In this document: in pieces, positions 1-64,000 of the stretch
How the letters are laid out: the number at the start of each line of letters is the position of its first letter
How positions within the stretch are numbered: the first letter of the stretch is position 1
Source of the DNA: Exiguobacterium sp. s122
GTDB lineage: Bacteria > Bacillota > Bacilli > Exiguobacteriales > Exiguobacteriaceae
Assembly (NCBI RefSeq): GCF_018618475.1
Contig: NZ_JACSMD010000001.1
Coordinates: 186,001 to 250,000 of the forward strand
Reading direction: 5' to 3'
Length of the DNA stretch: 64,000 bases
Notes under the pieces: model-generated
Seen by the model: only the letters and a program-made list of their open reading frames with translations
Database searches by the model: none
What the model was told of the DNA's origin: nothing
Made by a program: the position numbers and the translations under genes

Positions 1-95
1 ATCGTTTCCACGACATTGAGACGAAATACTATACGCCGAAGCTTCACAACGCGGCGTTCGTCTTGCCAAAATTCGTGGAGGACTTGACGAAATGA
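1..95 (+). CDS. speE: Spermidine synthase, C-terminal end (partial)
   Basis: The last 30 codons of a gene that begins before the window, read from base 3 and ending in TGA. The tail ([15 protein letters not shown], then FVEDLTK) matches the C-terminus of Bacillus-type spermidine synthase, which transfers aminopropyl from decarboxylated SAM to putrescine. Its stop overlaps the speB start (ATGA), so the two are translationally coupled. Identification rests on this short tail plus the speE-speB order known in Bacilli. Confidence 0.8.
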
Positions 96-973
96 TTAAA
101 CGTTTTGACGAAGCCTATTCAGGCAAAGTGTTCATCGCGAGCCTTCCGGAAGTAGCGGACGCGAAGACGGTGTTGTATGGGATGCCGATGGACTGGACGG
201 TCAGTTTCCGCCCAGGCTCACGTTTCGGACCGAACCGTATTCGTGAAGTGTCAATCGGTCTTGAAGAATATAGCCCGTATCTCGATGGCGATTTAACAGA
301 AGCGGCGGTCTATGACGCCGGCGACATCCCGCTCCCATTCGGAAACGCACAGAAGTCGCTCGACATGATTGAGTCGTTCGTCAAAGACGTCATCGACGCA
401 GGTAAGTTCCCGCTCGGCATGGGCGGCGAGCATCTCGTCACGTGGCCGGTCATCAAGGCGATGCATGACAAATATGGCGACGATTTCGTCATCTTGCACT
501 TCGATGCGCACACGGACCTTCGTGACGAATACGAAGGCGAGCCACTCTCGCACTCGACACCGCTCAAAAAAGCAGCCAACCTGATTGGCCCATCGAACTG
601 TTACTCGTTCGGCATTCGTTCTGGGATGAAAGAAGAGTTTGAGTGGGTGAAAGAAGTCGGCTACAACATGTACAAGTATGAAGTCATCGAGCCGCTCAAA
701 CGCGTCTTGCCGACGCTCGCCGGGAAGAAAGTGTACGTCACCATCGACATCGACGTCCTCGACCCATCAGCAGCACCAGGCACAGGTACCCAAGAGATTG
801 GTGGCATCACGACGAAAGAGTTGCTCGAAGCCGTGCACGCGATTGCGAACGCCGACCTCGACATCATTGGCGCTGACCTCGTCGAAGTGTCACCGGCATA
901 CGACCAGTCGGACATGACGGCGATTGCCGCCGCGAAGATCCTTCGCGAGATGATGATTGGATTTGTGAAGTAA
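92..973 (+). CDS. speB: Agmatinase (ureohydrolase)
   Basis: A 293-residue ureohydrolase that converts agmatine to putrescine and urea, the step feeding spermidine synthase upstream. The binuclear Mn-binding signatures of the arginase/agmatinase family are present in order: GGEH (about residue 110), [14 protein letters not shown] (about 138-151) and [15 protein letters not shown] (about 219-233). The length equals that of B. subtilis SpeB (290). The start ATG overlaps the speE stop codon; the next gene begins 2 bases after its stop, so speE-speB-DUF2294 is one operon. Confidence 0.96.
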
Positions 974-975
974 TC

Positions 976-1344
976 ATGCCGAAAAAAGGTCAGCTGGAGA
1001 TGGAACTGAGCGCCCGCATCACCCAATGGGAGAAAGAGTATCTCGGACGCGGTTCGTTGACGTGTAAGGCAGACCTGCTCCGCGACTTGGCCATCGTGAC
1101 GCTCCAAGGCGTCTTGACCCCGGCTGAGTATGACCTCGCTACGAAATCGGCGGGACGCGAGCAATTGAAGAAGTACCGCAACAATCTCGTCGAGTCGGGT
1201 CGTCCGCAACTCGAGACGATTGTAGCAGACGTTCTCGGACGACGCATCACCTCACTTCATACGGATATCAGCACGAAGACGGGGGAACGCCTCATCGTCT
1301 TTCGGCTCGATGCCGCGTGGGACAGTGGGATTGACAACGCGTGA
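976..1344 (+). CDS. DUF2294 family protein
   Basis: A 122-residue soluble protein resembling the DUF2294 family of small Bacillales proteins. The order is an N-terminal helical stretch, a central ARG-rich segment, and a C-terminal half with a VLGRRITSLHTDIS stretch and the closing strand RLIVFRLD. No catalytic motif is evident and the family function is unknown to me. It starts 2 bases after speB with GAAG-type spacing inside the speB end, so it is probably translated from the speEB mRNA. A good sigma-A promoter for the following gene lies inside its last codons. Confidence 0.7.
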   Translation: MPKKGQLEMELSARITQWEKEYLGRGSLTCKADLLRDLAIVTLQGVLTPAEYDLATKSAGREQLKKYRNNLVESGRPQLETIVADVLGRRITSLHTDISTKTGERLIVFRLDAAWDSGIDNA

Positions 1345-1359
1345 CGACGTTTATACACT
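1331..1359 (+). promoter_or_regulatory. Sigma-A promoter of the SbtA-like gene
   Basis: A perfect -35 TTGACA (1331-1336), a 17-base spacer and a -10 TACACT (1354-1359) lie within the last codons of the DUF2294 gene. Transcription would start near 1366 and give a leader of about 180 bases before the SbtA-like start codon. Confidence 0.75.
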
Positions 1360-1365
1360 AGAAAG

Positions 1366-1527
1366 CAGATACGTGTCAGGATTGGTGAAGCGAGCTTCGG
1401 AGCGCTTTATCGTCGTCTTGACCCGGAGCTGAACAAATAAAAAACCGACAGTTGTCGGCTAGACGGAGCGAACACGTTCGAGCCGTCGGCACGCAGCGCA
1501 CACCGTTTTTTTCGGTGTGCGCTTTTT
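1366..1527 (+). ncRNA. Structured leader RNA ending in a terminator (candidate riboswitch)
   Basis: Between a consensus promoter and the RBS of the SbtA-like gene sit four potential stems. GTCAGG (1375-1380) pairs with CTTGAC (1417-1422). Nested inside, AAGCG (1388-1392) pairs with CGCTT (1403-1407), enclosing an AG/AG tandem mismatch and a UUCG loop. A second hairpin is CCGACA/TGTCGG (about 1445-1457). A third is GACGG...CCGTC (1462-1487). The last is a strong terminator (1496-1527) just upstream of the Shine-Dalgarno. ACGTGT (1371-1376) could also pair with ACACGT (1472-1477). The layout is that of a transcription-attenuating riboswitch, but it matches none of the classes I know. Confidence 0.5.
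1496..1527 (+). terminator. Intrinsic terminator in the SbtA-like leader
   Basis: A perfect 10-bp stem GCGCACACCG/CGGTGTGCGC with a T7 loop is followed by TTTTT. The T-run ends only 8 bases before the AGGAGGAG ribosome binding site, so this stem is placed to control read-through into the downstream gene. It may also end the speE-speB transcript. Confidence 0.85.
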
Positions 1528-1546
1528 GTCGCCTAGGAGGAGAAAC

Positions 1547-2497
1547 ATGGAACTATTGACGTTTTTATTGACGAGCGCACCGGTATTAATGTTTGTGACC
1601 GGCGTTGTGGCCGCGCTCGGGAAGTCGAACTTAAAAATCCCAGAGTCGCTCGGCATCACGCTCAACTTGTATTTATTGCTCGCAATCGGCCTAAAAGGCG
1701 GAATGGGGCTTGCCTCGGTCTCATTTGACGATTTGGCGCTCCCGCTCGCGGTGACGCTCGTACTCGGGATGGTGTTACCGCTCGTCGCGTTCGGACTCGG
1801 TGGCCTGTTCAAATTTAGTTTTCATGAACGTATCGCGATGGCGGCGACGTTTGGCTCGGTCTCGCTCGTGACGTATGTCGCCGCAGCGTCTCAACTCGAA
1901 CGGCTCGGCATTGGCTTTGAACCGTTCATGACGACGCTCGTCGTCGTCTTAGAAATTCCAGGTCTCGTCGTCGCGCTCTTGTTGTACAATCAGACACGCG
2001 TCTTTGGGATTACGGCGCCACCAAGCCAATCGTTCACGGTCATTCGAGACAGTATGCTATCAAAAAGCATCCTACTTCTCATCGCCGGGCTCATCGTCGG
2101 ACTCGTGACGCCAGACACGTCGGCGCTCACACCGTTCTTTATCGATTTATTCCCGGGGGTGCTTCTCTTATTCTTGCTCAGCCTTGGCGTCAAAGTCGGG
2201 CAACAGTTGAAGACTGTCCCGTCTTATGGGATCAAGTTTTTAGTCATCGGGATGACGTTCCCACTGATTGGCGCGGCGATTGGTTATGCCGGTGCTATGT
2301 TTGCCGGGTTGTCAGACGGTGGAACGATTCTTCTTATGACGCTCGCAGCGAGCGGGTCGTACATCGCCGCCCCGGCGATGCTTCAGGCGTCCGTACCTGA
2401 AGCGGAACTGTCCTTTTATTTGACGCTCGCCCTCGCCGTCACGTTCCCGTTCAACTTGCTCGTCGGAATTCCGCTCTTCATCACAATTGTCACATAA
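1547..2497 (+). CDS. SbtA/DUF897-like sodium-dependent bicarbonate-type transporter
   Basis: A 316-residue integral membrane protein with about ten hydrophobic segments, resembling the DUF897/SbtA family of sodium-dependent anion (bicarbonate in cyanobacteria) transporters. Family-like features are a repeated two-half topology and small-residue-rich stretches (GMGLASVSFDD near 60; ASGSYIAAPAMLQ near 270). The ATG at 1547 was chosen because TAGGAGGAG lies 6 bases upstream; an in-frame start at 1517 falls inside the terminator. The substrate in Firmicutes is not established. Expression is probably controlled by the leader RNA just upstream. It is monocistronic, ending in a bidirectional terminator. 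Confidence 0.8.
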   Translation: MELLTFLLTSAPVLMFVTGVVAALGKSNLKIPESLGITLNLYLLLAIGLKGGMGLASVSFDDLALPLAVTLVLGMVLPLVAFGLGGLFKFSFHERIAMAATFGSVSLVTYVAAASQLERLGIGFEPFMTTLVVVLEIPGLVVALLLYNQTRVFGITAPPSQSFTVIRDSMLSKSILLLIAGLIVGLVTPDTSALTPFFIDLFPGVLLLFLLSLGVKVGQQLKTVPSYGIKFLVIGMTFPLIGAAIGYAGAMFAGLSDGGTILLMTLAASGSYIAAPAMLQASVPEAELSFYLTLALAVTFPFNLLVGIPLFITIVT

Positions 2498-2534
2498 ATA
2501 AACGCCGTCTCGGCTTCGAGACGGCGTTTATTTA
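2497..2534. terminator. Bidirectional terminator
   Basis: Stem AAATAAACGCCGTCTC with its complement GAGACGGCGTTTATTT and a GGCTTC loop lies between converging genes; A/T tracts on both sides let it work on both strands. Confidence 0.85.
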
Positions 2535-3284
2535 TTGTGTCACGGCTTGTTCTTGCATGCATTTCAATGCAGCAGTCCAACTACCGAATAAGGCATTGAT
2601 TGTCGACGTGCTCGGCACGTTTCGCCCCTCTGCCCATTTCCGGTAATGGAGAATGCTGAAATGATTCAATTCATTTTTAGCAAGTCGAAGCGCCTCGATG
2701 ACGTCTTCTTCGTCCCATTTCCGTTTTGGTGGAGCGATGTCCAGTACAAACAAGGCATAGCTCCAAGAACCATACTTCCGGGCAATTGTCGCCACGGTCG
2801 GATAACCTTTTTCTTGTGCCCAGACGGCATAATGTTGCGACGTGAGCCGTTCAAGCTCGGTTGACGCCTCGATGAGGGCCTGAATAATTCGCTCTTCATT
2901 GTTTTTAGAGGCTGTCGTTTGTAATTTCGCTTCACGTAATGCGTTGGACCAAGAGCCGAAACGACTACTGATGAGTGTAAGCGAAGGAGAACGTGTCACT
3001 TTGGACCATTGGCGATATGTTTGGCTCGTAAATAATGGTAGCTCTTCAGCGGCTTGATTGAGTGCGCGCAGGATGTCTTCATCCGAATAATAATGGAATG
3101 ACATTTGAATTTGAGCTGCAACAAGTGCCTCGCGCCAAGATCCAAATTGATGAATGACAGTCGACAGAGAAGGTACGTTTTTATGTTGTGACCAAAGACT
3201 GTAGCGTTTTGAATCAAGTTCTGGATAGTCCTGGGCAGCTAACTGCAAAGATTGCACGATTTGTGGGCGTGTCCATTTTTTCAT
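2532..3284 (-). CDS. Protein of four homing-endonuclease-associated repeats, no nuclease domain
   Basis: A 250-residue protein built almost wholly of four ~62-residue repeats starting near residues 1, 64, 127 and 188. Each repeat reads as a helix (IIQALxxAxxEL), a Y-x-x-W pair, a P-S/T-x-x-x-I turn and a closing FGSWxxAL helix. This resembles the HNH_repeat (homing endonuclease associated repeat, Pfam PF18780), a presumed DNA-binding module. No HNH, LAGLIDADG or GIY-YIG catalytic motif is present. A three-repeat paralogue lies at 7613-8197, across the sugar gene cluster. The start has AAGGAGAG 7 bases upstream. A regulator or DNA-binding role is inference. Confidence 0.75.
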   Translation of the reverse strand: MKKWTRPQIVQSLQLAAQDYPELDSKRYSLWSQHKNVPSLSTVIHQFGSWREALVAAQIQMSFHYYSDEDILRALNQAAEELPLFTSQTYRQWSKVTRSPSLTLISSRFGSWSNALREAKLQTTASKNNEERIIQALIEASTELERLTSQHYAVWAQEKGYPTVATIARKYGSWSYALFVLDIAPPKRKWDEEDVIEALRLAKNELNHFSILHYRKWAEGRNVPSTSTINALFGSWTAALKCMQEQAVTQ

Positions 3285-3698
3285 CTTGGTGTCTCTCCTT
3301 TTGTGAAGACGTCATGAGCGTCTCAGAAGAATTCGTGGTGTGAATGAACGTGTGTGAGTGGTTTTACCAAATAAGTTCAAGTAATAGACACTACTTAGGT
3401 TCACGTGCCTCCTTTCATCCGTTAAATCCCTTTACAGAAGTAAATGTAAGCAATAACCAATTAGTGATTATGTACATAGTGTTTCCCTTTTGCCAAACAA
3501 ATATTCATCATGTGAAGGAAATGACGAGAATTATTTTGTTAACTCCTTTATCCCGGCTATTTCGTTGATTAGAAAAAGCTCGTGTTCTCCTTAAGTTTGT
3601 TAGATTGAGTCGGGTAGTTTACTACCATCACCATGCATTATGCTCCGACCTCAACACACCACGACACGACAACTTAGACTTTGGAGGTGCACATCATA
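3285..3698. other. Gene-free, AT-rich divergent regulatory region
   Basis: About 410 bases between the divergent repeat-protein gene and the sugar dehydratase gene. It is clearly more AT-rich than the neighbouring core genes and has no ORF I can support. It should hold the promoters of both transcription units. The only distinct element I see is the inverted repeat at 3613-3626. No JUMPstart/ops element was found. Confidence 0.6.
3613..3626. promoter_or_regulatory. Perfect inverted repeat upstream of the sugar cluster
   Basis: GGTAG-TTTA-CTACC, 73 bases before the dehydratase start codon. It could be an operator or a small leader hairpin; there is no T-run, so it is not a terminator. Confidence 0.4.
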
Positions 3699-5606
3699 AT
3701 GGCTACATTGGTCAGCGTATATCAGAAAAACCAGAAAAACTTACGTTTTCTTTTGCTTGACGTGTTCATTGTCACATTCGTTCTTTACGCGACGATGCGC
3801 TTTTTAATTCCTAATCCAACAATTGACACGAATGGATTATGGGCAAGCATTGCCGTCAAAGTTGGAAGCTTTGGCGCGCTCGGTTTTATTCTGAAAATCC
3901 ATAAAATTGATTGGCGTTATGCCTCGGTTCGTGAAGTGGAGCGGTTGATGATCGCTTTACTCGGGAGTGACATCGTGCTATACGCCTACAGTTACTTTCA
4001 ATTCGGAAATGGGGTAGGACTCGGGATTACGATTCAAGGTCTGCTCGCTCTTAACGTCATCGTAGCAACGCGAATCATGGCGCGAACTCATGTGTTACAT
4101 CCATTCAAATCATCGAATGACCATCCAGGCCGAAAAGCAGTGATTATCGGCGCCGGGCATTCTGGACAAATGATTGTCCGTGAGTTGAAAGAGTATCGGA
4201 CGAATGTCTTAAACGTTGTCGGATTGCTCGATGACGACTCCAAAATACAATCCCTTTATGTTCATGGCGTTCCAATCATTGGGACGACCGATGAGTTAGA
4301 ACGAGTAGTGAACGAACAGTGCATTGAAGTAGTCATTTTAGCAATTCCTAGTTTGTCCTATACACGTCGGCTTGCTCTATTAAAACGAATTGAAAAGACA
4401 GGTGCTGAATCCCATGCGTTGCCGATTCTTTCAGAGCTTGCGACCGGAAACGTATCGATTAGCGAAATTCGTGAAGTGAAAATTGAAGAGCTGTTAGGTC
4501 GAGAGCCGGTCCAACTCGATATCTCAGGTATTTCTCGACATGTTGAAGGCGCGAAAGTGTTAATCACGGGGGCAGGAGGATCGATTGGCTCTGAGATTTG
4601 TCGCCAATTGATTAAATTCGAACCCGCCGAAATGATTTTACTTGGACACGGGGAGAACAGCATCTATTTGATTGAACGGGAGCTGAAGGGACTCTGTACG
4701 CATACGGTGATTCACGCTGTGATTGGTGATGTGCAGGATGAACGTCGGATGGAAGAAATTTTTGCGACCTATCAGCCTGAGATGGTATATCATGCGGCTG
4801 CTCATAAACATGTTCCTTTAATGGAAGACAATCCACTCGAGGCGGTAAAAAACAACATTCACGGCACAAAAAATATGGTGGATGTCGCTGCAAGACATCA
4901 GGTTAATCGATTTGTCATGATTTCCACAGATAAAGCTGTCAATCCAACAAACGTGATGGGGGCGACAAAACGGATCGCCGAAATGATCGTTCAAGAAAAA
5001 GCTAGATCGACGGATACGATTTTCTCGGTCGTCCGATTCGGAAACGTTCTAGGAAGTCGAGGATCCGTTGTCCCTCTCTTTAAAGAGCAAATTAAACGAG
5101 GGGGACCGGTCACGGTCACAGACGCGGAGATGACCCGATACTTCATGACTATCCCTGAAGCAAGTCGATTGGTCATTCAAGCGAGCGTCTTAGCAAGAGG
5201 GGGAGAAGTATTCGTCCTCGACATGGGTGAACCGGTCAAAATCATCGATTTAGCGAAGAAAATGATTGAGTTAAGTGGTTTTAGTCTCGACCATATCGAC
5301 ATTGAAGTTACGGGTATTCGGCCAGGTGAAAAGCTTTATGAAGAATTGCTTGCCACGAATGAACTCGGACCCGACGCCAACGTCTTTGACAAAATTTTTG
5401 TCGGACGGACACGACCGTTCACGTCAGTCACCCCGATTCTTATCCTTCTCGAGAAGCTTCAGTACCAACGCGAGGCATTGATTTACACGCTGCTTTATAT
5501 CGCCAACAGTGAAGACATCGATCGGGATGTGGAGCGCTTGTATCAAGGTGAGTTTAAGTGGGCAGCTTCGCCATCGAAAAAAATGCGACTTGTGGATGGG
5601 AACTGA
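3699..5606 (+). CDS. Membrane UDP-sugar 4,6-dehydratase (CapD/EpsC/WbpM type)
   Basis: A 635-residue polysaccharide biosynthesis protein. Four N-terminal membrane helices (about 17-130) precede a first Rossmann-like CoA-binding_3 domain (GAGHSG, 151-156) and a C-terminal short-chain dehydratase domain (TGAGGSIGSE, 290-299). The catalytic triad is Ser409-Met420-Lys424, the Ser-Met-Lys variant typical of WbpM/CapD UDP-GlcNAc 4,6-dehydratases. It should make UDP-4-keto-6-deoxy sugar at the membrane. The ATG at 3699 follows GGAGGTG; an upstream in-frame TTG at 3681 overlaps that RBS. First gene of a low-GC sugar cluster. Confidence 0.88.
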   Translation: MATLVSVYQKNQKNLRFLLLDVFIVTFVLYATMRFLIPNPTIDTNGLWASIAVKVGSFGALGFILKIHKIDWRYASVREVERLMIALLGSDIVLYAYSYFQFGNGVGLGITIQGLLALNVIVATRIMARTHVLHPFKSSNDHPGRKAVIIGAGHSGQMIVRELKEYRTNVLNVVGLLDDDSKIQSLYVHGVPIIGTTDELERVVNEQCIEVVILAIPSLSYTRRLALLKRIEKTGAESHALPILSELATGNVSISEIREVKIEELLGREPVQLDISGISRHVEGAKVLITGAGGSIGSEICRQLIKFEPAEMILLGHGENSIYLIERELKGLCTHTVIHAVIGDVQDERRMEEIFATYQPEMVYHAAAHKHVPLMEDNPLEAVKNNIHGTKNMVDVAARHQVNRFVMISTDKAVNPTNVMGATKRIAEMIVQEKARSTDTIFSVVRFGNVLGSRGSVVPLFKEQIKRGGPVTVTDAEMTRYFMTIPEASRLVIQASVLARGGEVFVLDMGEPVKIIDLAKKMIELSGFSLDHIDIEVTGIRPGEKLYEELLATNELGPDANVFDKIFVGRTRPFTSVTPILILLEKLQYQREALIYTLLYIANSEDIDRDVERLYQGEFKWAASPSKKMRLVDGN

Positions 5607-5636
5607 GCCGGAATGGAATCGACAGGAGGAGTTTTT

Positions 5637-6455
5637 GTGAAAGAGCGAGTCGTCATAGTTGGTGTGTCTGGTTTCGAGGGATTTCATCTGGCACGTCATT
5701 TTTTGAAGGAAGGTCATGAAGTGATCGGGCTTGATGAACAAGGAGCTGGTCACACATCGCTAGCGAAACATCGTCTTTATGTTTTGTCCCATCCGAAGTT
5801 TCGTCTCGTGCAAACAAAAAGGTTAAATGGCCAATTGCTAAAACGAGTCGCAAGTACGTACGCCTTTCAATGCGTGATTTTATGTCCGTCCGATGATCAC
5901 GGAAGTGAATTTCGCTACCATCTAGTTCAAAAGTGGCTCCGTACTGACACAACCCTTCGAGACGTTACGTTTATCACACTAAACGTTCATGGAGACGATG
6001 ATTCACAAGTCGTTCAAGTGAAAACGAACGAATTGTCAGGTCCTTGGGAAGATGAAACGGGGCTATTCACTCGCTTAATCAAAGTGATCGTGTTAGGGCG
6101 ACCGCCTGTCGGAATGTATGCAAATACCCATATTCAATTTTTATACGTAGATGACGTCGTAAAGACAATGTATGAAATCATGCAAATGGCACAGTTTGAA
6201 AATGTCTATGGGCGCTATGACATTGAGCCAACTGAAATGCTCACTTCTCAAACTGCCATCTTAGACGTTGCGCGCTTATTAAAGCGACCACCACTTGTCT
6301 TACCCGATGGGGAAATGAAGACCTCGCTGGTTATGCCGTCCATTGAAACGGCAATCGCGCCCCCCGCGTCTACCACCTCATTTTATGAAGGACTTGAAGT
6401 CTATTTGGACTGGTACACAACGTATCAAAAAGTGTTGGAGGAGGGGATTCGATGA
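5637..6455 (+). CDS. NAD-dependent epimerase/dehydratase-like protein (degenerate)
   Basis: A 272-residue protein with an N-terminal Rossmann start (VVIVGVSGFEGFH, GxxGxxG preserved) and a general extended-SDR layout, including a FLYVDDVVKTMYE stretch typical of NAD-sugar epimerases. I cannot find the YxxxK catalytic pair or the usual acidic residue after beta-2. It may bind a nucleotide sugar without normal epimerase chemistry. GTG at 5637 was chosen because AGGAGG sits 7 bases upstream; the ATG at 5613 lacks an RBS. It follows the dehydratase by 30 bases and overlaps the aminotransferase start (ATGA). Confidence 0.65.
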   Translation: MKERVVIVGVSGFEGFHLARHFLKEGHEVIGLDEQGAGHTSLAKHRLYVLSHPKFRLVQTKRLNGQLLKRVASTYAFQCVILCPSDDHGSEFRYHLVQKWLRTDTTLRDVTFITLNVHGDDDSQVVQVKTNELSGPWEDETGLFTRLIKVIVLGRPPVGMYANTHIQFLYVDDVVKTMYEIMQMAQFENVYGRYDIEPTEMLTSQTAILDVARLLKRPPLVLPDGEMKTSLVMPSIETAIAPPASTTSFYEGLEVYLDWYTTYQKVLEEGIR

Positions 6456-7600
6456 AAATTTTATTATCCCGACCGCATATGTCTGGTCATGAGATGAAAT
6501 ATGTAGAAGAAGCGTTTGCTTCAAACTGGGTGGCACCTCTCGGTCCTAACGTCGACGCATTTGAAAAAGAAGTAGGGACGTATGTTGATCATGACTTCCA
6601 ATTAGCGACGAGTTCCGGTACGGCAGCGCTCCATCTCGCTCTTTTACTATTAGGAATCGAGCGGGATGACACGGTGTTTTGTCAATCACTCACGTTTGTG
6701 GCCTCTGTCAATCCGATTCGTTATGTAGGGGCCGTCCCTGTCTTTATTGACTCGGAAGAAGAGACATGGAACATGTCACCTAGCGCGCTTCGAAAAGCGA
6801 TGGTTCAAGCTGCAACAAAGGGAAAACTGCCGAAGGCTGTCATCGTCGTTCATCTATATGGTGTCGTCGCAAAAATAGGTGAGATTCGACAAATTTGTCA
6901 AGAGTACGGGGTTCCGCTCGTTGAAGATGCAGCGGAGTCGCTTGGCGCCACGTGGAAAGGACAAATGACCGGCACGATTGGAGATTTAGGATTTTATTCA
7001 TTTAATGGCAATAAAATCATCACTACTTCGGGAGGGGGGATGTTACTTGTTCGCTCTTCAAAAGAGCGACAACACGGATTGAAGTTAGCGACTCAGGCGA
7101 GAGAAAACGCGCTCCATTACGAGCACGAGGAGGTTGGTTACAACTATCGTTTGAGTAACGTGTCAGCTGGAATTGGTAGAGGACAACTTGAAGTGATTGA
7201 AAGTCGTGTCCAAGCGAGGAGGCGAGTATTTGCTCGGTACGAGCGATTATTACGTCCCTTAGGAGTCACTTATCAACAAGAAATTCCTTATTCTCGAGCG
7301 AATCGATGGTTGACGGCTCTACAATTAAATCGTTCTGAATTTGTAACGTCACGCGAAGATCTCATTACTCGTCTTGCCATGAACGGAATCGAATCACGTC
7401 CCGTTTGGAAGCCAATGCACTTACAACCCGTGTATCGTGATGCGGAATATGTAATGGTAGACGGCGATGACGTGAGTCGGCGTTTGTTCGAGAACGGGAT
7501 TTGCTTACCGTCTGGTTCTGACTTAACCATTGGTGAGCAACATCAAGTCATCCGGGCAGTGTTAAACGCGCAAGGTATTGTGACAGAAATAACTGTTTGA
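6452..7600 (+). CDS. DegT/DnrJ/EryC1/StrS sugar aminotransferase
   Basis: A 382-residue PLP-dependent aminotransferase that would transaminate a 4-keto nucleotide sugar, as PglE/PseC-type enzymes do. Visible features are SSGTAALHLAL (54-64), the PLP-binding VEDAAESLG (Asp159) and the Schiff-base Lys188 in FYSFNGNK, followed by GGG. Its start overlaps the previous stop and has GGAGGAGG upstream. Next to the 4,6-dehydratase it gives the first two steps of a bacillosamine-like 4-amino-4,6-dideoxy sugar. No glycosyltransferase lies in the cluster, so the final acceptor is unknown. Confidence 0.88.
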   Translation: MKILLSRPHMSGHEMKYVEEAFASNWVAPLGPNVDAFEKEVGTYVDHDFQLATSSGTAALHLALLLLGIERDDTVFCQSLTFVASVNPIRYVGAVPVFIDSEEETWNMSPSALRKAMVQAATKGKLPKAVIVVHLYGVVAKIGEIRQICQEYGVPLVEDAAESLGATWKGQMTGTIGDLGFYSFNGNKIITTSGGGMLLVRSSKERQHGLKLATQARENALHYEHEEVGYNYRLSNVSAGIGRGQLEVIESRVQARRRVFARYERLLRPLGVTYQQEIPYSRANRWLTALQLNRSEFVTSREDLITRLAMNGIESRPVWKPMHLQPVYRDAEYVMVDGDDVSRRLFENGICLPSGSDLTIGEQHQVIRAVLNAQGIVTEITV

Positions 7601-7612
7601 GGAGGACCTGTC

Positions 7613-8197
7613 ATGAATCAGGAAGCAGAGATTATACAAGCGCTTCAAGCAGCTTCATCTCTGACTCCGACCCTCACAGTCAAACAATATCAACTATGGA
7701 GTCAAGACAAAATCGTTCCCTCGGTGCTCGAGATTCTAGATGTTTATGAATCTTGGCCAGAAGCGCTTGTCGCAGCTGGGATTCTAGGAAGCCGAAGAAA
7801 TTATACACAACATGAGTTGCTCGTCTCCTTGCGAAACGCCTCGCAAGAAGATGGACGACTCACGAGCACGAGTTATCGACAATGGGCGACGTACAATAAA
7901 GCCCCTTCGTTAGGCGATATTATTTCATATTTCGGGTCATGGAGTCTCGCCGTCAAAATAGCGGAACGAGCAGTCGATCCACATTCTACAATCCATGCTG
8001 AACGGGAAAAAGCAGAGATTGTTCAGGCCTTATTAGAGGCGGCCAGGATATTGCATCCTTTTAATGCAGAGACGTATCAAAAATGGGCGAAACAACAAAA
8101 ACGTCCGAGTGTTGCTAAAATCTCGAGACGATACGGGTCATGGGGAAATGCGTTGAGTGATCTTGAATTAGATGAGGAATCCTTTCAAGTTCAATAA
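7613..8197 (+). CDS. Protein of three homing-endonuclease-associated repeats
   Basis: A 194-residue protein of three copies of the same ~62-residue module as the gene at 2532-3284: helix, Y-x-x-W (YQLW, YRQW, YQKW), P-S-x-x-x-I, then (F/Y)GSW. The first copy has degenerated to YESW. No nuclease domain is present. It sits inside the sugar operon, 12 bases after the aminotransferase with a TGAGGAGG RBS and directly before the formyltransferase-like gene. The family is the putative DNA-binding HNH_repeat; a role as regulator of, or scaffold for, the sugar locus is inference. Confidence 0.72.
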   Translation: MNQEAEIIQALQAASSLTPTLTVKQYQLWSQDKIVPSVLEILDVYESWPEALVAAGILGSRRNYTQHELLVSLRNASQEDGRLTSTSYRQWATYNKAPSLGDIISYFGSWSLAVKIAERAVDPHSTIHAEREKAEIVQALLEAARILHPFNAETYQKWAKQQKRPSVAKISRRYGSWGNALSDLELDEESFQVQ

Positions 8198-8227
8198 ATG
8201 AAACTATCCTACAAAGAAGGTGTAGCC

Positions 8228-8881
8228 ATGAATCGTCCGATTGTCCTTTGTGTCGGGGAGCATTGGAGTTCAGCTTATGTCTATCACGCGATTCGTAATC
8301 TTGGCGTGACACACGTCATTATGGAAAAAGGACCGTCACCATTTGAGGCCGAATCGTCTCATGACCTTTTATTAGATGTCTTGATGAAACGAATTTCGCC
8401 CGTCATGAAATGGATGAGTCGCCGCCGGATTGCAGAATTAAAGGAGCGATATCCGTTAAAAGATGAACCGATCCCGATGCATCACATCTTGAAAGTCACT
8501 TCGCTAAACGATGCAAGGACGAAGATGTGGCTCGATCGCCTCATGCCGGAGCTTCTCATTTTTCATGAAACGGGGCCCATCGACCCGGACGTGCTCAATC
8601 GGATGGACTGTCCAGTCTTGACGATCCGACCATCGATGGCAGCTGGACAACTCGAAGCATATTGGGCACTTCGGGCCAATCCGGACATCTGTGAAGTCCG
8701 AATCGAGCAATGGACGGAGCAGGGATGGGATATCCGGGATCGATCGCTTCTTTATTTAGGGGGTACTGATAATTTTGTGACTTATCCGTATCTTCAACTC
8801 TCAGTCGCCCTGCCGCTCTTACGTTGTCAGATTGAGCAGATGCTGCAACCGGCCAAGCAGGAACGAAGAAGAATCGAATAA
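8228..8881 (+). CDS. Formyltransferase-like protein with altered catalytic residues
   Basis: A 217-residue protein whose layout resembles formyltransferases acting on methionyl-tRNA or amino sugars. SLNDARTKMWLDRLMPELLIF recalls the segment before the active site, and PVLTIRPSMAAG sits where the family has NxHPSLLP. The catalytic Asn and His would be Thr132 and Arg134, and the later DTGD-like motif reads QGWD, so ordinary formyl transfer looks unlikely. The ATG at 8228 has GAAGGTG upstream and is preferred over the one at 8198 abutting the previous stop. Its place after a sugar aminotransferase matches N-formyl-sugar clusters. Fold assignment is by eye. Confidence 0.5.
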   Translation: MNRPIVLCVGEHWSSAYVYHAIRNLGVTHVIMEKGPSPFEAESSHDLLLDVLMKRISPVMKWMSRRRIAELKERYPLKDEPIPMHHILKVTSLNDARTKMWLDRLMPELLIFHETGPIDPDVLNRMDCPVLTIRPSMAAGQLEAYWALRANPDICEVRIEQWTEQGWDIRDRSLLYLGGTDNFVTYPYLQLSVALPLLRCQIEQMLQPAKQERRRIE

Positions 8882-8914
8882 AAACGGCCAAAGCGATTCG
8901 CTTTGGCCGTTTAA
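8882..8914. terminator. Bidirectional terminator
   Basis: A 14-bp perfect stem AAACGGCCAAAGCG/CGCTTTGGCCGTTT with a 3-base loop between converging genes. Confidence 0.85.
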
Positions 8915-9672
8915 CTGTGGGTGATGCAATAGTGCTGGATGGCATCGTTGTAATAGCGGGCAAGGCCTGGGGCGTACTTGTCATAGAACGCCGTGAACCG
9001 CTCGTCCGCCACATACATCTGACCGAGGCTACTGAACATGTCGAGCGAACAGTCGTAAAAGTGGTCGTTGATGAATGCATGGTTCATCTCGACCGCCATT
9101 TGGACACGTTCATCTTCGACTGGGACACCGGCAGTGAACAAGTCGACGAGCGGTTTGACGAGGTCGACTTGCTGTTGGCTGAGCGTCTCCCAGTCTTCTT
9201 TTGACCGACCGTGGGCCCGCTTTTGAGCCGTCATATAGGCGTCGCTGTCGCCCCAACGCGACTTCACTTCCGCCTCGTGTTTCGTCTCGTGTGCTTTCAA
9301 CTCGTCGAATGACAAGCCTTTGAATAATGATTCGTCTTCCATTTGAACGCCTCCTTCAAGTGAGACGAGTGTCGCTTCGGCCGTCTCAGCGAGTGTCGCG
9401 AAATAGGCGGCCTTCTCACGCAGCGCGTTCACTTGTGTCTTGAGGATGTGAGCCCGATCCGTGCCCGCTTCGAACAACGTATGAATCGTCTCGAGCGGAA
9501 TGTCGAGTGCGCGATAGAGTAAAATCAGTTGCAACCGTTCGATGTCTTGTTTCGAGTAACGTCGATACCCGTTCGCGTCACGCGAAGGAACGAGGAGACC
9601 GATCGCGTCGTAATGGCGAAGCGTCCGGGTCGTCGTGCCGGCGAGTGTTGCGAGTTGTTGAATCGAAACCAT
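8911..9672 (-). CDS. MerR-family regulator with TipAS ligand-binding domain
   Basis: A 253-residue transcription factor. Residues 1-70 form the MerR winged helix (TTRTLRHYDAIGLL, GYRRYSKQDIERLQ), followed by a coiled-coil dimerisation helix (about 75-110) and a TipAS-type antibiotic-recognition domain (about 120-250, with EVKSRWGDSDAY and FYDCSLDMFSSLGQMY). Such proteins bind thiopeptides or other hydrophobic drugs and activate efflux or their own gene. RBS AAGGAGGTGAG precedes the start. No drug pump lies alongside; the divergent or downstream target is unclear. Confidence 0.88.
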   Translation of the reverse strand: MVSIQQLATLAGTTTRTLRHYDAIGLLVPSRDANGYRRYSKQDIERLQLILLYRALDIPLETIHTLFEAGTDRAHILKTQVNALREKAAYFATLAETAEATLVSLEGGVQMEDESLFKGLSFDELKAHETKHEAEVKSRWGDSDAYMTAQKRAHGRSKEDWETLSQQQVDLVKPLVDLFTAGVPVEDERVQMAVEMNHAFINDHFYDCSLDMFSSLGQMYVADERFTAFYDKYAPGLARYYNDAIQHYCITHS

Positions 9673-9719
9673 CTGCTCACCTCCTTATGGAAAGCGTACA
9701 CCTTGACGTCGCGTCAACG

Positions 9720-10184
9720 TCAACCTTCTTTTGTGAACAAAGAGAAGCCGTCACGTTCGCCGACGTACGTGAAACCGAACTGCGGATAATATCGGTTTAA
9801 AAATAGATTCGTGGCGACACAATCGAGGCGGATCGTCCCGTCTGTCTCCTTCAGCGCGTGACGCATCAACTGTTCGCCGACGCCTCTGCCTTTCATGGTG
9901 GCGTCGACGACGAGTCGATGCAAATAGACAGCCGCATCCGCGTCATCCCATAAATTGTGATCCCACGACGTCGGCGGAATCAAGCTGACCGACCCGAAGA
10001 TGGTCCCGTTTTCTTCATATACATATACCGTACCGTTCGTGACATCGTGACGGACAAATTCGGTCCGACTCGGCTCTAAATATTTTCCCCATTGTGTTTT
10101 CCCGGCTGCGCGAAATGACTTCGCCTTGTTTAAAATCAAGGAATCAATCGCACGAAAATCGGCTGGTGTGGCCAAACGAATCAT
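9720..10184 (-). CDS. GNAT-family N-acetyltransferase
   Basis: A 154-residue acyl-CoA acyltransferase. The acetyl-CoA pyrophosphate loop (MKGRGVGEQLM, about 105-115) follows a LHRLVVD strand, and the end reads FGFTYVGERDGF, as in many GNATs. The substrate cannot be told. It is transcribed toward the MerR gene, with a 47-base gap between its stop codon and the MerR start codon, so the two may be cotranscribed. Confidence 0.8.
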   Translation of the reverse strand: MIRLATPADFRAIDSLILNKAKSFRAAGKTQWGKYLEPSRTEFVRHDVTNGTVYVYEENGTIFGSVSLIPPTSWDHNLWDDADAAVYLHRLVVDATMKGRGVGEQLMRHALKETDGTIRLDCVATNLFLNRYYPQFGFTYVGERDGFSLFTKEG

Positions 10185-10256
10185 GTAAGTCGCCTCACTT
10201 TCATTTCATTTCAAAATCGTGTAGGGTACACGGTGAGTAAGCTGTTGAAAAGCTCA

Positions 10257-10285
10257 TTGTAGCGCTTTCTCTTTTTTGATAAAAT
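10257..10285 (+). promoter_or_regulatory. Promoter of the alpha-glucosidase gene
   Basis: -35 TTGTAG (10257-10262), a 17-base spacer and -10 TAAAAT (10280-10285). Transcription would start near 10291, directly before the operator at 10301. Confidence 0.6.
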
Positions 10286-10300
10286 AAACGTAACGCGTCG

Positions 10301-10314
10301 TGCAAACGATTGCG
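10301..10314. promoter_or_regulatory. LacI/CcpA-type operator
   Basis: TGCAAACGATTGCG contains the near-palindrome GCAAACGATTGC with the central CG typical of LacI-family operators, and agrees with the cre consensus (TGNAANCGNWNNCW) except for the last base. It lies just downstream of the inferred transcription start, a roadblock position, so carbon control by CcpA or a maltose-type repressor is likely. Confidence 0.6.
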
Positions 10315-10399
10315 CTTTGAAAAGAGAACACGTCAACAGCACTGATATTAGTATATAGGATGAACAGTGAGTTTAGGGATAAGGGAGTATCATTGACAC

Positions 10400-12127
10400 A
10401 TGCAACTTTTACAACGTGACCAACACACTAAAGGATTTCAACAGACACAAACAAAAACGCTAAAACGCAATTGGTGGAAAGAAGCGGTCGCTTATCAGAT
10501 CTACCCGCGCAGCTTTTATGACGCGAACGGAGACGGGATTGGCGACATTCAAGGAATCATCGATAAGCTGGATTATTTGAAAGAACTCGGCGTCGACGTC
10601 ATCTGGATTTGCCCGATGTACAAGTCGCCGAACGACGATAACGGTTATGACATTAGCGATTATCAAGACATCATGGACGAGTTCGGCAACATGGAGGACT
10701 TCGACCGCCTGTTGACAGAAGTCCATGCGCGCGGGATGAAGCTCCTCCTCGACCTCGTCGTCAACCACACGTCGGACGAGCACCCGTGGTTCATCGAATC
10801 GAAGAGCTCGAAAGACAACCCGAAACGGGACTGGTACATTTGGCGCGACGGGAAACCGGACGGCTCGAAACCGAACAACTGGGAATCGATTTTCGGCGGC
10901 TCGGCGTGGGAGTTCGACGAGACGACAGAAGAATACTTCTTACACGTCTTCTCGAAGCGTCAACCGGACCTCAACTGGGAGAACGCGGACATGCGCCAAG
11001 CGGTATATGACATGATTAACTGGTGGCTCGACAAAGGCATTGATGGGTTCCGTGTCGACGCGATCAGCCACATTCGCAAGAATCCGACGTTTGGCGACTT
11101 ACCGAACCCGGAAGGTCTTGATTTCGTGCCATCGTTTGAGATGCACATGAACGTCGACGGCATTCATGACTATTTAGAAGAACTTCGAGACGAGACGTTC
11201 AATAAACACGACATCATGACGGTCGGTGAAGCGAACGGTGTCTCGCCTGACGACGCTCATCTTTGGGTTGGCGAGCAAGATGGCAAGATGAACATGGTCT
11301 TCCAATTCGAGCACATGGGTCTCTGGCGCGAAGACGCGGAGTCAAAACTCGACGTCGTTCACTTGAAGAACGTATTGTCGAAGTGGCAAAAAGGGCTCGA
11401 GGAAGATGGATGGAACGCCCTCTACGTCGAGAACCATGACCAGACACGTACAGTGTCGGCGTGGGGAGACGATGCGCGCTATTGGAAAGAGAGCGCGAAG
11501 TCGATTGGAATGATGTACTTCCTCATGCAAGGGACGCCGTTCATCTATCAAGGCCAAGAGATTGGTATGACGAACGTCAAGTTCGACTCGATTGACCAAT
11601 ACGATGATATCGCGACACGCAACCGCTATTATATCGGTCTCGAACATGGGAAGACCCATGAAGAGATGATGGACATCACGTGGAACTCGTCACGTGACAA
11701 CTCGCGGACGCCGATGCAGTGGAGCAGTGCGCCGAACGCCGGCTTCACGTTCTCGGACACGCCGTGGTTCGGCATCAACCCGAACTACACAGATATTAAC
11801 GTCGAGGAACAACTTGAAGACGAGGACTCGATCCTTAACTTCTATAAAGAGATGATTCGCCTCCGGAAAGAAGACGAGACGTTCGTGTACGGCACGTATG
11901 ATGTCGTCTTGCCAGAACACCCAGAGATTTATGCGTATACGCGCACGCTCGGTGACAGCCAATATCTCGTCATGACAAACTTGACGGGTGGCGAGGCGAT
12001 CTTCGCATCAGACATTGCACTCCGCTCGGAAGACGTCGTTTTGAAAAACATGCCGCTCGATGCGCATGACGAGACGACACTTCTTCACTTGAAACCGTTC
12101 GAAGGACGCGTCTATAAGTTGAGCTGA
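10400..12127 (+). CDS. malL: Alpha-glucosidase / oligo-1,6-glucosidase (GH13)
   Basis: A 575-residue GH13 enzyme that hydrolyses terminal alpha-glucosidic bonds of short oligosaccharides in the cytoplasm. The (beta/alpha)8 landmarks are present: YQIYPRSFYDANGDGIGD, DLVVNHTS, the nucleophile Asp in GFRVDAIS, the acid Glu in TVGEANG, and VENHDQ. The domain normally begins at the WWKEAVAYQIYP segment near residue 24, so the first ~20 residues are an extension; no later start exists. The RBS AAGGGAG is about 12 bases from the ATG, rather far. No sugar transporter is adjacent. Exact specificity (maltose, isomaltose or sucrose) is uncertain. Confidence 0.88.
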   Translation: MQLLQRDQHTKGFQQTQTKTLKRNWWKEAVAYQIYPRSFYDANGDGIGDIQGIIDKLDYLKELGVDVIWICPMYKSPNDDNGYDISDYQDIMDEFGNMEDFDRLLTEVHARGMKLLLDLVVNHTSDEHPWFIESKSSKDNPKRDWYIWRDGKPDGSKPNNWESIFGGSAWEFDETTEEYFLHVFSKRQPDLNWENADMRQAVYDMINWWLDKGIDGFRVDAISHIRKNPTFGDLPNPEGLDFVPSFEMHMNVDGIHDYLEELRDETFNKHDIMTVGEANGVSPDDAHLWVGEQDGKMNMVFQFEHMGLWREDAESKLDVVHLKNVLSKWQKGLEEDGWNALYVENHDQTRTVSAWGDDARYWKESAKSIGMMYFLMQGTPFIYQGQEIGMTNVKFDSIDQYDDIATRNRYYIGLEHGKTHEEMMDITWNSSRDNSRTPMQWSSAPNAGFTFSDTPWFGINPNYTDINVEEQLEDEDSILNFYKEMIRLRKEDETFVYGTYDVVLPEHPEIYAYTRTLGDSQYLVMTNLTGGEAIFASDIALRSEDVVLKNMPLDAHDETTLLHLKPFEGRVYKLS

Positions 12128-12132
12128 CCGTT

Positions 12133-12158
12133 AAGACAGGGGCGACCCTGTCTTTTTT
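12133..12158 (+). terminator. Intrinsic terminator
   Basis: AAGACAGGG/CCCTGTCTT stem with a 4-base loop and T-run directly after the alpha-glucosidase gene. Confidence 0.85.
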
Positions 12159-12255
12159 GTAGTGTGAAGCACACTTGAACCGGGAAAGAAAAAGTTAGCG
12201 ATTCCGGACCGTTTGTGAGGTATGGTACGATGGGACGGCGGAAAGGGGAATCATC

Positions 12256-12675
12256 ATGGCAATTGAACCGAAACGAGTCCGTGTCCGTCAGACGACGAAG
12301 ATGAGCGAGCTCGATGAACCGATCGTGCTCGTCGCGGACGGGCTCTATTATGAACTGAAGACGGGCTTCGTCTTGACGTTTGATCAAGAGCGTGAGGACG
12401 GCATCGTGCCGACGACGTTAAAATATACGACGGGATGGCTCGCCCTCATCTGTAAAGGACCGATCGAGATGAACCATTCGTTCATCGAGGGACGGTTGAC
12501 ACAGAGTGTATACAAAAACCCTTATATGGCGATGACGATGGCGACGACGACAGAACGTCTTGACGTTTCAGACGGCCGTTGCCGATTCGACTATGCACTA
12601 TCGATGAACGACGATGTGGCCGGCACGTACGCAGTCGACGTCACATGGACGTTTGAAGGAGGAGACGAAGCATGA
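12256..12675 (+). CDS. ywiB: DUF1934 (YwiB-like) beta-barrel protein
   Basis: A 139-residue protein resembling the YwiB/DUF1934 family of small calycin-like beta-barrels: alternating beta strands, with the conserved-looking middle LKYTTGWLALICKGPIEM and a closing VDVTWTFEGG. In B. subtilis the family member sits just before argS; here argS is absent and an acidic hypothetical gene follows with ATGA overlap. RBS GAAAGGGG lies upstream. Function is unknown. Confidence 0.75.
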   Translation: MAIEPKRVRVRQTTKMSELDEPIVLVADGLYYELKTGFVLTFDQEREDGIVPTTLKYTTGWLALICKGPIEMNHSFIEGRLTQSVYKNPYMAMTMATTTERLDVSDGRCRFDYALSMNDDVAGTYAVDVTWTFEGGDEA

Positions 12676-13100
12676 ACTTTCAAGATCGAGTAAAAAAGAT
12701 TGAAGAGATGTTGAACGAAGACTGGTTCGAGATGCTTGAGACGAACGAGGACGACTATGAGGAGTGGCGCGGCCGTCTCGAAGACCATGCAGAGCACGTC
12801 ATGGGACATTATGATAACGAGACAGGTGTCGACATGGATTCGGTCGACAAACTGCTCCAATTGAACGATGAGTTCCCGCTCCTTTATGGGGAAGACACGG
12901 TCCGGCTGTACCTCGCCTTAATCGAGGCCCGTCCGGAAGACAAGGCGGTGTACGAGCGCTATGTCGACTATTTGGCTGCGATTGGCGACGCAACGCATGA
13001 GGAGTTTTTACGTTTCCATACGCTTGTCGATGCCGGTAGGCTCGAGGATGCACGAAAGATTGCACCGGAAATGCCAGCACGATTAGGACTCGAAGAATAA
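12672..13100 (+). CDS. Hypothetical acidic helical protein
   Basis: A 142-residue, strongly acidic, mostly helical soluble protein that I do not recognise. The second half (DTVRLYLALIEARPEDKAVYERYVDYL, broken by short loops) looks like TPR-type helix pairs. It is translationally coupled to ywiB (ATGA overlap, GGAGGAG upstream) and ends at a terminator, so the two form one operon. Confidence 0.75.
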   Translation: MNFQDRVKKIEEMLNEDWFEMLETNEDDYEEWRGRLEDHAEHVMGHYDNETGVDMDSVDKLLQLNDEFPLLYGEDTVRLYLALIEARPEDKAVYERYVDYLAAIGDATHEEFLRFHTLVDAGRLEDARKIAPEMPARLGLEE

Positions 13101-13124
13101 GGCCGCACTGCGGTCTTTTTTATA
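13101..13124 (+). terminator. Intrinsic terminator
   Basis: Short GCCGCA/TGCGGT stem followed by a T-run, right after the stop codon of the acidic protein gene. Confidence 0.65.
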
Positions 13125-13147
13125 CATACACATAAGGGGGAAGGGCG

Positions 13148-13663
13148 ATGTTACGTCTTGTGAAGACATCGATGGACCAAGAAGAGCACGTGCATGCATT
13201 TTTGAAGGAGTGGCGCGAACGGGATGAACGGATCGTCCCGAATGCGGTCGATGGAGATGCGTCGGACTTCGAGACGTATGTCAAAGAAATCCGTGCGCGT
13301 GAAGTACGCGCGGAAAACGTCGGCTGGGTACCGAGCACGACGTATTGGTTGACCGACGGGGAAGAATTGCTCGGGGCGGCCAACATTCGGCACGAACTGA
13401 ACGAACAGTTACTCAATTTTGGTGGCCATATCGGCTACGGCATTAAACCGAGTGCACGGGGTCGGGGACTTGCGACAAAACAGCTCGCGCTCGCCCTCGA
13501 GAAGGCGAAGTCGCTCGGCATCGAGCGTGCATTAATCACGTGCAATCGAACAAACGTTGCCTCGAAACAAGTCATCTTGCGTAACGGCGGGGTACCGGAC
13601 ACGCCGTTCACAGAAAAGGATGGGACGATTGTCGAGCGGTTTTGGATTGAGCTGAAAGGGTGA
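13148..13663 (+). CDS. GNAT-family N-acetyltransferase
   Basis: A 171-residue acetyltransferase with the acetyl-CoA motif (GYGIKPSARGRGLATKQLALAL, shortened core RGRGLATKQL) near residues 98-112 and a following RALITCNRTNVASKQVILRNGG block typical of this GNAT subgroup. The substrate is unknown. RBS AAGGGGGAAGG precedes the ATG. It ends 6 bases before the next membrane protein gene. Confidence 0.82.
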   Translation: MLRLVKTSMDQEEHVHAFLKEWRERDERIVPNAVDGDASDFETYVKEIRAREVRAENVGWVPSTTYWLTDGEELLGAANIRHELNEQLLNFGGHIGYGIKPSARGRGLATKQLALALEKAKSLGIERALITCNRTNVASKQVILRNGGVPDTPFTEKDGTIVERFWIELKG

Positions 13664-13669
13664 CGACAC

Positions 13670-14386
13670 ATGGGCGACTGGATTGTGGTGTATTTGGCGG
13701 CCATCAACTTCTTCGGGATTTATTTGTTCCCGCGGGACCGAATCCCGTCGAAGAAGTGGTTCTCGTTTTCGAGCGGGATTGCCATCACGTATTTCTTCAT
13801 GTACTTGCTTCCATCGCTCAATAAGCGCCAAGACACGCTTCGTGTCGATTGGCTCGATCTTGCCTTACCTTCAGAGATTTATGTTGTCAGCCTGATCGGG
13901 TTCACCGTCTTTTATGGGACGATGCGATTTGTGCGGACGCCTCACTTTCAAGATGAAACACTTGATCGAAACGTCTCGTATTGGCTTCAAGTGACGCTCC
14001 TCACGGCGTATATGTCGTTCTCGGCATACGTCGTGACGGAGACGTCGGTGACGAACGTCGCCCAAATGTTTTATGCGACCGCACTTGGCGTCCATTTCCT
14101 CGCTGTCGGTCACGATTTGTATCGCCATTATGGTGAAATCTATTTGACGCAAGGACGCTACTTTTTCACAATCGGCATTCTCGTCACAGGCTACATCGCT
14201 CGCTACGTCGACTTGGCGTCGCACGTCGAGACGATTGTGTTTGCGTTTGTCGCAGGGGCGATGATTCTGAACATCGTCAAATTTGAGTTGCCGGCCGACC
14301 GGAATCTTCACTTCCGCACGTTCGTGCTCGCCGTGACCATCTACGGAGGACTTCTCCTCATCTTGAAGCACGTACTCTATTTTTAA
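13670..14386 (+). CDS. Polytopic membrane protein of unknown function
   Basis: A 238-residue membrane protein with about seven hydrophobic helices and paired histidines in the middle (LGVHFLAVGHDLYRHYGEIY, around residue 145-160), which could ligate a metal. A distant likeness to ZIP metal transporters is possible but I do not see the family motifs clearly. RBS AAGGGTG is inside the end of the acetyltransferase gene, so both are cotranscribed. Confidence 0.7.
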   Translation: MGDWIVVYLAAINFFGIYLFPRDRIPSKKWFSFSSGIAITYFFMYLLPSLNKRQDTLRVDWLDLALPSEIYVVSLIGFTVFYGTMRFVRTPHFQDETLDRNVSYWLQVTLLTAYMSFSAYVVTETSVTNVAQMFYATALGVHFLAVGHDLYRHYGEIYLTQGRYFFTIGILVTGYIARYVDLASHVETIVFAFVAGAMILNIVKFELPADRNLHFRTFVLAVTIYGGLLLILKHVLYF

Positions 14387-14400
14387 GTTCGTTCAAGAAA

Positions 14401-14433
14401 ATGAATGACTGTTCATTCATTGTTTGGTATACT
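14401..14433 (+). promoter_or_regulatory. FadR-type operator overlapping the fadF promoter
   Basis: A perfect inverted repeat ATGAATGA-CTGT-TCATTCAT (14401-14420) matches the TGAATGA-N4-TCATTCA operator known for the TetR-family fatty-acid regulator FadR of Bacillus. It overlaps a -35-like ATGACT (14405-14410), spaced 17 bases from -10 TATACT (14428-14433). FadR binding would block RNA polymerase until long-chain acyl-CoA is present. Confidence 0.8.
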
Positions 14434-14442
14434 GATTCCAAG

Positions 14443-14460
14443 AATGAATCCGTTTTCATT
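14443..14460. promoter_or_regulatory. Second, weaker FadR-like box
   Basis: AATGAA-N6-TTCATT lies 22 bases downstream of the first operator and just before the fadF RBS. It keeps the half-site core of the FadR box but not the full symmetry, so it may be a secondary site. Confidence 0.45.
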
Positions 14461-14476
14461 AAGGGGGATGTTGGGG

Positions 14477-16603
14477 ATGTCTACATTTTTAATCGTCAAC
14501 TGGATTCTCTTCCTGCTCGTTCTCGGTTACGGCTTGTACTTGTTCGCGTCGCTCGTTTATCAGCGTTACACGTTCATCAAGCTCGGGAAGAAGGCAGAAT
14601 GGAGCCAGACGAACAAAGAACGGCTTGAACAGGTGATGATCAACGTGTTCGGGCAAAAGAAATTGCTGAAAGATAAGAAGAGCGGCATCATTCACGTCAT
14701 GATGTTCTATGGGTTCATCCTCGTGCAGTTCGGGGCGATCGACTTCATTTGGAAAGGGCTCGCCGTCGGGACACGCTTCCCGCACGTGCCGCTCGGTCCG
14801 CTCTATCCGATTTTCACATTTATGCAAGAAATCGTCATGCTGATGATTCTCGTCGCGGTCGTTTGGGGATTCTACCGCCGTTATATTGAGAAACTTGTAC
14901 GCTTGAAACGAAACTTCTTAGCTGGACTCGCGCTCATTTTTATCGGCGGGCTCATGGTTTCCGTCTTATTCGGGAACGGCTTTTACCTCGTTTATAAAGA
15001 AGAGCTCCCGATGTGGGGGGAGCCGGTCGCGACCATCATCGGCTCGGCGTTCGCTTGGGTACCGGGCGGCGTCGCATTCGCGCTCTTCATCGTCTTCTGG
15101 TGGCTACACCTGTTGTTCTTACTCAGCTTTATGGTGTATATTCCGCAAGGCAAGCACGCCCATTTGATTGCCGGGACGCTCAACGTTTGGCTTGGCCGGA
15201 CACATAAAGTCGGTCGTCTCGCACCCGTTGATTTCTCGGCGATGGAAGAAGCTGAAGAGTCGGATGAAGAGATCGTCTTTGGGGTCAACAAGATTGAAGA
15301 CTTTAACCAAAAACAGCTCGTCGACTTGTACGCTTGTGTCGAGTGCGGCCGCTGTACGAACGTCTGCCCAGCGACCGGTACCGGGAAGATGCTGTCACCG
15401 ATGGACCTCATCGTCAAGCTGCGCGACCATATGAACATGAAAGGGGCCGCCATCACACGGAAATCACCGTGGGCGCCGGCGCTCTTGTTCCAGAACACGC
15501 AAGGCGCGGAGATTGCCGCGGCCGCGATGGACGGGAACATGCTCGTCGCCGACGAGTTGATCGGCAACGTCATCACGGAAGAAGAGATTTGGGCGTGTAC
15601 GACGTGCCGGAACTGTGAAGACCAGTGCCCGGTCATGAACGAGCACGTCGACAAGATTATCGACCTTCGTCGCTATCTCGTCATGATGGAAGGGAAGATG
15701 GACCCGGAAGCACAGCGAACGGTCGCCAACATCGAGCGCCAAGGCAACCCGTGGGGGATGAACCGGAAAGAGCGCGAGAACTGGCGTAAAGACATCGACC
15801 ACGTCATCCCGACGGCAAAAGAGAAGAAGAAGGCCGGCGAAGAATTCGAATTCCTCTTCTGGGTCGGGGCAATGGGCTCGTACGACAGCCGTAGCCAAAA
15901 AGTCGCACAAAGTTTCGCGAGCGTCTTGAACAAAGCCGGCGTCTCGTTCGCCATCCTCGGAAACGAAGAGAAAAACTCAGGCGACACGCCACGCCGCATC
16001 GGGAACGAGTTGTTGTTCCAAGAACTCGCCGAGGCCAACATCAAACTGTTCGAGAAGTACGGTGTCACGAAAATTGTGACGGTGGACCCGCACGCGTATA
16101 ACACGTTTAAAAACGAATACCCGGACTTTGGTCTCACCGGTGTGAAAGTGTATCACCATACCGAGCTCCTCGCCGAGTTGCTCGATACGGGACGTGTCAA
16201 ACCGGACTTCACTGTGAACGAACGGGTCGTCTATCACGATTCGTGCTACCTCGGACGCTATAACGGTATTTACGACGCACCGCGTTTCGTCTTAGAACGC
16301 ATACCAGGTGTCGAACTCGTCGAAGCGGCGCGGAACCGTGAGAACGGCATGTGCTGTGGGGCCGGCGGCGGTCTCATGTGGCAAGAGGAAAAAGTCGGTA
16401 CGCGTGTCAACGTCGCGCGGACGGAGCAGTTGCTCGAGACAAAACCGACCGTCATCGGATCGGCCTGCCCGTATTGCTTGACGATGCTCTCGGACGGGAC
16501 GAAAGCGAAAGAAGTCGATGACAGCGTCGGGACGTTCGACGTCGTCGAACTGCTCGACCGTTCGCTCGCTCCGCTTGATGTACCAGAACCGCTCGTTCAA
16601 TAA
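14477..16603 (+). CDS. fadF: FadF-type membrane Fe-S oxidoreductase (HdrD-like)
   Basis: A 708-residue membrane iron-sulfur protein. The N-terminal third has about five helices (NarI-like cytochrome b part). Two ferredoxin clusters follow (CVECGRCTNVCP near 295 and CTTCRNCEDQCP near 375), then two cysteine-rich CCG domains (HDSCYLGRYNG; MCCGAGGG). It matches B. subtilis FadF (YwjF), thought to pass electrons from acyl-CoA dehydrogenase or ETF to the quinone pool during beta-oxidation. The ATG at 14477 is 9 bases after AGGGGG; upstream in-frame starts overlap the operator or the RBS. The acdA gene that follows in Bacillus is missing here. Confidence 0.9.
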   Translation: MSTFLIVNWILFLLVLGYGLYLFASLVYQRYTFIKLGKKAEWSQTNKERLEQVMINVFGQKKLLKDKKSGIIHVMMFYGFILVQFGAIDFIWKGLAVGTRFPHVPLGPLYPIFTFMQEIVMLMILVAVVWGFYRRYIEKLVRLKRNFLAGLALIFIGGLMVSVLFGNGFYLVYKEELPMWGEPVATIIGSAFAWVPGGVAFALFIVFWWLHLLFLLSFMVYIPQGKHAHLIAGTLNVWLGRTHKVGRLAPVDFSAMEEAEESDEEIVFGVNKIEDFNQKQLVDLYACVECGRCTNVCPATGTGKMLSPMDLIVKLRDHMNMKGAAITRKSPWAPALLFQNTQGAEIAAAAMDGNMLVADELIGNVITEEEIWACTTCRNCEDQCPVMNEHVDKIIDLRRYLVMMEGKMDPEAQRTVANIERQGNPWGMNRKERENWRKDIDHVIPTAKEKKKAGEEFEFLFWVGAMGSYDSRSQKVAQSFASVLNKAGVSFAILGNEEKNSGDTPRRIGNELLFQELAEANIKLFEKYGVTKIVTVDPHAYNTFKNEYPDFGLTGVKVYHHTELLAELLDTGRVKPDFTVNERVVYHDSCYLGRYNGIYDAPRFVLERIPGVELVEAARNRENGMCCGAGGGLMWQEEKVGTRVNVARTEQLLETKPTVIGSACPYCLTMLSDGTKAKEVDDSVGTFDVVELLDRSLAPLDVPEPLVQ

Positions 16604-16609
16604 GCTAAT

Positions 16610-16642
16610 GACCCGTTTCCGTATGCTGGAGCGGGTCTTTTT
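16610..16642 (+). terminator. Intrinsic terminator
   Basis: GACCCG/CGGGTC stem with a 16-base loop and T-run just after fadF. Confidence 0.7.
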
Positions 16643-16705
16643 AGTTTCAACACGGGTAAATATCGGAATAAGAAAGAAGAGACAATTCGTAGAGGACGTG
16701 ATCGC

Positions 16706-18064
16706 ATGGTCGAAATGATGACGGACAATGAGATTGCCTTGGCCATTATCCAATCGTTGAAAGAAGGGCGACGGACCGAATTCCAAGACATCGTCGATGA
16801 GCTCCAGCCGTATGACGTCGCCCAGCAGTACAAGCTGTTGCCGGGCAAGCACCAAAACAAGTTTTTACTCTATTTGACGCTTGAACAGATGACCGACATG
16901 ATTCAAGAGCTTGATCAAACGACACGGCTTCAAGTGTTGCATCGCCTCGGGTTCGAACGGACGTCCGAAGTGCTCGACTTGATGGAAAATGACGAAGTTA
17001 CGTCGTTCATGTCCGAACTCGACCCAGAGCGTGTCGAGGAACTGTTGTCGGAGATGAGACAGGAAGAGTCGAGCGTCGTTCAAAACATGATGACGTACCC
17101 GGAAGAGACAGCCGGAAGGCTCATGAACAACCGGTTCGTCTGGATTCCAGAGCATTATACGATTCGGCAAGCCGTGGATAAATTGAAAGACTTCGCGGCA
17201 CTCGCCGAGTATTTGAACTATTTATACGTCGTCGACGCCGATAAACGCCTCGTCGGTGTTATCTCGTACAAAGATTTGATTTTAGCGGAGATCGATGACG
17301 CGGTCGCAGACGTCATGTATAAACGCGTCGTCAAAGTCGATGTCATGACCGATCAAGAGGAAGTCGCTAAACTGATTAACCGTTATGACTTTATCTCGAT
17401 TCCGGTCGTCGAGGACGGAGACCGGCTCGTCGGCATCATCACGGTCGATGACGTGCTCGATATCGTTATTCAAGAAGCGAACGAAGACATCGAGAAGCTC
17501 TCGGCTTCCGGTAAGGCGATTGATTTTGATACGAAACCGCTCGTTGCCGCCTATCGTCGCTTGCCGTGGCTCATCTTGCTCTTATTCATCGGTTTAATTT
17601 CAGGCAGTATTATCGATGGGTTCTCCGGCACGCTCGAACAAGTCGTCGCACTCGCGTTCTTCATGCCGATGATTGCCGGCATGACGGGGAATACGGGGAC
17701 ACAATCGCTCGCCGTTGTCGTAAGGGGGCTCGCGACACGCGATTTGACGTTCCGCCAAGTCGTGGCTCTCATCTTCCGCGAACTGTGGGTCGGCGTCATC
17801 ATCGGCGTCACGTGTGCTGCTTTGATCGCCGTTATCGCGTTCGTGTGGCAAGGGAGTTGGACGCTTGGATTCGTCGTCGGAAGTTCACTCCTGGCGACAC
17901 TCATTATTGGAACACTCGCCGGGACGATTATCCCGCTCATCCTATACAAGTTGAACGTCGACCCGGCCGTCGCGTCCGGTCCGCTTATCACGACAATCAA
18001 CGACATTCTGTCACTCCTCATCTACTTCGGGGTGGCGACCGCCTTTTTGGCGCGACTCATGTGA
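16706..18064 (+). CDS. mgtE: Magnesium transporter MgtE
   Basis: A 452-residue Mg2+ channel-type transporter: an acidic N-terminal helical superhelix (1-130), two CBS domains (about 135-260, with MYKRVVKVDVMTDQEEVA and DRLVGIITVDDVLDIV), a connecting helix, and five membrane segments (about 288-450) with the conserved MPMIAGMTGNTGTQS pore region. Length is normal. RBS GAGGA lies about 10 bases upstream. The leader is only about 60 bases long and contains no M-box, so magnesium control, if any, acts on the protein through its cytosolic domains. Confidence 0.95.
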   Translation: MVEMMTDNEIALAIIQSLKEGRRTEFQDIVDELQPYDVAQQYKLLPGKHQNKFLLYLTLEQMTDMIQELDQTTRLQVLHRLGFERTSEVLDLMENDEVTSFMSELDPERVEELLSEMRQEESSVVQNMMTYPEETAGRLMNNRFVWIPEHYTIRQAVDKLKDFAALAEYLNYLYVVDADKRLVGVISYKDLILAEIDDAVADVMYKRVVKVDVMTDQEEVAKLINRYDFISIPVVEDGDRLVGIITVDDVLDIVIQEANEDIEKLSASGKAIDFDTKPLVAAYRRLPWLILLLFIGLISGSIIDGFSGTLEQVVALAFFMPMIAGMTGNTGTQSLAVVVRGLATRDLTFRQVVALIFRELWVGVIIGVTCAALIAVIAFVWQGSWTLGFVVGSSLLATLIIGTLAGTIIPLILYKLNVDPAVASGPLITTINDILSLLIYFGVATAFLARLM

Positions 18065-18097
18065 AAACACCCGGACGGGCAGCGTCCGGGTGTTCGT
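18064..18097. terminator. Bidirectional terminator
   Basis: AACACCCGGAC/GTCCGGGTGTT stem with a 7-base loop between converging mgtE and the chemotaxis gene. Confidence 0.85.
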
Positions 18098-19390
18098 TTA
18101 ATGTTCTGCTTTCGTTAAAAGTGATGACGTAAGGTGAGACAATCCTTGTGTCGTCTCATTGATCGCCGAGATTGTGTCGACCATTTGACCGAGATCTTGT
18201 TTATTGCGTTCGAATGAGAGGACGTAATTGCCCATCTCGTCCTTTACAGTTGAAAATCCTTGTTTAACGGCGTGCAATTGCTGCATCGCTTCATCATTTG
18301 TATGATGCATCTGTCTCATTTGTTCAAGTAAAGCAGCGATATTCGCCTCATTTTCATCGATGAGACCATTGATTTGACTACTCAATTGTTTGGCGTGTTC
18401 GGCAAGTGTGCGCACCTCGGTCGCGACGACGGCGAATCCTTTGCCATGTTCTCCGGCACGAGCCGCTTCGATGGATGCGTTTAAAGCGAGCAAGTTTGTC
18501 TGGTTGGCGATTTGCTCGATGCTTTGTGTCATTTTAACGATTTCTTGCGATCCGTCCTTTAAAGCCGTAATACGGTCGAACGAAGCATCGACGTACGTTG
18601 TGGAGCGGGTGAACGCCGATTCCATTTGGCCGATTTGATGATGATTCGTTTCCGTGAGGGACATCAAATGTTGGCTCATTTGTTCCGTTTGTTCGGTTTC
18701 CCGTAACACTTGATGGGCCCGTTCGCTCGTCTCGGACATCGCATGACCGGTCCGTTCCATCGTCGTTGCGACTTCTGAACTGACATGACTAATATCGCTG
18801 AGAAGGGCATCTCGGGCCGTGCTCGCTGCTTCGATTTCATCGAGCCGAGCATCGACATATTGCTCGGTCACGATTTGCGCGTCTAAGTTCATCGCATGAG
18901 ATAAGGCGAGGAGCGCCTCGGTCATCATGGCCGGATCGTGTTGATAATGCTCGACGACTTTTGGCACGAGGAGTGTATTGAATGCGGCATAGGTCGCGAG
19001 AAACCATGTGACTGGTACTGCATAATGATGATGCGTCTGGCCCATGCGTTTTCGCATCGCGAGGAACTTCTCGTCCATTTTTCCTGTCAATAGGCTACGG
19101 AAGTAGTCGGCGAACACGTTCTTGAGTCGCTCTCGGGTCGAAGCAGCGTTGGCGATTTGAACCATCTCAGGTTGAAGCATCAGATGATCGAGGACGTTCT
19201 CGAGTACGTCGTCAAGCACGGATTCAATAAGCGGGGCCATCGTGCGCAGATGCTCGACTTGCCGTGTCGTATAGCCCATATAGTGGGTGCGTCCATGTAA
19301 AGCCGAGTCACTCGGTGTAGCAATTGTCGTGCCGTCCGGAAACCCGATGGATGCGACATAAACAGGGGATGATTTTTTAAAAAATACCAT
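18098..19390 (-). CDS. Globin-coupled aerotaxis transducer (HemAT-like)
   Basis: A 430-residue soluble chemoreceptor without membrane segments. The N-terminal half (about 35-190) is a protoglobin sensor: the block [19 protein letters not shown] holds the candidate proximal haem histidine. The C-terminal half is a methyl-accepting signalling coiled coil with the hairpin [22 protein letters not shown] core (split: [17 protein letters not shown]). It should bind O2 via haem and report to CheA. The ATG at 19390 follows AAAGGAGAAC. No che genes are nearby, so it is an orphan receptor. Confidence 0.9.
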
Positions 19391-19540
19391 GTCAGTTCTC
19401 CTTTGTCTGTTCAAGCTAAAGTGTGTTCCCCTCTATATCGGCATATTTGTGAAAAAACGAAGAAATCGATGTGCAAACCGAAGGAATCGGGAATGAAAAA
19501 GATAAAATTCTATAACTGGATGAGAAAAGGAGCGCCGTTC

Positions 19541-20833
19541 ATGAAAAACAGTTTCATTTTGTTAACGATTGTCAGTGCCCTCAGCAGTCAAATCTTACCT
19601 CAGATTCTATTTCTCGCGGTCATGGGTTTTGGTGAGGGAGCGAGTCGAGTAATTCCGTTCATGATCTTTTATGTCGCCAGTATGTCTGGCCTTCTCGTCT
19701 GGATTTATGTCATCGGTCGAATGGGTTCAAAACGAGCATTTCTAATGGCACTTTTCGTTTTAGCCATCGGACTCGTGTGTTGGTTTGTGCCGTTCGCCTG
19801 GGGCATCGAAATGAGTGCGTTTCTCGTCGGCGTCGGGTCGATTGGAGTCGGTACGATGATGACGACGATTTTGTCTCAACTGAAAGAGTTCTCTCCGAAA
19901 AACCAAGGAGGAAGTGCTCTTCCGCTCGTCGTCTTGCTCGTCTCCTGGATTGCTTTGTTCTTATATACGTTTAGCCGCTCCTATGATTTGGCGGTCCTGT
20001 TATTTTTAATCAGCCTCGTCTTGCCTTGGTTGTTCGTTCGAAAGCTCCCACTGACGCGTGAAGCGACATGGACGTTCTCGACGACGCTGTTCCTTCGGGC
20101 GTTTCTCGTCGTCACCGTTTTCACACTTCTCAGCCGACTCGTCAGTCTACTAGAAGGGACGCGTGGGTATCTCGAGATTTTCTTCTTGACGCTACTCCTC
20201 GTCAGCTATATGGTCTGGCTCCTGCTTCAGCGGAAGACACGGAATTATGTGACGACGAAATCGACGCGCCAAGTCCAGTTCTTGGCGTATGCCGTCGGAC
20301 TGTTCGGAGGGTGGACGTTGATTGGGGCCGTCTTCACGAGCCTCGCCCTCTATTCCTTCAACGTATTGCTCTTTTATGTCTTCGTTCCGTTTTTATTTGG
20401 GGTCATCGGCTGGATATTATTCGGTCAGGTCGTACCAGGTGTCAAACGTCCGTATTCGTTTCTACTCGTCTCATCGGCCGCGTTCTTCCTCGGCTTTTGG
20501 CATCCGATTGCCTTCCTCCCGGTTTTGTTCGTCAATGGCTATATTCAAACGATGTATTCGAGCATCGGACACATGCAGTTGTATACGGCCTATCGAGAGA
20601 ATAAAGAGTTCGCGGCGCTCGTCATGCAATTATGGAAGAAGTTCGGTATGGTCGTCGCCCAAGTTTCGCTCATGCTCGGCATCCTCGCATACGGGCTGAC
20701 CGTTGACCAAACGGTCAATACCGACTTGTCCTTCGCCCTCCCGAAAAGTTGGATGGTCGGTGTGCTCGCCGTGACTTGGACAGTGAACGTCGCCGTCATC
20801 ACCGTCTATTGGCGTCAAATCGTCCGGCATTAA
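19541..20833 (+). CDS. Major-facilitator-like membrane transporter
   Basis: A 430-residue integral membrane protein with about twelve hydrophobic segments and a short basic loop (VIGRMGSKRAF) after the second, where MFS proteins carry motif A. The substrate cannot be told. Start choice is uncertain: the ATG at 19541 has AAAAGGAG 9 bases upstream, while an in-frame ATG at 19493 also has AAGGA and would add 16 basic residues. It is divergent from the HemAT-like gene. Confidence 0.7.
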   Translation: MKNSFILLTIVSALSSQILPQILFLAVMGFGEGASRVIPFMIFYVASMSGLLVWIYVIGRMGSKRAFLMALFVLAIGLVCWFVPFAWGIEMSAFLVGVGSIGVGTMMTTILSQLKEFSPKNQGGSALPLVVLLVSWIALFLYTFSRSYDLAVLLFLISLVLPWLFVRKLPLTREATWTFSTTLFLRAFLVVTVFTLLSRLVSLLEGTRGYLEIFFLTLLLVSYMVWLLLQRKTRNYVTTKSTRQVQFLAYAVGLFGGWTLIGAVFTSLALYSFNVLLFYVFVPFLFGVIGWILFGQVVPGVKRPYSFLLVSSAAFFLGFWHPIAFLPVLFVNGYIQTMYSSIGHMQLYTAYRENKEFAALVMQLWKKFGMVVAQVSLMLGILAYGLTVDQTVNTDLSFALPKSWMVGVLAVTWTVNVAVITVYWRQIVRH

Positions 20834-20874
20834 GTCGAAACAATTTTCTCTAGCTTTTTCATATCGCTTTTGTT

Positions 20875-20880
20875 TATAAT
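20875..20880 (+). promoter_or_regulatory. -10 element of rpoE
   Basis: A perfect TATAAT 44 bases before the rpoE start. No good -35 is found at 16-18 bases upstream. Confidence 0.5.
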
Positions 20881-20923
20881 GAGGAGTGATGTTTAACAAG
20901 TGACGGAAAAGGAGTGTCCTTTA

Positions 20924-21403
20924 ATGAATAAATCGTTGATCGATTTCGTTTACGAGATTCTTCAAGAGACTGGCGAGCAACCAGTATCCTTTGATGAAAT
21001 CCGTGAGCAAATCAGACAAAACTATACGTTCGCCAGTGAAGAGGAAGAGCTCGAGAAAATCGCGCAACTCTACACGGACATGAACATCGACGGACTATTC
21101 GTCAACTTGGGAGCGAACCGTTGGGCGCTTCGTGTTTGGTATCCGTTCGATAAGTCGGACGAAGATCTCGTTATCGAAGCACGTCAGCGCGGTGAGCTTG
21201 ACGAGTTCGAAGAAGATCTCGATGAGACGGACGAAGGCATCGTCGACATCGAAGACGACCTCGACGTCTTTGCAAAAGGTGAAGATTTTGATGCATCTGA
21301 GTTTGAGACAGACGACGACGCCGAAAAAGTTCCAGACCTCGATGATTTCGAGGACGAAGACTTAGACGACGACCTCGATGTCGAAGACGAGGATGATTTA
21401 TAA
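20924..21403 (+). CDS. rpoE: RNA polymerase delta subunit
   Basis: A 159-residue delta factor of Gram-positive RNA polymerase. The N-terminal ~85 residues form the folded HARE-HTH-like domain (SLIDFVYEILQETGEQPVSF, DGLFVNLGANRWALR), and the rest is an almost purely Asp/Glu disordered tail, as in B. subtilis RpoE. Delta speeds enzyme recycling and lowers non-specific binding. The ATG at 20924 follows AAAAGGAG. It precedes pyrG, as in B. subtilis. Confidence 0.95.
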   Translation: MNKSLIDFVYEILQETGEQPVSFDEIREQIRQNYTFASEEEELEKIAQLYTDMNIDGLFVNLGANRWALRVWYPFDKSDEDLVIEARQRGELDEFEEDLDETDEGIVDIEDDLDVFAKGEDFDASEFETDDDAEKVPDLDDFEDEDLDDDLDVEDEDDL

Positions 21404-21460
21404 GAGACCGCAAAAAGCCGGGCATTTGTCCCGGCTAGGCGTGTCTCTTTTTCTTTTTTG
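21403..21460 (+). terminator. rpoE terminator
   Basis: Two nested stems, AGAGAC/GTCTCT outside and GCCGGG/CCCGGC inside, followed by T-rich sequence. Confidence 0.8.
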
Positions 21461-21489
21461 CAGCTCGTGAAAAAGAAAAAAATAATGAC

Positions 21490-21519
21490 TTGACGACTGC
21501 ATCGTCTCTGGCGTAAATT
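21490..21519 (+). promoter_or_regulatory. pyrG promoter
   Basis: -35 TTGACG (21490-21495) and -10 TAAATT (21514-21519), spacer 18. This puts the transcription start at the GGGCTC run at 21526-21531. Confidence 0.75.
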
Positions 21520-21525
21520 AGTCAT

Positions 21526-21597
21526 GGGCTCGTTTAGCACATGCCGATGCAGCAAAAGTGTCCTCCATTTCAGTGGGGGCACTTTTGCTTTTTTTGT
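21526..21597 (+). promoter_or_regulatory. pyrG leader with CTP-sensing attenuator (poly-G type)
   Basis: The transcript would begin GGGCUC, the initial sequence known from B. subtilis and related pyrG genes, where CTP shortage causes reiterative G addition. The poly-G tail then pairs with the C/U-rich 5' arm of the leader terminator. Here that arm is GCAAAAGTG followed by TCCTCCA, pairing with TGGGGG and CACTTTTGC, then T9 (21552-21597). The CU-rich TCCTCC lies exactly in the 5' arm, as the mechanism requires. Confidence 0.8.
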
Positions 21598-21614
21598 TTT
21601 TTTGTTTCCCGTAG

Positions 21615-23237
<1,623 letters not shown>

Positions 23238-23243
23238 TCAGCA

Positions 23244-23273
23244 AGCCGCAGTCGTCGACTGCGGCTTTTTTTA
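23244..23273 (+). terminator. pyrG terminator
   Basis: Perfect 10-bp stem AGCCGCAGTC/GACTGCGGCT with a 3-base loop and T-run. Confidence 0.88.
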
Positions 23274-23370
23274 TCGGACAAAAGGCTGAGGAGTGTGACT
23301 GCTTCAGATGGATACATGTACGGCTAAATCCGGGTACACTACTAGTAGAACAGGGAGAGGGCGATGCGAT

Positions 23371-24201
23371 ATGCGGGAACGATGGATGATTTATGGGGGG
23401 TACGGAGTAGCCCTACTTTTGCTCGGCCTGTTGCCGTTTGTCGTCCTGCCGACGCTTTTATTGCCGTATCAGCTTGGCTGGAGCGGGATTGTGCTCCTCA
23501 TACTCACGATTGGGCTCTTACGGACGATTCGGGAAGGGTCGAGTACGTATTTGAAGCAGATGTTGAAAGTGACGTTCAGCCTGTTTTTGTTGTTCGTCTT
23601 CATTTATTACGTTTCATTTGGACTCGTCTTATATGACACATACGGCCTTGACCGCTTGCTCGACCGCTATGAGGACCAGGCCGCCTTCGTGTTCGCGGCG
23701 TTCAGTTTCTTGCAACCGATCGCGTTGCCAATCCCTGAGGCGGTCAGCGTACCGATTGGAAGTGTCGCGCTCGGTCCGCTTCGCGCCGCGCTCATCGGGA
23801 GTGTGGCGACGACGCTCGGCATCGTCGTCATGTACGGGTTAGCCCGTTTTGGACGTGAGCGGGTCATGCGGTGGCTCGATCCGGATAAGCTCTCGACGTA
23901 TGACCGATATGTCAGTAAATACGGGCTTGGCGTCTTGCTCGTCCTGTTCATCATTCCCATCTTGCCGGATGAAGTCATCTGCTTGGCTGCCGGCTTCAGC
24001 CGGGTCCCGTTCGTCCGTTTCGTCCTGATTGCGGCCTCCGCCAAACTCGTGACATCGTTTGGTCTCGCTTATTCGGTGACGTTCGGCGAGCTGTTTCTCA
24101 CCGGGGCGAGTCCGTTTGCGATCGGCTCCGTGACGGCTAGCCTCGTTCTCGTCATCCTCGCCCTCGTCTGGCGTAGAAGAAAAAAAGGAAATTCGAATTG
24201 A
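23371..24201 (+). CDS. VTT/DedA-like (TVP38/TMEM64) membrane protein
   Basis: A 276-residue membrane protein with about seven hydrophobic segments. The central region (PIPEAVSVPIGSVALG, near 125-140, and the later FIIPILPDEVICLAAGFSRV, near 188-207) carries the E/P-rich re-entrant motifs of VTT-domain proteins, a family linked to lipid scrambling and undecaprenyl-phosphate recycling. The ATG at 23371 has GGGAGAGG 10 bases upstream; an in-frame ATG at 23308 lacks an RBS. Its exact role is unknown. Confidence 0.8.
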   Translation: MRERWMIYGGYGVALLLLGLLPFVVLPTLLLPYQLGWSGIVLLILTIGLLRTIREGSSTYLKQMLKVTFSLFLLFVFIYYVSFGLVLYDTYGLDRLLDRYEDQAAFVFAAFSFLQPIALPIPEAVSVPIGSVALGPLRAALIGSVATTLGIVVMYGLARFGRERVMRWLDPDKLSTYDRYVSKYGLGVLLVLFIIPILPDEVICLAAGFSRVPFVRFVLIAASAKLVTSFGLAYSVTFGELFLTGASPFAIGSVTASLVLVILALVWRRRKKGNSN

Positions 24202-24245
24202 GAACACGAAATGGTAAGGGATGAACAGATAGAGAGGAAGAGGGT

Positions 24246-24800
24246 ATGAACCAACTGACAGAACCGATCATTCGACCGATTGAAGCACGTGACTTGGAAC
24301 GAGTTTGGGCCTTGTTGTATAAAGATACACAGCCAGAATGGAAACAATGGGACGCTCCCTATTTCGAATACAAGCCGATGTCAAAAGAGGTCTTTATGGC
24401 GTCAGCGGACACGTTCATCGATCGAGATGACATGTGGGTGATTGACGTCGAGGGCACCGTATATGGAACGGTTTCCTTCTATTATGAAGATGCCGGGAAA
24501 GAGTGGCTCGAAGTCGGCATCATTTTGCATCAAGCCGATCGTTGGAACCGAGGGATCGGCACGAAGGCGCTCTCGCTTTGGGTCGACCATTTGTTCACGA
24601 CGCTGTCGACAGTCCGGGTCGGTTTGACGACATGGTCGGGTAATGAACGCATGATACGCGTCGCTGAAAAAGTCGGCATGCAGCTTGAAGGTAGAATCCG
24701 TCAAGTTCGTGTCGTCCGTGGAAACCGGTACGATTCGATTCGCATGGGCATGCTCAGAGAAGAATGGCAAGCAAACGAAAAGCGCAACGTCTCCAGTTGA
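24246..24800 (+). CDS. RimJ/RimL-like GNAT acetyltransferase
   Basis: A 184-residue acetyltransferase similar to ribosomal-protein alanine N-acetyltransferases: WLEVGIILHQADRWNRGIGTKAL contains the acetyl-CoA loop WNRGIGTKAL, followed by GLTTWSGNERMIRVAEKVGM. The substrate is unknown. RBS AGAGGAAGAGGG precedes the ATG. Its stop codon lies within the loop of the downstream terminator. Confidence 0.82.
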   Translation: MNQLTEPIIRPIEARDLERVWALLYKDTQPEWKQWDAPYFEYKPMSKEVFMASADTFIDRDDMWVIDVEGTVYGTVSFYYEDAGKEWLEVGIILHQADRWNRGIGTKALSLWVDHLFTTLSTVRVGLTTWSGNERMIRVAEKVGMQLEGRIRQVRVVRGNRYDSIRMGMLREEWQANEKRNVSS

Positions 24801-24815
24801 GACGTCGCGCTTTTT
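24778..24815. terminator. Bidirectional terminator overlapping a stop codon
   Basis: AAAAGCGC-A-ACGTCTC pairs with GAGACGT-C-GCGCTTTT between converging genes; the acetyltransferase TGA is at the loop edge. Confidence 0.8.
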
Positions 24816-24831
24816 CAGATAACCGGTGATT

Positions 24832-25947
24832 TTATTTGACTGCTTGGTCTTTAATCGGGAACCAGCCGGCACGTGTCGTGATGGCGTTCCAAAGTGGGGC
24901 AGGAACGGCGAGTTCGGCTTGCTTGTTCAAATCGAGCTCCGTCTCAATCTCGTCTTCACGTCCGTCTTTTACTTTCTCGAACCAATCCGGATCAATGATC
25001 AGCTCGCGACCGAGTGCAGCGAGGTCGATGACGTCAAGTGCATCTTCGACTTGGCCAGGACGCTGAAGCTGTCCGACCCCGATGAGCGGGACGGCACCGT
25101 TGATGCGTTTGGCGATTCGGTCGATGGAACGCTCTGTCACGTTCTCGTTACGCATCGAAGCGACGTTGAAGTTCCATAACGAAGCATGGATGTAATCGAG
25201 TCCTTCCTCGAGCAACATGTCGAGTAACACGTCCGTATCGTCGAGTGTGATGCCCGGCTCTTCGATTTCTTCCGGAGAGAATCGATAGCCGACAAGGAAA
25301 TTATCCGCATCTTTGGCTGCATCTTTGACGGCCTGGATGACTTCACGTGGGAACGTGAGACGTTCGTGTACGTCACCGCCGAATCGATCGTCTCGTCGGT
25401 TTGAATGAGGTGAGAAGAACTGTTGAATCAAATATGTGTTCGCGCCGTGAATCTCAACACCGTCAAATCCGGCTTCGATGGCGCGACGTGTCGCCTCACC
25501 GAACGCCTGAATAATTGCTTCGACTTCCTCGGTCTCGAGGGCACGAGGTGTGACGGCGCCTTCACGGACCGGTGCGACCGCACTTGCGCTCACCGGTTGT
25601 TCGTTCGGGACGAGTTCGGGTGGAGACATGCGTCCGGCATGGAAAATTTGCAGAATTGCTTTTGCGCCTTCTGCTTGAAGGCTTTCGGCGAGTTGGCGTA
25701 AGCCGGGAATGAATTTGTCATCGTTGACGCCGAACGCGTTCGGGAAGCCTTTCCCGTCTTCCGTCACATAGGCGCACGCCGTAATGGCGAGCCCGACGTT
25801 TTTCGCGCGCTTGCGGTAATAAGCGAGTTCGTGTTCCGACACCTCGCCTGTCGGCTGAGACGAATAATGTGTCATCGGTGCCAAGACGAGCCGGTTATGG
25901 ACCTCGACACCGTTTTTAAATTGGAAAGGTTGAATCATGCGTTGCAT
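24832..25947 (-). CDS. Old yellow enzyme family NADH:flavin oxidoreductase
   Basis: A 371-residue FMN enzyme of the OYE (NamA/YqiG-like) family that reduces activated C=C bonds. Seen are the N-terminal VHNRLVLAPMTHYS, the QIFHAGRMS loop, the His-x-x-Asn substrate pair in EIHGANTYLIQQFFSP and the FMN phosphate region (LIGVGQ; LAALGRELI). The physiological substrate is unknown. The ATG at 25947 has GAAGGAGGAG upstream; a longer in-frame start at 25989 has none. Confidence 0.9.
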   Translation of the reverse strand: MQRMIQPFQFKNGVEVHNRLVLAPMTHYSSQPTGEVSEHELAYYRKRAKNVGLAITACAYVTEDGKGFPNAFGVNDDKFIPGLRQLAESLQAEGAKAILQIFHAGRMSPPELVPNEQPVSASAVAPVREGAVTPRALETEEVEAIIQAFGEATRRAIEAGFDGVEIHGANTYLIQQFFSPHSNRRDDRFGGDVHERLTFPREVIQAVKDAAKDADNFLVGYRFSPEEIEEPGITLDDTDVLLDMLLEEGLDYIHASLWNFNVASMRNENVTERSIDRIAKRINGAVPLIGVGQLQRPGQVEDALDVIDLAALGRELIIDPDWFEKVKDGREDEIETELDLNKQAELAVPAPLWNAITTRAGWFPIKDQAVK

Positions 25948-26078
25948 AGAAAACTCCTCCTTCGTCGTGATACTTTGAAGTCTAGTCAACTGATTTCAAA
26001 ATTGCGAGCAGGATGCTCTCCGATTTGCACGTCACGTGTCCGCTGAGCGGTTTGATGGTTGAAGTGGGGAGAATAGGG

Positions 26079-26084
26079 TATAAT
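26079..26084 (+). promoter_or_regulatory. -10 element of glpD
   Basis: TATAAT at 26079-26084. The candidate -35 hexamers TTGATG (spacer 21) and TTGAAG (spacer 14) are badly spaced, so the promoter is probably weak or activator-dependent. Confidence 0.5.
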
Positions 26085-26118
26085 ACAGAAGAAAAGTTGA
26101 TAACCGGTTGGAGACTAC

Positions 26119-26172
26119 AGAGAGACCACGACATGGGAGGGCGAAGCCTTGTTTTGTTGTGGTCTCTTTTTG
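26119..26172 (+). promoter_or_regulatory. glpD leader terminator/antiterminator
   Basis: A long hairpin, AGAGACCAC (26121-26129) pairing with GTGGTCTCT (26159-26167), encloses a small inner stem and ends in TTTTT, about 40 bases before the glpD start. In B. subtilis glpD is controlled at such a leader terminator by the antiterminator GlpP with glycerol 3-phosphate. The same control is likely here, though no glpP gene is in the window. Confidence 0.7.
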
Positions 26173-26209
26173 TATACCTTGAACCGGATTTATTATAGGA
26201 GGGAACAAG

Positions 26210-27865
26210 ATGGAAATCAGAAACTTCTCAGCAAAAGAACGTGCCGCGCGATATGAACAATTGACAGGTGAGCGTTACGACGTGCTTGTCGTCGGTGGGG
26301 GGATCACAGGCGCGGGGATTGCCCTTGACGCTGCTTCACGGGGGATGAAGACGGCTGTACTCGAGATGCAGGATTTTGCTGCCGGGACATCGAGCCGTTC
26401 GACGAAACTCGTCCATGGCGGCCTGCGATATTTGAAACAGTTTGAGATCGCGCTCGTCGCTGAAGTCGGGAAAGAACGTGCCATCGTTTATGAGAACGGG
26501 CCACACGTGACGACGCCTGAACAAATGTTGCTCCCAATGCATAAGGGTGGCACGTTCGGACCGCTCTCGACGTCGCTCGGCTTGATGGTGTATGACTTCT
26601 TAGCAGGAGTAAAGCGAGTCGAACGTCGTGTCATGTTGAAACCGGAAGAAGTCATTAAAAAAGCACCGCTCGTCAAAAAAGACGGTCTCGTCGGCGGCGG
26701 CTATTACGTCGAGTATCGGACGGACGACGCGCGGATGACGATTGAAGTCGCAAAAGAAGCGGCGAACCATGGGGCAATCCTCATGAACTATTCGAAAGTG
26801 ACCGGGTTGATTTATGAGCACGGGAAAGTCGTCGGCGTAAACGTCGAAGATCAAATTGACGGCAAGACGTATGAAGTGTACGCGAAAAAAGTCATCAACG
26901 CGACAGGGCCGTGGGTTGACGTGCTTCGGGAGCAAGATGGGTCGAACAAGGGTAAAATGCTCCGCTTGACGAAAGGGATTCACCTCGTCATCGACCAATC
27001 GAAGTTCCCGCTCAAACAAGCGATTTACTTCGATACACCGGACGGACGGATGGTCTTTGCGATTCCGCGTGAAGGCAAAGCGTACGTGGGCACGACGGAT
27101 ACGTTCTTTGATAAAGACAAGGCCCATCCACGCATGACGACGGAAGACCGGGACTATATTTTAGATGCGATTCACTACATGTTCCCAGACGTTCACGTGA
27201 CGGCTGACGACGTAGAATCGAGTTGGGCCGGAATCCGTCCGCTCATTTATGAGGAAGGAAAAGACCCGTCTGAGATTTCACGAAAAGACGAGATTTGGCA
27301 ATCCGAGAGCGGTCTGATCACGATTGCGGGTGGAAAGTTGACCGGTTATCGGAAAATGTCGGAACTCGTCGTTGACCTTGTCGCGAAACTGCTCAAACAA
27401 GAAGAAGGCATCGTCTTCCTCGCATCACGGACGAAGCATATGCCGATGTCGGGTGGTCATGTCGGGGGCTCGAAAGGGTTCGAAGACTTCTTGACGAAGA
27501 AAAAAGCGGAATTGAAAAATCTTGGCATCGAGGACGACAAAGCCGAACAGCTCGTCCGTCTTTACGGGTCGAACATTGACCGGGTCACGGAGCGGATGGA
27601 TTCGAACGCCTATCATCTCCCAGAGATCGTCTATGCTCAGCTCCTATATGGCATCGAAGAAGAGTCTGTTGTCCGGGCGATTGACTTCCTCGTCCGTCGG
27701 ACAGGTGCGATGTTCTTCGATATCGATTTCGTTCAACAGCATAAAGACGGCGTCTTGCGCGCGATGGCCGACGTCTTCAAATGGTCAGATGCACGTCTTG
27801 AAGAAGAACGGGCCGAAGTCGAGAAAGAGATCGAGCTCGCGGTCGTGCCCGTAACAGTCGAATAA
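26210..27865 (+). CDS. glpD: Aerobic glycerol-3-phosphate dehydrogenase
   Basis: A 551-residue FAD enzyme oxidising glycerol 3-phosphate to dihydroxyacetone phosphate and feeding the quinone pool. The N-terminal FAD-binding motif is [19 protein letters not shown] (about 28-46); the family blocks [24 protein letters not shown] and SWAGIRPL follow, with a C-terminal helical domain. Length is as in B. subtilis GlpD (555). RBS ATAGGAGGG is close. It is monocistronic and preceded by a leader terminator. Confidence 0.96.
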
Positions 27866-27897
27866 AAAAACTTCGCCGTAGCGAAGTGTGAATCTTG

Positions 27898-27936
27898 GCG
27901 GACCGAGTCGAAACAAGCGACTCGGTCCGTCTTTTT
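27898..27936. terminator. Bidirectional terminator
   Basis: CGGACCGAGTCG/CGACTCGGTCCG stem with T-runs on both strands, preceded by a smaller ACTTCGC/GCGAAGT hairpin (27870-27887), between converging glpD and the 153-aa gene. Confidence 0.8.
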
Positions 27937-28397
27937 CATATGCCGAGCTCCTCATAATACGCGTTGATGCGATCATCAAGTGCGAGCACGACGTCCTCAT
28001 CTCCTTTGAAGTAAAAGATCACATAGACGCCGTCTTCGCGATCCACTTCCGCCTCGACGGTAAGTGTCGTCATCCGTCCCTCGAACATGACGTCAAGGTC
28101 GACGATGTGATGGAGGATGCGCTCATCTAAGGACGGGTCGGATACGTCCATATAGATTTGTTTCACACTTCTTGTTGAAATCGGTTCATCGAACACTTCC
28201 GATAACAAGGCGAACGTCTCAGGGATGTCGCTGAGGTCTAAATCGATGGACGTAGCGAGCGGTACGTTTTCGTCCTCTGCATACATGATTTGCTCTAAGG
28301 CGATGGTGCGCTTGTCGTCACCGAAAACCGCCACGGTCGCGGCGACACCGCCGGCCATGACGAGTAAAAATAGTAAAAAGCTAAGCAACTGTTTCAT
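27936..28397 (-). CDS. Hypothetical membrane-anchored or secreted protein
   Basis: A 153-residue protein with an N-terminal hydrophobic segment (LLSFLLFLLVMAGGVAATVAV) acting as signal or anchor, and an acidic extracellular domain of mixed alpha/beta pattern. No lipobox Cys and no recognised family. It is divergent from the YxeA-like gene, which also makes a small exported protein. Function unknown. Confidence 0.65.
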   Translation of the reverse strand: MKQLLSFLLFLLVMAGGVAATVAVFGDDKRTIALEQIMYAEDENVPLATSIDLDLSDIPETFALLSEVFDEPISTRSVKQIYMDVSDPSLDERILHHIVDLDVMFEGRMTTLTVEAEVDREDGVYVIFYFKGDEDVVLALDDRINAYYEELGI

Positions 28398-28508
28398 CGA
28401 TTGCGTCTCCTGTCTTATCGAGTAGCTTCAGTATAGCAAGGCACATCTTGTTTAGGAATGCCAGAATTATGGTATGGAAGCATAATGATTAAAAAAGGAG
28501 GGATCTTG

Positions 28509-28853
28509 ATGAGACGAAGTCGCCTCTTCCTGATTCTCCTCGTGATCGTGGCGATGATCGGGTGGTTCGCCATCGACTCGAATCGATTATTTGCGGACGT
28601 CTATTATGTGCGCGTGCCGAATGCCGACACGGTTAGCCGGGAAGTGACAGCTTACGTCTATACGGCGATCGGGTACGGGGATAGAAATAAAAAGCGGTCG
28701 TTCACGTTCGATTCGGACGAGCGTCTCGCGCCAGGGGATGTGGTAAAGTTATATGTGAAAGATGAGACGGACGTCACGTCGCTCGAACGGATTGAAGAGC
28801 AGGATGTGCCGATCGAGATTCAGTTAGAACCGGCTGAGGAAGCAGCACGTTAA
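28509..28853 (+). CDS. YxeA family (DUF1093) small exported protein
   Basis: A 114-residue protein with an N-terminal signal or anchor (LFLILLVIVAMIGWFAI) and a C-terminal beta domain. VYYVRVP, the KKRSFTFDSDERLAPGDVVKLYVK stretch (core ERLAPGDVVKLYVK) and VTSLERIEEQDVP match the YxeA/DUF1093 layout, where Y(Y/V)V.V, a TFT-like strand and a W/L-EE.P end recur. ATG at 28509 has AAAGGAGG upstream. The family function is unknown. Confidence 0.7.
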   Translation: MRRSRLFLILLVIVAMIGWFAIDSNRLFADVYYVRVPNADTVSREVTAYVYTAIGYGDRNKKRSFTFDSDERLAPGDVVKLYVKDETDVTSLERIEEQDVPIEIQLEPAEEAAR

Positions 28854-28874
28854 GCTGTTTCCTTCTTTTACAAA

Positions 28875-28889
28875 TTGACGCGTCGTCAA
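28875..28889. promoter_or_regulatory. Palindrome upstream of the Spo0F-like gene
   Basis: TTGACG-CGT-CGTCAA, a perfect 6-bp inverted repeat with a 3-base centre, 68 bases before the start codon. TTGACG could itself serve as a -35, but no good -10 is correctly spaced. Possible operator. Confidence 0.4.
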
Positions 28890-28956
28890 ACGAAATCGGA
28901 TTTGGTATGGTTAAAAGTAGAGGATTCATCACATATAACGGAAAGAAGGGTAACGG

Positions 28957-29316
28957 ATGTCACGCATGTTAATCGCAGACGACCAGGACGGGATTCGCTT
29001 GATGCTCGCCCAAGTGTTCCAGAACCTCGGCATCGAGGTCGATACGGCGAACGACGGGCTATCGGCCTGGGAAAAACTCGAACAGAACGGATACGACTTA
29101 GTATTGCTCGATATGAACATGCCACGAATGTTTGGTCATGAAGTGCTCCGAAACATGCGCGACCAAGACATCGATACCCCGGTCATGATCATGACGGCGT
29201 TCGGGGAAAAGACGACGCTTGAAGAAGTGCAACGGCTTGGCATTACAGCACAATTTGAGAAGCCGTTCGATATTTATGGGATGATTGCGAAAGTAAAAGA
29301 TGTCTTGAAAATCTAA
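28957..29316 (+). CDS. spo0F: Spo0F-like single-domain response regulator
   Basis: A 119-residue receiver domain with no output domain. It carries the acidic pair Asp8-Asp9, the phosphoacceptor Asp52 (LVLLDMNMP), Thr80 (MIMTAFGE) and Lys102 in the EKPFDI motif, close to the KPFDI of B. subtilis Spo0F. Its place before fbaA is the B. subtilis spo0F position. In sporulators Spo0F relays phosphate from kinases to Spo0B. Exiguobacterium does not sporulate as far as known, so it presumably serves another phosphorelay. RBS AAGAAGGG. Confidence 0.88.
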   Translation: MSRMLIADDQDGIRLMLAQVFQNLGIEVDTANDGLSAWEKLEQNGYDLVLLDMNMPRMFGHEVLRNMRDQDIDTPVMIMTAFGEKTTLEEVQRLGITAQFEKPFDIYGMIAKVKDVLKI

Positions 29317-29339
29317 CGTTTCGTCACCAAGATGACATA

Positions 29340-29353
29340 TGTAAACGCTTGCG
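29340..29353. promoter_or_regulatory. cre-like site upstream of fbaA
   Basis: TGTAAACGCTTGCG matches the CcpA consensus TGNAANCGNWNNCW at all but the last base. It lies about 50 bases upstream of the fbaA -10, a position from which CcpA more often activates than represses. Confidence 0.5.
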
Positions 29354-29400
29354 CAGAGCCATTTCTATGCCCGAATAGCATAGGCACACGTTTATCGGTG

Positions 29401-29409
29401 TGTTATAAT
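29401..29409 (+). promoter_or_regulatory. Extended -10 promoter of fbaA
   Basis: TGTTATAAT is an extended -10 (TG-N-TATAAT); the -35 region at 17 bases upstream is poor. The leader of about 60 bases can form a TGCAC/GTGCA hairpin (about 29421-29445). Confidence 0.65.
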
Positions 29410-29476
29410 GGGAACGAATTGCACGGGGGCATTTTTCCCAAAGTGCACAATAGCGAACAGACAGGAGGATGTCATT

Positions 29477-30331
29477 ATGCCATTAGTATCAATGACAGAA
29501 ATGCTTAACAAAGCATTCGAAGGCAAGTATGCAGTAGGCCAATTCAACATCAACAACCTCGAGTGGACGCAAGCGATTCTTCGCGCTGCGGAAGACGAGA
29601 AATCACCAGTTATCCTCGGTGTATCAGAAGGTGCGGCGAAGTACATGGGTGGCTTCACAACTGTTGTGAAGATGGTTGAAGGTCTCATGCACGACTACAA
29701 CATCACTGTTCCAGTTGCAATCCATCTCGACCACGGTTCTTCATTCGACAAGTGTAAAGCAGCGATCGACGCTGGCTTCACGTCAGTCATGATCGACGGT
29801 TCACACCACCCGATCGACGAAAACATCGAAATGACGAAACAAGTCGTTGAATATGCACACGCTAAAGGCGCTTCAGTTGAAGCGGAAGTCGGCACAGTCG
29901 GCGGCGAAGAAGACGGCGTTGTTGGCGGCGTACAATATGCTGACCTCGACGAGTGCGTTCGTGTCGTAACAGAAGCGAAAGTCGATGCTCTTGCAGCAGC
30001 ACTTGGTTCTGTACACGGTGAATACCAAGGCGAGCCAAAACTCGGCTTCAAAGAGATGGAAGAAATCGCAGAAGCGACGAAAACTCCACTCGTCCTCCAC
30101 GGCGGATCAGGTATTCCTGAGCACCAAATCAAAAAAGCAATCGAGCTCGGCCACAGCAAAATCAACGTCAACACAGAGTGCCAACAAGAGTGGACTCGTG
30201 CGGTACGTGAGAAAGTCGCTGCTGACTCGAAAGTATATGACCCACGTAAAATCATCGGACCTGGTATCGAAGCGATCTACAACGTCGTTACTGGCAAGAT
30301 GCGTGAGTTCGGTTCAAGCAACCAAGCGTAA
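29477..30331 (+). CDS. fbaA: Class II fructose-bisphosphate aldolase
   Basis: A 284-residue zinc-dependent aldolase of glycolysis and gluconeogenesis. Zinc and substrate residues are visible in [13 protein letters not shown] (about 78-90), GSVHGEYQG (about 178-186) and LHGGSGIP (about 207-214). The codon choice is more biased than in its neighbours, as expected for a highly expressed gene. The ATG at 29477 follows AGGAGG; the upstream in-frame start at 29408 overlaps the -10. Confidence 0.97.
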
Positions 30332-30343
30332 TCCTGTCTATAC

Positions 30344-30375
30344 AAGTCGACCCTCCTCGGAGGGTCGACTTTTTT
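30344..30375 (+). terminator. fbaA terminator
   Basis: Perfect 13-bp stem AAGTCGACCCTCC/GGAGGGTCGACTT with a 2-base loop and T6. Confidence 0.9.
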
Positions 30376-30424
30376 GTTGAAACTTCTCTCCTTTTTGTTC
30401 GTAAAACAACCAAGGAGGGATTTG

Positions 30425-31255
30425 ATGAAATATACAGAACCGCAGACCGAACTGTTTTGGCGAATCTTTTATGTGTTGGCGGCCTTCATGCTCACCGGCC
30501 TCGCCTGCATGATCACGATTGCACCGCTCATCTTTATTTGGTTGAACCCGGCACCCTACATGATTCCGCTCTTGTCCATCGTCGCACTAGGGGGATTCGG
30601 AGTATATTGGTTCGTCAATATGTTCCGGCAACTGTTTTGGAAGGAACGACATCGCTCGCGCTATGAAATGACGGCGACCCATTTGAACGGGGTGACGTGG
30701 CGCGTCGAGCCAGGGGAGTCAGTCGAACAGTCGGTGCGGCTCGAAGCGATTGAGCAGGTCGTCTTCTTTCCAGCCATCGTCCGAAAGACGCAACCGTCCC
30801 CGACCGTACCAATCGGGCGGCCGACGATTGACTTTTGTCCGATGCTCGCCATCATGACGGCGGACGAATCCGTCGAAATCTTGTTCGACCCACGTGACCT
30901 CGATCAATTCGAACGATGGATTGCTTATTTCCATGACCAGGGCACACCGCTCTATTACACGCCGAAGTGGCTCTATTGGATCGGGGCGAACATCGCGACA
31001 CGGGAAGAGCGTTTTCTGTTGTTTCAACAACCGGATGAATTGATTCCGTTCTTCTACACGGGGGACATTCCAGCGGACGAGTCGACGGCCGCGACGGCCT
31101 GGATTGAGGCGTATGGGATAGAACGGCAACGTGAAGGCCCGCACGAGGCGCATTACGTGAAGCAGGCAAAAATTATGAAGTGGACAGCGATTGGGACCGT
31201 CCTCGGCATCGTGTTGCTCGCGGCGTCGATGATTGGAATCGCGGCATTCTCGTAA
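30425..31255 (+). CDS. Hypothetical membrane protein
   Basis: A 276-residue protein with two N-terminal membrane helices (about 12-70), a soluble middle of about 160 residues that looks PH-like (beta-rich, with VEILFDPRDLDQFERWIAYF), and one C-terminal helix (about 253-275). I do not recognise the family. The ATG at 30425 has AAGGAGGG upstream. It is inserted between fbaA and tal, which are neighbours in B. subtilis. Confidence 0.7.
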   Translation: MKYTEPQTELFWRIFYVLAAFMLTGLACMITIAPLIFIWLNPAPYMIPLLSIVALGGFGVYWFVNMFRQLFWKERHRSRYEMTATHLNGVTWRVEPGESVEQSVRLEAIEQVVFFPAIVRKTQPSPTVPIGRPTIDFCPMLAIMTADESVEILFDPRDLDQFERWIAYFHDQGTPLYYTPKWLYWIGANIATREERFLLFQQPDELIPFFYTGDIPADESTAATAWIEAYGIERQREGPHEAHYVKQAKIMKWTAIGTVLGIVLLAASMIGIAAFS

Positions 31256-31328
31256 ATGGTGTGGCAATTCGGAGTCGGTTTCCTCATAATAAGGAGTGTA
31301 AGCGATCACATTTCGAGGAGGAATACAC

Positions 31329-31979
31329 ATGCGTTTTTTCATTGACACGGCTAACGTGGAAGACATTAAGAAAGCCCACCGGATGGGCGTCATCGGGGGT
31401 GTGACGACCAATCCATCGCTCGTCGCGAAAGAAGGCGTCGACTTCCATACACGACTTCGTGAGATTTGTGAGATCGTCGGGGATCTCTCAGTCAGTGCAG
31501 AAGTTATTGCACTCGATGCAGCGGGTATGGTGGAAGAAGGAAAGGAACTTGCGGCCATCGCGCCGAATATTACAGTTAAGGTACCGATGACACCAGACGG
31601 GATGGAATCGGTCCATGAGTTCGCGAAGCTCGGGATTAAGACGAACGTAACGCTCATCTTCAACGCCAACCAAGCGCTACTTGCGGCACGTGCGGGCGCA
31701 TCCTACGTATCACCGTTCATCGGACGCCTTGATGATATCGGTCAAGATGGACTCGACCTCATCGAGACGATTGCCGACATCTTTGCCATTCATGCCATTG
31801 AGACGGAAATTATTGCCGCATCGGTTCGTCACCCTGTACACGCGACGAAAGCAGCCCTTCTCGGCGCTGACATCGCCACTGTACCGTATAAAGTCATCGA
31901 ACAGATGATGAAACATCCGCTCACTGACAAAGGAATCGAGCAGTTCCTCGCGGATTGGAACAACGCTCAATCCAAATAA
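31329..31979 (+). CDS. tal: Transaldolase-like protein (TalC/FSA type)
   Basis: A 216-residue small transaldolase of the MipB/TalC family. The Schiff-base lysine is Lys84 in [19 protein letters not shown] (26-36), [19 protein letters not shown] and [12 protein letters not shown] are family blocks. It moves a dihydroxyacetone unit between sugar phosphates in the pentose phosphate pathway; fructose-6-phosphate aldolase activity is a possible alternative. RBS GAGGAGG. It lies between fbaA and the murA paralogue, as ywjH does in B. subtilis. Confidence 0.92.
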
Positions 31980-32006
31980 GCTCGTCGCAGAAAGGTTTTG
32001 ATCATC

Positions 32007-33257
32007 GTGGAAATTCTCCATATCGTTGGACAGCAAAAACTAGAAGGCAGCGTCGACATTAGCGGTGCCAAACAAAGCGCCTTGCCGTGTCTCGTCGCAG
32101 CGCTCCTAACGGAGGAACCGGTCACGATTGAAAACGTACCGGTCATCGAGGACGTCGAAGTGATGCTACATCTATTACAAGAACTCGGTGTCACCGTCGA
32201 GCGAGACGGGGAGCGGATGACGCTCCACGCGAAAGATGCTTTCCCGATGCCGCTCCTCGGCTCCGAAACACGGAAAGTTCGGGCTGCTGTCTACTTGCTT
32301 GGGGTGTTCGCGGCTCGCTTTAAAAAAGGGGCTGTCGGCTTACCCGGAGGATATGCGATTGGTCCACGACCGATCGATTTGCATTTGAAAGCGTTAGAAC
32401 GGCTCGGCATCCATGTCGAGAACGAGTCAGGTTTGTATCACGTCCAAGTTGACAAGCTCGTCGGCGATCGCATCTATCTCGATCTTCGTTCATTCGGGGC
32501 GACGGTGAGCGCGATGCTCGCCGCAGTCCTCGCCGAAGGGACGACCGTCATCGAGAACGCCGCGATTGACCCAGAAGTCGTCGATGTCGCCACGATGCTC
32601 ACGTCGATGGGGGCACATGTCGTCGGCGCCGGGACGGATGAGATTCGAATCAAAGGGGTCGAGCGCTTGCACGGTTGTACGCACACGCTCATCCCGGACC
32701 GGCTCGAAGCTGGGACGTTCATGATTTACGGGGCGGTATCCGGAGAGGTGACCGTACAAAACGTCATCCCGCATCACCTTGAAGGGGTCATTCAAAAGTT
32801 GCGCGACTATGGGGCCGAAGTCGAAGTCGGGGAAGAAGCGATCACGGTGCGGGCGAAGACGTTTCTGCCGACCGATATTCGTGTCTTCCATTACTCGGGT
32901 TATCCGACCGACCTTCAACCGATTATGTCAGCCGCACTTTTAAAAGCGGATGGGACGAGTATCGTCACAGACAAACTCTATGCCCAACGCTTCCGTCACA
33001 TCGCTGAGATGCGACGGATGAATGCCCAAATCACTCTCGAGGATGCCTCCGCCGTCATTCGCGGCGGCAACCCGCTCGCGAACGCCGAGATGGAGTGTGC
33101 TGATGCACGGAGCGGCGCAGCCCTCATCTTGTCGGGACTCCAAGCGAGCGGTGAATCGACATTGATTCATGCGGAACGGTTACACGACTCATACGTCGAC
33201 TTTGTCGGCAAACTAAAACGACTCGGCGCACTCGTCTGGGTAGATGAGGCCGAGTAA
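32007..33257 (+). CDS. MurA/EPSP-synthase-fold protein with altered active site
   Basis: A 416-residue protein matching UDP-GlcNAc 1-carboxyvinyltransferase along its length and holding the B. subtilis murAB position. Lys22 is kept, but the usual Asn23 is Gln23, the catalytic Cys (LPGGC, E. coli Cys115) is Tyr116 in [13 protein letters not shown], and the C-terminal DRGY arginine (E. coli Arg397) is replaced (HDSY). Normal MurA catalysis is therefore doubtful. GTG at 32007 is preferred (AAAGG 11 bases upstream, and Lys falls at 22 as in E. coli); TTG at 31998 is too close to the RBS. A true murA should exist elsewhere. Confidence 0.85.
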
Positions 33258-33274
33258 CAAAGGGGAGAATTCGG

Positions 33275-34243
33275 GTGGAACGTAGTTTATCAATGGAATT
33301 GGTCCGGGTCACGGAAGCGGCAGCGCTCGCTTCGGCCCGTTGGATGGGGAAAGGTTTAAAAGTTGAGGCAGATGATGCGGCGACGACCGCGATGCGTGAC
33401 GTCTTTGACACGATTCCGATGAAAGGCATCGTCGTCATCGGGGAAGGCGAGATGGATGAGGCGCCGATGCTCTATATTGGCGAGAAAGTCGGGAACGGCT
33501 ATGGCTCTCGTCTCGATGTCGCCGTCGATCCGCTCGAAGGGACGAGCATCGTCGCAACGGGGACATGGGGGGCACTTGCTGTCCTTGCCGTTGCAGATGC
33601 AGGTGATTTGCTCCATGCACCAGACATGTACATGGATAAGATTGCAGTTGGACCGGAAGCAGCCGGTTTGATTAGCCTCGATTATACGATTGAAGAAAAT
33701 ATCGCAATCGTCGCTAAGGCGAAAGGCAAGAACGTAGAAGATGTCGTTGTCACGATTTTACATCGCGAGCGACATGAAGAAATCATCCAACGCGTCCGCG
33801 CGACGGGAGCTCGAATCAAGTTAATTCCGGACGGAGATGTTGCTGCAGCAATCAACACCGCGTTCCCGAAAACAGGTGTCGATCTATTGCTCGGATCTGG
33901 CGGGGCACCAGAAGGCGTCATCGCCGCCGTCGCCATGAAGTGTCTCGGCGGCGACTTCCAAGGACGTCTTCTTCCAGAAGATGAGGCGCAAGAAAAACGT
34001 TGCCAAGACATGGGTATCGCCGACACAGGGCGTATCCTCCTCCTTGATGACCTCGTCAAAGGCGAGGATTGCATCTTCGCCGCGACCGGGGTCACGGACG
34101 GTGAATTGCTCCGGGGCGTCCAGTTCACGGGACAAGGTGGACAGACGCACTCGGTCGTCATGCGTGCCAAGTCTGGGACAGTCCGCTTCGTCGAAGGCAT
34201 CCATTCGTTGAAGAAAAAACCGAAGATGGTCATGAAACCTTAA
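33275..34243 (+). CDS. glpX: Class II fructose-1,6-bisphosphatase
   Basis: A 322-residue GlpX-type phosphatase of gluconeogenesis. Metal- and phosphate-binding blocks are [14 protein letters not shown] (about 50-63), [13 protein letters not shown] (about 86-98), [15 protein letters not shown] and GSGGAPEGV. It starts with GTG, 8 bases after AAGGGGAG. The gene follows the murA paralogue by 17 bases, matching murAB-glpX of B. subtilis, and forms an operon with tal and that gene. Confidence 0.95.
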
Positions 34244-34250
34244 TTCTCTC

Positions 34251-34281
34251 AAGCTGCAGACGAAACGTCTGCAGCTTTTTT
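34251..34281 (+). terminator. glpX terminator
   Basis: Perfect 12-bp stem AAGCTGCAGACG/CGTCTGCAGCTT with an AAA loop and T-run. Confidence 0.9.
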
Positions 34282-34343
34282 GATGTGTTTCTTCATATTT
34301 AATTGGGATTAGAACGGGAATAGACAAGCAGGAGGTGAACGTC

Positions 34344-35270
34344 ATGATTGAAGCAGAGTCGCTCGTCAAAACGTATGAGAATGTGCCGGCGGTCGATGGG
34401 GTCTCGTTTACTGTCAAAGAAGGAGAAGTGTTCGCGTTTCTTGGGCCGAACGGGGCCGGAAAGTCGACGACAGTCCAGATGTTGACGACACTCGTTCGAC
34501 CGACGGCAGGTGGGGCGCGGGTAAACAATTTTGATGTTGTGAAACAGGAGAAGGACGTGCGACTCTCGATTGGCGTCGCACTACAAGAGACAGGGATCGA
34601 CAAAGATTTGACCGGACGTGAATTACTTGTCCTTCAAGGACGCCTGTTTAAAATGACGAAACAAGAAGCAGAGGCGCGGGCCGAAGAGTTGCTTCGGGTC
34701 GTCTCCTTGACCGATGCAGCCGACCGACGCAGTGGCACGTATTCCGGCGGGATGCGCCGGCGCCTTGATTTGGCGCTTACGCTTGTCCATCGGCCGACGG
34801 TCTTGTTTTTAGATGAGCCGACGACAGGGCTCGACCCGGCCAGCCGAATCGAGATTTGGAACGAAGTGCGACGGTTGAACGAGCAGTTTGGAACGACCAT
34901 CTTTTTGACGACCCAATACTTAGAGGAAGCAGATGAGCTGGCCGATAGGATTGCGATTATCAATCACGGCAAAATTGTCAGTGAAGGGACGGCCGAAGAG
35001 TTGAAACGGCTCGTCGGCGGAGAAACGATCGCGATGACATTCCATACCGAGCAGGAAGCGTCCGATGCGGCGATGGCCTTCGGAAAAACGGCGTCAGGGC
35101 TTCACGTCTCGTTCGAGCTGGATGCGCTCACGTTGACGGACGTCGTGCGCCGGTTGGATGAACGCATGCTCCAACCGGAACGGCTGACGGTCAAACAACC
35201 GTCACTCGACGACGTCTTTTTGAAAGTGACGGGTGAATCGTACGAAGGAGGTATGCCGAATGTGGACTGA
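34344..35270 (+). CDS. ABC-2 type exporter, ATP-binding subunit (DrrA-like)
   Basis: A 308-residue ABC ATPase: Walker A GPNGAGKST (about 35-43), signature YSGGMRRRLDLAL (about 135-147), Walker B VLFLDEPTTGLD (about 155-166) and the switch region TIFLTTQYLEEADELADR. The extra C-terminal domain is typical of DrrA-like drug or lipid exporters. The ATG at 34344 follows AGGAGGTG. Its end overlaps the permease start by 11 bases. The pair separates glpX from rho, which are adjacent in B. subtilis. Confidence 0.92.
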   Translation: MIEAESLVKTYENVPAVDGVSFTVKEGEVFAFLGPNGAGKSTTVQMLTTLVRPTAGGARVNNFDVVKQEKDVRLSIGVALQETGIDKDLTGRELLVLQGRLFKMTKQEAEARAEELLRVVSLTDAADRRSGTYSGGMRRRLDLALTLVHRPTVLFLDEPTTGLDPASRIEIWNEVRRLNEQFGTTIFLTTQYLEEADELADRIAIINHGKIVSEGTAEELKRLVGGETIAMTFHTEQEASDAAMAFGKTASGLHVSFELDALTLTDVVRRLDERMLQPERLTVKQPSLDDVFLKVTGESYEGGMPNVD

Positions 35271-36030
35271 GACGTGGTTATTTACGAAACGAAGTATGTT
35301 GACGACGATTCGCAATCCGTTCTCGTTCATCCCGAACTTGATTATCTCGGTCTTTTTCTTGCTCGTTTACACGAGTGGACTGTCGAGCGTTGCTTCACTT
35401 CCTCAATTTGAAGGGAGCGCCTATCTAAACTTCATCTTACCGGTGTCAATCGTCTCGGGTGCGGTCGGGGGTGCTGGGGGGACAGGACAGGCACTCGTCC
35501 GTGACATCGAGAGCGGATACTTCGCACGACTCCTCTTGACGCCGGCGACGCGGACAGCGATTGTGCTCGGACCGATGATTGCCGGGATGCTCCAATTGCT
35601 CGTTCAAACGTTACTCATCTTCGCCGTGGCGTTCTTGCTCGGCTTGAGTATTCCGGTCGGGTTGCCTGGCTTCTTGTTCACCGTGCTACTCGCCATCGGA
35701 TTTGGGCTCGGATTCGCCGGTTATTCGGTTGGCGTCGCACTGAAAACCCGAAACGCCCAAGCCGCTCAAGCGGGGACACTTCTCTTTTTCCCGCTCATCT
35801 TCTTGTCGACGACGTTCGTCCCGAAAGAACTGATTGAAGCAGAGTGGCTCAAAGTGGCGGCAACATTTAATCCGACAACGTATATCTTTGAAGGGATGCG
35901 TGCGGTCTTGACGCAACCGACAATCGATTGGGGAGCATTGTCAGCGGGGCTCGCTGTCGCCGGAGCGCTCAGCGTCGTGATGATTGTTTTTGCTGCGACG
36001 AACGCTCGGGGTGCGCTGAAACAAAAATGA
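35260..36030 (+). CDS. ABC-2 type exporter, permease subunit
   Basis: A 256-residue permease with six predicted helices and the ABC-2 layout (SGAVGGAGGTGQALVRDIESGYF loop, shortened core QALVRDIESGYFARLLLTP; the FLSTTFVP and FNPTTYIFEGMRAVL segments near the end). It partners the ATPase before it; drug or lipid export is likely but the substrate is unknown. The ATG at 35260 has AAGGAGG 8 bases upstream. Confidence 0.9.
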   Translation: MWTETWLFTKRSMLTTIRNPFSFIPNLIISVFFLLVYTSGLSSVASLPQFEGSAYLNFILPVSIVSGAVGGAGGTGQALVRDIESGYFARLLLTPATRTAIVLGPMIAGMLQLLVQTLLIFAVAFLLGLSIPVGLPGFLFTVLLAIGFGLGFAGYSVGVALKTRNAQAAQAGTLLFFPLIFLSTTFVPKELIEAEWLKVAATFNPTTYIFEGMRAVLTQPTIDWGALSAGLAVAGALSVVMIVFAATNARGALKQK

Positions 36031-36039
36031 CGAGCTGGC

Positions 36040-36438
36040 TTATGCCTGCTCGTCATCGATCATGAATGTCACGACTAAAAACAAAATGAAACTGATGAGT
36101 GAGAACGTTCCCCCGATGATGAAATAGACCATCGTGAACGTCTCGCTCCACCCGAACGGATTCATTGTATGCAGCCACATCCCGCTCGTTAATCCGATTG
36201 AGCCGATGACGGCTGTCCAACCGTGGATACTGACGAGCAAAGGGCGCTTGATGCGATACAGGCGATAGAACACGCCCCAAGCAAACACGGATAACCAACC
36301 GGCGAGTAAGATGTGCGCATGGATGGGACGAAAAGCGTAACTGCCCGCCCCTGACATATGGGATCCGATGGCTGTCCCGATAACGCCAAAGAGGGCGGCT
36401 AGACGAATGAGGCGTAACCCCCATTTTTTCTCTAACAT
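36040..36438 (-). CDS. Small heme-copper-oxidase-subunit-I-like membrane protein
   Basis: A 132-residue protein with four predicted helices. The second carries PIHAHILLAGWLS, like the haem-ligand helix of cytochrome oxidase or nitric-oxide reductase subunit I, and the third has RPLLVSIHGW and MWLH. It is far too short for an oxidase catalytic subunit (about 450 or more), and similar orphan proteins occur in Firmicutes. It may bind haem; function unknown. Start ATG at 36438 with GAAGGAAG about 10 bases upstream. Confidence 0.6.
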   Translation of the reverse strand: MLEKKWGLRLIRLAALFGVIGTAIGSHMSGAGSYAFRPIHAHILLAGWLSVFAWGVFYRLYRIKRPLLVSIHGWTAVIGSIGLTSGMWLHTMNPFGWSETFTMVYFIIGGTFSLISFILFLVVTFMIDDEQA

Positions 36439-36556
36439 ATCTATCACTTCCTTCTACAATCTTTTTGTCCAGTATGAAATATGTTTATGAACAGAACATG
36501 AACAAATGTTTCCTGAATGATTGAAGTGGAACATGGATTAGAGAGGAGGGAATAAA

Positions 36557-37075
36557 ATGGAGCAACTCAATGCAATGACGCGAATAATGTTGACTGGAGT
36601 TGGCGCATACGTGTCAATTATCTTTATCTTACGAATCTCGGGCAAACGCACACTAGCTAAAATGAACGCATTTGACTTCATTGTGACTGTCGCGCTTGGC
36701 TCTATTTTAGCGACAACCCTTACAAGTCAACAGACTCCATTATTAAATGGATTAACTGCCTTCGCGACACTTGTTCTTTTGCAGTATGTGGTAGCAAAGC
36801 TTGCGCAACGGTCGGAACGGGTTAATCAGATGATTAAATCGACACCGACACTTCTGATGTATCAAGGGAGTTACATGCGGACACAAATGCAGAAAGAACG
36901 TGTCCTTGAGGTCGAGGTACTGCAAGCCATTCGATCAAGTGGTACTGAATTCAACCAGGTGGAAGCGGTCGTCTTAGAGACGGACGGCACATTTTCCGTG
37001 CTGACGAGTAGAGAGACGCTGCTTCAAAATGTGGACACAAAAAAACGACTCGGTTCCGATGAACCGAGTCGTTGA
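36557..37075 (+). CDS. DUF421 (YetF-like) membrane protein
   Basis: A 172-residue protein with three N-terminal helices and a C-terminal soluble DUF421 domain. The typical RISGKRTLAKMNAFDFIVTVALGS (core GKRTLAKMNAFDF) is followed by the PTLLMYQG strand and an EVLQAIRSSG helix. YetF-family proteins sit in the membrane and have been linked to spore or stress physiology; the mechanism is unknown. The base composition is more AT-rich than its neighbours. Its last codons encode the terminator hairpin of the converging NlpC/P60 gene. Confidence 0.88.
   Translation: MEQLNAMTRIMLTGVGAYVSIIFILRISGKRTLAKMNAFDFIVTVALGSILATTLTSQQTPLLNGLTAFATLVLLQYVVAKLAQRSERVNQMIKSTPTLLMYQGSYMRTQMQKERVLEVEVLQAIRSSGTEFNQVEAVVLETDGTFSVLTSRETLLQNVDTKKRLGSDEPSR
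37027..37064 (-). terminator. Terminator of the NlpC/P60 gene inside the DUF421 coding end
   Basis: AACGACTCGGTTC/GAACCGAGTCGTT 13-bp stem; on the minus strand it is followed by TTTTTTTGTG. It overlaps the last codons of the DUF421 gene. Confidence 0.85.
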
Positions 37076-37085
37076 TGTTGTTGAA

Positions 37086-37784
37086 TTAAAGGTATGATCC
37101 AGCACCGACATAACGTGGTGCCCAGTAACCTGATGTGAAGCTCGCGTATTTAACGCCACCTGTTTCAGAGTTGATCATCTGTGTCTTACTGAGTGCCATT
37201 CCAACGTGTTGGATCGTGCTTCCGTTGTGTGAGAAGAACACGAGGTCGCCTGCTTGAATCGCTGACTTCGAAACTTTTTTCGAGTTTGCGTATTGTGAGC
37301 GTGAGTCACGCGGAATCGACTTGTTGATTGCTTTCTTGTAGACGTGGCCCGTATATCCAGAGCAGTCAAATCCAGCTGTTGTCGTGCCACCGAAGCGGTA
37401 AGGAACGCCGAGATACTTTTTCGACTCAGCGACGAGTTTCGAACGTGCGCTTGAAGCTGTTGACGTCGATGACGTTGTTACCGTCGAAGTAGTCGCTGCT
37501 TTCAAGTACGTGTACGTTGATGAAGCGGAGATGTAACGGTGCGTCCCTTTATAGTTGATTTTGTAGAAAGAACCGACCTTGCCAAGGTATGTATAACGTT
37601 GGCCTTTATCCATCTTAGCTACGACTGATGAGTTGAGTGACGCAGATGTACGGATATTCAATCCGTTCACTTTTGAATAAGCGAATGTTCCAGTAGAAGC
37701 TTCGGCTTGTTCGCTCGTTGTGAAGGCGAGACCCGAGAACGCGAGAGTGGCAGCGACGATGATAGATGCGAAACGCTTTAACAT
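37086..37784 (-). CDS. Secreted NlpC/P60 peptidoglycan hydrolase with SH3 domain
   Basis: A 232-residue exported cell-wall hydrolase. It has a signal peptide (1-29, cleavage after AEA), a bacterial SH3 domain (about 35-95, GLNIRTSASLNSSVVAKMDKG), a Ser/Thr-rich linker (97-113) and an NlpC/P60 catalytic domain with Cys141 in FDCSGYT and His193 in IQHVGMAL. It should cleave D-Glu/diaminopimelate-type (or lysine-type) stem peptide bonds. RBS CGGAGGGA. Confidence 0.94.
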   Translation of the reverse strand: MLKRFASIIVAATLAFSGLAFTTSEQAEASTGTFAYSKVNGLNIRTSASLNSSVVAKMDKGQRYTYLGKVGSFYKINYKGTHRYISASSTYTYLKAATTSTVTTSSTSTASSARSKLVAESKKYLGVPYRFGGTTTAGFDCSGYTGHVYKKAINKSIPRDSRSQYANSKKVSKSAIQAGDLVFFSHNGSTIQHVGMALSKTQMINSETGGVKYASFTSGYWAPRYVGAGSYL

Positions 37785-38159
37785 AATATAGTTCCCTCCG
37801 TTTTTTAAAATAAAACCCTGTGATTGTATATGATCGATGTGTAGTTACGATAGTAGAGCACAAGTTGCGAGTATTACCCGGTTTCCTGTGCAAATAAACT
37901 ATATCATGCGCGAGACCGATGGCATTTTTCAATCACAAGACAAAAACCGTTTTCTTGTAACATGTTTGAAACAATATGCGGCAATAAAGACTTATTTGTT
38001 ACATAGAAACAAAAATATCTGTTTTCTTTTGAACATGAGGGGAATAGACTGACATGAAGCCGTTTTTAACAAGTGACGTCAATGAAAATTTATGATTAGA
38101 TGAATGAGGACTTTACAAAAATTTTTCAAATATAGAAACATGAAAGACAGGTGACTTGC
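37785..38159. other. AT-rich gene-free region between NlpC/P60 gene and rho
   Basis: About 375 bases, markedly AT-rich, that must hold the divergent promoters and the rho leader. I found no convincing promoter pair at 16-18 base spacing and no strong hairpin. Rho autogenous attenuation is known in other bacteria, so this leader is a candidate for it. Confidence 0.5.
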
Positions 38160-39500
38160 ATGAGTCCGCAAACTGAACCAGCCAAAAATTATACGCTTCG
38201 CGAACTAGAAACGAAGACGTTAAAAGAATTATATGAAATCGCGAAAGAAGTGAACGTGCCACAATATCGAGAGGCGCGAAAGCGTGAGCTCATGTTCCGC
38301 ATTTTGAAGTCGCAAGCTGAATCGAAGGACCTTTATTTCCTCGAAGGCATTCTCGAAATCATTCCACCGAATCCGCAGTCACAAAATGATGGAGGATTCG
38401 GCTTCCTCCGCCCAATCAATTATTCCCAATCCTCCGAAGACATTTATATCGCCGCTTCACAAATTCGCCGCTTTAATCTCCGGAACGGAGACCTTGTCAC
38501 GGGGAAAGTCCGGAAACCAAAAGAGAATGAGCGTTTCCAGGGGCTTCTGAGTGTAGAGGCCGTCAACGGCGAGACGACGGAGTCGACACGGAACCGAGAC
38601 TATTTCCCCGCGCTGACGCCGATTTATCCAGAGAAACAGATGGTACTCGAGACAGAACCGAACCATCTGTCGGTCCGCGTCATGGACATGATCGCGCCGG
38701 TCGGTTTCGGACAACGTGGTTTGATTGTTGCGCCGCCAAAGGCCGGGAAGACATCGCTGTTGAAAGAGATCGCGAACTCCATCACGACGAGCCATCCAGA
38801 CGTTGAACTGATTATCCTATTGATTGACGAGCGACCGGAAGAAGTAACAGACATTCAACGCTCCGTTCCTGGGGCCGACGTCGCCTACTCGACGTTTGAT
38901 GAGACACCGGAGAATCACGCCCGCATCTCGGAACTCGTTCTCGAACGGGCGATGCGTCTTGTCGAACATAAGAAAGACGTCGTCATCTTGCTCGATTCCA
39001 TTACGCGCCTTACACGGGCGTATAACTTGTCTGTGCCGCCGAGCGGTCGGACGCTCTCGGGCGGGATTGACCCGGCGGCGTTTCATAAGCCGAAAAAGTT
39101 TTTCGGGGCAGCCCGGAATATCGAGGATGGGGGCAGCTTGACGATTCTCGGGACGGCGCTCGTCGATACGGGATCACGCATGGACGATGTCATCTATGAA
39201 GAGTTTAAAGGGACGGGCAATATGGAGCTCCACCTCGACCGGAAACTCTCCGAACGCCGTATCTTCCCGGCGATCGACATTCGCCGTTCCGGAACACGTA
39301 AGGAAGAACTCCTGCTCGGTAAGGATGAGCTCGACATGCTTTGGACGATTCGCCGCACGATGAACGAGTCGCCTGACTTCCTCGAACAGTTCTTACGCCG
39401 TGTCCGTGAGACGAAGACGAACGTCGACTTTTTCGCCGCGCTCGAAGCCGATAAGAAAAAGAGTCGTCGCCCGGTGAAAAAAACAAAAACTGACTTGTAA
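38160..39500 (+). CDS. rho: Transcription termination factor Rho
   Basis: A 446-residue hexameric RNA helicase. The Rho_N domain (about 10-50, [19 protein letters not shown]) is followed by the cold-shock RNA-binding domain (about 52-125), Walker [15 protein letters not shown] (about 177), Walker [16 protein letters not shown], and the R-loop region [22 protein letters not shown]. The tail is basic ([11 protein letters not shown]). The ATG at 38160 follows AGGTG; GTG at 38151 is closer to nothing RBS-like. Genes rpmE2 and tdk follow, as in B. subtilis. Confidence 0.97.
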
Positions 39501-39582
39501 AACGGTGAACCGGATGCTATTATATTCTAGTGAACTTTCTCTAGGTTGAAAGAATACTTAGGGCCGAAGGAGTTGAAAAGCA

Positions 39583-39825
39583 ATGAAACAAGGAATCCAC
39601 CCAGAATACCGTAAAGTCGTATTCATGGACTCGACGACTGAGTTCAAATTCATCTCTGGTTCGACTCGTTACTCTAACGAGACAATCACGATGGAAGATG
39701 GTAACGAATACCCACTCATCCGTGTCGATGTATCTTCTGACTCGCACCCGTTCTACACAGGTCGCCAGAAATTCGCATCTGCGGACGGTCGTATCGAGCG
39801 CTTCAACAAGAAATACCAACGTTAA
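39583..39825 (+). CDS. rpmE2: Ribosomal protein L31, type B (zinc-free)
   Basis: An 80-residue L31 of the type B class: [16 protein letters not shown] start, [14 protein letters not shown] and RIERFNKKY end. The CxxC zinc ligands of type A L31 are absent. In B. subtilis the copy between rho and tdk is the zinc-binding type A rpmE; here the zinc-free form occupies that place. RBS CGAAGGAG; a 5' leader of about 50 bases with CTAG...CTAG repeats precedes it. Confidence 0.95.
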
Positions 39826-39843
39826 TCGTCAACTTGTATGCAC

Positions 39844-39880
39844 ACCGCCTAGGGATTGCCCTTGGCGGTTTTTATTTTTT
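39844..39880 (+). terminator. rpmE2 terminator
   Basis: ACCGCC-T-AGGG/CCCT-T-GGCGGT stem followed by a long T-rich tract. Confidence 0.88.
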
Positions 39881-39963
39881 CATATAGAGAAGTCAACCCT
39901 TTTTCTTGATGAAAAAGATGGGTATAATCGTGAAGCGATTATCGATGGAGAGGGCGAAGAAAA

Positions 39964-40575
39964 ATGATGCATGTGACGAACCGATACGGTTGGATTGAAG
40001 TGATTTGTGGGAGTATGTTTTCTGGAAAATCGGAGGAACTCATTCGTCGTGTCCGCCGGGCCCATTACGGCAAAGTCCCGGTACAAGTGTTCAAACCTGG
40101 CATCGACGACCGGTATCATGAAGAGAACGTCGTCTCACATAGCGGCAACTCGGTCGTGGCTGTCCCGGTCCATTCGAGCCAAGATTTATACGATGCGGTA
40201 AGGGAAGAGACGCAAGTGATCGCCATCGACGAAGTCCAGTTCTTCGACGAGGGCATCGTCGACGTGATTGAACAGTTGGCGTCAGAAGACAAACGTGTCA
40301 TCTGCGCTGGTCTCGACATGGATTTCCGTGGCGAGCCGTTTACAATGATGCCGGAACTGCTCGCGCGTGCCGAGTTCGTGACGAAGCTTCAAGCGATTTG
40401 CCTGTCGTGTGGGGCTCCGGCATCCCGTACGCAGCGCTTGATTGACGAAAAACCGGCCCGTTACGAGGACCCGGTCATCTTAGTCGGAGCCGCCGAGTCG
40501 TACGAACCACGTTGCCGTCATTGTCATGATGTTCCGAATAAACCACGCCCGGTCCGCCACACGGTGGCCGATTGA
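39964..40575 (+). CDS. tdk: Thymidine kinase
   Basis: A 203-residue type II thymidine kinase. The P-loop [15 protein letters not shown] (about 16-30), [10 protein letters not shown] (about 90-99), the lasso region FRGEPF and two CxxC zinc pairs (CLSCGA; CRHCHD) are all present. It phosphorylates thymidine for salvage. The start is ATGATG; RBS GAGAGGG is about 9 bases upstream. It lies between rpmE2 and prfA as in B. subtilis. Confidence 0.96.
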
Positions 40576-40584
40576 TGACCAAAG

Positions 40585-40610
40585 CGGACCGCCTCGGCGG
40601 TTCGTTTTTT
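40585..40610 (+). terminator. tdk terminator
   Basis: CGGACCGCC/GGCGGTTCG stem (one mismatch), 2-base loop and T6. Confidence 0.8.
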
Positions 40611-40656
40611 GCTATAATGAAGAGAGTTTGATTTGACGGAGAAAGGACGGATCATC

Positions 40657-41727
40657 ATGTTTGACCGTTTGAGTGTATTAGAAGAACGTTACATGCAGTT
40701 GAATGAGATGCTCGCTGACCCAGAAGTGCTCAGCGACTCGAACAAATTACGCCAATATTCAAAAGAGCAAAGCCAGCTCGAGGAGACGGTGCAGGCGTAT
40801 CGTCACTATAAAGAAACGAGTGCGGCTTATAAAGAAGCGAAGCAGATGCTTGAAGACCGGACGCTCGAGAGCGAGATGCGCGAACTCGCGAAAGAAGAGA
40901 TGACGCTCCTCGAACCGGAAGTGAAAGCGCTCGAAGCAAAACTTCGTGTGTTGCTTCTGCCAAAAGACCCGAACGACGACAAGAACGTCATCGTCGAGAT
41001 TCGCGGGGCGGCTGGTGGTGACGAGGCGGCGCTCTTTGCGGGTGATCTATACAAGATGTACACGCGCTTCGCCGAACGCCAGAACTGGAAAGTCGAGTTA
41101 ATCGATGCCAACTATACGGAGCTCGGTGGCTTCAAAGAAGTGACGTTCCTCATCAACGGGAACGGCGCCTATTCCAAGCTGAAATTCGAGAACGGAGCTC
41201 ATCGCGTCCAACGTGTCCCGTCGACCGAGTCCGGGGGACGGATTCATACGTCGACGGCGACCGTGGCGGTCCTTCCAGAAGCTGAGGACGTCGAGGTCCA
41301 TATCGATATGAAAGATGTACGCGTCGATACGTTCACCTCGTCTGGTCCGGGCGGCCAATCGGTCAACACGACCCAGTCGGCCGTGCGCTTGACGCACATC
41401 CCGTCGGGGCTCGTCGTCTCGTGCCAAGACGAGAAGTCACAACATAAAAATAAAGACAAGGCGCTCAAGGTGCTGCGGGCCCGTCTTTATGACAAGATGC
41501 AGAGCGAACACATGGAAGAGCTGTCGGCACAGCGGAAGTCGGCCGTCGGGACGGGAGACCGTTCGGAACGCATTCGGACGTACAATTTCCCGCAAAGCCG
41601 TGTGACCGACCACCGCATCGGGCTAACGCTGCAAAAGCTCGACCGTGTGCTCGCTGGTGAGCTCGACGACATCATCGACGCCCTCGTCATGGACGAACAG
41701 GCCCGTCTGATGGAGGATGCGGAATGA
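40657..41727 (+). CDS. prfA: Peptide chain release factor 1
   Basis: A 356-residue RF1 that reads UAA and UAG. The codon-recognition tripeptide is P-S-T in [17 protein letters not shown] (about 180), the peptidyl-hydrolysis loop is GGQ in [14 protein letters not shown] (about 227), and the C-terminus ends in [10 protein letters not shown] as in the family. ATG at 40657 has AAAGGA upstream; the in-frame start at 40633 does not. It overlaps the start of prmC, the methylase that modifies its GGQ glutamine. Confidence 0.97.
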
Positions 41728-42593
41728 TGCGCATCGCCGCCGCCTTGAAAACAGCAGAGCGTACACTGGCTGAAGCCGGTCGAGATGCTGCGATGGCGGA
41801 ATGGTGGCTCATGCACGTCCTCGACGTCGACCGGACTGGCTTGTTGATTCGCTTATCAGATGCGCTCTCGCTTGACGAAACGACAGCGTTTGAAGAAGGA
41901 ATGAAGCGTCTCCTCGCCGGTGAGCCCGTCCAGCACTTGATTGGACAGGCACCGTTTTACGGACGGATGTTTGAGGTGAATCGTGACGTCTTAATTCCAC
42001 GCCCGGAGACTGAAGAGTTAATCGAGTGGGTCGTCGAACACATCGGGGCAGTCGAAGATGACGAGACGGTCGACGTTGGGACAGGATCGGGGGCGATTGC
42101 GGTCACGCTCAGCCTCGAACTCGGAAAACGTGTCCAGACGGTCGATATTTCCCGGGAAGCCATTGAAGTGGCGAAGCGAAATGCGGAGGCGCTCGGCGCT
42201 GATGTCGTTTTCCATGAAGGAGACTGCCTCGCCCCGATCGCCGATGCGTCGATACGGGTGCTCGTGTCGAATCCGCCTTACATCGAAGCGAACGAATTGC
42301 TCGACGAGACGGTCGCAGCATTCGAGCCGCACCTTGCTTTGTTCGGCGGAGCGGACGGACTCGCGTTTTATCGGAAGATCATCGCGGACTCAAAGCGGGT
42401 TCTGTGTGCCGATTGGCAGTTAATTGCGTTTGAAATCGGGTATAACCAAGGACAAGTTGTGAAAACGTACCTGTCCGAACGTTATCCTGAAGCAGAAACG
42501 GGTATTTTAAAAGATATAAACGGTAAAGACCGAATCGTCTACGCCGTGAGGGAAGGGATTGCGCATGGAAACGAAATGGATCAAGCCGACTGA
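41724..42593 (+). CDS. prmC: Release factor glutamine methyltransferase
   Basis: A 289-residue SAM-dependent methylase that methylates the GGQ glutamine of RF1 and RF2. The N-terminal helical domain is followed by the SAM motif [17 protein letters not shown] (about 112-128) and the active-site NPPYIE (about 183-188). The start overlaps the prfA stop (ATGATG; 41724 or 41727). Its end overlaps the following tsaC-like gene by about 29 bases. Confidence 0.95.
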
Positions 42594-43575
42594 AGTGAAG
42601 ATTGGAGTGGACCTCTTGAAAGCGGGTGAGGTGATCGCCATGCCGACGGAGACGGTGTACGGTCTTGCCGGAGATGCGACAAATGATGTCGCGATTCGTA
42701 AAATCTTTGAGGCGAAAGGCAGACCGGCAGACAATCCGCTCATCGTTCACGTCGCTTCAATCGAGCAGGCCGAACATTTCGCGCAAGCCACCCCGCCGGT
42801 CGCGAAACGCCTGATGGAAGCGTTTTGGCCCGGTGCCTTAACGATTATCTTACCGTCAAACGGTCGGGCGTCTTCGCTCGTGACAGCGGGGCTTGATTCA
42901 ATCGGGCTTCGGATGCCGGACCATGACGCCGCGCTCGACTTAATTCGCTTGTCTGGCTTAGGCTTGGCGGCACCGAGCGCGAACCGGTCTGGACGACCGT
43001 CTCCGACTTCTGCGAAACACGTGGCCGATGATTTATCCGGTCGAATCGCGGGTATTATGGATGGGGGACCGACAGGCATCGGCGTCGAGTCGACCGTAAT
43101 CGACTGCACGACGGAACCGGCGACGATTTTACGTCCCGGCGGCGTGACGAAAGAGGCGATTGAGGTCGTCATTGGCCCGGTCAACCTTGACGCGAATTTG
43201 AACGACGAGACGGCCGCGCCGCGCTCGCCGGGGATGAAGTACACGCATTACGCCCCGAGCGCACCGCTCTATCTCGTCGATGGGGGACGCGAAGAACTCG
43301 TCCGAATCATTACGGAACGAAAAGATGCCGGCAAACAAGTCGGCGCGCTCGTGTTCGATGAGGAGCCGACCCCGGCCGACGTCACGCTCTCGCTTGGTCG
43401 CTCGATGGAGACAGCGGCGCAGCGGCTATACGAGGCGTTACGAACATTTGATGAGACCGATGTGGAAGAGATTTACGTGAACCGGATTGAGCCGACGGGA
43501 GTTGCGCTTGCCGTATACAACCGCCTATATAAAGCGGCGGGCGGGAAAGTCATTCGGTCACAAGAAGAGGCCTAA
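42565..43575 (+). CDS. ywlC: Threonylcarbamoyl-AMP synthase (Sua5/YwlC)
   Basis: A 336-residue enzyme making threonylcarbamoyl-AMP from Thr, bicarbonate and ATP for tRNA t6A37. The YrdC domain (about 10-200) shows AMPTETVYGLAGDA, GRPADNPLIVH and LAAPSANRSGRPSPTSA; a linker with the YTHYAP motif (about 220-230) leads to the C-terminal Sua5 domain. ATG at 42565 follows GGAAGGGA. In B. subtilis ywlA, spoIIR and mntP separate it from prmC; here it overlaps prmC directly. Confidence 0.95.
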   Translation: METKWIKPTEVKIGVDLLKAGEVIAMPTETVYGLAGDATNDVAIRKIFEAKGRPADNPLIVHVASIEQAEHFAQATPPVAKRLMEAFWPGALTIILPSNGRASSLVTAGLDSIGLRMPDHDAALDLIRLSGLGLAAPSANRSGRPSPTSAKHVADDLSGRIAGIMDGGPTGIGVESTVIDCTTEPATILRPGGVTKEAIEVVIGPVNLDANLNDETAAPRSPGMKYTHYAPSAPLYLVDGGREELVRIITERKDAGKQVGALVFDEEPTPADVTLSLGRSMETAAQRLYEALRTFDETDVEEIYVNRIEPTGVALAVYNRLYKAAGGKVIRSQEEA

Positions 43576-43597
43576 GGACATAGAGGAGGATCACGCG

Positions 43598-44098
43598 ATG
43601 TCGATGAAACGCGTATTATTCATATGTAGCGGAAATACTTGCCGCAGCCCGATGGCGATGGCATTGCTACGCTCGAAAGTGACAGGTGACGAATTTGATA
43701 TCCGCTCGGCCGGGCTTCGGACGATGCAAGGGTTTGATGCCTCGGAGAACGCCCTTCAAGTGCTGCGGGAACGTGGGATTGAACTCGACCATGTGACGCA
43801 GACGTTTGACGATGTGCTCGGCCGTTGGGCCGATGTCATCTTGACGATGACACGCGCGCACCGCGAACAGATTCGAGACATGCACCCGGAGCTCGCCGAT
43901 CGCACGTACACGCTCTACGAATTCGTGACCGGACTCGAACGTGACATCAACGACCCGTTCGGGGGATCGATGAACGTCTATCGCCAAGTCCGAAACGAAC
44001 TCGAACCACTCGTCAACCGACTTGTGCTAAAATTGACGAATGACGGGTCAAAGGTGACGAAACCACCAAGACGCTTACCAAAAAAGACGGGGGAATGA
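43598..44098 (+). CDS. ywlE: Protein-arginine phosphatase (LMW-PTP fold)
   Basis: A 166-residue low-molecular-weight phosphatase. The P-loop is CSGNTCRSPMA (Cys about residue 10); the Thr after Asn is the residue that directs YwlE to phospho-arginine. The general-acid Asp lies in INDPFGGSM (about 124-126). It counteracts the McsB arginine kinase in stress and proteolysis control. ATG at 43598 has AGAGGAGGA 7 bases upstream. It is part of the ywlC-ywlE-rpiB-ywlG-type operon. Confidence 0.93.
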   Translation: MSMKRVLFICSGNTCRSPMAMALLRSKVTGDEFDIRSAGLRTMQGFDASENALQVLRERGIELDHVTQTFDDVLGRWADVILTMTRAHREQIRDMHPELADRTYTLYEFVTGLERDINDPFGGSMNVYRQVRNELEPLVNRLVLKLTNDGSKVTKPPRRLPKKTGE

Positions 44099-44102
44099 AC
44101 GA

Positions 44103-44543
44103 ATGAAAATCGCAATCGGCGCCGATCACGGCGGATTTAACTTAAAGAAAGACATCGTCGGATTACTCGAAGAATTGGGACACGAGTATAAAGATTTCGG
44201 GACACACTCAGCCGAGTCAATCGACTATCCAGACGTCGCCATCCCGGTCGCGGAAGCGGTCGCGGCAGGCGAGTTCGACCGCGGAATTTTAATTTGCGGA
44301 ACCGGGATTGGCATCGGCATTGCAGCCAATAAAGTGAAAGGCATCCGTGCGGCGCTCGTGCATGACTCGTTCAGCGCGAAAGCGACACGCCAACATAACG
44401 ACTCGAATATCATGACGATGGGAGAGCGCGTCGTTGGACCAGGCCTTGCTTTAGATTTAGTTGAGACGTGGCTCGACACAAGTTTCGAGGGCGGACGCCA
44501 TTCGAACCGTGTCGACAAGATGAGCGCCTACGAATCGAAGTGA
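44103..44543 (+). CDS. rpiB: Ribose-5-phosphate isomerase B
   Basis: A 146-residue RpiB: MKIAIGADHGGFNLK start, catalytic Cys in GILICGTGIGIGIAANK (about 66), ATRQHNDSNIMTMGERVVG, and the phosphate-binding GGRHSNRVDK end. It interconverts ribose and ribulose 5-phosphate. RBS GGGGGAA. It starts 4 bases after ywlE. Confidence 0.96.
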   Translation: MKIAIGADHGGFNLKKDIVGLLEELGHEYKDFGTHSAESIDYPDVAIPVAEAVAAGEFDRGILICGTGIGIGIAANKVKGIRAALVHDSFSAKATRQHNDSNIMTMGERVVGPGLALDLVETWLDTSFEGGRHSNRVDKMSAYESK

Positions 44544-44548
44544 CGACG

Positions 44549-45082
44549 ATGAAGACGGAGCTTTTAAACTTATTGACGGAGTTACACGAACGGTTTCCGT
44601 TAGATGAGGAAAAGATTCTCGTCATCGGTTGTTCGACGAGTGAAGTGCTCGGCAAGACGATTGGGAAAGCGGGATCAATCGATGTCGCCGCTGAATTCAT
44701 TGAAGCGTTCCTTGCGTTTCGGGACAAGACCGGTGTCCACCTCGCGTTCCAAGGGTGTGAGCACATTAACCGTGCCTTGACCGTTGAACGCCGGACGCTC
44801 AAGCAGTTCGGATTGACGGAAGTGACGGTCGTTCCGATTCGAGCAGCTGGCGGCGCGATGGCCGAGAAGGCGTACGAACGATTGGAGACGTCATGTGTCG
44901 TCGAAGCGATTCAGGCGGATGCCGGGATTGACATCGGCTCGACGTTAATCGGTATGCATCTAAAACCGGTCGCGATTCCTGTCCGTTTGTCGTCGAAACA
45001 GCTCGGTGAAGCGTACGTCACGTTCGCCATCACCCGACCAAAACTGATCGGTGGCCCGCGTGCCCATTATCCAGCCAAATAA
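44549..45082 (+). CDS. ywlG: UPF0340/TIGR01440 family protein (YwlG)
   Basis: A 177-residue protein of the YwlG family, with the family-like ILVIGCSTSEVLGKTIGKAGS block (core GCSTSEVLGK, about 30-39), FQGCEHINRALTVE, DAGIDIGSTLIGMHL and a GGPRAHYPAK end. Function is unknown; its constant neighbours are rpiB and glyA. The ATG at 44549 has a weak RBS, so coupling to rpiB is probable (GTG at 44540 overlapping the rpiB stop is the alternative). Confidence 0.9.
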   Translation: MKTELLNLLTELHERFPLDEEKILVIGCSTSEVLGKTIGKAGSIDVAAEFIEAFLAFRDKTGVHLAFQGCEHINRALTVERRTLKQFGLTEVTVVPIRAAGGAMAEKAYERLETSCVVEAIQADAGIDIGSTLIGMHLKPVAIPVRLSSKQLGEAYVTFAITRPKLIGGPRAHYPAK

Positions 45083-45118
45083 CGAAAGCCGGTCCATGAC
45101 GGACCGGCTTTCGTTATG
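45080..45118. terminator. Bidirectional terminator
   Basis: A 16-bp perfect stem TAACGAAAGCCGGTCC/GGACCGGCTTTCGTTA with a 5-base loop between converging genes; it begins in the ywlG stop codon. Confidence 0.88.
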
Positions 45119-45904
45119 TTAGACATCTTCGCTAAAAAGATACGATACGACCATCGGGAAACGTTCGCGCCAAGCGATTTCGTTATGGACGCCTTCCTCG
45201 ATGACTTCGAAGCGGATCTGGTCGACCTTGTCGCGGAGGAGGGCGTAAATGCGCTCGCTCGACTCGAGATACATCTCATTCGTCGGACCGTCTCCTGTTG
45301 GCTGTTCGACTTCTTTGCGTCCGACGTCCATGTAGAGCCGCTCCACACCTTTCAAGTCGCTCGCCTCAATCAATTGCTCGAGCTCGGTCTGGTTGAACCA
45401 GAACGCTGAGGACAACGAGGCGACGCGCTTGAAGAGATCCGGATAGACACAAGCCGCGTATATCGAAATCAAGCCACCCATGGAGCTTCCCATCATCGCC
45501 GTCTCGTCTGGCTTCGTCCGATAGTTCGCATCGATGAGCGGTTTTAACTCTTGGGCGATGTATTCGATATAAGCCGAGCCTTGACCGCCGAGAGTCACAT
45601 CTTGACCGAGCAAGCTCTCGCCGATGTACGGGTTCTCCCACGGTCCGTACTCATCGAGCCGCGTCTCGCCGGGAGCCGAATCGATGCCGACGATGATGAG
45701 ATCGCGTTTCGAGGCGTCTAAATATTCACCGGCACGCCAACTCATCTTATAGCTCGCATCCTCGTCAGCGAACACGTTCTGTCCGTCATGCATATAAAGC
45801 ACCGGATAGCGCTTGTCCGACATCTCGTAGTCGGCAGGGGTGTAAATCCGAACGGTCCGTTCGCGATCGAACGGGGTAATCGTGATTTGTTTCGTCTCAA
45901 TCAT
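45119..45904 (-). CDS. Putative esterase (alpha/beta hydrolase, enterochelin-esterase-like)
   Basis: A 261-residue hydrolase of the esterase D/Fes family. The nucleophile Ser is in MMGSSMGGLIS (about 133), oxyanion-side sequences are VLYMHDGQNVF (about 38-48), and the candidate catalytic His is in EEGVHNEIAW (about 240). The substrate is unknown. ATG at 45904 has AGAGGAGG upstream. It is inserted on the opposite strand between ywlG and glyA. Confidence 0.88.
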   Translation of the reverse strand: MIETKQITITPFDRERTVRIYTPADYEMSDKRYPVLYMHDGQNVFADEDASYKMSWRAGEYLDASKRDLIIVGIDSAPGETRLDEYGPWENPYIGESLLGQDVTLGGQGSAYIEYIAQELKPLIDANYRTKPDETAMMGSSMGGLISIYAACVYPDLFKRVASLSSAFWFNQTELEQLIEASDLKGVERLYMDVGRKEVEQPTGDGPTNEMYLESSERIYALLRDKVDQIRFEVIEEGVHNEIAWRERFPMVVSYLFSEDV

Positions 45905-46033
45905 AAACATCCTCCTCTGATCGTCTTCTTCAGTATAATACCCGACTTATGCCATGATTAGACGATACCCAAAAAAAGAAGCTTATGTTACGATGGGGGT
46001 GTTGATTTTTAGACATTCAGAGGGGGTTTCAAC

Positions 46034-47287
46034 ATGGTAAACACGACGAAGTTGAAAGTGCAGGATGCGGAATTGTTTGAAGCGATGCAACACGAGCTCG
46101 GTCGTCAACGGGAGAATATCGAACTCATTGCCTCGGAGAACTTTGTTTCAGAAGCAGTCATGGAAGCGCAAGGTGGCGTATTGACGAACAAGTACGCGGA
46201 AGGCTACCCAGGGCGTCGCTACTATGGTGGATGCGAATTTGTCGACGTGGCCGAAAACTTGGCACGCGATCGCGCGAAAGAGCTGTTCGGTGCAGAACAT
46301 GCCAACGTCCAGCCACATTCGGGCGCGCAAGCGAACATGGCCGTCTACTTCACAGTGCTTGAAGCAGGCGACACGGTGCTCGGGATGAACTTGTCGCACG
46401 GCGGTCATTTGACGCACGGAAGTCCGGTCAACTTCTCAGGCGTCCAGTACAACTTCGTCGAGTACGGTGTCGACAAAGAGACAGAACACATCGACTATGA
46501 CGTCGTCGAAGCCCTCGCGAAAGAACATCAACCGAAACTCATCGTCGCGGGTGCCTCTGCGTACCCACGAACGATTGATTTCGCTAAGTTCCGTGCAATC
46601 GCCGACAGTGTCGGTGCCTACCTCATGGTCGACATGGCCCACATCGCCGGCCTTGTCGCGGCAGGGCTCCATCCGAATCCGGTTGAACATGCGCACTTCG
46701 TGACGACGACGACGCATAAGACGCTTCGCGGTCCACGTGGGGGAATGATTCTTTGTAAAGAAGAGTTCGCAAAAGCGATCGACAAATCAATTTTCCCAGG
46801 GATTCAAGGGGGGCCGCTCATGCATGTGATCGCGGCGAAAGCCGTCGCCTTCGGTGAGGCGCTCCAACCGGAATTCAAAGACTATCAGGCGCAAGTCATT
46901 AAAAACGCGCAAGCGCTCGCAGCAGGATTGGAAGAGGAAGGTCTCCGCATCGTATCGGGCGGAACGGACAACCACCTTCTCCTCGTCGACCTTCGTGGGA
47001 TCGACATCACAGGGAAAGCAGCCGAGCATGCGCTCGACGCTGCCGGCATCACGGTGAACAAGAACACCATCCCGTTCGACCCGGCATCCCCGTTCGTCAC
47101 GAGCGGCATCCGTCTCGGGACGGCCGCGATGACAACGCGTGGTTTCAAAGAAGATGATATGCGTGAAGTCGCCCGCTTGATTGGGCGCGTATTGACGAAT
47201 CATGAAGATGAAGATGTGCTCAAAGCAGCACATGAAGCGGTACGTCATTTGACGGCGAAGTTCCCGCTTTATCCGGAACGAGGCTGA
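46034..47287 (+). CDS. glyA: Serine hydroxymethyltransferase
   Basis: A 417-residue PLP enzyme that makes glycine and 5,10-methylene-THF from serine. The PLP lysine is in [13 protein letters not shown] (about residue 226). Other blocks are [35 protein letters not shown] and [25 protein letters not shown]. It follows the ywl genes as in B. subtilis, but upp is displaced to 52.9 kb by an inserted envelope block. Confidence 0.97.
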
Positions 47288-47290
47288 CGA

Positions 47291-48214
47291 ATGGACGCAC
47301 GGACACTCGCAGACCGAGAACTCACGGAACTGCCGCTCATCGACATGACGGAATGGCTCGCCCGAAAAGGGGAGCACGACCCGACGTTTCGGCTTGTGGC
47401 CAACGAATTCGGTGTCATCACGACGTTGCTTGACCACGGCTACTTTAGCGAGGCGAGTGAGCGGATCGTACCATTGCTTGGGATGAAAGTGCCGGCTGCG
47501 TTCTATCGACTTGGACTCGCGCTCGAAATGAAAGCGAACGGAAAGAAGGCGGCCAAGCGCCGCTTTCGTTCGTTCACACCGGCCGTCATGAACCATGCCG
47601 ACATGTCGGACTGGCGCAAGGCGTTCAAATGGGAGAAGAAATGGCTCGGGTTGCCGGCCGCCATCGCGCTCGCCCTCGGTGCCCTGGCCTTTTGGCCAGA
47701 CAATGAACCGCCTGCACCGATCGTGACCGAGCCCGCGGTGGATACAATCACCGAGGATGAAGCGCTCGCGGAACGGCTCGAAGAACTTGAGCAGGAAGTG
47801 GCCCGCCTCGAGCAAGAAAATGAGGCGCTTCAAGCTGAAGAACCAACGCCAGAACCAGCCACGGAGCCACCGGCCGTCATCCCGCTCACCGAGGTCGAGT
47901 CGCTCGTCTCGGATAAACGCTATGAGGAAGCGGACGCGTTACTCGTCGGGGAGCCGAAAGCCGGACAAGAGCAAGCGGTCGGGTTTTATCGTTTGCTCGT
48001 CGACAATAAGTTAGACAAAGCGGAGATTGCCGACTATGCGGCCTACGTCGAACGGTATCCTGAGTCCGGGTACAAGGCGGACGTCCTCTGGATGAAAGGA
48101 ATCGCCGAACGGAAAGCCGGGGACGCGTCTTATCGGGAGACGCTTGCTGAAGTCGCGGCGATGGAAGACACATATTGGGCACCGATTGCCGAGTCGGTAT
48201 TGAATGGAGACTGA
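47291..48214 (+). CDS. Membrane-anchored coiled-coil/TPR-like hypothetical protein
   Basis: A 307-residue protein I do not recognise. A soluble N-terminal part (1-115, with helical repeat-like segments) is followed by one membrane helix (about 120-138, LPAAIALALGALAFWP) and a strong coiled coil (about 155-180, heptads EERLEELEQEVARLEQENEA in its core). A Pro/Glu linker and a C-terminal TPR-like region (about 200-307) complete it. It starts 3 bases after glyA, so read-through is likely. A scaffold at the membrane is a guess. Confidence 0.7.
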   Translation: MDARTLADRELTELPLIDMTEWLARKGEHDPTFRLVANEFGVITTLLDHGYFSEASERIVPLLGMKVPAAFYRLGLALEMKANGKKAAKRRFRSFTPAVMNHADMSDWRKAFKWEKKWLGLPAAIALALGALAFWPDNEPPAPIVTEPAVDTITEDEALAERLEELEQEVARLEQENEALQAEEPTPEPATEPPAVIPLTEVESLVSDKRYEEADALLVGEPKAGQEQAVGFYRLLVDNKLDKAEIADYAAYVERYPESGYKADVLWMKGIAERKAGDASYRETLAEVAAMEDTYWAPIAESVLNGD

Positions 48215-48243
48215 GGTTGTAGCTTACGCTACAGCCTTTTTTC
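48215..48243 (+). terminator. Intrinsic terminator
   Basis: GGTTGTAGC/GCTACAGCC stem with a TTAC loop and T-run right after the 307-residue gene. Confidence 0.82.
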
Positions 48244-48296
48244 TCATCAAATTCTAATCGGATTCACCATCTCTTCTCAAACGACTCTCGTATCAT
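48241..48296 (+). promoter_or_regulatory. Direct-repeat operator and promoter of the 89-aa membrane protein
   Basis: TTCTCAT (48241-48247) and TTCTAAT (48252-48258) form a direct repeat of 11-base period, typical of OmpR-family regulators. It is followed 33 bases later by a -10 TATCAT (48291-48296); the -35 region is poor. The same arrangement recurs at 50597-50652. Confidence 0.65.
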
Positions 48297-48322
48297 AAAG
48301 AAAAACGTGAAGGAGCGATTCG

Positions 48323-48592
48323 ATGAGACGAAGTAGAAGCGGTCGGTTTGGCCGAATGATGAAAGGTGTGGTGTGGAGTGTATTGGCCCTCTCACTCATG
48401 GCCGCCGGTATTCTCGGTTTTTTATTTTTTACAGTGACGGGCAACGACTGGCTCAGTCAATGGTTGTCTTACGGGAGCGAGCTATCGCTTCGAGCCGATG
48501 GACTCGAGTTCCGTATCGAACAATGGACCGACTCGCTTGAGATGCGGGTAGAACAATGGATCCCGGAGACGGTCCGACCGTTTTTCGACTGA
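48323..48592 (+). CDS. Small single-pass membrane protein
   Basis: An 89-residue protein with a basic N-terminus (MRRSRSGRFGRMMK), one membrane helix (about 15-38) and a short extracellular amphipathic tail rich in Trp and acidic residues (FRIEQWTDSLEMRVEQWIPE). No known family. RBS GAAGGAG. It directly precedes the two-component genes and shares an upstream operator with the acidic protein gene after them, so it may belong to their regulon. Confidence 0.75.
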   Translation: MRRSRSGRFGRMMKGVVWSVLALSLMAAGILGFLFFTVTGNDWLSQWLSYGSELSLRADGLEFRIEQWTDSLEMRVEQWIPETVRPFFD

Positions 48593-48663
48593 ACAATCCG
48601 GGAACAGAATAACGATGCGTCGGGCGGACTGCTCGGCGTTTTTTGAAGGAAAGGATGAAGACG

Positions 48664-49341
48664 ATGGCAACGATTCTTGTCGTCGAAGACGACGTTAAAA
48701 TTGCACGACTGTTACAACTCGAACTGATGCATGCAGGGTATACCGTCGAGGTCGAACACGACGGCCGGGCCGGACTCGAGCGAGCGCTGTTGGGCGGGAT
48801 TGACTTGATGCTCCTTGACGTCATGTTGCCCCAGATGAGCGGGCTCGAAGTCGTACGCCGCGTGAAAGCCGAACAACCGACCTTGCCGGTGCTCATGGTG
48901 ACGGCGCGGGACGACCGTTATGACAAGGTGAGCGGGCTCGACCTCGGGGCGGACGACTATATCACGAAGCCGTTCGAAATGGAGGAACTGCTTGCCCGAA
49001 TTCGTGCGTTTTTGCGGATGCGGCAACATCTTCAAACCGATACGAGTGAGCGCACCTTTTCTTATGAAGGGCTCACGGTCGACGTCAATCGCCATGAAGT
49101 GACGTGTGACGGTAACGTCGTCGAGTTGACGCGACGCGAATTCGACTTGCTCGCTTATTTGATTGAACATCCGGAACGGGTGTTGACGCGCGATCAATTG
49201 CTCGAACACGTCTGGGGCTTTGACTACTACGGTGACACGAACGTCGTCGACGTGTACGTGCGCTATGTCCGGAAGAAGCTCGGGGGCAATTGGATTCAGA
49301 CCGTTCGCGGTGTCGGATACATGTTGAAACGTGGTGAGTAA
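48664..49341 (+). CDS. OmpR/PhoB-family response regulator (ArlR-like)
   Basis: A 225-residue DNA-binding response regulator. The receiver domain has the acidic pocket (VVEDD), phosphoacceptor Asp52 (LMLLDVMLP), Thr in MVTARDD and Lys in YITKPFEMEELLARI. A C-terminal winged helix (about 128-225) has ELTRREFDLLAYLIEHP and VDVYVRYVRKKLGG. Start ATG at 48664 follows AAGGAAAGGA; in-frame ATGs at 48643 and 48655 are less well placed. The kinase gene starts 1 base after its stop. Confidence 0.92.
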   Translation: MATILVVEDDVKIARLLQLELMHAGYTVEVEHDGRAGLERALLGGIDLMLLDVMLPQMSGLEVVRRVKAEQPTLPVLMVTARDDRYDKVSGLDLGADDYITKPFEMEELLARIRAFLRMRQHLQTDTSERTFSYEGLTVDVNRHEVTCDGNVVELTRREFDLLAYLIEHPERVLTRDQLLEHVWGFDYYGDTNVVDVYVRYVRKKLGGNWIQTVRGVGYMLKRGE

Positions 49342-49342
49342 G

Positions 49343-50581
49343 ATGAAGCTGCGCACAAAAATCGCCCTCGCGATGACAGGGTTCATGCTGTTTCTTTTAA
49401 TCACATCGTTTGGGGTCGCATGGCTTGTCTCGCGTCATCAAATCATCGATTCCCGCTATGACGTGTTGCGGCAAGCACTGAGCCTCCTAGAGGAAGATAC
49501 GCGCAACCGGGACGCCGTCGTCTCGCTCCACGAAGACAGTGTCGTCCTCGAGCGGCAAGCGAACGGGGAATGGGGTATCGTCGGGGGCTCGACCGCGGAC
49601 GGGCTCAGCTTTCCGGTCAATTACGGAGAACCGGCGCTCGTCGGCGATTGGTTCGTCATCGCGACGTCGAACGGGCTCGCTTACGGATTCGAAGACTCGG
49701 CCGTCAGTGAGACGCTCCGGACGCTCGCGACCATCTTCCTCATCATTTTCTTCATCGCCGTCGTCGTGACGTTCATCGGCAGCCTCTGGATTGTCCGCCA
49801 AGGGCTTGCGCCGCTTCGAAAGCTAGAGGCGACGATGCAGCGCATCACCACGTCTGGTACGCTTGAAACGATTGACGTCGGTTCGAACGAGGATGAAGTG
49901 GCGACGCTCGCAGACGGGTTCAATCAGATGATTGACCGAGTCGAAGGGTCGATGGACCAACAACGTCGGTTCGTCGCTGATGTTTCACATGAACTGAAAA
50001 CACCGCTCACGGTCATCGAAGGCTATGCGAAATTGCTCAGGCGTTGGGGACAGCGTGACCCGGCCATCCGTGATGAGGCGATTGACCACATTTTGACGGA
50101 GTCACGCCAAATGCGGGAAGACTTGATCGAACCGATGCTCGAGTTGAGTCGTTTCCCGACGATTGAAGAAGTTGAATCTGAACCGATTGACTTGACGCAA
50201 CTAGCCGATCAGCTCGTGGAACGGTTCGAGCGCTCGCACGGTAAGCGGATCGCAATCGAGGCGACGGGACGGTGGGAAGGGCATCGTGATTCGCTTCAAC
50301 GTCTACTCGTCATCTTCATCGATAACAGTTTGAAGTATGCCGAGGACACGCGCGTCACGATGACGTCGACACGAATCGAAGTCCGTGACCACGGACCGAC
50401 ACTTGACGAAGAGGCACGCGAGCGACTGTTCGACCGGTTTTATCGACTCGATGAAGCGCGCGACCGGAGCGGTAGCGGGCTCGGGCTCGCCATCGCGAAG
50501 GAAGTGGCGGACTTGAACGGGTGGACCGTCGGAAGTTATGCCAACGCGCCGAGCGGAAGCGTATTTTACGTCACGAAATGA
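49343..50581 (+). CDS. Sensor histidine kinase (ArlS-like)
   Basis: A 412-residue membrane kinase. Two helices (about 8-30 and 130-152) flank a ~100-residue extracellular sensor domain; a HAMP domain (about 153-205) leads to the phosphoacceptor H-box DVSHELKTPLT (about 216-226) and an HATPase_c domain with the N-box FIDNSLKYAED and the GSGLGLAI G-box. The architecture equals ArlS/CssS-type sensors. It is partner of the adjacent regulator. The ligand is unknown; envelope stress is likely from the surrounding exported proteins. Confidence 0.92.
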   Translation: MKLRTKIALAMTGFMLFLLITSFGVAWLVSRHQIIDSRYDVLRQALSLLEEDTRNRDAVVSLHEDSVVLERQANGEWGIVGGSTADGLSFPVNYGEPALVGDWFVIATSNGLAYGFEDSAVSETLRTLATIFLIIFFIAVVVTFIGSLWIVRQGLAPLRKLEATMQRITTSGTLETIDVGSNEDEVATLADGFNQMIDRVEGSMDQQRRFVADVSHELKTPLTVIEGYAKLLRRWGQRDPAIRDEAIDHILTESRQMREDLIEPMLELSRFPTIEEVESEPIDLTQLADQLVERFERSHGKRIAIEATGRWEGHRDSLQRLLVIFIDNSLKYAEDTRVTMTSTRIEVRDHGPTLDEEARERLFDRFYRLDEARDRSGSGLGLAIAKEVADLNGWTVGSYANAPSGSVFYVTK

Positions 50582-50596
50582 AAGAAGTTTCGCAAC

Positions 50597-50652
50597 TTCT
50601 CATCGTTTTCTAATGGAATCCTCGTGGTGCTCTAAGGTCGACCTTCTATGAT
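50597..50652 (+). promoter_or_regulatory. Direct-repeat operator and promoter of the acidic repeat protein
   Basis: TTCTCAT (50597-50603) and TTCTAAT (50608-50614), 11-base period, then 32 bases to -10 TATGAT (50647-50652), which is followed by AAAG as in the copy at 48241. Identical geometry at two promoters flanking the two-component genes points to a shared activator. Confidence 0.65.
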
Positions 50653-50698
50653 AAAGGTGTAGATCAGGAACACCACACGACATGAGGAGGAATTGAAC

Positions 50699-51370
50699 AT
50701 GAAAGTATTTGGATGGATTTTAGGAGTCGGCTTGGCGGTACTCGCCGTTGCCGGAATCGGATTGTATGTGGCAAACGACAAGACGGACACGGTTATCGTC
50801 CCTCGCGCGATTGACAGTGCGAACAGCGGATCGAATGAGACGAACGATGCGAGTGACGACGGGCAAGTAGAGACAACTGAAGAGGCGTCCGAGTCGGCTG
50901 CCTCAGGCGACATCCCGATTCGCTCGGTCGATGATGACGACGATTATGAACTGTATGGTACGCTCGTCGCATTGACAGATCGTGACGTCACCATCAGCTT
51001 CAGCGGAAAAGAGTCGACATATCCGCTCGCGGCCCGTCACGAGATTGATGACGATACACCAAAAGCAGGCGATCGCGTCAAACTTGAATTCAATCGCAAC
51101 AACGAAGTGAAAGAAGTCGACCGCGAGAATGACGATTTTGACATTTACGGCACGTTCGTCAACATGTCGGACCGTGACGTGACGATCGAACGGGAAGGCC
51201 AGCAGTTGACGTTCCCGCTCGCGGCACGTTATGAACTAGACGACGGGATGCCAAAAGCAGGCGACCGCGTCAAGCTCGAATTGAACACACAAGAACAAGT
51301 GAAAGAAATCGAGCGTGAAGACGACGACCGTGACGACAGCGATGACGATGACGATCGTGATGACGACTAA
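50699..51370 (+). CDS. Exported acidic protein with two tandem beta-domain repeats
   Basis: A 223-residue protein with an N-terminal anchor helix (about 3-25), a Ser/Asn/Asp linker (about 36-75), two ~62-residue repeats (about 83-144 and 146-207) and an Asp/Arg tail (DDSDDDDDRDD). Each repeat reads YGT-V-x-x-x-DRDVTI ... YPLAAR or FPLAAR ... PKAGDRVKLE, which looks like a small OB-type barrel similar to DUF5666 domains. The acidic tail could bind cations. RBS GAGGAGG. It follows the kinase gene under its own promoter. Confidence 0.75.
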   Translation: MKVFGWILGVGLAVLAVAGIGLYVANDKTDTVIVPRAIDSANSGSNETNDASDDGQVETTEEASESAASGDIPIRSVDDDDDYELYGTLVALTDRDVTISFSGKESTYPLAARHEIDDDTPKAGDRVKLEFNRNNEVKEVDRENDDFDIYGTFVNMSDRDVTIEREGQQLTFPLAARYELDDGMPKAGDRVKLELNTQEQVKEIEREDDDRDDSDDDDDRDDD

Positions 51371-51387
51371 ATAATACCGGATAGGAG

Positions 51388-51416
51388 GGTGCCACGATTC
51401 GTGGCGCCTTTTTTTC
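51388..51416 (+). terminator. Intrinsic terminator
   Basis: GGTGCCACG/CGTGGCGCC stem, 3-base loop, T7. Confidence 0.85.
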
Positions 51417-51530
51417 AAAACGTAACATTTCTGAAAACATAATCGAAACAAGTTATATGATATGATGAATAAGGAATTTTTAGGGGGTCGTATCCAAGGA
51501 ACGACCAAACGGGAACGGAGGTGCCGAGTG

Positions 51531-52766
51531 ATGCGCGCAGTTTGGACCAGTCTCCTATTATGTACTGTCTTAAGCGGGTGTGGGACGAACGCAATGAATG
51601 CGATTGAGATGCGTCCGCTCGCGGCGACGGCACTGAAACAAGTAAGTGGGATGGAATTACCATTGGAAATAAAAGAGCATATTCTTACATATTGCGAGAA
51701 ACAACCGACGGAGATTTTACCGACGCACCGGGCGAAAGTTTCGGAAACGACCTACGTTCATCCGGTCTATGAAGAACTCGGAAGCAAAACGGTCAGCTAT
51801 TGGACGAGTGGAGAAGCGCGCTACGTCTCCTGTGCGAACAGCTATGAACAGTTTGAACGGACGTTTGAAGTCGAGCCGATTGACGAGCTTGAGCCGTTCG
51901 TCGCTCGCGTTAAAGAGTCCGAGGCGCGGCGTGTGATGACGTTTGAGCCGGAGTCGGACCCGACGTTCGTTAACGAGCGCTTTCATATTGACGCAGAACA
52001 TGAACGCGTCATTCCGGAATCGGTATTTCATTATGAGACACCGGACACCGGATCACTTTATATCACCTATGATGTGAAACGGAACGGACGAACGCTTGAC
52101 CGGACGATCGAGTCAGGACTGTTCGTCTTCAAAGGGGAGCGGACGAGGGGGTACACGTTCTTGACCCAACTTACGGATGGGCGTGTCTCGCTTCAAATCG
52201 GGACGGAACACGGGTTTGAACGGAAAGTGTTGCCGGATATCTTTGTCGGGAAATATGTACACCTCGATACAACCGAGGCGACGGTCGTGCTCGACGGGTC
52301 GCGCCGGCAACTGTTGAAGCGCGTCATCGTCTCGGATGAACCAATTGAACCGATTGGGGACGAATCGTCCCTCGCCTTGTCAAAACGTTACGGCACAGTC
52401 ATTGAAGTATGGGGAAGCGTCCGTTTGCCGCTTACGACGACCTTGATGGACTTGTCGCCAGCGAGCGAGAAGGTACGATTGGCCACGTATGAAAAAGATG
52501 GGATGCTGATTCATCTCGATGGACCGAATACACGCGCCTTATTTGATTTATTGGCTGAAGTGGCACCTTCACATATACCACAGGCTGCCGCATACAAAGG
52601 AACGCTTTCGCTTTATGAACGGTTATCCGAACAAAAACTAGACGTTTATGTATACAATCGTCATGCGTATGTTCGGAACGTGGATACGAATGAGACGTAT
52701 CGGCTCGATAGCGAACGTTTAGAGGAATTACTGATTCGTTCGGGGGTTCGGCTGAGTCTGAATTGA
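51531..52766 (+). CDS. Hypothetical lipoprotein
   Basis: A 411-residue exported lipoprotein: signal peptide 1-16 with lipobox LSGC and lipidated Cys17. The mature part is mixed alpha/beta without a motif I recognise. ATG at 51531 has ACGGAGGTG upstream; the in-frame ATG at 51462 would add a basic stretch before the signal peptide. It sits alone between the envelope genes and upp. Confidence 0.72.
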   Translation: MRAVWTSLLLCTVLSGCGTNAMNAIEMRPLAATALKQVSGMELPLEIKEHILTYCEKQPTEILPTHRAKVSETTYVHPVYEELGSKTVSYWTSGEARYVSCANSYEQFERTFEVEPIDELEPFVARVKESEARRVMTFEPESDPTFVNERFHIDAEHERVIPESVFHYETPDTGSLYITYDVKRNGRTLDRTIESGLFVFKGERTRGYTFLTQLTDGRVSLQIGTEHGFERKVLPDIFVGKYVHLDTTEATVVLDGSRRQLLKRVIVSDEPIEPIGDESSLALSKRYGTVIEVWGSVRLPLTTTLMDLSPASEKVRLATYEKDGMLIHLDGPNTRALFDLLAEVAPSHIPQAAAYKGTLSLYERLSEQKLDVYVYNRHAYVRNVDTNETYRLDSERLEELLIRSGVRLSLN

Positions 52767-52883
52767 GAAATAGGCTGCCTTTTTTCTTGTTTCGTCTGAC
52801 CTTTTGAAAAACAGAAGTTGACCCTACCTTTTTGCAGGGGGTTAGGGTACAATGCTCAAGAGAGATTGAGAGAGGAGTGAAGC

Positions 52884-53516
52884 ATGATGGGAAAAGTACA
52901 CGTTTATGACCACCCATTGATTCAGCACAAGATGACGATTATGCGCAAAGCAGAGACGGGGACGAAGCAGTTCCGCGAGCTCGTCGACGAAGTTTCGTCG
53001 CTCATGGCATATGAAATTACACGCGACCTTCCATTGACAGACGTGGAAATCGAGACACCGGTCTCGGTATCGACGCAGAAGATGATTGCCGGCAAGAAAT
53101 TGGGTATCGTCCCAATTTTACGGGCAGGCCTCGGTATGGTGGATGGCTTCCTCAAAATGATGCCGAACGTCAAAGTCGGTCACATCGGTCTCTACCGTGA
53201 CCCGGAGACGCTCGAGCCACACGAATACTATCTCAAGTTGCCGACGGACATCACAGAACGTGACTTCATCGTCGTCGATCCGATGCTCGCGACAGGCGGA
53301 TCGGCTGCTGACGCGATTGCGGCACTTAAAAAGCATGGCGCGAAGTCAATCAAGCTCGCTTGCCTCTGTGCAGCACCGGAAGGCGTCGAACGTGTTCAAA
53401 ATGAACACCCGGACGTTGAGATTTACCTCGCCGCCCTCGACGAGAAATTGAACGACCACGGCTACATCGTCCCAGGCATGGGCGATGCCGGTGACCGTTT
53501 GTTCGGAACGAAGTAA
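52884..53516 (+). CDS. upp: Uracil phosphoribosyltransferase
   Basis: A 210-residue (or 209 from the second ATG) enzyme making UMP from uracil and PRPP. Family blocks are [25 protein letters not shown], the PRPP loop [12 protein letters not shown] (about 130-141) and the uracil-binding [23 protein letters not shown]. In B. subtilis it is followed by atpI; here about 9 kb of transport and glycolate genes intervene. Confidence 0.97.
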
Positions 53517-53518
53517 GC

Positions 53519-53561
53519 AAAAAGACGAACCCAATCGTAAAAGATTGAGTTCGTCTTTTTT
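53519..53561. terminator. Bidirectional terminator
   Basis: AAAAGACGAAC-CCAATC/GATTGA-GTTCGTCTTTT long stem between converging upp and the osmoprotectant permease gene. Confidence 0.85.
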
Positions 53562-55143
53562 ATTCGTTGATGAGTCCTTCACGGACCAAGAAGTCACGGG
53601 CGACTTTCTCGGGGCGTTGTTTCTCCACGTCCGCGAGGTAGTTCAGCTCTTGCATCACTTCGTCCGTGATTCTGCCGGACAGCAAGTTAAGCACGCCTTC
53701 GAGCTCGGGATGCTCGCGTAGCGTCTCACCGTTAATGAGCGGCACGGCGTAATACGGCGGGAAGAACTGTTGGTCGTCCTCGAGGACGACGAGTTCGAAC
53801 CGTTTCAACAATCCGTCCGTCGAGAAGCCGTCAATCGCTTGGCTCTCACCGTTCATGAGGGCCGTATAGCGCAGGCCGCCATCGACCGGCTTCACATCTT
53901 TAAAGCGGAGCGGATACGTCTCTTTCAAGCCGAGATACCCGTCCTCTCGATTCGAGAACTCAATGGTCGGACCGAAGACGAGCTCGTCGCTAACGGCGGC
54001 GAGGTCCGAGATGCTCTCTAGCGCATAACGGTCCGCGTCTTCTTGTTTGACGGCAATCGCGTATGTGTTGTTGAATCCGATCGGGTCGAGCGTCTGGACA
54101 TCGAAACGGTCCTCAATCTGTGGTTTGACGCTCGCGTAGACGGCGTCAGGATCGTTGTCGACCGCTTGGTTCAACACGTCGACCGACAGGGTGCCGGTGT
54201 ATTCGACGTATGTGTCAATCTCCCCGGTGCGGATGGCGCTGAACGCGACTTGCGTCCCGCCGAGGTTCAGCTGTCGGCGAACGTTCAAGTCGGTCTCTTC
54301 TTCAATCAAGTCGGCGACGATGTTTCCGAGAATGAGTTGTTCGGTAAAGTTCTTCGAGCCGACGACGATCGTATCGTCTTCACGCGTGAACGCATAAATC
54401 GAACCGCCGAGGAGAAGCGCGAACGCTGTCGCGATGACGAAGGCCGGTTTTACGACTTTCTTCGATCGGCGCGTCTTCTTCTTCATGCGACCGTCTGCGA
54501 GAACAATCCCGTTTGGCGCGACTTTATACTCGATACGGCTGACGACGAAGTCGATCAACAAGGCGAGAAGACCAGCTGGGATGGCCCCGGCGAGAATCTG
54601 GTTATTGTCTACCGTCTGAATCCCGGCGAAGACGAGATAGCCGAGACCGCCAGCCCCGACGAACGCCGAGATGGTCATCAGTCCGACGGCCGTGACCGCA
54701 GAAATGCGAATACCGGCCATGATGATTGGTAAGGCGAGGGGTAACTGAATCTTACTTAAAATCTGGCGATCGGTCAGGCCAATCCCTTTGGCCGATTCGA
54801 GCGTATCACCAGGAATGCTCGATAACCCGGTATAAGTGTTCTTCACGATCGGGAGGAGCGAGTAGAGGACAACCATGATGATTGCCGGTGTCGAGCCGAT
54901 TCCGATGAACGGAATCAGAAAACCGAGGAGTGCGAGACTCGGTACGGCCTGAACCACGCTCGTCAAGCCGAGTACTGGTTTCGCGAGACGTGGTGTCCGT
55001 AAAATTAAGATGCCGAGCGGTACGCCGAGCAAGACGGCGAGCGAGACCGCAAAGACGGTCAACTGTAAGTGTTCAAGTAAGAGTGTCCCGATTTGATCGG
55101 TGTTGCTCGCAAAGTAACTGAAAAATGATTGAATCGTATTCAT
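53560..55143 (-). CDS. opuCB: Osmoprotectant ABC transporter permease/substrate-binding fusion
   Basis: A 527-residue fusion of the OpuB/OpuC type. Residues 1-210 form the permease (six helices, ABC loop near SAKGIGLTDRQILSKIQLP), about 225-245 a further helix, and about 250-527 an OpuAC-like binding domain (IVVGSKNFTEQLILGNIVADL; YVEYTGTLSVDVLNQ). It imports glycine betaine, carnitine or choline for osmoprotection. The start overlaps the ATPase stop (ATGA) with GAGGAGG upstream. Exact substrate is unknown. Confidence 0.9.
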   Translation of the reverse strand: MNTIQSFFSYFASNTDQIGTLLLEHLQLTVFAVSLAVLLGVPLGILILRTPRLAKPVLGLTSVVQAVPSLALLGFLIPFIGIGSTPAIIMVVLYSLLPIVKNTYTGLSSIPGDTLESAKGIGLTDRQILSKIQLPLALPIIMAGIRISAVTAVGLMTISAFVGAGGLGYLVFAGIQTVDNNQILAGAIPAGLLALLIDFVVSRIEYKVAPNGIVLADGRMKKKTRRSKKVVKPAFVIATAFALLLGGSIYAFTREDDTIVVGSKNFTEQLILGNIVADLIEEETDLNVRRQLNLGGTQVAFSAIRTGEIDTYVEYTGTLSVDVLNQAVDNDPDAVYASVKPQIEDRFDVQTLDPIGFNNTYAIAVKQEDADRYALESISDLAAVSDELVFGPTIEFSNREDGYLGLKETYPLRFKDVKPVDGGLRYTALMNGESQAIDGFSTDGLLKRFELVVLEDDQQFFPPYYAVPLINGETLREHPELEGVLNLLSGRITDEVMQELNYLADVEKQRPEKVARDFLVREGLINE

Positions 55144-56264
55144 TTCGTTTCCTCCTCTTGCATGAATTGCTCACTGAGGACGGAAAGCAAGCTGCTGCGT
55201 GTGATGAGCCCGTTTAGGATAGGACCGGTGACGACCGGAAGATACCCTTGGTCGGTCTTATTCATGACGGCCAATATATCGAGGAGCGAGTCCTCGCTTG
55301 AGACGTACGCGTAGTCCTTGTTCATGACTTCCTCGAGTCGTTTCGTCTTGTCTTGAATCCCGTGGACATCTTTAAGCTTGATCAAGCCTTCAAGCGTCCG
55401 GTCTCGGTCGGTGATGAGCAGGCTGTCGACCTTACGGGAACGCATGATTTCAATCGCTTGGAGCACCGTCCGCTTGTCGCTAATGGACACTGGGTCGGGA
55501 ATCATAATATCTTTCGCCTTGATGTATTCCGGGCTATTCCAAATTCGGTTCTTCCCAATGAACGACTCGACATACGCGTCTTTTGGATTACGCAGAATCT
55601 GTTCAGGCGTATCGAATTGGACGATTTCTCCGTCGCGCATGATACAAATGCGATCAGCCAGCTTGATCGCCTCATCCATATCATGGGTGACGAAAACGAT
55701 AGTTTTCTTTACTTCTTCTTGTAGGTTGAATAATTCTTCTTGTAAATCGTTTCGTGTCACAGGGTCGAGGGCGCTGAACGGTTCATCCATTAAAATGACC
55801 TCAGGGTCGTTCATGAGGGCGCGGGCGAATCCGATTCGCTGTTGTTGACCACCGCTCAGTTCGCTTGGATAACGATCGATGAATTGGTCCGGGTCGAGTC
55901 CGACCATGCGGAGAAGGTGCTCGGTGCGGGCGTCCATATCCTGTTCGGCGTGCCCCTCGAGACTCGCAATCAGTTGGATGTTCTCCCGAATCGTCATGTG
56001 TGGGAAAAGGCCGGTCTGTTGAATGACATAGCCCATCTGGCGCCGTAAGTCGATTGGGTTCATCTTACGCGTGTCTTGGCCGTTCACAATAATTGTCCCT
56101 TCGGTCGGTTCAATCAGTCGGTTAATCATTTTCAGGGATGTCGTTTTTCCACAACCGGAAGGACCGATAAAGACGACGAGTTCGCCTTTATTAATTGTCA
56201 GATTCATCTCTTTCAAAACAGTCGTCGTTTTAAATGTTTTTTTCACTTGCTTAAATTCAATCAT
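55140..56264 (-). CDS. opuCA: Osmoprotectant ABC transporter ATP-binding protein
   Basis: A 374-residue OpuCA/ProV-type ATPase: Walker A GPSGCGKTTS (about 35-44), signature LSGGQQQRIGFA (about 135-146), Walker B VILMDEPFSALD (about 154-165), and two C-terminal CBS domains (about 255-370) that sense ionic strength. It is the first gene of the operon with the fused permease/binding protein. A sigma-B-like promoter lies upstream. Confidence 0.93.
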   Translation of the reverse strand: MIEFKQVKKTFKTTTVLKEMNLTINKGELVVFIGPSGCGKTTSLKMINRLIEPTEGTIIVNGQDTRKMNPIDLRRQMGYVIQQTGLFPHMTIRENIQLIASLEGHAEQDMDARTEHLLRMVGLDPDQFIDRYPSELSGGQQQRIGFARALMNDPEVILMDEPFSALDPVTRNDLQEELFNLQEEVKKTIVFVTHDMDEAIKLADRICIMRDGEIVQFDTPEQILRNPKDAYVESFIGKNRIWNSPEYIKAKDIMIPDPVSISDKRTVLQAIEIMRSRKVDSLLITDRDRTLEGLIKLKDVHGIQDKTKRLEEVMNKDYAYVSSEDSLLDILAVMNKTDQGYLPVVTGPILNGLITRSSLLSVLSEQFMQEEETK

Positions 56265-56306
56265 CGACTCAACTCTTTCTCGAAATTATTTTCACATAAC
56301 CTTTTT

Positions 56307-56331
56307 GTTCCCTTGTTATAAAAATGTAAAC
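56307..56331 (-). promoter_or_regulatory. Sigma-B-like promoter of the osmoprotectant operon
   Basis: On the minus strand GTTTAC-N13-GGGAAC resembles the general-stress consensus GTTTAA-N12-15-GGGWAW. It lies about 45 bases before the opuCA start. Sigma-B control of opuC is known in Listeria. Confidence 0.55.
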
Positions 56332-56395
56332 ATCTTTTTTAAGAAATGAGGTTTGAACTCTCGAAAAAACGGGATAAGATAATGTTAATCTGCGT

Positions 56396-56430
56396 AAAAA
56401 GAAGCGACGCCCGGAGGTGTCGCTTCTTTC
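56396..56430 (-). terminator. Terminator of the P-type ATPase gene
   Basis: GAAGCGAC/GTCGCTTC stem; on the minus strand it is followed by a T-rich run (TTTTTAC). Confidence 0.8.
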
Positions 56431-56434
56431 GTCA

Positions 56435-59104
56435 TTAAGATTGTTTCCGTTTTATCACATTGCGCGAAATCAACTTCTCGAGTTCGATGATAAAGAACAC
56501 GGCGATACCGAAGACGAACGGGATGATCCAGTCGCTCGCGGCGATTGGCGTCGTTCCGAACGCGGTGTTCATGAACGGCACGTACGTGATGAACAGCTGA
56601 AGTACGATGAGCGCACCAGATACGTAAAACGCAATCGGATTCTCGAAGAACGAGCGGTTGAGGGCCGGCTCGGTCTCGACCCGAACGTTAAACAAGTGGA
56701 ACATCTGGGCGATTACAATCGTGTTCAACGTCATCGTGTGGATATATTCGACACTATAGTCGCCGGCGTTCATATACAGGTTGTAGACGAGCGTCCCGCC
56801 ACCGATGATGAGCGACACGAGCAAGATTCGGAAGATATAGTACCGGCTCAGAAGCGGTGTCTTCTTCGGTCGTGGTGCCCGTTTCATCGTCGATGGTTCG
56901 AGCGGCTCGAACGCAATCGCGAACGAAAGCGTGATGGCGACGACCATATTCACCCACAAGATTTGAAGCGCCGTGAGCGGAAGCTGGGTACCGAGGAAGA
57001 TACTCATGAGGAGTACGAACCCTTGCGCACCGTTCGTCGGCAAGATGAAGAGGATCGTTTTCTTCAAATTATCGTATACACGTCGGCCTTCTTTAACGGC
57101 TTTGAAGATTGTATTGAAGTTATCGTCGACAAGCACCATCTCAGCTGCTTCTTTCGATACTTCCGTCCCTTTGATTCCCATGGCGACACCGATGTCGGCG
57201 CGGCGAAGGGCAGGGGCGTCGTTCACCCCGTCACCGGTCATGGCGACGATATGGTCTTGCGTCTGGAGCGCCTTGACGAGACGCGTCTTGTTCTCTGGGC
57301 TCGTCCGGGCGAAAATGTTGTACTGCCCGACGACGTCCGCGAGTTCCTCGTCCGTCAAATCATCAATCTCGGTCCCTTGAAGCGCACCGGCCTCTGTCGA
57401 GATGCCGAGCTCGTTTCCGATGGCGATGGCCGTCTCTTTATGGTCACCGGTAATCATCTTCACTTGGATACCTGCCGATTGACATTCGTTGACCGCCTCA
57501 ATCGCTTCAGGGCGCGGTGGGTCCATGATGCCGATGAGCCCGAGGAATTCGATTCCTTCATATAAGTCGTCATGGTCAATCTTCTCTTTTGATGTGTTGA
57601 ACGTGCGTTTGGCGACACCGATGACACGTTGCCCTTTTTTGGCGAGGTCGGTCATCTTCTCTTCCCACATGTCCGTTTGGAAGTTCGGGTCACTCGCTTC
57701 GGCCATCGAGAACAAGCGGTCCGGTGCACCTTTCAAGTACATGACGTGCGCCTCGTCACGCGGCGAGAGTGTCGCCATGTATTTATGCGCCGAGTCGAAC
57801 GGAATCTTCGAGATGACGCGGAGCGGTCGAATCGACTCTTCCGCCTTTTCTCCGAGTGTGAGCAAGCAACCTTCTGTCGGGTCGCCTGTAATCATCCATT
57901 GTTTCGATTCGTCATCGAAGAACAAGTCGGAATCGTTACACGTCACACCGGCAAGGAGAATCTCATTAAGCATCTCGTCTTGTTTGTTCGAGTAGACCTC
58001 ATTTTTAAACTCGATACGGCCTTCCGGCGCATAACCTGAACCGGTCACACGGAGCGTACGATCAGCGAGTTGAATGTTCTGTGCGGTCATCTCGTTTTTC
58101 GTCAACGTACCGGTCTTATCCGAACAGATGACCGATACAGCACCGAGCGTCTCGACGGACGGCAAGTTTTTGACGATCGCCTTGTTGTCAGCCATTTGAC
58201 GGACACCGAGGGCGAGAATGATTGAAATGATTGCCGGCAATCCTTCCGGGATGACGGCAACGGCGAGACCGATGACCGCGAGCAATAGCTCAGCCGTCTC
58301 GTAATCGCGCAAGAAGTAGCCGAAGATGAAGGCGAACACGGCGACACCGGCGATGACGCTCGCGACGGTCTTGCCGAAGCGTTGCGTCTGTTGGATGAGC
58401 GGTGTTTGCACTTTCTCGACTTCAGCGATCGACGCGTTGATTTTACCAAGCTCGGTCTTCGAACCGGTCGCGATGACGATTCCGCTTCCGGTACCGGCCG
58501 CGACGGATGTCCCGGAGAACGCCAAGTTCGTCCGGTCACCGAGACCGATTTTCTCTTCGAGCGGGTCGAGCGTCTTGTCGACGGTGATCGCTTCACCGGT
58601 CAAGGCCGATTCCTCAACTTTCATGTTCTCCGCTGTGATGAGGCGAAGGTCGACCGGGATTTTATCACCCGGCTTCAAGTAAACGATGTCTCCTGGGACG
58701 AGGTACTCGGCCTCAATCTCTTTACGCTTGCCGTCACGACGGACAAGGGCGGACGGGGACAGCATGTTCTTAATGCCTTCGAGTGCTTGCTCAGCCTTGT
58801 TCTCTTGCAAGTAACCGATAATCCCGATGATGAGGACGACGAGTGCGATCACAATCGTGTCGTACCAGTAACCGAGTACGGCCGTAATGACGGCTGCGGC
58901 CAACAGGACGTAAATGAGTACGTCGTTGAATTGGCGCATGAATTTTAGCCACTTCGGATCTTTTTTCGGTTCAGGAAGGACGTTCTTCCCGTGTTGTTCG
59001 ATTCGTTCGTTCGCCGTCTCTTCACGTAACCCTTGAGCGATATCGGTATCAAGGTGATTCTCTGTCTCGTGAATCGATAGCGTATGCCACTGCCTCTCTT
59101 CCAT
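56435..59104 (-). CDS. P2-type cation-transporting ATPase
   Basis: An 889-residue P-type ATPase: N-terminal cation-ATPase domain, actuator motif LTGE (168-171), PEGLPA in M4 (286-291), phosphorylation Asp329 in CSDKTGTLTKNE, hinge TGDGVNDAPALRRADIGVAMG (core TGDGVNDAP) and ten helices. It resembles Ca2+ and Na+ pumps, but M6 reads VNMVVAITLSFA (about residue 715), lacking the Asp of the Ca2+-pump NLVTDG motif. The ion (Ca2+, Na+ or other) is thus open. RBS AAAGGGG. Confidence 0.88.
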   Translation of the reverse strand: MEERQWHTLSIHETENHLDTDIAQGLREETANERIEQHGKNVLPEPKKDPKWLKFMRQFNDVLIYVLLAAAVITAVLGYWYDTIVIALVVLIIGIIGYLQENKAEQALEGIKNMLSPSALVRRDGKRKEIEAEYLVPGDIVYLKPGDKIPVDLRLITAENMKVEESALTGEAITVDKTLDPLEEKIGLGDRTNLAFSGTSVAAGTGSGIVIATGSKTELGKINASIAEVEKVQTPLIQQTQRFGKTVASVIAGVAVFAFIFGYFLRDYETAELLLAVIGLAVAVIPEGLPAIISIILALGVRQMADNKAIVKNLPSVETLGAVSVICSDKTGTLTKNEMTAQNIQLADRTLRVTGSGYAPEGRIEFKNEVYSNKQDEMLNEILLAGVTCNDSDLFFDDESKQWMITGDPTEGCLLTLGEKAEESIRPLRVISKIPFDSAHKYMATLSPRDEAHVMYLKGAPDRLFSMAEASDPNFQTDMWEEKMTDLAKKGQRVIGVAKRTFNTSKEKIDHDDLYEGIEFLGLIGIMDPPRPEAIEAVNECQSAGIQVKMITGDHKETAIAIGNELGISTEAGALQGTEIDDLTDEELADVVGQYNIFARTSPENKTRLVKALQTQDHIVAMTGDGVNDAPALRRADIGVAMGIKGTEVSKEAAEMVLVDDNFNTIFKAVKEGRRVYDNLKKTILFILPTNGAQGFVLLMSIFLGTQLPLTALQILWVNMVVAITLSFAIAFEPLEPSTMKRAPRPKKTPLLSRYYIFRILLVSLIIGGGTLVYNLYMNAGDYSVEYIHTMTLNTIVIAQMFHLFNVRVETEPALNRSFFENPIAFYVSGALIVLQLFITYVPFMNTAFGTTPIAASDWIIPFVFGIAVFFIIELEKLISRNVIKRKQS

Positions 59105-59263
59105 TTGAAAACCCCTTTCTCTCTTTACAATTTTCGACAGACTGGTAGAACCGTCTATATTTTATTCATACCCCATGAAAAAAAGTGTGTAAACTTTAAT
59201 TCCATGTGAAATCATCGGAATTGTGAAGTATGTGTGAATCCGAGAAGGGGAATGTATGACACG

Positions 59264-59298
59264 ACAAAAAAGGAGAAGAGCGTGCGCTCTTCTCCTTT
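59264..59298 (-). terminator. Terminator of the glcDF operon
   Basis: AAAGGAGAAGAGCG/CGCTCTTCTCCTTT 14-bp stem, T-run on the minus strand; it overlaps the glcF stop. Confidence 0.85.
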
Positions 59299-60622
59299 AC
59301 GTATGGGGCAGTGCCTCCGCCAATAAATCGGCCAAATGGACGGCCCGCATCGAATCGGTCCCATGTTCTTGAATCCCGAGTTGCATCTGGAGATGACATC
59401 CCGGGTTCGATGTGACGATCGTCTGGGCAGCGGTGTCTCGGACATGTCCCATCTTCATCTCTAAAATGTCATTCGCGATGATGGGTTGGAGCAAGTTATA
59501 CACCCCGGCCGAGCCGCAACAGTTATCGGCATGGCGTTGTTCGACATACGTCGGTCCTTGAATCGCTTGGAGCAACAGCCGCGGGGCGAGGGCTCCTTGT
59601 TGCACGTTGCGCAAGTGGCACGAGTCTTGATATGTGATGACTTGCTTCGGCAACGTAAGCGTGACTCGGTCGAGGAAACCGATTTCAATCAAAATCGAGG
59701 CGAAGTCTTTAATCTTGTCTTTGAAACGCTCCGCGCGCGCGAGCCAATCTGGGTCTTGTTTCAATAGGTGGTCATAGCCGAGTAGGAACGCTCCGCACCC
59801 TCCGGCGTTCGTGATGATGTAATCGACGTCGAGTGCTTCGAACGCCTCGATGTTTTGTTTCGCGAGCTGGACGGCCCCGGCTTGTTCGCCGGCGTGTCCG
59901 TGCAGGGCGCCGCAACATTGTTGGGTGTCCGGGATGACGATGTCACAGCCCGCTGCCTGGAGTAACTTGATCGTATTCGCGTTCGTCTCATAGAACATCG
60001 TGTCCATCAGGCAGCCAGTGAAGAACGCGATTCGCGCTGTCGGTTGTCCCGTCGCCTTGAGTCGTTCAGAGCGCCGTCTCCGCGCCGCTTTCGGTGGGAC
60101 CGGCGGCAAAATCGCCTCCATCTTTTGGAGTTGGTCCGGAAACCAGTCGAGGATGCGCAACTTCCGTGTGAGCGTCTGCACGCCGGACTGTTGATAGAAA
60201 CGAAGGAACCCCGTCGCCGTCTCCATGTTCGCTTTATTCATGAACAAGCCGTCGAAGACGACCTTTCGGATCATCCGCTCCCGGACGTCCATCTGACCGG
60301 TCGCGCGTTTATGCTCGGTGATGGCGGCGCGTGCGTCTTCAAGAAGGACGCTATAGCGGACCCCGGCTGGGCAAGCCGGTTCGCAGGCGAGACAACCGAG
60401 GCATTCGTTAAGTGTCTTTTCGACGCCCGCATCCGGTTCGATTAGGCCGTCGACAACACCTTTCATGATGGCGATGCGACCACGCGGGGAGGCCGTCTCG
60501 TCTTTCGAGCGGATGTACGTCGGACACGTCGGAAGGCAAAAACCGCAACGCATGCAGCCGAGCAGTTCCTCGTAATCGAGTTTCTCGGTCATCCGGGATG
60601 TGAGTTGTGCAGGTTGTCTCAT
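59297..60622 (-). CDS. glcF: Glycolate oxidase iron-sulfur subunit
   Basis: A 441-residue GlcF. Two ferredoxin-type clusters (CMRCGFCLPTCP, 23-34; CLGCLACEPACPAG, about 74-87) and two CCG domains (TGCLMD ... CCGALHGH; SCHLRN ... CCGSAGVY) are visible. It carries electrons from the GlcD flavin to the quinone pool. The start ATG overlaps the glcD stop (ATGA) with AAGGAGG upstream. No glcE gene is present, as in other two-gene Bacillus loci. Confidence 0.93.
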   Translation of the reverse strand: MRQPAQLTSRMTEKLDYEELLGCMRCGFCLPTCPTYIRSKDETASPRGRIAIMKGVVDGLIEPDAGVEKTLNECLGCLACEPACPAGVRYSVLLEDARAAITEHKRATGQMDVRERMIRKVVFDGLFMNKANMETATGFLRFYQQSGVQTLTRKLRILDWFPDQLQKMEAILPPVPPKAARRRRSERLKATGQPTARIAFFTGCLMDTMFYETNANTIKLLQAAGCDIVIPDTQQCCGALHGHAGEQAGAVQLAKQNIEAFEALDVDYIITNAGGCGAFLLGYDHLLKQDPDWLARAERFKDKIKDFASILIEIGFLDRVTLTLPKQVITYQDSCHLRNVQQGALAPRLLLQAIQGPTYVEQRHADNCCGSAGVYNLLQPIIANDILEMKMGHVRDTAAQTIVTSNPGCHLQMQLGIQEHGTDSMRAVHLADLLAEALPHT

Positions 60623-62028
60623 ACGCCGCCTCCTTGCACGAGCCGTTTTTTCGCTGCCTTCGCGAACATTTTTTGCGGGTTCATGATGCCGTACGGGTCA
60701 AAGGCGAGTTTGATGCCTTTCATGACGTCGATGCCAGATGCACCAAGCTTCCATTCGAGATACGGCGCCTTCATCGCCCCGACGCCATGCTCTCCTGTGA
60801 TTGTCCCGCCAAGTTCGAGCGCGGCAGCGAAGATGTCCGCGAACGCGGCTTCGACACGCTCCATCTCTTCGTGGTCTCGTGCGTCGGTTGCGACCGTCGG
60901 ATGGAGGTTGCCGTCACCGGCGTGGCCAAACGTGGCGATCTCGATCCGGTACTTCCGGCCAATTGCCTCGATCCGTCGAACCATCTCGGCAATCTCGCTC
61001 CGGGGCACGGTCGCATCTTCTAAAATCGTCGTCGGTCGAAGACGGGCGAGCGCGGACAAGGCCGTTCGTCTCGCATAGCGGAGCGTCTCCGCGTGCAGCT
61101 CGTCCCGTGCCACCTCGACGAATGAAGCGCCTTCAGCGAGACAGATGGCGTGCATCGCCTCGATGTCACGGTGCACGACTTCACTTGGTCCGTCTTGTTC
61201 TAATAGAAGCAGTGCGCCGACGTCGGTTGGTAATCCGATGTTCGCGTATGCCTCGACGACTTCAATCGTTTTCTTGTCCATGAACTCGAGCGTCACCGGG
61301 ATGATGCGACTTTCGATGATCCGACTCACTGTCCGAGCGGCGCCGTCTAAGTCGCTGAAATGGGCAAGCATCGTCTGCTTTGTCTCCGGGAGCGGAATGA
61401 GCTTGAGCGTCGCCTTTGTGATGACGGCGAGCGTCCCTTCAGAGCCGACGAGGAGCCGGGTCAAGTCATAACCGGCGACGTCTTTTGCGAGTTTCCCGCC
61501 TGTTTTGAGAATCTCGCCGTTCGGGAGCACTGCTTCGAGGGCGAGTACGTAGTCTGCCGTCACCCCGTACTTCAGGCCACGTAGCCCACCAGAGTTCTCA
61601 CTAATATTGCCACCGATCGTCGAGATCTTCATCGAGCTCGGATCGGGCGGATAGAACAGTCCTTTTGCCTCCACCGCCTCGATTAAACGACCGGTGATGC
61701 AACCTGGTTCGACAGTGACGGTCAAATTCTTCTCATCAATCTCAAGAATCTTGTCCAAATGACGAAAGTCCAAAACGACTCCGCCTGCGAGTGGTGTTGT
61801 CCCACCAGCCAAGTTCGTCGCAGAACCGCGTGGGATGACGGGGACGCGATAGGTATGACAAATCCGCATAATGGCTTGAACGTCTTTCGTCGAACGTGGG
61901 GCGACGACCGCATCGGGCATCGCTTGATAGTTCGGGGTCGCGTCGAACGAATAGGCGAGACGAGTCGTGGCATCTGTGAAGATAATATCGTCTTCGACTT
62001 CGGTCTGTAAGTGGTTGATCCAGTCCAT
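60619..62028 (-). CDS. glcD: Glycolate oxidase FAD-binding subunit
   Basis: A 469-residue FAD-linked oxidase of the VAO family. The FAD domain spans about 38-215 (VIPRGSATNLAGG, NISENSGGLRGLKYG) and is followed by the FAD-oxidase C-terminal domain with ATFGHAGDGNLHP and ITGEHGVGAMK. It oxidises glycolate or lactate-like 2-hydroxyacids. RBS CAGGAGG. A promoter with an overlapping cre site lies upstream. Confidence 0.94.
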   Translation of the reverse strand: MDWINHLQTEVEDDIIFTDATTRLAYSFDATPNYQAMPDAVVAPRSTKDVQAIMRICHTYRVPVIPRGSATNLAGGTTPLAGGVVLDFRHLDKILEIDEKNLTVTVEPGCITGRLIEAVEAKGLFYPPDPSSMKISTIGGNISENSGGLRGLKYGVTADYVLALEAVLPNGEILKTGGKLAKDVAGYDLTRLLVGSEGTLAVITKATLKLIPLPETKQTMLAHFSDLDGAARTVSRIIESRIIPVTLEFMDKKTIEVVEAYANIGLPTDVGALLLLEQDGPSEVVHRDIEAMHAICLAEGASFVEVARDELHAETLRYARRTALSALARLRPTTILEDATVPRSEIAEMVRRIEAIGRKYRIEIATFGHAGDGNLHPTVATDARDHEEMERVEAAFADIFAAALELGGTITGEHGVGAMKAPYLEWKLGASGIDVMKGIKLAFDPYGIMNPQKMFAKAAKKRLVQGGGV

Positions 62029-62105
62029 CTAATTTCCTCCTGACACACATCCAAAATAGAAGATGCGGGCGTCGGTTCCGAAAGTCACAAAATCGACACA
62101 ATTTT

Positions 62106-62119
62106 AGAGAGCGCTTACA
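62106..62119 (-). promoter_or_regulatory. Perfect cre site in the glcDF promoter
   Basis: Read on the minus strand, TGTAAGCGCTCTCT matches the CcpA consensus TGNAANCGNWNNCW at every position. It begins 5 bases after the -10, covering the transcription start, so CcpA would repress glcDF when glucose is present. Confidence 0.75.
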
Positions 62120-62124
62120 CGGTA

Positions 62125-62153
62125 ATCGTAGCGATTTGAATTGGGATTGTCCA
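62125..62153 (-). promoter_or_regulatory. glcDF promoter
   Basis: On the minus strand, -35 TGGACA (62148-62153), a 17-base spacer and -10 TACGAT (62125-62130). Confidence 0.65.
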
Positions 62154-62523
62154 CCTATTCTACGTTGATGGGAGGGGATTTCCAGCATTTTCACTTCAGG
62201 GAAAATGGCTGTGACATTCCTCACGACAAAATCGGCTGAACCCCTCGACATCGTAAAAAGGGTATCGGTATACTAAAACAGGGCGTTGTAAACGATTTCA
62301 AAATCAGGTCAACTTCCGTTTCAAAACCTTTTGTGAACGTGCGTCGTTTGCCGTTGTATTTTCCAAAACGTGGAGGTATAACTGAACTATTCTTCATCTT
62401 GTTCGTTTTGTGAAATGTTATCAATTTAACATTTTTATTTCACCATTTCTTCATACTTTTTTAAAATTTATGGATTTTAATTTAGTTTGTGAAGTGCGTA
62501 AAAGCATTGATACGACTTGATTT

Positions 62524-62579
62524 AAAGCGCTTTTATAATTGTGAAATTCATTGACTTCTTATGCCATTTCCATTACTCT
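62524..62579 (+). promoter_or_regulatory. Candidate atp operon promoters and operator
   Basis: AAAGCGCTTT (62524-62533), a perfect 10-bp palindrome of cre-like core, abuts a TATAAT (62534-62539) that lacks a well spaced -35. A second option is TTGACT (62551-62556), 17 bases, TACTCT (62574-62579). The leader to the first start would be about 80-120 bases. Confidence 0.45.
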
Positions 62580-62663
62580 GAACTTGTGTGACTTTTGATG
62601 GTCACGCGAGTGTGAATCGACAAAGATGAAGACGAGCTTCCTAGAGAGAAAGGGGAGAGTAGG

Positions 62664-62891
62664 ATGGCGAAAAAAGAGAATCGTTACCTATCCTATGCCT
62701 CGCTCGCCTCACAAATCTCGACCGCGCTTGCAGGACCGATCGTCATCGGTTATCTCGTCGGCCAATACGGCGCGAGACGTGAATTCTGGGGTACGTTTGG
62801 TTGGAATGTGTCGGTGCTTCTCGGCATGGCGTTCGGGATCACGGCGCTTGTTCTCACCCTTCGAAGTTTATTGACAGGAGAGGACGAATGA
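62664..62891 (+). CDS. atpZ: AtpZ/AtpI-family small membrane protein
   Basis: A 75-residue protein with two membrane helices (about 17-33 and 44-65), first of the ATP synthase operon. GWNVSVLLGMAFGI and the short loop with YGARREFW resemble the AtpZ (PF09527) family, proposed to act in Mg2+ handling or assembly of the enzyme. RBS AAAGGGGAG. The stop overlaps the atpI start. Confidence 0.8.
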   Translation: MAKKENRYLSYASLASQISTALAGPIVIGYLVGQYGARREFWGTFGWNVSVLLGMAFGITALVLTLRSLLTGEDE

Positions 62892-63301
62892 ATCTACAAC
62901 AAGTGCAAGCAGACAGACAAGCACAAAAGCAGTTGATGAAGCGTTACACGAAGTGGTTCATTGGATGGTTCGCCATTCTCCTCCTCGGTGCGTTCATCGT
63001 CCCTATGTACAAACCGGTCTTTCTCGGGTTGTTCCTAGGTGGGGTCGCCAGTCTCATCATTCTACATATGCAGAATCGAAGCGTCATTCGCATGTATGAC
63101 GTCATCGAACATGGACGACGCCCGAAATCGCACGGGACTGTTTCAAGAATGGCAGTCGGTGCGTTAGCCGTGATAGTCGGTCTCTTTTATGAGGATCGAG
63201 TATCGCTCATTGCGGTGGTAACTGGTCTAATCGCCGGCCACATCATACAATTTGGCGAGTTCACACTTGCCCAGCTCAGCAGGAAAAGAGGTGAATACTA
63301 A
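62888..63301 (+). CDS. atpI: ATP synthase protein I
   Basis: A 137-residue membrane protein with four helices, matching AtpI, which helps assemble the c-ring. It is recognised by size, hydrophobic pattern and place between atpZ and atpB. The ATG at 62888 overlaps the previous stop and has ACAGGAGAGG upstream; a longer in-frame start at 62801 lies inside atpZ. Its stop overlaps the atpB start (TAATG). Confidence 0.85.
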   Translation: MNLQQVQADRQAQKQLMKRYTKWFIGWFAILLLGAFIVPMYKPVFLGLFLGGVASLIILHMQNRSVIRMYDVIEHGRRPKSHGTVSRMAVGALAVIVGLFYEDRVSLIAVVTGLIAGHIIQFGEFTLAQLSRKRGEY

Positions 63302-64000
63302 TGGGTCATGAGTTTCCCACCTATTCTCTACAACTTGGAGATTACACGCTTTATGGGAGCTGGACGAACGTCATCACGGTGCTGATCGCTTCACTGCTCG
63401 TCTTCACGTTCGCCGTTTGGGGAACACGACGCTTGGCAATGAAGCCGACTGGCAAACAGAACTTCATGGAGTTCTTTGCAGAATTCGTACGCGGAGTCAT
63501 CTCGAGTGCGATGGATTGGAAGACGGGCGGACGCTTTATCTCGTTCGGAATGACATTGATTTTGTTCATTCTATTTTCAAACTTGATGGGTCTACCGTTT
63601 AACGTCATCTCTGGTCACTACTTATGGTTTAACTCACCGACAGCCGACCCGTATGTCACATTGGCGTTGTCGACACTCGTCGTTGCAATGTCGCACTACT
63701 ACGGCGTGAAGCTGCACGGGTTAAAGCACTATTCGGCGGAGTACGTCAAGCCGGTCTGGTTCTTATTGCCGATCAAGCTCATCGAGGAGTTCGCGAACAC
63801 CTTGACACTCGGTCTGCGTCTTTACGGTAACATCTTTGCCGGTGAAATCATGATTACCATCATCTTGGGACTCGCAATTACGGCACAAGGAGCACTAAAC
63901 CCGCTCGGTGCTGTGTTCGCAATCTTCCCAATGATTTTATGGCAAGGTTTCTCAATCTTTATCGGGGTTATCCAATCCTACATTTTCCTGACGCTTGCAA
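63301..64000 (+). CDS. atpB: ATP synthase subunit a (partial, runs off the window)
   Basis: The first 233 codons of the F0 subunit a. Five helices are visible, including the proton-channel helix LIEEFANTLTLGLRLYGNIFAGE with the essential Arg in LRLYGN, and a QGFSIFIGVIQSYIFLTLA segment that is the last helix. The normal length is about 240, so only a few codons are missing. RBS AAGAGGTG lies within atpI. Confidence 0.96.
   Translation, partial: MGHEFPTYSLQLGDYTLYGSWTNVITVLIASLLVFTFAVWGTRRLAMKPTGKQNFMEFFAEFVRGVISSAMDWKTGGRFISFGMTLILFILFSNLMGLPFNVISGHYLWFNSPTADPYVTLALSTLVVAMSHYYGVKLHGLKHYSAEYVKPVWFLLPIKLIEEFANTLTLGLRLYGNIFAGEIMITIILGLAITAQGALNPLGAVFAIFPMILWQGFSIFIGVIQSYIFLTLA

Follow-up and report, generated by a model that had tools for sequence, protein, structure and literature searches.

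Why should two proteins that consist only of homing-endonuclease-associated repeats stand at the two ends of a surface-sugar operon? The window analysed here, a stretch of 64,000 nucleotides from Exiguobacterium sp. s122, carries two such genes, HNHR-A and HNHR-B:

2532..3284, minus strand: HNHR-A, 250 aa, four HNH_repeat modules, pI 9.1; orthologue in 38/38 family genomes
7613..8197, plus strand: HNHR-B, 194 aa, three HNH_repeat modules, pI 5.8; orthologue in 38/38 family genomes
7619-7780, 7802-7966 and 8009-8164, plus strand: repeat modules of HNHR-B

The first-pass annotation had described two nuclease-free proteins made only of repeats, four in one and three in the other, and the open reading frames and their domain content bear this out. 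PF18780 (HNH_repeat, homing endonuclease associated repeat) matched HNHR-A with 81.6 bits (E 5.2e-23, four stretches) and HNHR-B with 52.6 bits (E 5.7e-14, three stretches), both exceeding the curated threshold (26 bits). No HNH, GIY-YIG or LAGLIDADG nuclease domain was found in either protein in Pfam searches up to E 1, and likewise no recombinase domain. An identity as homing endonucleases is thus ruled out. The FGSW-type anchors of HNHR-A lie at offsets 46, 108, 170 and 232, a spacing of exactly 62 residues that agrees with the module length of about 62 residues given earlier; those of HNHR-B lie at 44, 106 and 173. The last repeat of HNHR-B scored 118 against repeat 2 and 114 against repeat 3 of HNHR-A; the splitter missed HNHR-B repeat 1. 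A third such protein, HNHR-C, is encoded in the same genome at G000:C1:542 kb. Next to this paralogue is a GGDEF gene, joined in some genomes by BacA.

The genes between and behind the pair are the following:

3681..5606, plus strand: CapD/PglF-like NDP-sugar 4,6-dehydratase (Polysacc_synt_2), with an ATG at 3699 after a ribosome-binding site
5613..6455, plus strand: NAD-dependent epimerase-like protein (Pfam)
6452..7600, plus strand: DegT/LegC-like sugar aminotransferase (Pfam)
8198..8881, plus strand: 227-aa protein, a conserved neighbour behind HNHR-B; no Pfam family reaches its cut-off

As had been noted from the sequence, the cluster is low in GC (41.6-48.1% across the 1-kb bins from 3001 to 9000, against 51.3-55.4% in the bins just outside), and one repeat gene is divergent from it while the other lies within it: HNHR-A is head-to-head with the CapD-like gene, and HNHR-B starts 12 nt after the aminotransferase stop. 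No Rfam family reaches its gathering score in 2480-9000. Two sub-gathering microRNA matches both fall on one inverted repeat at 2488-2542, which is taken as a terminator-like repeat between a transporter and HNHR-A.

The arrangement was followed through the Exiguobacterium family. Both genes are present in all 38 genomes; in 37 of them they lie on one contig, on opposite strands and 4.3-14.6 kb apart, and in the 38th they are split over two contigs. Of the same genus, 19 loci were read: HNHR-A and a capD-type dehydratase operon are divergently oriented, capD adjoining HNHR-A in every case, and HNHR-B stands at the operon tail. The sister-clade loci that were read show the same bracket, but it encloses a larger locus with different surrounding genes. 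There, capD is adjacent to HNHR-A in four of five loci opened, the fifth being cut by a contig end, and an aminotransferase directly precedes HNHR-B in 4/4 loci opened, with an overlap of 4 bases in three of them. The context of the pair in this family is non-random; a random one had been named beforehand as an argument against the proposal.

Same-genus genomes carry one of two alternative cassettes, type I (13/19) or type II (6/19), each with its own HNHR-A allele. Trees of HNHR-A and of capD divide the genomes 6/13 by cassette with support of 100/100, whereas trees of the flanking genes do not (SBT and MerR in 18/19 rows each). A tree of the 227-aa protein covered 18/19 rows. The trees indicate that cassettes were swapped between species along with HNHR-A. 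The two species groups can still be traced in the HNHR-A tree of each cassette type, so that old alleles fit better than an actively mobile unit. The suggestion of a novel mobile system received no direct support: cassettes swap with HNHR-A, yet no observation points to the repeat proteins as the cause of the swapping. A phase-variable system, also proposed, is unsupported for the window; in the other cassette type, HNHR-B looks optional in its repeat 4. In type II, the zero-frame reading of repeat 4 is lost in four of six genomes, and judging from the reading frames its presence appears to depend on a stop codon or on a -1 frameshift. In three genomes, -1 frameshifting at A_AAA_AAG seems to be the only way in which it is made.

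Across the class, 95 genomes gave a match, 57 of them from outside the family. The first-pass annotation had proposed a survey of genomic neighbourhoods, in which a recurrent association with polysaccharide genes would count as support. This association holds within Exiguobacterium; outside, the few stand-alone arrays that were opened have neighbourhoods of phage or plasmid character, so that the sugar link belongs to Exiguobacterium. No repeat array at a polysaccharide locus was found in eight class-level loci, L121-L128 (five read by ORF and repeat profile only, L122-L124 also by Pfam) or in three plasmid regions. The arrays on a B. subtilis plasmid (NZ_CP103996.1, 14 repeat stretches), on Halobacterium pHS1 (NC_010366.1, 9) and in L122 (1) and L123 (4) resemble the HNHR pair in having PF18780 as their sole strong family. 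They differ from it in their neighbours, which are integrase, RepH, helicase, DNA methylase or DNA ligase and no polysaccharide genes; the B. subtilis array adjoins the integrase, and that of pHS1 lies not far from a gene for plasmid replication. A ResIII/PLDc_2 helicase and a TnsA-like protein contain the module as well, which speaks for the reading as DNA binders, and an HNH-annotated Halorubrum phage protein is among the relatives. Compared with homing endonuclease repeat proteins, HNHR-A and HNHR-B are nuclease-free, chromosomal and a conserved pair that brackets a sugar operon. To our knowledge, the module is known only as a homing endonuclease accessory, and we know of no specificity code for it. 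Literature text searches gave no study of this protein family or locus among the matches listed. One paper with the accession and name of PF18780 came up, PMC8078820, where they appear in a modelling table.

To what fold the repeats belong was addressed by structure prediction. The AlphaFold2 model of HNHR-A (mean pLDDT 85.5, pTM 0.36) has four helices per repeat, and repeat 2 modelled singly reached a pLDDT of 90.5 and a pTM of 0.75. In these models the repeats are HTH-like four-helix beads that weakly resemble TetR DNA-binding domains; a non-DNA-binding fold, named beforehand as an argument against DNA binding, was not predicted. With VIA-align, 47 of 50 rows for the HNHR-A model were regulators of transcription, most of them TetR, each aligned to a single one of repeats 1, 3 and 4 (Z 5.7-3.9, the highest over about 57 residues), and all six entries with Z of at least 2 for the repeat-2 model were DNA-binding or regulatory proteins (Z 4.9-2.2), where Z below 8 may reflect merely a common arrangement of helices. 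Foldseek gave no match at E<=0.001 for either model. Two sequence matches to solved structures, at E 0.21 and E 0.36, appear fortuitous. On sequence, a true TetR relative is ruled out: TetR_N (PF00440) matches neither protein up to E 1 in Pfam, and hhalign of the repeat profile gave 1.5% to TetR, 4.0% to HTH_3 and 15.6% to GntR, thus no HTH homology among these three families, which find each other at 70.5-84.7% (for TetR, the comparison was with nine TetR_N domains from this genome). The predicted helix arrangement nevertheless aligns with the TetR DNA-binding domain repeat by repeat, but HNHR-A has several domains per chain and no ligand domain. The putative recognition helices of HNHR-A are:

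3114..3275, minus strand: repeat 1, residues 4-57, PSLSTVIHQF
2928..3089, minus strand: repeat 2, residues 66-119, PSLTLISSRF
2745..2900, minus strand: repeat 3, residues 129-180, PTVATIARKY, same in sister-clade rows
2556..2717, minus strand: repeat 4, residues 190-243, PSTSTINALF, same in sister-clade rows

This helix is the best-conserved one across clades, with 82% identity to 10 sister-clade rows against 59% for the whole protein; repeats 3 and 4 reach 100% and repeat 1 only 50%, and the conservation test is weak (circular-shift fraction 0.055 for the sister clade, 0.10 for type II). Between HNHR-A's own repeats the putative recognition helices share only 33% identity, and helix 1 is nearly as divergent (36%).

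The proposed regulator would have its site in the intergenic region 3285-3698, which contains the following elements:

3285..3298, minus strand: conserved block before the HNHR-A start, including its ribosome-binding site; type I against type II score 24.7, null maximum 22.2
3334..3350, no strand: conserved GTGGTGTGAATGAAC-like element, candidate operator near HNHR-A; score 20.1, within the null range (maximum 22.2)
3559..3636, plus strand: 78-nt block before capD, common to both cassette types; score 35.2
3597..3625, plus strand: promoter-like TTGTTA-N17-TACTAC, read by eye, below the scanner threshold
3612..3629, plus strand: 18-mer GGGTAGTTTACTACCATC

The 78-nt block stands out from its null (mean 15.9, sd 1.7, maximum 22.2 in 60 permutations) in a comparison that used 12 of 13 type I rows (without G005) and a type II profile retaining about 120 nt of capD coding sequence. 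In 15 of the 19 same-genus genomes, a degenerate form of the 18-mer occurs once only, at this locus. Several observations count against a regulator. The promoter scan was blank at 3597-3625 and gave 7 sites where 9.4 were expected; neither promoters nor terminators were in excess. No control block shared with the sister clade was found (best 18.5 against a null mean of 15.9, sd 2.1, maximum 23.3; 9 of 10 sister rows, without L093), although the helices of repeats 3 and 4 are identical there. The pair has no sensory domain, and HNHR-B is acidic; the basic pI of HNHR-A counts in favour.

A pair of repeat-only proteins at both ends of a variable surface-sugar cluster is probably a modular switch for those genes. 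We consider it probable that HNHR-A regulates the divergent operon in a sequence-specific manner, with HNHR-B as the partner that the operon itself encodes. The earlier proposal of modular DNA binders that control the locus gains from the predicted HTH-like fold and the recurrent polysaccharide-locus association and loses from the missing profile homology to three HTH families; binding and control, as well as the site, the sign of regulation and the role of HNHR-B, are what we infer. The four tandem modules of HNHR-A would together bind DNA, with the third helix of each (P-S/T-x-x-T-I-x-x-x-F/Y, just before G-S-W) placed in the groove. The array would read one long asymmetric site within 3285-3698, probably the block 3559-3636 over the promoter-like sequence of the operon, and thereby control the capD-epimerase-aminotransferase operon as well as the divergently oriented gene of HNHR-A itself. 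HNHR-B is a whole-array paralogue encoded at the operon end; it would have part of the recognition surface in common with HNHR-A and probably competes with or modifies it as feedback. Myb repeats and zinc-finger arrays are multi-module readers of DNA, and HNHR-A may work like them, with several small modules per chain and different recognition helices. A more elaborate version is conceivable but rather doubtful: HNHR-A would occupy a long asymmetric operator at the cassette head, the last cassette gene would be the competing HNHR-B, and module number would be tuned, with three in type I and a fourth in type II only by the -1 shift at A_AAA_AAG, ahead of a stem. Every exchangeable cassette would thus have a matched regulator pair, with two HNHR-B forms of different reach.

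The position of the two proteins at both cassette ends, the segregation of alternative cassettes with their own HNHR-A and the related arrays by an integrase and near a replication gene would also suit DNA-binding architecture or recombination factors that bridge or protect cassette ends or aid exchange. Such a role is unlikely, as the pair lacks recombinase and nuclease domains and the HNHR-A tree tracks species groups inside each cassette type. It is similarly improbable that the pair regulates mainly another target, its linkage being mere common inheritance of the locus. HNHR-A follows the cassette and not the flanking genes, and in the sister clade the same bracket stands among different genes; for another target speak the unmatched sister-clade control block, a site at the operon that is itself deduced, and the neighbours of HNHR-C.

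Homing endonuclease remnants without present function are suggested by the family name, by the Halorubrum phage relative and by the lost zero-frame repeat 4 in type II, but the retention of both genes in every family genome and the fact that repeats 3 and 4 keep identical recognition helices from clade to clade make this very unlikely. We also give little credence to binding of RNA, either the operon leader or another transcript, with action after transcription starts. Helical repeat proteins can bind RNA and the conserved block extends into the presumed leader; however, the predicted beads resemble HTH domains and not a superhelix, and the Rfam search of 2480-9000 was negative.

If HNHR-A and HNHR-B are a regulator pair, surface-polysaccharide cassettes would have their regulators travelling with them. 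Should nuclease-free arrays prove to be true regulators, a function would be at hand for a large, uncharacterised set of repeat proteins. The natural series of 3, 4, 9 and 14 repeats, in which the recognition helices are position-specific, could then show in what way the module reads DNA.

The two repeat-protein genes claimed by the first-pass annotation are both present as open reading frames with PF18780 (HNH_repeat) repeats:

2532-3284, minus strand: HNHR-A, four modules with an exact 62-residue period
7613-8197, plus strand: HNHR-B, three modules

Between them lies an operon for a CapD/PglF-like dehydratase, an epimerase-like protein and a LegC/DegT-like aminotransferase. The aminotransferase gene is followed by HNHR-B and then by a gene for a 227-aa protein, for which no Pfam family was found above cut-off. 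The GC content of the operon stretch is 41.6-48.1%, compared with 51.3-55.4% in the flanking bins on both sides. A strong inverted repeat (window 2488-2542) separates HNHR-A from a convergent transporter gene and is probably a terminator common to both genes; on both strands it matched a microRNA model, but below the gathering score of that model.

In a search with a profile of the array, both proteins were detected in 38/38 family genomes (19 of the window's genus group and 19 of the sister group). In 37/38 genomes the two genes lie on one contig in opposite orientation, separated by an inner gap of 4.3-14.6 kb; in G026 they are split over two contigs. All 34 loci from a named-genome scan were titled Exiguobacterium; they include 10 sister-clade genomes that encode both proteins. 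In 19/19 same-genus loci, HNHR-A is divergent from its neighbour capD, and HNHR-B was placed at the operon tail in 18 of these by a simple gene caller and in the remaining one, G011, from a raw ORF. In the sister clade, a Wzy-like gene precedes HNHR-A, which is head-to-head with Wzz-capD-Wzx (4/5 loci opened; the fifth, L073, stops at HNHR-A), and the aminotransferase gene lies directly before HNHR-B in 4/4 loci opened, overlapping it by 4 bases in three of them. The genes beyond this bracket of HNHR-A and HNHR-B differ between the two clades, from which we conclude that the sugar locus and the bracket travel together.

Within the same-genus group, the sugar locus occurs as two cassettes. The short type I (13 genomes) is ordered capD-epimerase-aminotransferase-HNHR-B, with three repeats in HNHR-B. 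The longer type II (G003, G006, G009, G010, G012 and G014) carries capD-epimerase-two ~450-aa proteins-UDP-sugar dehydrogenase-glycosyltransferase-HNHR-B, with four repeats. Identity to the window's HNHR-A is 90-95% in type I genomes and 78-81% in type II genomes. A flanking-gene tree pairs the window with the type II genomes G009 (100/98) and G014 (99/96) and joins G003 (type II) to G004 (type I; 88/89). The six type II genomes stand together on one side of a 100/100 split in the trees of HNHR-A and of capD. From these phylogenies, the two types look like old allelic cassettes, because the HNHR-A/capD branching order inside each type is that of the species groups. The tree of the 227-aa gene follows cassette type only in part.

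The intergenic regions of the two types are hard to align outside a common 78-column block before capD (window 3559-3636). This block scored 35.2, against a null from 60 column permutations with a mean of 15.9 (sd 1.7, max 22.2). A block spanning the HNHR-A ribosome-binding site scored 24.7, and a third (window 3334-3350) scored 20.1, within the null range. By eye, the sequence TTGTTA-N17-TACTAC in the main block looks like a promoter, and its spacer is conserved to an unusual degree; the promoter scanner did not report this element. In 15/19 same-genus genomes, a degenerate 18-mer spanning the spacer and the -10 has a single occurrence, which lies at this locus. It is absent from all 18 further genomes that were searched (4 from the sister clade), and the reversed control gave zero matches; since the pattern was drawn up from these same sequences, only its uniqueness is informative. 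Between same-genus and sister-clade intergenic regions, no common block exceeded the null.

The AlphaFold2 model of HNHR-A (mean pLDDT 85.5, pTM 0.36) consists of four beads of four helices each, joined by loose linkers; a single-repeat model built from 44 repeats reached a pLDDT of 90.5 and a pTM of 0.75. Foldseek gave no match at E<=0.001 with either model. In a second-look alignment of whole HNHR-A, 47/50 rows were transcription regulators; almost all of these matches are to N-terminal domains of TetR type, to which repeats 1, 3 and 4 each align singly over ~51-60 residues with modest Z of 5.7-3.9; the other three rows were two ribosomal chains and a ubiquitin-ligase complex. With a repeat-2 model, 6/6 entries at Z>=2 were DNA-binding or regulatory proteins (Z 4.9-2.2, again modest). 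Profile comparison speaks against homology to the helix-turn-helix families TetR, HTH_3 and GntR: hhalign with a profile of 45 non-redundant repeats out of 187 gave 1.5%, 4.0% and 15.6%, respectively (same-genome profiles), whereas the control profiles of these families detect one another at 70.5-84.7%.

If the array reads DNA per module, the third helix (the putative recognition helix) should vary among repeats and be constant among orthologues. Among HNHR-A repeats, identity is 33% in the third helix, compared with 36% in helix 1, 42% in helix 2 and 57% in GSW plus helix 4. The third helix is 82% identical to that of 10 sister-clade rows, compared with 59% for the overall protein and 50%, 59% and 72% for the other segments in the same order. 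Across clades, this helix is identical in repeats 3 and 4 and only 50% identical in repeat 1; a circular-shift control gave 0.055 (sister rows) and 0.10 (type II), which makes helix conservation suggestive only. Repeats 2, 3 and 4 of sister-clade HNHR-B best match repeats 2, 3 and 4 of HNHR-A, respectively, and the third helix of repeat 3 differs by a single K/R change. Because of this correspondence, the two proteins may have part of their putative target in common.

Repeat 4 of HNHR-B is wholly absent from type I, and in type II the reading frame is broken there in 4/6 genomes. Three of these genes (G006, G009, G014) have a common one-base gap, six bases past an in-frame A_AAA_AAG:

L044:5920-6681, minus strand: frame-broken type II HNHR-B with A_AAA_AAG
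L047:15408-16127, plus strand: frame-broken type II HNHR-B with A_AAA_AAG
L052:15574-16275, plus strand: frame-broken type II HNHR-B with A_AAA_AAG

The -1 frame restores repeat 4, the first 66 nt past the heptamer reading DGKGPALK-QQMFGSF. Over these 66 nt, differences at codon positions 1/2/3 are 3/1/10, 2/1/9 and 1/0/8; over 100 nt the third-position bias is weaker (11/8/18, 10/8/13 and 5/4/16). Starting at the fifth base past the heptamer, a stem with 10 or more pairs folds in 3/3 heptamer genomes and in 0/3 without it. It includes one G-C to A-U change with both sides altered, and its folding z-scores are unremarkable (0.36, -1.29, -0.03). Programmed -1 frameshifting is exemplified by dnaX, and a similar event at A_AAA_AAG is a fair hypothesis for how these three genes would make repeat 4. 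In G012 (L050:15961-16596, plus strand), TGA replaces a tryptophan codon right before the putative recognition helix of repeat 4, and the remainder of the repeat is intact downstream.

A third paralogue, HNHR-C, lies at C1:542 kb in the window's genome and is present in 19/19 same-genus genomes (for example L038:7566-8234, minus strand). In 11/11 loci opened (6 same-genus, 5 sister), one GGDEF-cluster gene lies convergent to it, and its other neighbour is a BacA-cluster gene in 5/6 same-genus loci. The sister-clade loci L060, L063 and L071 carry a further three-repeat paralogue in two distinct gene contexts, close to genes for MarR- or ArsR-type regulators.

PF18780 matches occur in 95 of 398 class genomes, 38 of them of the Exiguobacterium family. 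Elsewhere, a ResIII helicase (L057:6755-9184, minus strand) has a PLDc_2 domain at its N-terminus and one repeat near its C-terminus, and the L074 and L075 proteins fall into its cluster. A repeat is also fused to a TnsA-like endonuclease domain (L124:9577-10692, minus strand), possibly a new transposon or defence nuclease architecture. Nuclease-free arrays adjoin a helicase and DNA methylase (L122) and a DNA ligase and HNH protein (L123). The 31 records from a plasmid search include many from haloarchaea. Among three opened were nuclease-free proteins of a B. subtilis plasmid (L169:2582-5056, plus strand; 14 repeat stretches, near an integrase) and Halobacterium pHS1 (L171:3884-6202, plus strand; 9 repeat stretches, near RepH). 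A phage search gave two records, both of one Halorubrum virus. Judged by this company, the module accompanies DNA-acting proteins. Among the loci opened, the anticipated association of arrays with polysaccharide genes was observed in Exiguobacterium alone.

Literature text searches found no study of such repeat proteins. We infer DNA binding by HNHR-A, its operator and the direction of control. On balance, HNHR-A is best read as a modular regulator acting on the divergent sugar operon, and HNHR-B, encoded in that operon, as its probable partner.
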